From Candidatus Omnitrophota bacterium (GTDB lineage: Bacteria; Hinthialibacterota; Hinthialibacteria; Hinthialibacterales; JAKPRU01), in NCBI GenBank assembly GCA_029570205.1, contig JAKQSI010000011.1, positions 1 to 21,163 of the forward strand: DNA of 21,163 nucleotides. The letters run 5' to 3'. Positions 1 through 21,163 of this stretch are shown here, in pieces. The notes beneath the pieces are model-generated. The model saw only the letters and a list, made by a program, of their open reading frames with translations, had not been told where the DNA came from and made no database searches. Made by a program: the position numbers and the translations under genes. Each line of letters begins with the position of its first letter. The stretch's first letter is position 1.

Positions 1-100
1 AACGATTCGTCCGAGGAACCCCGGTAGTCGCTGCACTCCCGAAAGCGGTCTGGATCAACCCGCCAGACCAAAGAAGTTCAACACAAGAAACACTCACTAA
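1..100 (-). other. Out-of-frame continuation of the 393-aa protein
   Basis: Directly beyond the TAG stop of the 393-aa gene, another minus-strand frame stays open from position 100 to the window edge. It reads about 33 codons, including LLWSGG and, near the edge, TTGVPRTNR. From memory, 'LLWSG...' followed by '...PR' resembles the usual end of this fibre-like domain class, where a final strand follows a Trp-Ser-Gly turn. I infer that a single-base indel near 97-105 may have truncated the gene. It could also be a chance open frame. Confidence 0.35.
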
Positions 101-1278
101 TTTCCAAACGGAGCTGTCTCATTGGACTTGACACATTCCGACCGGATTTGAACGTAAAGTGGTATTTCCAATGCGATTCCCCCCGCCGTGAAAAGAATAA
201 GTACAGGACGGTTTCCTGTCGTGACATTCAGTGACATTCCTTCCATGTCCACCCATTCAGTGCTGTTTGTACTGATTTCATTATTCGCTGCGGCCTGCGC
301 ACGAACACCGGATATCGATCTGGCAGATCCGGCAGAGAGCGAGTAGATGGCATACGGAGTCGGGTTCAGTCTCTGCCGCGTACCGATTGCGGTGTAGGCT
401 CCATCATTTGCACCTCCGCGTACTCCGATCTGAGCAAACCGCGCCTCACCGTCAAACACCTGTTCGCCGAAATCGAGATCCACTTTGAACAGCCCGCCTG
501 CCACCGTAACATCGTCGAGGGTTATGGATTCCGCTATCTGGGTCCCGCCAATTTCCGCGTCATACAGCTTGAACTCAAGATCATATACGCCGTTCGCCGG
601 ATTCCCGCTTTCCATCAGGTGCCCCTGATAGGTGAACGCTGTACCCATGGTTGGAATAATCTGGTTTCCCGGTGTGGCGGTCGGTACCGCTGTAGGTGTA
701 TCAGTCGGAGCCGATTCCGGTGTGGGAGTGCTTGTCGGGGTTGCCGTGGGCGAAGCCGAAGGAATATCAAGTCCCAACGATTCCCAGTCGCCGGTGATTC
801 GAACAATCATGTGCTTTTGTGCATTTCTATCCCACAAATAAACCAAAAGAATCCTATTATTAAATCCTATATGGTGCGCTTCATCTTCCGATGCTGGCCA
901 TCCCCGCACAACCGTTCGAGCCAGAGTTCTTGCGCCTTTGGCTATATGATAAGAATAAACGATACATTGCACTTCCGAAGGTCGCTGAGGATTCTTGTAA
1001 CTTAACCCAGTGAAGATCATGAGGCTTGGGGTTATTGTGAGACAGCGAAGGTTACCTGTAATGTCCGATGATACAATATCGCCAGTCTCCGTTTGTAGGT
1101 CGTGGTTCTCGTCGATGAATGGAAATACGTAGGCATCCAGGATTCGAAGCCCCGGAGCCAACTCTAATCTTGCGGAGACCGATGCAATATCGACAGGTGC
1201 CGGAGCCTGTTGGGCAGAAACAAGCCATGGTGTGGTGAGCAGGGATGCACAAAACAGCAATGTTCTGGAGATCTTCAT
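97..1278 (-). CDS. Exported protein with Pro/Thr linker and fibre-like domain
   Basis: The protein has 393 aa. Residues 1-22 form a clear signal peptide (Lys/Arg, hydrophobic core, VSA-QQ cleavage site). Residues ~25-170 are an unrecognised beta-rich domain. Residues ~173-205 are a Pro/Thr/Ser linker. From ~210 comes a widespread exported-protein module (FTYQGHL...NGVYDLEFKLYDA...PTPYAIYS), seen in cell-surface and tail-fibre-like proteins of many environmental bacteria. The start is supported by GGAGG seven bases before the ATG. The C-terminus looks abnormal: after the 'PVLILFTAGG' strand it stops early, while another frame continues with family-like residues to the window edge. The gene diverges from the giant WD40 gene, which has the same signal-peptide-plus-PT-linker design, so both may serve the cell surface. 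Function is unknown; extracellular binding is an inference. Confidence 0.8.
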   Translation of the reverse strand: MKISRTLLFCASLLTTPWLVSAQQAPAPVDIASVSARLELAPGLRILDAYVFPFIDENHDLQTETGDIVSSDITGNLRCLTITPSLMIFTGLSYKNPQRPSEVQCIVYSYHIAKGARTLARTVVRGWPASEDEAHHIGFNNRILLVYLWDRNAQKHMIVRITGDWESLGLDIPSASPTATPTSTPTPESAPTDTPTAVPTATPGNQIIPTMGTAFTYQGHLMESGNPANGVYDLEFKLYDAEIGGTQIAESITLDDVTVAGGLFKVDLDFGEQVFDGEARFAQIGVRGGANDGAYTAIGTRQRLNPTPYAIYSLSAGSARSISGVRAQAAANNEISTNSTEWVDMEGMSLNVTTGNRPVLILFTAGGIALEIPLYVQIRSECVKSNETAPFGN

Positions 1279-1508
1279 CTTTCGCCTCCGATACTCATGG
1301 GTCCACTTGGATGCCTGGATTCGATCAGGCTTTGAAATGCGAACCGTTGTTCGAACGGGTTGATTTTTTTGAGTGCGTTTTCCAATGTGTGGGATGGGAA
1401 AGAGGTTTCCTGAGCGGGTATTGGAGGAACAAATCGCAAACAGTTCTCCGACTCGGTCTCGACCGACCGCACCAAAACAATAGAAAAGGCAACGAGACCC
1501 CGAGACAT
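1275..1508 (-). CDS. Possible small coupled ORF, 77 aa
   Basis: This 77-codon minus-strand frame ends in TGA overlapping the ATG of the 393-aa gene (ATGA overlap), the usual geometry of translational coupling. A GGGGG run lies six bases before its ATG and could serve as a ribosome-binding site. Residues ~4-14 are hydrophobic, but too short and weak for a convincing signal peptide, and the remainder resembles no family I know. A hairpin with a T-run falls inside it, which argues against coding. It may be only a chance open frame in the divergent intergenic region. Confidence 0.25.
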   Translation of the reverse strand: MSRGLVAFSIVLVRSVETESENCLRFVPPIPAQETSFPSHTLENALKKINPFEQRFAFQSLIESRHPSGPMSIGGER

Positions 1509-1705
1509 ATCGACCCCCGCAATCTCAAATGTCCCCTATTATCCCGATGTTCTCATGTCATGGGAAGAGACTTCGCGCTTGAGACTCTCATCTGGAATCT
1601 ACACAAATTCCGGATTGCCTGGCCTACCCCGGAGACAATCCATGGGGGCTTGCAGACCGACAGATCCGATCCGGCGAAAAATCAGAAAAAGGTGGGAAAA
1701 GGTGA
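1279..1705. other. Divergent intergenic region
   Basis: This is the upstream region between two divergent exported-protein genes. Apart from the doubtful 77-aa frame I see no convincing gene; longer plus-strand frames here have no ribosome-binding site or family features. A stem-loop at 1342-1361 (AACCGTT pairing with AACGGGTT, one bulge) is followed by T7 at 1364-1370 and looks like an intrinsic terminator on the plus strand, but no plus-strand gene precedes it. The promoter of the minus-strand gene should be here, but no convincing -35/-10 pair stands out. Confidence 0.5.
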
Positions 1706-1735
1706 TTGACATCCACTCCCGTTATGTCCTATCCT
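1706..1735 (+). promoter_or_regulatory. Candidate sigma70-type promoter of the WD40 giant gene
   Basis: A perfect -35 hexamer TTGACA at 1706-1711 is followed after 18 bases by TATCCT at 1730-1735, a 4/6 match to the -10 consensus. Transcription would start near 1742, leaving a leader of about 45 bases before the ATG at 1788. Confidence 0.5.
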
Positions 1736-1774
1736 ATTCTCATGCTTGAGAATCCATCGGTTCCCGCCGATGAC

Positions 1775-1781
1775 GGGGAGG
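1775..1781 (+). promoter_or_regulatory. Ribosome-binding site that fixes the start of the WD40 giant gene
   Basis: GGGGAGG lies six bases before the ATG at 1788. The frame is open back to a TTG at 1746, but only the ATG at 1788 has a strong Shine-Dalgarno and begins directly with a signal peptide. Confidence 0.85.
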
Positions 1782-1787
1782 TTGGTT

Positions 1788-4700
1788 ATGAAACAACTTC
1801 GGTTCTTTTCAATAGTCTCCATTCTGGTCCTGGAATGTGTCTTTCTCTCGACCACATTCGCCCAGCCGCTGCGTGGATCGTCGGGAGAGATCATCTTGGG
1901 ATTGGGAACTGTAGAATCTGCAGCATATTCCCCCGATGGAAGATACATCGCTACCGGAGGCAGCGCAGGTGCATTCCTTTGGGATGCGCAGACCGGGGCA
2001 ATGCTCCGGACATTTTCCGGGCACAGGGACTGTGTCTCTTCCGTCACTTTTTCGCCGGATGGGGCCAAAGTCCTGACGGGGGGTTGGGATCGTACGGCAA
2101 AGTTGTGGGATACCGAGACAGGTGCGGAAATCCGCACGTTTACCGAGTTCTGGTCTTTAACAGTGCCCCTGGTGTTCTCGCCGGACGGAACGAAGCTGTT
2201 GACGGCGAGTCATGACCCTACTGGATATAATGCTGCTGAACTGTGGGATGTCGAGACAGGGGCAACAATTCGCACGTTTTCGGGGCATACCTCTACTCTC
2301 ACTTCTGTGGCGTTTTCGCCGGACGGGACAAAGGTGTTGACGGGGAGTTACGACTGCACGGCAAAGTTGTGGAACGTGGAGACTGCCGAGGAGATCCGCA
2401 CATTTTCCGGGCATACAGGTTGGGTGTGGTCCGTGGCGTTTTCGCCCGACGGGACGAAGGTTCTAACGGGGAGCCGCATGCTCGACGGTACGGCCAAGTT
2501 GTGGGATGTGGAAACCGGTGCGGAGATCCGCACGTTTTCGGGGTATTACGACGTGTATTCTGTGGCGTTTTCGCCGGACGGAACAAAGGTGTTGACGGGC
2601 GGTTCAGGTGGTACTGATGCTACGAAGTTGTGGGATGCGGAGACAGGTACGGAAATCCGGACGTTTTCCACGCCGCTTATGTCTTGGGTGGTTTCTGTCG
2701 CGTTTTCGCCGGATGGAACGAAGGTGTTGACGGGAATTGGCGACGGGACAGCAAGGATTTGGGATGTTGAGATTGCCACAAATACTCCTGCGGTAACCCC
2801 GGAACCCACCAACACCCCAACCCCGATGTCGACAATGACTCTCAGCCCGGCAATGACCCCGACAATCTCTTCTCATGATCCTCTCAACCTCCCCCTGCAT
2901 GGTCCGTCAGGCGAAATGATCCTGGGTCTGGGGACTGTAGAATCTGCAGCATATTCCCCGGACGGGAATTACGTTGCCACCTGTGGCAACATGGGCGCAT
3001 TCCTCTGGGATGTGCAGACTGGGGTGCTAATCCAGATATTCTTGGGGCACACGGATTCAGTTCGTTCCGTCACCTTTTCGCCGGATGGCACAAAAGTACT
3101 GACGGGGAGTTGGGACGGCACGGCGAAGCTATGGGATACGTTGAACGGGCACGAGATTCGGACGCTTTCGGGGCACTCCTCTTTGGTGTCGTCCGTGGCG
3201 TTTTCTCCGGATGGGACGAAGGTGCTGACGGGAAGCGGGGATTGTACGGCAAATCTGTGGGATGCGGAAACAGGAGCTGTGATCCGGACTTTTTTGGGAC
3301 CTTCGTCTTGGGTGGTTTGCGGCGTGGCGTTTTCGCCGGATGGAACGAAGGTCCTGACGGGGAGTGGCAAAGGATTTCCGGATTACCTTGGAGATGCCAA
3401 GTTGTGGGATACGGAGACGGGTACTGAGATCCGAACGTTTTCGGGGCATACAGATTATGTCACTTCCGTGGCGTTTTCGCCGGATGGATCTCAAGTGCTG
3501 ACCGGAAGTGGTGACGGCACGGCCAAGTTGTGGGATGCGGAGACCGGGACTCTGCTACAGACGTTTTTGGAGCATCCCTCTTGGGTTCATTCATGGGTCA
3601 CTTCCGTGGCGTTTTCGCCGGATGGGACAGAGATCTTGATAGGGAGTAACGACAGTACGGCAACGTTGTGGGATGCCGAGACCGGGGCGGAAATTCGGAC
3701 GTTTAGGTCGGAATCGGTGGTCTCCGTGGCGTTTTCTCCGGACGGTACGAAGGTGTTGGCCGGAATTGGTGATGGAACGGCAAGGATCTGGAATATCAAC
3801 GACTCTTACGTACCTCCCACCCCGACAGCCACCCCCTTCCCCTCATTCACCGGCCACGAGTGTGACGATCTGCTTTACAGTACGAACATTGCTGCGCTGG
3901 GACATGCCTCCGCCGAGAGTTATCGGGATCAGAACAAGCCCGAATTGGCAATTGATGGCGATACGGAATCTCCATTTTCCGGTTGGATGGCCGTCGGGGA
4001 CCGAGGCTGGTGGCAGGTGGAACTCCCCTGCCAAGTCCCAATCTATCGGGTTGAGGTGTTCACAACAGCAGGGAATCCTACTTGCATGTTTCCCTCGTTT
4101 CAAATTTCCGTATCCACAACCGGCGAATTTGTGGGCGAGCAAACCATCGTCGCAACGGAAAACCAATGGCCCAATCAGGTCATGGTTGCCTATGACTTTG
4201 AACCGATTGAAGCCAAGTTCATCCGTCTGACAGCATTGGCGGATCATTATTGGTCAATCTTGCAGGAATTCCGGGCGTATCCGGCAATCGAGCCGACACC
4301 AACGCCTACATATACCGTCACTCCGACTGTTACTGACACGCCCTCTTCGACACCGACGTTAACGCCTACTCCTTTGCAAATGTTGTCTCGGTGGGATTTT
4401 GCAGAAAATGGCAATTTCGAGAATTGGCAATACATCAATGTGTCTGAGGCGAACGTATCAAACGGCCTTCTGTCCGGCGTTGCCGAAAACGCAGATCCCA
4501 TTATTGAACTTCGTGATCAAACCATCGAAATGCAGTACTTAAGGGGATTGGCTTTTCGCATCCGAGCCGACCGACCGACCTTTTGCCAAGTCTATCTCGG
4601 TATAGGGGATGAGGATTGGACTTTTCAACATATCGGGGATTGGCAGATTGATTCGACCGCCGAGTTTAAGACTATTGTTGTTAATTTCGATGGAACAGTT

Positions 4701-7700
4701 CTGTCTGCAACACGACTTTATCTGTTGCGGATTGATCCCGCGATAGACAAGGGAGTTGCTTTCGAGATCGACTGGATCGCTTTGATAGCATCCGATATTC
4801 CGACTCCAAGCCCCACACCCACAAGCCCATTCACCGGTCACGAATGTGATGACCTGCATTACAGCACAAATATCGCCGCACTGGGGTACGCCACTGCCGA
4901 CAGCTATCGCCATGACAACAGGCCAGAACTGGCGATTGACGGGGATACGGAATCTTCGTTTTCAGGGTGGATGGCTGTTGGGGACCGAGGCTGGTGGCAG
5001 GTGGAACTCCCCTGCCTGGTTCCAATCTATCGGGTTGAAGTATTCACCACCCCTCAAAACTCTTCCTGCATGTTCCCCTCGTTTGAGATCTCCGTCTCAA
5101 CAACCGGCGCATTCGCGGGCGAGCAGACCATCGTCGCGACGGAACCCCAATGGCCAAACCAGGTCATGGTCGCCTATGACTTCGAGCCGGTTCAAGCGAA
5201 GTTCATCCGCCTGACAGCATTGGCCGATCATCGTTGGTCAATACTTCAGGAATTCCGCGCGTATCCGGCGGTGCAACCGACGCCGACACCGACGTTCACC
5301 CCGACACCCACGAGTCCGTTTACCGGCCATGAATGTGATGACCTGCATTACAGCACAAACATCGCCGCGTTGGGGTATGCGACGGCGGACAGCTATCGCC
5401 AGGACAATCGTCCTGAGTTGGCGATTGATGGCGATACGGAATCTTCGTTTTCAGGTTGGATGGCTGTTGGGGACAGAGGCTGGTGGCAGGTGGAACTCCC
5501 CTGCCTTGTTCCAATCTATCGGGTTGAAGTATTCACCACCCCTCAAAACTCTTCCTGCATGTTCCCTTCGTTTGAGATCTCCGTCTCAACAACCGGCGAA
5601 TTCGCGGGTGAAGAAACCATCGTCGCGACGGAAAACAGATGGCCGAGCCAAATCATGGTCGCCTACGACTTCGACCCGATTGAGGCGAAGTTCGTCCGCC
5701 TAACGGCATTGGTCCCTCATTATTATGCAATTTTGCAGGAATTTCGTGCGTATCCGGCAATCGAGCCGACACCAACGCCGACGTTTACTGCCACGGCGAC
5801 GTATACGCCAACACCCACGATCACACCAACACGAACGCCTACACCGACTCCTTATGGGGAACGAATCCTCGGCCTTGGACACATTTCTGTTGCGACATAC
5901 TCCCCCGATGGCCGATATATTCTGACAGGTGGCTCCGCCGGGGCGATCTTGTGGGATGTCGAGGCTGCCCAGATCATCCGCAAATTCCAGCGTCACGGAG
6001 TCACTATTTCCTCAGTCGCGTTCTCTCCGGACGGACGGTACATTCTGACTGGGGGAGGGAGTGCAAAGTTGTGGAATATCGAAACAGGGGACTTGATTCG
6101 GGTCTTTGAAACACCCGAATCTCCTATCTATTCCGTGGCATTTTCTCCGGATGGTTCGCATATTCTTACTGGCAGCAAGTACGACCACAAAACACATCTC
6201 TGGAACATTGAGACAGGGGAGATCATCCGAAATTTTGAGGGATCTGTATGCACATTTTCACCGGACGGGAATCAGGTCCTGACAGATGGCGGTGGTATGT
6301 CCGCAACGTTGTGGGATGTAGAGACCGGGATTGAAATCCGTTCGTTCCGGGGGCACACGGATTATATCACTTCCTTGGCCTTTTCCCCGGACGGAAAGAT
6401 GATCCTGACATCCAGTGCGGATAGTACAATAAAAGTATGGGACGTAGAAACGGCCAGAATGATTCACAGTTTCTACCAGTCCTATTTTCCTGCTGCAGCG
6501 TTTTCACCGGATGGAAACCGCATAATAACGTCGGGGAGCTGGTGGCCCGTTTCTAGTGGTATAACACTATGGGACGCACAGACAGGAGCGATAATTCGGG
6601 TGTTCTCCGCGCATAACGCCGATATCCGGTCTGTTGGCTATTCACCAAATGGTCTGGAAGTATTTACCGCAACTGGATCTGAAATAAAACTGTGGGATAT
6701 AACGAAAGATCCCTTGATACGAACCTTTGGGGGCCATGCCGGAGCCGTTAATTGTGCGAAATACTCTTCCAGCGGAAAGTATATTGTGACTGGCAGTGAC
6801 GATGGGACAGCCAAATTATGGGATGCGAAAACGAGAGGAGAGATTCGAACATTTCGCGGCCATGCCGATGGCGTCTTATCCGTAGACTTTTCCGAGGATG
6901 AATGCTGGATTCTCACCGGAAGCAGAGATGGAAGCGCGGCTTTGTGGAACACAAAAACCGGCAAATTGATTCATATATTTACTGGACATAAAAGACCTGT
7001 ATATTTTGTGGCGTTTTCACCGGACGGAACGAAGGTGCTGACAGGGAGCGAGGATAGGACAGTGAAGATATGGGATACAACGACGGGGATAGAGATCCGG
7101 ACACTTTCAGGCCAAATAGGGATCGTATATTCCGTGGCATTTTCGCCGGATGGGACCAAGGTTCTGACGGGGGGCAGTATTGGAACGGCGAAATTATGGG
7201 ATGCAACGACGGGGATGGAGATTCGAGCCTTTTCCGGGCATGCCGGGGCTGTCAGATCTGTCGCTTTCTCGCCGGATGGAACTACCGTTCTGACGGGGAG
7301 TTCTGATGATACGGCGAAATTGTGGGATGTGGATACAGGAACGTTGATACGGACATACCAAGGCCACACCGGTGACATCTATTCCGTAGCCTACTCATCG
7401 GATGGGCAACAGATTCTTACCGGTAGTGGAGATAAAACGGCCAGGATATGGGACACTCAGACGGGTGCGGAGATTCTTAAATTAGAGGGGCATACCGAGA
7501 CGGTGTTGTCTGTGGATTTCTCGCCGGATGGAACAGAGGTCCTGACAGGCAGCAAAGATCAAACGATAAGGACGTGGAATGCGGAGACAGGCGCGGAAAT
7601 CTTCGGCCATCATACCGGAACAATTCTGTCAACCGCTTTCTCCCCGGATGGAAGATGGATTCTTACGGGAGGCAAAGACCAAACAGCAAGATTGTGGGAT

Positions 7701-10700
7701 GTGAGCACAGGCGCTTTGCTGACGGTGTTTCAAGGCCATACCGAGGATGTGAATTCCGTCGCCTTTTCATCGGATTCGGCGCGGGTGGTGACAGGAAGCA
7801 AAGATCACCGTGCTATGATCTGGGCTTCAGAAACTGGAGTTCCGTTACACACCTTGGAGGGACATACCGGCGGTGTGAATTCCGCAGTGTTCTCACCAGA
7901 TAATCAGCGTGTTTTAACAGGCAGTGAAGATTCTACCGTGAAATTGTGGGATTCTGAGACGGGAGATCTTGTCCAATCCTATTCTGGCCACACGTCAAGT
8001 GTAAATTCTGTCGCCTTTTCGCCAGGCGGGGAGAGGTTTCTCACGGGGAGCAGCGATAGGACTGCAATTCTGTGGGACGCAGATGCGGGAACGATACTCC
8101 GGACATTCGAGGGGCACACCGGTCCTGTAAATTGCGTTGCATTTTCGGCGGATGGGACAAGGGTTTTGACGGGAAGTGATGATGGCAAAGCGATTCTATG
8201 GGATATGGAAACCGGTGGGGAAATTCGTACCTTTTCAGGCTCAGGAACCATTCATTCCGCTGCCCTGTCTCCAAATGGGACCATGGTGCTTCTGGGGTGT
8301 CCTGACGGCACCACAATGTTGTGGGATGCGGACAGTGGTGACCGCATCCATGCGTTTTACCTTGCATATAGAATGTCTTCGCAACCTATTTATCTATCCG
8401 CTTCTGTTGCCGTAGCCTTTTCGTCGGATGGGAAAAGAGTAATAACCGTCGATGGCAACATAAGAGTTATCCTGTGGGACATCGAAAATTGCCTGCCAAT
8501 TCGAACGTTCCCTTCATATAACGGTTCAGTCTTTTGTGCCGATTTTTCACCGGATGGGACAGAAGTTCTGACAGATGGCAACGATAACACCGCTGTGCTT
8601 TGGAACGCCCTGACCGGGGCAGAGATTCGGACTTTCGTGGGGCATGAGGACAGTGTCACTTCCGTGGCGTTTTCGCCGGACGGGACTAAGGCGTTGACAG
8701 GAAGTCGGGATCAGACGCTGAAATTATGGGACACGCTTGCGGGAACAGAGATTCGATCATTCCTGGGGCACACGTCTCGTATCTCCTCCGTGGCGTTTTC
8801 GCCGGATGGGAGTTGGCTATTGACATCGAGTGCGGATGGAACGGCCCGGATATGGACAAACGGAATTGGATCTACACCCGTAACATCTTTGCCTGATTGT
8901 GCTTCCGGTCTCTTTCTCTGCGGACCTTCAGGCGAAATCATTATCGGGTTGGGAACTTTAGGGGCCGCTGCCTATTCCCCCAACGGAAAGTACATTGCTT
9001 CCTTTGGTTCTATCGGCATTTTTCTGTGGGATGCGGAGACGGGGGCGTTGGCAAAATCGTTTCTTGGACATGCCGACGGAGTATATTCCTTAGCCTTCTC
9101 GCCGGATTCCACAAAGATCCTCACGGCGAGCCATGATCGAACGGCAGTATTGCGGGATGTGGAGACCGGGACGGTGATTCACACGTTTTCAGGGCACACG
9201 GGCACTGTCTCTTCCGTGGCGATTTCCCCCGACGGAACCCAGGTCCTGACCGGGAGTCGGGATCGTACGGCGAAGTTGTGGGATGCGGAGACGGAGACGG
9301 TTATTCACACATTTTCAGGCCACACAAGCAGTGTCTCTTCCGTGGCGTTCTCTCCAGACGGGACAGAAGTATTGACCGGGAGCTGGGATGAGACAACGAA
9401 TTTGTGGGATGCAGAAACGGGAGCACTGGTCCGCACATTTCCTGGCACCCAATACCGGAGTATTCACTCTCTTGCGTTTTCGCCGGACGGAACAAGGATT
9501 CTGAGTGGGAGTTGGTCGGATATGAACCTAATGAATGCGGAAACCGGCGAGATTATCTGGTCTGTCAGCGGATATAATTCGGAGATTTCCTCTGTGGCAT
9601 TTTCGTCGGATGGAACCAAGGTATTGGCTGGCAGTTGGGATCGGGCGACCTTATTCGATGCGGTCACGGGTGAGGAGATTCGGAATTTCGATGGCTCTGG
9701 GGACCCCGCAGCATTTTCGCCGGACGGGACAAAGGTGTTGACCAGGAGCGCGGACAGGGTCTTGAATCTGTGGGATGCGGAGACGGGATCTGTGATTCGA
9801 ACCTTTGAAGGACACATGGAAGCTGTTACTTCAGTGGCACTTTCACGAGATAGGACAAAGATCGTGACAGGGAGCGGGCACACAGCAAAAGTCTGGGATA
9901 TCGAAACGGGAACGGTCATTTGCTCCTTCGATGGCTGGTCTGTGTCTTCTGTGGCCTTTTCACCGGACGGGACGAGGGTGTTGATGGGGAGTTGGCACAC
10001 CGCGATATTGTGGGATATTCGGACGGGTTCCGAGATTCGAACATTCGAAGGGCATACGGGTCCAGTCAGTTCAGTTGCATTTTCTCCGGATGGGACAAAA
10101 GTGTTGACCGGGAGTCATGATGGAACGGCGAAGTTATGGGATTCGGAGACTGGTGAATTGATTCGAACCTTCTGGGGGCATTCCAGCATCGTAGAATCTG
10201 TAGTCTTTTCACCGGACGGAATGAAAGTACTAACGGCGAGTCATGATGGCACCGCCCGCATCTGGGATATCAGCGATATTCATCTGGAACCGACACCGGC
10301 TATTACTCCGACTCCGGCCCCGACGCCCGGTTTCATCTACAGGATCACTTTTGACGAATCCTCTCCCGAACAGGCGGGCTTTTTCAGCACGTCAGCAAGT
10401 GGTATGCAGCCTGCACCGATTCGTCTTGGCTCGGTTCCCACGGGGGAAGGTACTGACGGTCGAGGGATGATTATTGACACCGGGCCGGGGCAGGGCACGC
10501 TGTCGATTCAGACGACGCCCATCGCACTCGGTCCGGGTCCGAAATTGTTCACGGTGAATGTCATGGCGGAAGCGCTAGGGGCCTCGGCGGCACTTGCAGT
10601 ACTGAACGCGCCGCTGGGAGTGGATATGGGCTTTGTGCAGGCCAGCGGTCTGGATGTTCCTGTTGGCCAGTGGGGCCGTCTGATTCTCATCTACGATCCG

Positions 10701-11294
10701 CCGGATGATGCGGTGCATCTGGGAGTCCAGGTGGCTTTGGGTGGCAACGCTGAGTCCGGGATCAAGGTGTATTATGACAATTTGACGATTCAAGAATTGC
10801 CGGAACTCTCTTACGAATCAGTCACCCTGGATGCGAACGGCTCGTTCGATGGCGACAATACAGATGTTCTTGTGAATGTGAATCAGAATCGCGGCAGTGT
10901 CGTCTTCCTGCCGGATATTCAAGGTGGCAATGAGGTTTCTTTATCGATTCAATCCAGCAACGACGCGGCAAACGTGGGCATTTTCGCGACTCAATTACAG
11001 GGCGGATTCCCGCATCTCTTGCAGGCGTCGGTCCGGGCTTGCCGCCTTTCGGGTTCAGGCGGCGTGACGGCGTTAGTCATGACCAACGCCTACGGCAATG
11101 TTGGAACCTTTGTCAACTGCGACAGATTGCCCGCACTTGGCAATACTCCCATGGCCATCACCATCGGCGGCGGATTTGTAACCGAGAATCCATCATTCCC
11201 GATCATCAACGTAGTCCAAAACGGTTCCACCGGCACTGCTTCGGCCATCATTGTAGATAATTTAGAAGTGAGGAGGATTATGGGAGGACCATAA
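1788..11294 (+). CDS. Giant exported WD40-repeat protein with discoidin-like domains
   Basis: The protein has 3168 aa. Residues 1-26 are a signal peptide (MKQLRFFSIVSILVLECVFL..., cleavage near TFA-Q). Order of parts: WD40 block A (~32-330, 7 repeats); Pro/Thr linker; block B (~373-672, 7); F5/8 type C-like domain 1 (~685-831); linker; jelly-roll-like domain (~865-1003); F5/8-like domains 2 and 3 (~1014-1161, ~1178-1325); linker; block C (~1357-2359, 24); block D (~2381-2828, 11); linker; two beta-rich modules (~2848-3168). Repeats follow the plan FSPDGTKVLTGS-DGTAKLW, so seven-bladed propellers are expected. F5/8-like domains keep GWWQVELP and usually bind carbohydrate or phospholipid. I see no catalytic domain, membrane anchor or sorting motif, so binding, adhesion or scaffold roles outside the cytoplasm are the best inference. 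High identity between repeats suggests recent expansion. Confidence 0.93.
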   Translation: MKQLRFFSIVSILVLECVFLSTTFAQPLRGSSGEIILGLGTVESAAYSPDGRYIATGGSAGAFLWDAQTGAMLRTFSGHRDCVSSVTFSPDGAKVLTGGWDRTAKLWDTETGAEIRTFTEFWSLTVPLVFSPDGTKLLTASHDPTGYNAAELWDVETGATIRTFSGHTSTLTSVAFSPDGTKVLTGSYDCTAKLWNVETAEEIRTFSGHTGWVWSVAFSPDGTKVLTGSRMLDGTAKLWDVETGAEIRTFSGYYDVYSVAFSPDGTKVLTGGSGGTDATKLWDAETGTEIRTFSTPLMSWVVSVAFSPDGTKVLTGIGDGTARIWDVEIATNTPAVTPEPTNTPTPMSTMTLSPAMTPTISSHDPLNLPLHGPSGEMILGLGTVESAAYSPDGNYVATCGNMGAFLWDVQTGVLIQIFLGHTDSVRSVTFSPDGTKVLTGSWDGTAKLWDTLNGHEIRTLSGHSSLVSSVAFSPDGTKVLTGSGDCTANLWDAETGAVIRTFLGPSSWVVCGVAFSPDGTKVLTGSGKGFPDYLGDAKLWDTETGTEIRTFSGHTDYVTSVAFSPDGSQVLTGSGDGTAKLWDAETGTLLQTFLEHPSWVHSWVTSVAFSPDGTEILIGSNDSTATLWDAETGAEIRTFRSESVVSVAFSPDGTKVLAGIGDGTARIWNINDSYVPPTPTATPFPSFTGHECDDLLYSTNIAALGHASAESYRDQNKPELAIDGDTESPFSGWMAVGDRGWWQVELPCQVPIYRVEVFTTAGNPTCMFPSFQISVSTTGEFVGEQTIVATENQWPNQVMVAYDFEPIEAKFIRLTALADHYWSILQEFRAYPAIEPTPTPTYTVTPTVTDTPSSTPTLTPTPLQMLSRWDFAENGNFENWQYINVSEANVSNGLLSGVAENADPIIELRDQTIEMQYLRGLAFRIRADRPTFCQVYLGIGDEDWTFQHIGDWQIDSTAEFKTIVVNFDGTVLSATRLYLLRIDPAIDKGVAFEIDWIALIASDIPTPSPTPTSPFTGHECDDLHYSTNIAALGYATADSYRHDNRPELAIDGDTESSFSGWMAVGDRGWWQVELPCLVPIYRVEVFTTPQNSSCMFPSFEISVSTTGAFAGEQTIVATEPQWPNQVMVAYDFEPVQAKFIRLTALADHRWSILQEFRAYPAVQPTPTPTFTPTPTSPFTGHECDDLHYSTNIAALGYATADSYRQDNRPELAIDGDTESSFSGWMAVGDRGWWQVELPCLVPIYRVEVFTTPQNSSCMFPSFEISVSTTGEFAGEETIVATENRWPSQIMVAYDFDPIEAKFVRLTALVPHYYAILQEFRAYPAIEPTPTPTFTATATYTPTPTITPTRTPTPTPYGERILGLGHISVATYSPDGRYILTGGSAGAILWDVEAAQIIRKFQRHGVTISSVAFSPDGRYILTGGGSAKLWNIETGDLIRVFETPESPIYSVAFSPDGSHILTGSKYDHKTHLWNIETGEIIRNFEGSVCTFSPDGNQVLTDGGGMSATLWDVETGIEIRSFRGHTDYITSLAFSPDGKMILTSSADSTIKVWDVETARMIHSFYQSYFPAAAFSPDGNRIITSGSWWPVSSGITLWDAQTGAIIRVFSAHNADIRSVGYSPNGLEVFTATGSEIKLWDITKDPLIRTFGGHAGAVNCAKYSSSGKYIVTGSDDGTAKLWDAKTRGEIRTFRGHADGVLSVDFSEDECWILTGSRDGSAALWNTKTGKLIHIFTGHKRPVYFVAFSPDGTKVLTGSEDRTVKIWDTTTGIEIRTLSGQIGIVYSVAFSPDGTKVLTGGSIGTAKLWDATTGMEIRAFSGHAGAVRSVAFSPDGTTVLTGSSDDTAKLWDVDTGTLIRTYQGHTGDIYSVAYSSDGQQILTGSGDKTARIWDTQTGAEILKLEGHTETVLSVDFSPDGTEVLTGSKDQTIRTWNAETGAEIFGHHTGTILSTAFSPDGRWILTGGKDQTARLWDVSTGALLTVFQGHTEDVNSVAFSSDSARVVTGSKDHRAMIWASETGVPLHTLEGHTGGVNSAVFSPDNQRVLTGSEDSTVKLWDSETGDLVQSYSGHTSSVNSVAFSPGGERFLTGSSDRTAILWDADAGTILRTFEGHTGPVNCVAFSADGTRVLTGSDDGKAILWDMETGGEIRTFSGSGTIHSAALSPNGTMVLLGCPDGTTMLWDADSGDRIHAFYLAYRMSSQPIYLSASVAVAFSSDGKRVITVDGNIRVILWDIENCLPIRTFPSYNGSVFCADFSPDGTEVLTDGNDNTAVLWNALTGAEIRTFVGHEDSVTSVAFSPDGTKALTGSRDQTLKLWDTLAGTEIRSFLGHTSRISSVAFSPDGSWLLTSSADGTARIWTNGIGSTPVTSLPDCASGLFLCGPSGEIIIGLGTLGAAAYSPNGKYIASFGSIGIFLWDAETGALAKSFLGHADGVYSLAFSPDSTKILTASHDRTAVLRDVETGTVIHTFSGHTGTVSSVAISPDGTQVLTGSRDRTAKLWDAETETVIHTFSGHTSSVSSVAFSPDGTEVLTGSWDETTNLWDAETGALVRTFPGTQYRSIHSLAFSPDGTRILSGSWSDMNLMNAETGEIIWSVSGYNSEISSVAFSSDGTKVLAGSWDRATLFDAVTGEEIRNFDGSGDPAAFSPDGTKVLTRSADRVLNLWDAETGSVIRTFEGHMEAVTSVALSRDRTKIVTGSGHTAKVWDIETGTVICSFDGWSVSSVAFSPDGTRVLMGSWHTAILWDIRTGSEIRTFEGHTGPVSSVAFSPDGTKVLTGSHDGTAKLWDSETGELIRTFWGHSSIVESVVFSPDGMKVLTASHDGTARIWDISDIHLEPTPAITPTPAPTPGFIYRITFDESSPEQAGFFSTSASGMQPAPIRLGSVPTGEGTDGRGMIIDTGPGQGTLSIQTTPIALGPGPKLFTVNVMAEALGASAALAVLNAPLGVDMGFVQASGLDVPVGQWGRLILIYDPPDDAVHLGVQVALGGNAESGIKVYYDNLTIQELPELSYESVTLDANGSFDGDNTDVLVNVNQNRGSVVFLPDIQGGNEVSLSIQSSNDAANVGIFATQLQGGFPHLLQASVRACRLSGSGGVTALVMTNAYGNVGTFVNCDRLPALGNTPMAITIGGGFVTENPSFPIINVVQNGSTGTASAIIVDNLEVRRIMGGP
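1881..2777 (+). repeat. WD40 block A, 7 repeats
   Basis: Seven consecutive WD40 units. The block opens with a header GEIILGLGT before its first SPDG blade and closes with DGTARIWD. Seven units equal one standard propeller. A Pro/Thr linker follows. Confidence 0.85.
2908..3805 (+). repeat. WD40 block B, 7 repeats
   Basis: Seven WD40 units with almost the same header (GEMILGLGT) and the same closing motif (DGTARIW) as block A, consistent with duplication of a whole propeller. Confidence 0.85.
3841..4281 (+). repeat. F5/8 type C-like domain, copy 1
   Basis: First of three copies of a ~147-residue domain. All copies share GHECDDL, PELAIDGDTES, GWWQVELPC, CMFPSF and LQEFRAYP. The pattern of an Ala-(Ile/Val)-Asp-Gly-(Asp/Asn) turn and a Trp-Trp-Gln-Val strand is typical of discoidin/F5/8 type C and CBM32-like domains. 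Three conserved Cys residues per copy fit an exported protein. Confidence 0.75.
4828..5763 (+). repeat. Tandem F5/8-like domains 2 and 3, near-identical DNA
   Basis: Two copies (about 4828-5271 and 5320-5763) are almost identical in DNA over long stretches, for example from the GATACGGAATCTTCGTTTTC string onward, while copy 1 at 3841 differs far more. This points to a recent internal duplication of roughly 490 bases including the Pro/Thr linker. Confidence 0.85.
5856..8862 (+). repeat. WD40 block C, about 24 repeats
   Basis: I count 24 WD40 units between the header GERILGLGH and the closing motif DGTARIW. The early units (5898-6700) are more divergent and lack the GH dipeptide; the later ones are close to consensus. 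Twenty-four is not a multiple of seven, but blocks C and D together give 35. Confidence 0.8.
8929..10270 (+). repeat. WD40 block D, about 11 repeats
   Basis: I count 11 WD40 units between the header GEIIIGLGT and the closing motif DGTARIWD. A short Cys-containing spacer (SLPDCASGLFLCG) separates it from block C; there is no Pro/Thr linker at this junction, unlike the others. Confidence 0.8.
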
Positions 11295-11411
11295 GAGAAT
11301 CCGTTTATTACACAATATCAGCCCAAGTTGATGAAATTACCCAATTGTCGGCTGTCCATATTCACAAGCCTCTTCTCGGATGAGACTTGTCACATGGTAC
11401 TCTCGCGAGGA

Positions 11412-11457
11412 TGATATTTTCACTGTGCAGTTAAACCTTGACATTTTCACCGTGCAG
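11412..11457. repeat. Tandem 19-bp repeats, possible IS21-type end
   Basis: TGATATTTTCACTGTGCAG (11412-11430) and TGACATTTTCACCGTGCAG (11439-11457) differ at two positions and are offset by 27 bases. IS21-family elements begin with TG and carry several spaced copies of a terminal repeat at each end, so this resembles a solitary element end. No istA/istB-like gene and no inverted partner is present in the window, so it would be a relic. Confidence 0.45.
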
Positions 11458-11636
11458 AAACAAGCGCTTTCCGGGCGTGCTTGAAAGGCTACAAAAAACA
11501 TGGACATATCTTATGCCGATCCGCATAACATCCGTACAAAAATGGCCGAGTCGACATCAAGATACCAAAATAACTGGCTTTACCGCTCTTTCGGTGCAAT
11601 ACTCCGAGGCGTCTTATGCAAATCAATCTAATCGTT

Positions 11637-11646
11637 GTTAGCTGCC
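11637..11646 (+). other. attC-like 3' half site before the nuclease gene
   Basis: GTTAGCTGCC fits the position and near-consensus of the integron recombination core (GTTRRRY, one deviation). It pairs with GGCGGCTAAC at 12099-12108 at nine of ten positions. In a circular integron cassette the 5' end and the attC 5' half meet in exactly this way. The candidate ATG follows the proposed cut point by about 15 bases, a normal cassette spacing. Confidence 0.45.
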
Positions 11647-11652
11647 CAGACC

Positions 11653-12087
11653 ATGACACGCACGCCTGAAGAGATGAGTCCCGCTAAGAAAGCGCACCAC
11701 ACGGCGAAGTGGGCGCGCACGATGACGAAGTGGCTTGTCACCTATACCCGACGCAAAGGTGCCAAGTGGAACTTGGTGGATTTCGGAGGCGAGACAAGGT
11801 CTGAGGCTCGCGGCATTGTGGACCTGATCGCAATCCGAAAAGATCACCGCCAGGACGGTCCAGGTCTCAAGCGCGGTGATCTCTTTGAGATCGTGCTGAT
11901 TCAGACGAAGGGAGGTTCTTCCCCGCGGCCGACGGCAGACGACCTTGCGCGCCTGAAGAAAGTCGCCAGATATCACAGGGCAAGAGCCATCATTCTGGCA
12001 GAGTGGCGGCGCGGGGAACGCATCGAACTGTTTAAGCTCAATGGATCGCACTGGCATTCGGTTTCACCAGACGAAGTCTTTGGGTGA
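11653..12087 (+). CDS. PD-(D/E)xK-type nuclease-like protein, cassette-borne
   Basis: The protein has 144 aa from the ATG at 11653; an in-frame TTG at 11635 would add six residues but would start inside the attC-like site. No Shine-Dalgarno is evident for either, which is common in gene cassettes. A Lys/Arg/His-rich N-terminus is followed by GIVDLIAIR (Asp57), then EIVLIQTKGG (Glu79, Gln84, Lys86). The order Asp, then Gln-x-Lys on a strand, then helix and strand, fits the PD-(D/E)xK nuclease fold (restriction-endonuclease or VRR-NUC-like). The Gln in place of the second acid occurs in some active members. I infer a small DNA-acting enzyme, possibly defensive. It stands alone, with attC-like sequence on both sides, so acquisition through an integron is likely. 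Confidence 0.65.
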   Translation: MTRTPEEMSPAKKAHHTAKWARTMTKWLVTYTRRKGAKWNLVDFGGETRSEARGIVDLIAIRKDHRQDGPGLKRGDLFEIVLIQTKGGSSPRPTADDLARLKKVARYHRARAIILAEWRRGERIELFKLNGSHWHSVSPDEVFG

Positions 12088-12098
12088 TCAAAGCGGGT

Positions 12099-12126
12099 GG
12101 CGGCTAACAATCAGTTGCAGCGGACG
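12099..12126 (+). other. attC-like 5' half site after the nuclease gene
   Basis: Twelve bases after the TGA comes GGCGGCTAACAA, then TCA and GTTGCAGCGGACG. The order (R'' core ending in AAC, five-base spacer AATCA, then a 13-base L''-like box) mirrors classic attC sites, where TCTAACAATTC is followed by ATTCAAGCCGACG. I could not find the matching 3' half within the next ~150 bases, so the site seems truncated. Confidence 0.5.
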
Positions 12127-12307
12127 AGGCTGGGATTTGCCACTGATGGTGAGCGTTTTTATATTTCATTCCTTCCCTCTTTTCGTCTGGACAGCCTCCT
12201 GTTTCGCCTTTTCGGCCATTTCCTGCCCGACGTCCCGAGGTTTTCCGGTACACTGACCCGATTCCTAAAACAGAGTATTTCCGTTTAGGCGAATTAGTTG
12301 AAAATCG

Positions 12308-12646
12308 TTCCCCTTCGGACTGAACCATAAGTGACATCCCTTTTAGCGACCGGGCCGGTCCGATGGGGGAAATTTCCACGGATGGGTCCCCTTTTCAAGA
12401 GATTCCTATCCATTCTCGGTCTCTCTCCCGAATCCACACACTCCCGCCGTCTTCCCCGTGAACCGCCCCCGCGTTTCTATCATTTGTCCCATTCGTCTCA
12501 TCGGTCCCCCACGCCGTGCTTCCGCTTTCCCGCGAAATCCACTACCTCCAACCCCCTCCACTTATGTATAGCCGCTCAGCCGAAAACCGCCTGGTCCCGG
12601 TAAAAAAATATCTCAATGGGGTCCCCCCAACCCCATCTTTTTCAGA
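12308..12646. repeat. Direct repeat copy 1, ~335 bp
   Basis: This non-coding, pyrimidine-rich stretch recurs at 14780-15117 in the same orientation, roughly 90% identical by eye, with a nearly invariant core (12460-12600). It starts with an ACTGAACCATAAGTGAC string, includes the palindrome GACCGG-G-CCGGTC (copy 1 only), and ends with a terminator-like hairpin for minus-strand transcripts. Open frames inside it are not conserved between copies. It could be a mobile repeat, a recombination remnant or a repeated non-coding RNA locus. Confidence 0.85.
12602..12636 (-). terminator. Intrinsic terminator after the glycohydrolase fragment
   Basis: Read on the minus strand, ATGGGGT pairs perfectly with ACCCCAT across a seven-base loop, followed seven bases later by T7 (12608-12602). 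It begins six bases after the TGA of the ADP-ribosylglycohydrolase fragment. Confidence 0.65.
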
Positions 12647-12992
12647 GCATCCACCCTCCGTCATGTTGCGCAACAGACTTGCCGTCAGGTGCACCCATCG
12701 GTTCCCGCCTTTCGTTGGTGTATTTCCGGCAAAAGGCTTCGGTAATCTCACGCAAATTCCGGGTCAGGAACTCCAGGGCTTTTGCTCGAATGGTGTCCGG
12801 AACTTCTCCATAGAAAGCCTCCGCGATCCCACCTGTGATGCAGGCCAGCGTATCGCTGTCGCCTCCCAGTGAGACCGCGTTCCGGATCGCGTCCTCATAC
12901 GAAGTCGAATCCAGAAATGCAACAATCGCCTCCGGTACGGTCCCCTGGCAGGACTCGTTAAATGAATATAACGACAGGCAACATCCATTGGC
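12642..12992 (-). pseudogene. 5'-truncated ADP-ribosylglycohydrolase
   Basis: A minus-strand frame of 116 codons, with no start codon and an in-frame TAA just upstream (12995-12993), reads the C-terminal third of an ADP-ribosylglycohydrolase (DraG-like family). Diagnostic motifs are CQGTVPEAI, then AIRNAVSLGGDSDTLACITG, which carries the Gly-Gly-Asp-Ser-Asp metal-binding signature, then GGIAEAFYG. Homology begins near YSFNES (about 12975). The N-terminal two-thirds, including the first metal-binding Asp cluster, is absent from the window. The enzyme normally removes ADP-ribose from proteins; this copy cannot. The break lies just beyond the end of the 467-aa gene, so insertion or recombination that brought that gene in probably cut it. 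Its terminator is intact. Confidence 0.85.
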
Positions 12993-13000
12993 TTAACCGC

Positions 13001-13016
13001 TGCGGCTTGCGCCGCG
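13001..13016 (-). terminator. Hairpin just after the 467-aa gene
   Basis: GCGGC and GCCGC form a perfect five-base stem, extended by one G-U pair, around a four-base loop directly after the TAG stop. There is no T-run, so termination is uncertain. It coincides with the junction to the truncated glycohydrolase, so it may be a recombination feature. Confidence 0.35.
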
Positions 13017-14420
13017 CTATAAAGCGCAGTCTAAACGCACTCTGTGGCCGACATACGGGTCGATGTACATCTCACCATCAGAGACCAGAACCCTGTGATG
13101 CCCACATGCCGGACAATCACAATACATGGCGTACGGTGACAACTTATGCCAAGTTCTGTCGGGAGTGATGGCGTACACCTTATATGTCTGTGGGATGTCT
13201 GCGATGTCCTTTGGCCTGATCTCATGCGAGATCTCTTTGAAATCGGGATGATCTCCAGACAGGTCTTTCACGGTAAACGAAAACGTGCCAGGATCGGACT
13301 GACTCATGGAAATCGTGTAGTACCATCTTATCCGGATGTAGATTGGACGGAGTAGATTCTCGACTTCAGTGACTGTATCGATATGTTCGAGAAATAGTTG
13401 TTTGTAGGCTGTGTCGTTGCAATCGCAGTATCCGTGCCCACGCTTTTCGTTTCTCAGGCTTACTATTTCCTCCTCTTCCGCTTTGTCAACAACACGCCGG
13501 ATTCTTTCGAAAAGGCGACTCGGAAAATCCGGAACATTTACACGTTCCATTTGGGAAAGATTCCGCAGAGCTGTAACCCAGTGGCCAAGAGAGGGCCTTT
13601 CATGCAGCTCTCGTTCCCGAAAGAACTCGTCGAAGTTGTCTTTCATTGCGATACAGCCACAGGTAATGACTGTGCAGCGCACGAGGGAATCGAAATGATC
13701 GAGGAGCATGAGGAATCTACGAAAAGGCTCGGTGGTTCCAGAGATCTTCCTCCGCGTGATCGAAATAGGAAAAGGAAATTCTTCACCTTGGCTCCCGGTG
13801 GACATTCTTGTTCTGAAAAGCATGACACTTCGCTGAGTTTCAAGGAGTTGCAACATTTGTGTGAGAACGTCTTCACAAATCCCTCTATCACCAATCACGC
13901 GCTGGCATTCCGGGCAGATGTCGGCTGTCCTTAACTTAAAAATGACGTCGGGTTTCCAGGAGCACATGTCGCTGATGCAGCCAATCGGAGGGTCGTGGAA
14001 GAACTGTGCCCCATCCGCCAAGGTATCGAACATCAGGCATTGAAGGATGTTCTCGACAACCTGAAACGCCACAGGGTATTCGGGTGGACAGGTAACATAG
14101 TTCTCCCACTCAGAGGCGTGTATAAAGATGCTTTTCTCTCCTTGCGGGTCACAGGAACTGAACCAGTTGTTTTGATTTCTCTGCGCCATTAGTAATACAA
14201 GAAAATCGTTCTCGTCCAGAGACAGCTGCTGCCGGAAAGCTCGGCAGGCAGCAAAGATGGAATTCCAGTCTGCAGGAGTATCCGAGTCTCCTTCGATCTT
14301 GACGGGCTTGTGCACTTGTTCGAATTCGAGTGGTCCCGGAACCGCGACAAGCATCTCGAATACGGCGTTCAGGAGATCTTTCTGGAGGTCTTTAGAGCGC
14401 ACAAGCACAATTCGGGTCAT
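13017..14420 (-). CDS. Uncharacterised 467-aa protein, HEPN-like with Cys clusters
   Basis: No named family is recognised. The start is supported by AAGGAG seven bases before the ATG. Three parts are visible. Residues ~1-200 end in a Cys-rich patch (Cys148, Cys153, Cys169, Cys172; GCISDMC...LRTADICPEC), which faintly recalls the zinc-binding tail of archaemetzincin-like proteases, but no HExxH is present. Residues ~230-330 are helical (EPFRRFLMLLDHFDSLVR...PSLGHWVTALRNLS) and end in SLRNEKRGHG, giving Arg323-x5-His329, compatible with the R-x4-6-H motif of HEPN domains. The C-terminus carries CDCPACGHH (434-442) and a DPYVGHRV tail, a zinc-ribbon-like layout. HEPN proteins are often RNases or signalling modules in conflict systems, so a defence or stress role is possible. 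The gene lies between two direct repeats and beside a broken gene, which suggests mobile cargo. Confidence 0.7.
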   Translation of the reverse strand: MTRIVLVRSKDLQKDLLNAVFEMLVAVPGPLEFEQVHKPVKIEGDSDTPADWNSIFAACRAFRQQLSLDENDFLVLLMAQRNQNNWFSSCDPQGEKSIFIHASEWENYVTCPPEYPVAFQVVENILQCLMFDTLADGAQFFHDPPIGCISDMCSWKPDVIFKLRTADICPECQRVIGDRGICEDVLTQMLQLLETQRSVMLFRTRMSTGSQGEEFPFPISITRRKISGTTEPFRRFLMLLDHFDSLVRCTVITCGCIAMKDNFDEFFRERELHERPSLGHWVTALRNLSQMERVNVPDFPSRLFERIRRVVDKAEEEEIVSLRNEKRGHGYCDCNDTAYKQLFLEHIDTVTEVENLLRPIYIRIRWYYTISMSQSDPGTFSFTVKDLSGDHPDFKEISHEIRPKDIADIPQTYKVYAITPDRTWHKLSPYAMYCDCPACGHHRVLVSDGEMYIDPYVGHRVRLDCAL

Positions 14421-14779
14421 GAATTTCTCCTTTTCATTTCGGTCATTCCAATAATTCCTGGCCCGAACAACTGGCTCATGGTTCAGATGTCATACATCCA
14501 CTTGAGAAGAGAACGCAAAGGCCCATCTATTCTCTCGAAAATTGCATTATCCCACGGAATTTGCCCGTATAGGGAGCCAGTTCCCTCTACGCCCATCATT
14601 TTCGGGGACGTCTCGCCAGAACCGTCCATAATGTAGACCTTCGTTCACCAGGCCGTCAATCGGAAATCTGTCGGATCTGGCACTGGAAATATGGGATTCA
14701 GGCAAATACGGGTCTTGGAAACCAAAGGGCGGGCCTGAGCAGAATGCACCGCTCATTCCGGTCCATCTTTCAAATTTGC
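14421..14779. other. Unassigned stretch upstream of the 467-aa gene
   Basis: A minus-strand frame of 69 codons (14547-14756) and another of 48 codons (14486-14632) are open, but neither has a good ribosome-binding site or family features. The region may hold the promoter of the 467-aa gene or the decayed end of another gene. I see no strong promoter. Confidence 0.4.
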
Positions 14780-15117
14780 CTTCCCCTCCGACTGAACCAT
14801 AAGTGACTCCCTACAAAAAACCGGGCCGGTCCGATGGGGGAGATTTCGGCGGATGGGTCCCCTTTTCAAGAAATTCCTGTCAATTCTCGGTCTCTCCCAA
14901 ATCCACACACTCCCGCCATCTTCCCCATGAACCGCCCCCGCGTTTCTATCATTTGTCCCATTCGTCTCATCGGTCCCCCATGCCGTGCTTCCGCTTTCCC
15001 GCGAAATCCACTACCTCCAACCCCCTCCACTTATCTATAGCCACTCAGCCGAGAACCGCCTAGCCTCCGGTAAAAAAATATCTCCATGGGGTCCCCCCAC
15101 CCCTCCTCTTTTTCAAA
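14780..15117. repeat. Direct repeat copy 2, ~335 bp
   Basis: Second copy of the repeat at 12308-12646, same orientation. Small substitutions and indels cluster at its two ends; the core is almost unchanged. The pair brackets about 2.1 kb containing the glycohydrolase fragment and the 467-aa gene. Confidence 0.85.
15072..15103 (-). terminator. Terminator-like hairpin in repeat copy 2
   Basis: On the minus strand GGGGT pairs with ACCCC and T7 follows (15078-15072), the same arrangement as in copy 1 with a shorter stem. It could stop transcription coming from the recombinase gene before it reaches the 467-aa gene. Confidence 0.5.
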
Positions 15118-15467
15118 ACATTTCAGTTTCCGAGCGGATTTAACAAGCGCTTTTCTTTTCTCCCAGCGCGAGCGTAGCGAGCGCCACACAATGCCCTTCA
15201 CCGTATTCTTCCGGCGCGAGTCTTCGAGCGCCATACCTGCATTTTTGCCGGAGGCAAAAATCATAGAATCAAAAAACAGAAGCCCCCACATCGCACACAC
15301 CCCGTCACAGCGGACGGCCACCGGCACAAATTGCCTATTCGCCGCACTCCTCTCAATGCAAAGGCTTCACCCGCTTCTCAAAGTTCACTCTTTTTCCCCA
15401 TCGCACCCTCGATCCCCCCGTTCCTTCCCCCAATTGCGGGTCTATTCCCTTTGCCCTGCCCCCACCC
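15118..15467. other. Gene-free stretch downstream of the recombinase
   Basis: No convincing gene is present; plus-strand frames here are compositional. It contains a perfect inverted repeat at 15241-15261 (ATTTTTGCC, three-base loop, GGCAAAAAT), a direct repeat GCGAGCG-TA-GCGAGCG near 15165-15180, and several pyrimidine-rich runs. The inverted repeat ends in A/T arms on both strands and is not a classical terminator; it may be a protein-binding site. Confidence 0.45.
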
Positions 15468-16079
15468 TTACCGCCATTTCACATGCTTTACCATCTCGGC
15501 CTGGATCTCCGGCGTAACTTTCATATACAGCGACATGGTGACATACACGGAGGCGTGGCCTAGTCGGGCCGAAATCACCGGGATCGGCACGCCTTGCTGA
15601 AGCAGGTGAATCGCCAGGCCGTGCCGGAACTTGTGCGGATGGATGTCCTCAATCCCCACCTCGTTGGCATACTGCTTCACCATCTTGTAAGCATAGAACC
15701 GCGTAAAGCCGAACAGTGCTCCCTTCACATCGAAGTCCGAGATGAACCGGCTCAGGTCCAGCAGCAGCCCCTCATCAAGCGTTACGATGGTCACCCGTTT
15801 GGACTTCTTCATGTCAATCCGCACTTGCCGTTTGGTGAAGTTGACCGCATTCACCGGCAGATGGCAGAGATCATCCACCCGCGCACCCGTCGCCCAGAGC
15901 AGGTCGATGAAAAGCATATCCCGCCGCTGATAGAACGGACTCTTCGGCGTTTCCTTGAGTTGCCAGTGATTCTCGATGGTTTCACGCATTCGCAGGTATT
16001 CGGCGAAGGTGATATGCGGCGGCAGATCGTCGATCCGGGTCGAGATCATCGCGTTGTTCAGGGTTGCCAGGGCCTTCAT
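15468..16079 (-). CDS. Minimal tyrosine recombinase
   Basis: The protein has 203 aa, starting at the ATG at 16079, which has GGGAGG five bases upstream; a GTG 21 bases earlier is less likely because it would include that site. The catalytic set is complete: Arg67 in ATGARVDDL, Lys in the beta-hairpin MKKSKRV, His149-x2-Arg152 in HPHKFRH, His175 in LGHAS, and the nucleophile Tyr185 in SLYMKV. About 40 residues precede the catalytic domain, so the usual ~100-residue core-binding domain is missing or very reduced. Family members cut and join DNA at specific sites (XerC/D, phage and transposon integrases). It lacks the extra motif of integron integrases, so it is unlikely to mobilise the nearby attC-like cassette. 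It sits next to the direct-repeat unit and may act on it. Confidence 0.85.
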   Translation of the reverse strand: MKALATLNNAMISTRIDDLPPHITFAEYLRMRETIENHWQLKETPKSPFYQRRDMLFIDLLWATGARVDDLCHLPVNAVNFTKRQVRIDMKKSKRVTIVTLDEGLLLDLSRFISDFDVKGALFGFTRFYAYKMVKQYANEVGIEDIHPHKFRHGLAIHLLQQGVPIPVISARLGHASVYVTMSLYMKVTPEIQAEMVKHVKWR

Positions 16080-16120
16080 CTTGTCCTCCCGTGGATACAC
16101 TATTCAATGTTCTGTGTACT

Positions 16121-16148
16121 ATTATATCAAATTTCGGCCCTTTTGCAA
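16121..16148 (-). promoter_or_regulatory. Strong sigma70-type promoter of the recombinase
   Basis: On the minus strand TTGCAA (16148-16143) is separated by 16 bases from a perfect TATAAT (16126-16121), giving a leader of about 35 bases to the ATG. Farther upstream, ACATTA (16191-16196) and TAATGT (16204-16209) form an inverted repeat that could bind a regulator. Confidence 0.7.
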
Positions 16149-16320
16149 CCTGAAAATCGGAAATTTGTCCGTTTTTGTCGAAAAAAGTACACATTATTGC
16201 ATGTAATGTTTACCGATATATCCTGCAAAAAAACTTGTGAGGTCCGTCCCTCAATCGCTGGAGAATGTCTCTGCCCGAACGCGGCAGAAGATTGTCTTTT
16301 CCTTGGTGCAGAGAGAGGCC

Positions 16321-16348
16321 GTTTTCCCGATCTTTCAGCGGGTATACT
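16321..16348 (+). promoter_or_regulatory. Possible promoter of the FG-GAP gene
   Basis: TATACT at 16343-16348 is a good -10 hexamer about 48 bases before the ATG. The best -35 candidate, GTTTTC at 16321-16326, is weak with a 16-base spacer. Confidence 0.3.
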
Positions 16349-16395
16349 ATTGAGGCAGTGGATTCTTTTGGCGACTTTCGATACGGAGAAGGTTC

Positions 16396-18729
16396 ATGGT
16401 TGTGATGCTGACCATCTGCGTTGGCGCTTGGCTTGGCCTCTCATGTGTGGCCCTGGGCGAAATGTATTCGATTCCGGTCACGATCATGAGCGACTTGGTC
16501 TTCCCGCGAGTCCCCGTGGACCCGGAAATCGACTTCGCGTCCGTGATTACCGGAGCCGGTCTCGATGGTGTCCTCGACCCCAACTCGATTCAAGTGATTG
16601 ATACCGCGACAGGTAGGTCCGTGCCTTGCGCCGTGACGGAGGATTTCGCTTATGGAGACAAGGGCCGAATCGAATGGATCGTCACAAATCCTTCCCATCG
16701 AGATTATGAAATTCGCTTTCGGATCGCTTCCAAACGTCCTTCCCTTGAACCCGCCGCGTTCACGCCGCTGATCGGTCTGGGCGATTTGTTGCGCTACAAC
16801 GCAGACATTCCCCGTCCGATTGCCTGCTGCTATCTCTCCAGGCTGGTAGACCTTACGGGAGACGGCAACCGGGATTTGGTCGGTTGCTGGAACTATGCCT
16901 ATCGGCCCGGATGGCCGTGGGACGGAATCATCTGCTATCCCCGCGTGGGCGATGAAAACGATTTCACGTTTGGAGATCTCGTGCGCGTTCGCTATGTCGA
17001 GCAGGCCGACTCGGTTGAATATCAACATTTCAGCAGTACCTACATGATGGCTGATTTTGCGGATTTCAATGGTGACTATCGGGTGGACCTGGTCTATTCG
17101 CCAAGAAGCGGTGAGCATCTGTTTCTATACTTGAACAGCGGAAAGCGAGATGCCGGCGGGATGCCCGTTTTCACTGCTGCAGGAACCCTGCCGCGACCTT
17201 CGGATGCCTGGGGACCGGTTCGTGCCGTCGATCTGAATAGCGACGGTGCGGTGGATTTCGTTGCCTGTAACGTCCAGGGGGAGGGATCGAAAAGGCCGAG
17301 CGAAGTCTTTTATCTGAGAAACACGAATCCGAACGGATGGCCCATCCAACCGGCGGAGGCGGTCAATTTGCGGGTGGAAAAAGCCCCTTGCTTCTTTGAT
17401 GTCGATGGGGATGGCGCATTGGACGCCGTGAGATTCGCCCCGCCTGCACAGGGCGGTCTTGAATCGAAGAACCGCGTTGTGTGGCAGAAGAATCTCGGAG
17501 GAGATCCGCCTCAATTCGGCGATCCTCTGCTCATTGATGGCATTGATCCGGTTCTTCCAGCCGGCATGGCTTCCGTGAATGACGGACCCCACCGTGGATT
17601 GCTCATTCTATGCGATGAATTCCAGTCGGTTGTGTTCTTTGAGCGGGTTTCGAACAAGGGAAGCGGAGTGCGGTTCAAACGCTCGCAAAGGTGTGAATCG
17701 CTTTCGAGTGTCATTTCCTTGAGCGATCAGGCGTGGCCGTGTGTCTGCGACTGGCATGGTGACGGAGATCGAGACCTGCTGGTGGGGGGAGGTTATGGCT
17801 GGCCGCGGATCGTGATCAACGAGGGAACAAATGAAAGACCGAAATATGCCGAGGCACAATACATTCTCTCGGAGGGTACTCCGATTCGATTGCTTCGAAA
17901 CGACATCCTCGGCGAGCCTTATCATTGGCACAACATGGGATATTCCTATCCGTCCTATGTGGATTGGGATGCGGACGGTCTCCCGGACCTGATGCTGCCG
18001 AATGAGACCAATCGTATTTTCTGGTACAAGAACATCGGCGTTCGCAGCAGCCCGAAATTCGGCGAACGGCGGCAGATCGTTGTGGACGGGTACCCGGACT
18101 CCCCTGAGAAACGCAGGTTATCCGCGGAACGTGCCATTGAGGCGACCTATCCCAGGGAGGAAGAACAACCCTTCTTCTGGAGAACCGGAGCCGCATTTGC
18201 CGACTGGAATAGCGACGGACTGATGGACCTTGCCACTCTTGATGGTTACAGCCGCCAGTTGACTCTATTCGTTCAATACCGGGATAACGACGAGACACTG
18301 CGCCTCAGGAAAGAAAAGCCTCTGAAACTGGAGGATGGACGATTCATCGACGATGCAATCGTTGAGCGTTCTGCACACTGGACGGAATCGTTCCGCCCGG
18401 TTGATTGGGATGGTGACAGGCTGCTGGATATTGTGTATTCGTGCGCAGGCACTGTACCGGAAAAGGGAAGCATCTACCTGCTTCGCAATGTGGGCACGGC
18501 AACAGAACCCGTTTTCGATTCCCCGCGCACGATGTGTTGCTATGGCAAGCCGATCAAAGTCACCTCTCATGGTCCCCATCCCTGGGCAGGCGATCTGGAT
18601 GGCGATGGACTGCCGGACCTTCTGACCTGTGTTGAATGGAGTGTATATCCGTTCTTTACACACGCCGCTCTCGAAATGGACAAACGCCCGGAATTCAACA
18701 TCGGTCCCATGAAAATAGTCACCGAATAG
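16396..18729 (+). CDS. Exported FG-GAP/VCBS-type beta-propeller protein
   Basis: The protein has 777 aa. A short signal peptide (MVVMLTICVGAWLGLSCVALGE, cleavage near ALG-E) follows GGAG seven bases before the ATG. Residues ~25-130 are a beta-rich N-terminal domain. After it come nine Asp-rich loops of the D-x-(D/N)-x-D-G-x-x-D type, for example VDLTGDGNRDL, FDVDGDGALDA, CDWHGDGDRDL and GDLDGDGLPDL, each followed by a short hydrophobic strand. Such loops bind calcium in FG-GAP/VCBS repeats, which fold into integrin-like propellers. No enzyme motif or membrane anchor is visible. A role in surface binding or as a secreted structural protein is inferred. Like the WD40 giant it is an exported propeller protein, but it lacks Pro/Thr linkers and is separated by the mobile region, so they are not an operon. 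Confidence 0.9.
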   Translation: MVVMLTICVGAWLGLSCVALGEMYSIPVTIMSDLVFPRVPVDPEIDFASVITGAGLDGVLDPNSIQVIDTATGRSVPCAVTEDFAYGDKGRIEWIVTNPSHRDYEIRFRIASKRPSLEPAAFTPLIGLGDLLRYNADIPRPIACCYLSRLVDLTGDGNRDLVGCWNYAYRPGWPWDGIICYPRVGDENDFTFGDLVRVRYVEQADSVEYQHFSSTYMMADFADFNGDYRVDLVYSPRSGEHLFLYLNSGKRDAGGMPVFTAAGTLPRPSDAWGPVRAVDLNSDGAVDFVACNVQGEGSKRPSEVFYLRNTNPNGWPIQPAEAVNLRVEKAPCFFDVDGDGALDAVRFAPPAQGGLESKNRVVWQKNLGGDPPQFGDPLLIDGIDPVLPAGMASVNDGPHRGLLILCDEFQSVVFFERVSNKGSGVRFKRSQRCESLSSVISLSDQAWPCVCDWHGDGDRDLLVGGGYGWPRIVINEGTNERPKYAEAQYILSEGTPIRLLRNDILGEPYHWHNMGYSYPSYVDWDADGLPDLMLPNETNRIFWYKNIGVRSSPKFGERRQIVVDGYPDSPEKRRLSAERAIEATYPREEEQPFFWRTGAAFADWNSDGLMDLATLDGYSRQLTLFVQYRDNDETLRLRKEKPLKLEDGRFIDDAIVERSAHWTESFRPVDWDGDRLLDIVYSCAGTVPEKGSIYLLRNVGTATEPVFDSPRTMCCYGKPIKVTSHGPHPWAGDLDGDGLPDLLTCVEWSVYPFFTHAALEMDKRPEFNIGPMKIVTE

Positions 18730-18834
18730 CCGTGTGTGCCTCTCACCATCCACAGCGTGAACCAACCAAATCGTTGCCGGGATCATTCCCAGGATGACTA
18801 CCGAAATTAAGGCCGCAAATCCTTGTTGCTGCAT
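18730..18834 (-). pseudogene. Possible prepilin-like N-terminal remnant
   Basis: A minus-strand frame from the ATG at 18834 reads MQQQGFAALISVVILGMIPA and then TIWLVHAVDGE before running antisense into the end of the FG-GAP gene. A short polar stretch, Gly-Phe, then ~20 hydrophobic residues is the layout of a type IV prepilin or PilX-like N-terminus. There is no Shine-Dalgarno, and the continuation is only the shadow of another gene. It may be a truncated remnant or chance. Confidence 0.25.
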
Positions 18835-19045
18835 GTCATTCGATACTCGCCACACGTTCCATCGGATTCCTCACAGATCCCTCGATGATCCCATTTCGCC
18901 AGACTTCGCTTCTTTGCTCTAAACTCCGCCTTTGCGCCTATCAATCCGCAATTCCCCGCCCCCAGATCCCGAATTATCAAATCCCCATGCACCCGCGCCC
19001 GTGCACGGCCACCTCTCCCCGGCCTTCCCGCGCGAGGTATGGCTT
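18835..19045. other. Intergenic region, pyrimidine-rich
   Basis: This spacer between convergent genes shows no promoter, clear terminator or gene. It is rich in C and T on the plus strand and contains repeated CCCGCGCC-like strings near 18990. Confidence 0.45.
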
Positions 19046-19726
19046 CTACGCCGCTTCCAGGTTCACCTGAACGGTTTGCCACGCCGACAGGATCTCCTGC
19101 CGGATGGTCTCTCGCTCTGTGATGATCGCTCGGGGATCATCGCCTTCGATCAGCCAGATCCGACGTTGAAGCAGAGTATTCATCGCGTCCAGCAAATTGG
19201 CGCAATACGCCTCCGGTTCCCACGGGGTTTTCTTCCTGTGGAACTTCTCCACATACCATTCATAAGGAGCCTCTCGGATTCTCCACTGGCTTCCCACCCG
19301 AATCACCAATCCGCCCGAGGAGGCCCTTTCCAGGCGTGTATCCTCCGGGAGAGGCGTTTTCCTGCGTTTGGAGGATTCCACTGCCAGAGAATCCACTTCG
19401 GGCGCTACCCCGCCCCACACACGTACAGTCATCTTGGCCAGAGAACGTGCCTCAGGAGATTCGGCAGGAAACACTTCGTCGAACTGCCAGCAAAACCCCC
19501 TCTTACCATCCGGGTCGAACGGATCTCGGCATTCCAATGTCTCTTCCACCGCAGCAAACGCCGACGGACAAACCCCGCGCCGAAGCAAATACCTCCTGGC
19601 ACGTTCCAGGGTATTCACCCAGGCTACGGCTCGCCAGATTCTCCGGCTTTTCCCCTGTAACTCCTCAATCTGCCAGGACCGAACATCCGACCTGATGCGC
19701 CAGCATTCGTCGATGTGAATGATCAT
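19046..19726 (-). CDS. Hypothetical protein, 226 aa, phage/plasmid-flavoured
   Basis: The start is supported by AGAGG five bases before the ATG; that ATG overlaps the TGA of the gene upstream (ATGA), so the two are probably co-translated. The N-terminus (IDECWRIRSDVRSWQIEELQ...WRAVAWVNTLERARRYLLRRGV) resembles in layout the short phage-associated proteins in which a strand pair describing 'query' residues precedes a helix ending in Leu-Leu-x-Arg. I cannot name the family with certainty. The middle is Arg/Lys- and Glu-rich, and the C-terminus is helical (TERETIRQEILSAWQTVQVNLEAA). There is no signal peptide or membrane segment. Its place just inside a tRNA-Leu locus, behind an integrase-like tail, suggests it belongs to an integrated element. 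Confidence 0.6.
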   Translation of the reverse strand: MIIHIDECWRIRSDVRSWQIEELQGKSRRIWRAVAWVNTLERARRYLLRRGVCPSAFAAVEETLECRDPFDPDGKRGFCWQFDEVFPAESPEARSLAKMTVRVWGGVAPEVDSLAVESSKRRKTPLPEDTRLERASSGGLVIRVGSQWRIREAPYEWYVEKFHRKKTPWEPEAYCANLLDAMNTLLQRRIWLIEGDDPRAIITERETIRQEILSAWQTVQVNLEAA

Positions 19727-20121
19727 GGTTTCCTCTTACCACCTTCGTTCTTTTCGGAAGCGAGAACAATAGAGAGAATTCCCTGCTTCATCGCCTGGGG
19801 AAGCGTCGGCCAAACGTCGATGATCGTCTGAAGGTCAGAGGGTGGAGTTTGTTCGCTTGATTCGCTTCTTTCGCACTCTCTTTCTGGTTCCTTTTTGCCA
19901 GTGCGGGCATGGTGTGCACGTGGCTGATCACCGGAATTCGGTGGTTCGAAGTGCACGCTATGTGCACGCTCAGCGTGCATTTTTCTGTTTTGGGGTTGTT
20001 CAGCCAGTGCAGGGAGTTGTTCGGAAAGTGAAAATGACGGCTGCGTATAACCTACTGAATCTGCTGGACTTTGTTCTGGTTTTGTGTCGGTTCTGTTCGA
20101 GGAGTGTCGAGGTCTTGAAAC
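19723..20121 (-). pseudogene. Probable C-terminal tail of an integrase abutting tRNA-Leu
   Basis: The minus-strand frame is open from within tRNA-Leu to 19723. Its last part, LQTIIDVWPTLPQAMKQGILSIV (given here only as landmarks LQTIIDVWPTLP and MKQGILSIV), resembles the 'leucine, Trp, Pro, helix' end that I know from many integrated tyrosine recombinases, where it follows a variable, polar, Pro/Gln/Glu/Ser-rich linker as here. No catalytic motif (R...HxxR...Y) is present and the upstream frame runs into the tRNA, so I read it as a 5'-deleted integrase left by an integration at the tRNA. An alternative is a small intact protein from the ATG at 19983, but no Shine-Dalgarno precedes it. The TGA overlaps the next gene's ATG. 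Confidence 0.4.
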
Positions 20122-20122
20122 C

Positions 20123-20206
20123 TGCCCAGGGCGGGATTTGAACCCGCACAGACTTTCGCCCACATGGCCCTCAACCATGCGTGTCTACCATTTCCACCAC
20201 CTGGGC
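20123..20206 (-). tRNA. tRNA-Leu(GAG)
   Basis: The 84-base minus-strand sequence folds as a class II tRNA. Acceptor GCCCAGG pairs with CCTGGGC, discriminator A at 20123. The anticodon stem CATGG/CCATG encloses loop TTGAGGG, giving anticodon GAG (Leu codons CUC/CUU). A long variable arm (TGGGCGAAAGTCTG region) is typical of tRNA-Leu. The T arm is GCGGG-TTCAAAT-CCCGC. CCA is not encoded. Its 3' end adjoins an integrase-like fragment, so it may be an attachment site. Confidence 0.95.
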
Positions 20207-20211
20207 TTGCT

Positions 20212-20239
20212 GAGAGACCGGAAGTCCTTCCGGCCTCTC
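20212..20239. terminator. Long stem-loop between exonuclease gene and tRNA-Leu
   Basis: GAGAGACCGGAAG and CTTCCGGCCTCTC pair at 12 of 13 positions around a two-base loop. It lies just upstream of the tRNA and downstream of the exonuclease gene on the same strand. No T-run follows, so it may be a rho-dependent or processing element rather than an intrinsic terminator. Confidence 0.4.
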
Positions 20240-20357
20240 CATCACAAACTCATCTTATCGACCTGTCGAAATTCTGTCAATCTTGAAGCCCCTTGCGTGT
20301 CCCCGCACAGGCTCTTCAATCGGCCCAACCGCCGGGAATGCGTGCCCGATGTTGCGG

Positions 20358-20930
20358 TCATATTCGCCCACTTTGACGAAAATGGCGGATGGTACTCGCC
20401 AACTTGCGGGCATCCGCAAGCCCGTCGTGCGCGGGAAGGTCCGACGGGATGCCGAACACCGTATCCAGTTGGCCGGTCTCTACATGGTCGGTCGTGCAGG
20501 CTTCCCTGCTCAAGAAGGCACTGAGATTCCGAAAGCGGTCGATCCCCAGAGGGCAGATCACTCCGTAATACCCGCAATTTTCGTAAAGGTACTTTTCATC
20601 ACCGCCGTTGCTGTAAAGGATCGTCCCCGGTCCGGCAAACTCCACAAAGTCACGCAAGGCCTCGGTAAAATCCGTTCCCTCACGATCCACGCGTTCCTGG
20701 GTGATCCCGGTCAACTTAATGAAATACTCGCTCAGCGCCGGATTGAATCTCGGACGGACGATCCGCTCGAATGAGTCGATCTCCTCCAGTCCCCGACGGA
20801 CATCCAGTTTCACCGCGCCGATCTGCACAATCTCCCGATATTGCCCCGGATAGGACCAGTTTCTCTCACGGGACCCTTTCCAGGCAGTGTATTCCGTATC
20901 GAAAACCACAATAATATCGCCCTCGATCAT
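20358..20930 (-). CDS. DEDDh 3'-5' exonuclease, ERI-1/KapD-like
   Basis: The protein has 190 aa. GGAG six bases before the ATG supports the start. Three exonuclease motifs are in order: Exo I VVFDTEYTAW (Asp11, Glu13), Exo II YSNGGDEKYL (Asp111), Exo III AHDGLADARKLA (His168-x4-Asp173). Supporting strings are YREIVQIGAVKLD, VRPRFNPALS and LTGITQERVD, as in the ERI-1 and KapD branch of the RNase T/EXOIII superfamily. The family removes nucleotides from RNA or DNA 3' ends with two metal ions and is cytoplasmic. All four acidic residues and the His are present, so it should be active. It is the only clear housekeeping-type enzyme here. Weak TATGAT-like sequence (20974-20969) could be its -10; no good -35 is seen. 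The Shine-Dalgarno lies in a perfect palindrome. Confidence 0.9.
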   Translation of the reverse strand: MIEGDIIVVFDTEYTAWKGSRERNWSYPGQYREIVQIGAVKLDVRRGLEEIDSFERIVRPRFNPALSEYFIKLTGITQERVDREGTDFTEALRDFVEFAGPGTILYSNGGDEKYLYENCGYYGVICPLGIDRFRNLSAFLSREACTTDHVETGQLDTVFGIPSDLPAHDGLADARKLASTIRHFRQSGRI

Positions 20931-20940
20931 GGAGCGCTCC
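20931..20940. promoter_or_regulatory. Palindrome overlapping the exonuclease ribosome-binding site
   Basis: GGAGCGCTCC is a perfect 10-base palindrome directly before the ATG and includes the Shine-Dalgarno GGAG. It could bind a repressor as DNA or pair between RNA molecules; it may also be chance. Confidence 0.3.
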
Positions 20941-21059
20941 TTTTCCGTAAAAGAATTGAATCTTTCCCATCATAGCCGGTTCCGTGGGTGCAACCAGCCC
21001 TCTTCCCGACCAATGGTTCGATATATACTAATCCAAACCATATATAGTAGGCATGTGGC

Positions 21060-21087
21060 TTGACTAACGAATGGATTCGGGTAGAAT
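21060..21087 (+). promoter_or_regulatory. Promoter of the IS630-like transposase
   Basis: TTGACT at 21060-21065 and TAGAAT at 21082-21087 are 16 bases apart, each one mismatch from the sigma70 consensus. The ATG follows nine bases after the -10, so the message would be nearly leaderless. Confidence 0.65.
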
Positions 21088-21095
21088 GTGTAATT

Positions 21096-21163
21096 ATGAC
21101 AAAATCGGATGCACGTTCGCTGAGTCAAGAGAGTCAAGAGGACCTTCGGATGCGGGTGGTGCG
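21096..21163 (+). CDS. IS630-like transposase, N-terminal fragment at window edge
   Basis: Only 22 codons are present (MTKSDARSLSQESQEDLRMR then VVR). The string LSQ-x-x-QEDLR-x-RVV is typical of the start of IS630-type transposases, just before their helix-turn-helix (the family then continues with an 'AARLFGVS' helix outside the window). These enzymes move an insertion sequence into TA sites. A tandem 9-base repeat (GAGTCAAGA twice, 21122-21139) duplicates Ser-Gln-Glu. No Shine-Dalgarno is seen. The inverted repeat of the element could not be delimited in the AT-rich stretch 21030-21050. Confidence 0.6.
   Translation, partial: MTKSDARSLSQESQEDLRMRVV

Follow-up and report, generated by a model that had tools for sequence, protein, structure and literature searches.

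Background

WD40 proteins are common in bacteria, mostly without known function. Highly repetitive WD40 proteins and double propellers of 14 blades have already been described among them (PMC5587647, PMC9218822), and the largest blade number in one of these surveys is 47 (PMC9218822). In fungi, the arrays of the HET sensors comprise 11 to 14 blades, with an N-terminal strand that closes on the last blade (PMC12222747), and in Podospora the repeat codons 7, 9, 25 and 27 are under positive selection around the purified codons 8 and 26 (PMC1805685). Diversifying selection at these codons has been described for fungal NLRs (PMC1805685, PMC4986451, PMC12222747); for bacterial or exported propellers we found no such report in the open-access literature.

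Here we analyse a 21,163-nucleotide stretch of a Candidatus Omnitrophota genome (contig JAKQSI010000011.1, positions 1 to 21,163; the window), which encodes a protein with 49 WD40 blades, the highest number among the loci compared. It is a real and extreme member of an exported multi-propeller family. WRAP (Npun_R6612, PDB 2YMU, 14 blades) is the best sequence match of its block A (E 2.5e-106) and Foldseek rank 1 for the model of its block C. Like WRAP and the highly repetitive bacterial WD40 proteins, it consists of tandem propellers from one amplified blade type; unlike in WRAP, the 49 blades are diverged and arranged in four blocks behind a signal peptide, with discoidin and other domains between blocks. 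With the fungal sensors HET-D, HET-E and HET-R (HNWD) it shares the four diversified codons (Podospora 7, 9, 25 and 27 correspond to 4, 6, 22 and 24 here) and, as its sequence suggests, an N-terminal strand that would close on the last blade. In contrast to these sensors, it is bacterial and exported and has no NACHT or HET domain (the signal peptide is followed directly by blades), its blades are 61% identical in DNA and thus not homogenised, and in the one pair of orthologues compared, contact residues are kept from species to species. A NACHT ATPase of Penicillium camemberti has a comparable number of blades, 47, and AlphaFold leaves the number of rings ambiguous in both; that protein, however, is a fungal NACHT protein whose consecutive two-blade units are nearly identical in DNA.

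Domain architecture and blade count

The gene (1788-11294, plus strand) is one unbroken open reading frame of 3168 amino acids, starting with ATG at 1788 downstream of a GGGGAGG ribosome site (Table 1). Manual anchors and an HMM built from the blades thus delimited both give exactly 49 blades in blocks of 7, 7, 24 and 11, located at residues 39-330, 381-671, 1363-2361 and 2389-2830, the same figures as in the first-pass annotation of this DNA. Blades of the GH...SPDG...D...WD type also exceed the Pfam cut-off, and the generic profile PF00400 scores 1283.6 bits against the protein; alone, however, it returns 32 stretches above threshold instead of 49 because the weaker blades fall below it, so that among the profiles only the protein-derived HMM reproduces the earlier count.

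Table 1. Features of the 49-blade gene and the adjacent recombinase gene (positions in the window)
Feature	Position	Strand	Residues and basis
Sec signal peptide	1788..1862	+	residues 1-25; K/R-containing start, hydropathy window, cleavage between TFA and Q
Block A: start strand GEIILGLG + 7 WD40 blades	1884..2777	+	residues 33-330; blade HMM, start/cap motifs
Block B: start strand GEMILGLG + 7 WD40 blades	2910..3800	+	residues 375-671; blade HMM, motifs
F5/8 type C (discoidin) domain 1	3906..4256	+	PF00754 E 4.8e-11, above gathering score
Domain without family	4383..4802	+	residues 866-1005; no Pfam match; tblastn to L043
F5/8 type C domain 2	4890..5243	+	PF00754 E 7.7e-10
F5/8 type C domain 3	5379..5714	+	PF00754 E 3.2e-9; 489-bp tandem repeat
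Block C: start strand GERILGLG + 24 WD40 blades (b15-b38)	5856..8870	+	residues 1357-2361; HMM
Block D: start strand GEIIIGLG + 11 WD40 blades (b39-b49)	8931..10277	+	residues 2382-2830; HMM, motifs
C-terminal domain	10305..11291	+	residues 2840-3168; common to other large proteins of the order
Tyrosine recombinase, 210 aa	15468..16100	-	PF00589 E 1.6e-24; conserved neighbour, two genomes compared

A common short motif, (P)SGE-I-LGLG, opens each of the four blocks, in block C as GERILGLG. Next comes a first blade that is short and distinctive (AAYSPDGkYIATcGsaGAFLWD), and every block terminates in a cap blade that ends in TARIW and lacks the outer strand. A first strand left free in this way normally serves to complete the last blade of a WD40 propeller, and the seven blades of block A and of block B are therefore read as one ordinary propeller each. 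Blocks C and D likewise have their own start and their own cap, yet neither is a multiple of seven, and complete seven-bladed rings within each block do not account for the counts of 24 and 11.

Three discoidin domains, all above the PF00754 gathering score, lie between blocks B and C; neither these nor the C-terminal domain had been recorded in the first-pass annotation. The intervening domain without family is 28% identical to a portion of the protein of a relative, L043. The C-terminal domain (330 aa) has no Pfam, NCBIfam or significant PDB match (a xylanase-like assignment was set aside, as the profile search against PDB gave E 0.056 only), and matches to it occur in 9 of 61 genomes, every one of the same genus or order.

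Ring closure and structure models

Blades were assigned to rings by the breaks in model confidence and by the spans that structural matches cover. In the AlphaFold2 model of block C (mean pLDDT 86.7, pTM 0.47), b15-b21 and b22-b28 appear as separate rings. The second of these (model residues 301-591) superposes on a seven-bladed propeller of WRAP, with 284 residues matched at 0.8 A; one ring is thus matched at this precision, the others being suggested in the models. With block C alone, the third ring apparently consists of b29-b32 and b36-b38, with about three blades at low confidence, while a model of b29-b49 (mean pLDDT 80.0, pTM 0.41) brings b29-b35 together in a single ring, with WDR5 as the structural match of model residues 1-301. 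Both underlying alignments are thin in part, with one row over b33-b36 for the block C model and similarly around b33-b39 for the second; b15-b21 also had a single row, yet pLDDT there is near or above 90 along most of the length. The looping-out of b33-b36 in the first model was not accepted as real, the alignment being a single row at this place. Taken together, the models support three rings of seven within block C. A clear lag-7 periodicity was looked for in the blade similarity of block C, and none was seen.

The first-pass annotation had read the 49 repeats as seven times seven. Blocks C and D, which sum to 35, would then be a single array with a composite ring across their boundary, the start strand of D (GEIIIGLG) supplying the outer strand to the cap blade of C, and all seven propellers would be complete. 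Besides the total of 49, the position of this start strand agrees with such an arrangement, as it stands at the place of the b38 outer strand after a loop of about 26 residues, and with D attached the ring b29-b35 leaves 3 + 11 = 14 blades. However, a sum is divisible by seven with a chance of one in seven, the pLDDT of the C/D linker is about 29-36, the model of C alone has b36-b38 and not b33-b35 in the third ring, and blocks A and B, which share this type of start and cap, close by themselves. We consider this arrangement unlikely. The blocks of 24 and 11 also each have their own start and cap, and the same-genus homologue has 14 blades; modelling of the blocks supported three seven-bladed rings inside the 24.

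Relatives and age of the blades

A search of the genome contigs with the whole protein gave no matches, whereas an alignment of the block starts found relatives (row 4 of this alignment is L028 with two residues altered, which touches the search pattern alone). The best homologue, L027 (G001:C199), comes from the same genus. Besides a signal peptide and the same start motif, it carries 14 blades and eight He_PIG Ig-like domains, and its C-terminal domain is 78% identical to that of the 49-blade protein. A tyrosine recombinase with 89% amino acid identity lies in the same place downstream of the gene. Upstream, no synteny was seen, and L027 is therefore taken as a probable orthologue of the 49-blade gene. 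As L027 keeps both ends, it is the blade number and the middle modules that change; the number of repeats differs between relatives, and 49 is not conserved.

Within the class, blades usually come in contiguous blocks of 14, and at 80 loci from many phyla the distribution of counts has its peaks at 14 and 7 and reaches at most 27, as obtained with the HMM from the blades of the 49-blade protein, which undercounts weak blades in loci of other phyla. The order-level relative L044 (3213-8882, minus strand) encodes a contiguous array of 27 blades, another number not divisible by seven, with a hydrophobic segment before it and no start motif. MAGs from Poribacteria and Rhodothermales contain several adjacent but distinct WD40 genes, each with about 14 blades (L099, L104, L108, L113, L086).

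Blade pairs of the 49-blade protein have a median identity of 0.47 in amino acids and 0.61 in DNA, the best DNA pair reaching 0.78. The protein thus stays below the more than 60% inter-blade identity of highly repetitive WD40 proteins, which is exceeded in the younger arrays of L027 (0.75 in amino acids, 0.82 in DNA), L029 (0.72 and 0.79) and L021 (0.70 and 0.76), the last being a paralogue within the same genome. The longest exact repeat within the gene measures between 50 and 60 bp, and TRF finds two weak arrays only, one of them the discoidin repeat; a repeat assembly artefact was ruled out, exact repeats of at least 60 bp being absent. The 49-blade array is old and synonymously saturated. 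Its repeats are not near-identical, contrary to the initial description, and the ongoing amplification proposed along with this does not fit it, although it does fit the 14-blade L027 and the paralogue L021.

Genomic neighbourhood

The nearest NCBIfam models of the tyrosine recombinase in the window are XerA, XerD and integron integrase, all far under cut-off. Between the WD40 gene and the recombinase gene, a direct repeat of 321 bp (12311-12633 and 14783-15103, 91% identical) bounds a segment of about 2.15 kb with a minus-strand ORF (13017-14420, 467 aa, no family). The repeat has no further copies in the host genome; two other genomes from this genus contain it once each, both times adjoining the same tyrosine recombinase. 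The segment looks like a site-specific insertion or cassette. Also near the WD40 gene, 16396-18729 (plus strand) encodes a protein of 777 aa whose FG-GAP repeats belong to a different type of propeller. The ORF at 97-1278 (minus strand), transcribed away from the WD40 gene, encodes a 393-aa protein with a likely signal peptide, a Thr/Pro-rich linker and no Pfam match.

Contact codons

Within these arrays, four blade codons are hypervariable, R1-2, R1, D-1 and the position after the tetrad Asp, which are codons 4, 6, 22 and 24. They were set a priori from codons 7, 9, 25 and 27 of the Podospora HET repeats (PMC1805685); a shift by three places them on either side of V5 and D23. This shift relies on the equal spacing and on codons 8 and 26 being described as WD consensus positions. 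R1-2, R1 and D-1 are top-face hotspots in 29 complexes (PMC3419727).

In L027, neighbouring codons are nearly invariant in DNA and positions 3, 4, 6, 22 and 24 differ by whole codons. The four codons occupy exactly ranks 1-4 of 42 in variability in L027, L021 and L035 (chance 9e-6 each) and ranks 3, 1, 4 and 5 of 42 in nonsynonymous variability in the 49-blade array. Young arrays show a dN/dS of about 2-4 at these codons against 0.2-0.35 elsewhere; the values are 3.5 (2.3-4.7) against 0.35 in L027 and 2.25 (1.3-3.7) against 0.27 in L021, and the bootstrap interval lies above 1 in eight arrays, all these intervals being indicative since arrays are partly non-independent and repeats may exchange sequence. 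Of 26 arrays with a DNA identity of at least 0.70, 24 have a higher pN at the four codons than pS at the remaining ones, and not one has such an excess at the loop positions of the bottom face. Each of 118 bacterial WD40 arrays (L008-L124) shows more variability at the four top-face codons than at bottom-face loop codons, and several young arrays with dN/dS above 1 at the four codons are found in other phyla as well, for example in Anabaena (L056), Rhodothermales (L104) and Poribacteria (L123). For the contact codons of the 49-blade array, dN/dS is 0.84 (pN 0.69, pS 0.71) and for its framework 0.14; as the array is synonymously saturated, we claim for it only the concentration of variability and not selection above neutral. 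A diversity-generating retroelement was rejected as the source, with no PF00078 reverse transcriptase match in the host genome (4.39 Mb, 93% complete) and variable codons that are not of the AAY type.

The orthologous 27-blade proteins L025 and L026 of two species (G001 and G002) align blade by blade, and their contact codons are conserved, with a dN/dS of 0.26 at these and 0.11 at the others. Blades differ within the protein while each keeps its own contact residues, which fits retained specificities and argues against both a mere loss of constraint and a rapid arms race in that protein. These data bear on the possibility that the 49 blades are an old irregular array, some of them unpaired or decaying, in which variability at the four positions would reflect relaxed constraint instead of selection for binding. 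Blades b33-b36 are indeed weak in sequence and in the block C model, the block numbers depart from the usual 14, and in published surveys blade numbers vary continuously around 7 and 14 (PMC9218822). Against this stand the low dN/dS of the framework, the conservation of contact codons between orthologues and the eight young arrays above neutral, an excess that relaxed constraint does not give, and we regard this possibility as quite unlikely.

Export and probable binding

The N-terminus of the 49-blade protein is a hydrophobic signal peptide (MKQLRFFSIVSILVLECVFLSTTFA, followed by Q after the cleavage site) with a K/R-containing start and a 12-residue window of mean hydropathy 2.8. It was called as a Sec signal peptide from composition and from 13 relatives; in all 14 family members it stands immediately before the first blade, and no cytoplasmic homologue occurs among these 14, whose N-termini were inspected. 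Export, proposed already in the first-pass annotation, is well supported on these grounds. A sorting signal was not recognised in the protein, and the Thr/Pro linkers and discoidin domains suggest a location outside the cell. Beta-propellers are common in the bacterial periplasm and the signal peptide is the sole export feature shown, but a role in the periplasm as scaffold or in assembly, like that of BamB, TolB or PorE, in place of a surface or secreted binder, is quite improbable in view of the Thr/Pro-rich linkers, the three discoidin domains, the Ig-like domains of the homologue and several paralogues with diversified faces.

The reading that we consider probable is that of an exported binding protein, modular and with several propellers, whose 49 blades probably bind targets outside the cell. 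The chain would be exported by Sec, and its blades would form several WD40 propellers, mostly seven-bladed, with block ends that may close on block starts through the free outer start strand (SGE-I-LGLG) and the TARIW cap. The top faces would provide the binding surface, in which blades of common framework differ at the four contact codons, and the discoidin and C-terminal domains may contribute binding or anchoring. During evolution of the family, blade number is altered and middle modules are swapped between constant ends, as L027 shows. The likeliest candidate ligands would be surface glycans or proteins, belonging either to other cells or to the substrate. Ligand binding as initially suggested is thus plausible and independently backed by the diversified top-face residues, the ligand itself being putative.

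Implications

The 49-blade protein raises a folding question, namely by what arrangement its blocks of 24 and of 11 blades are closed. The codon pattern gives a testable reading for many bacterial WD40 proteins, in which diversifying selection would act on young arrays as binding faces, at four positions that the sequence alone suffices to name. Tentatively, exported bacterial WD40 arrays may represent a recognition repertoire, in which a blade is amplified, its framework kept, and four top-face contact codons are driven apart through selection and then fixed, following the same codon rule as the fungal non-self sensors; the 49-blade protein would be an extreme, matured case. If this holds true, bacterial exported propellers and fungal allorecognition receptors would be independent uses of one design, and such arrays would be natural scaffolds for multi-face binders.
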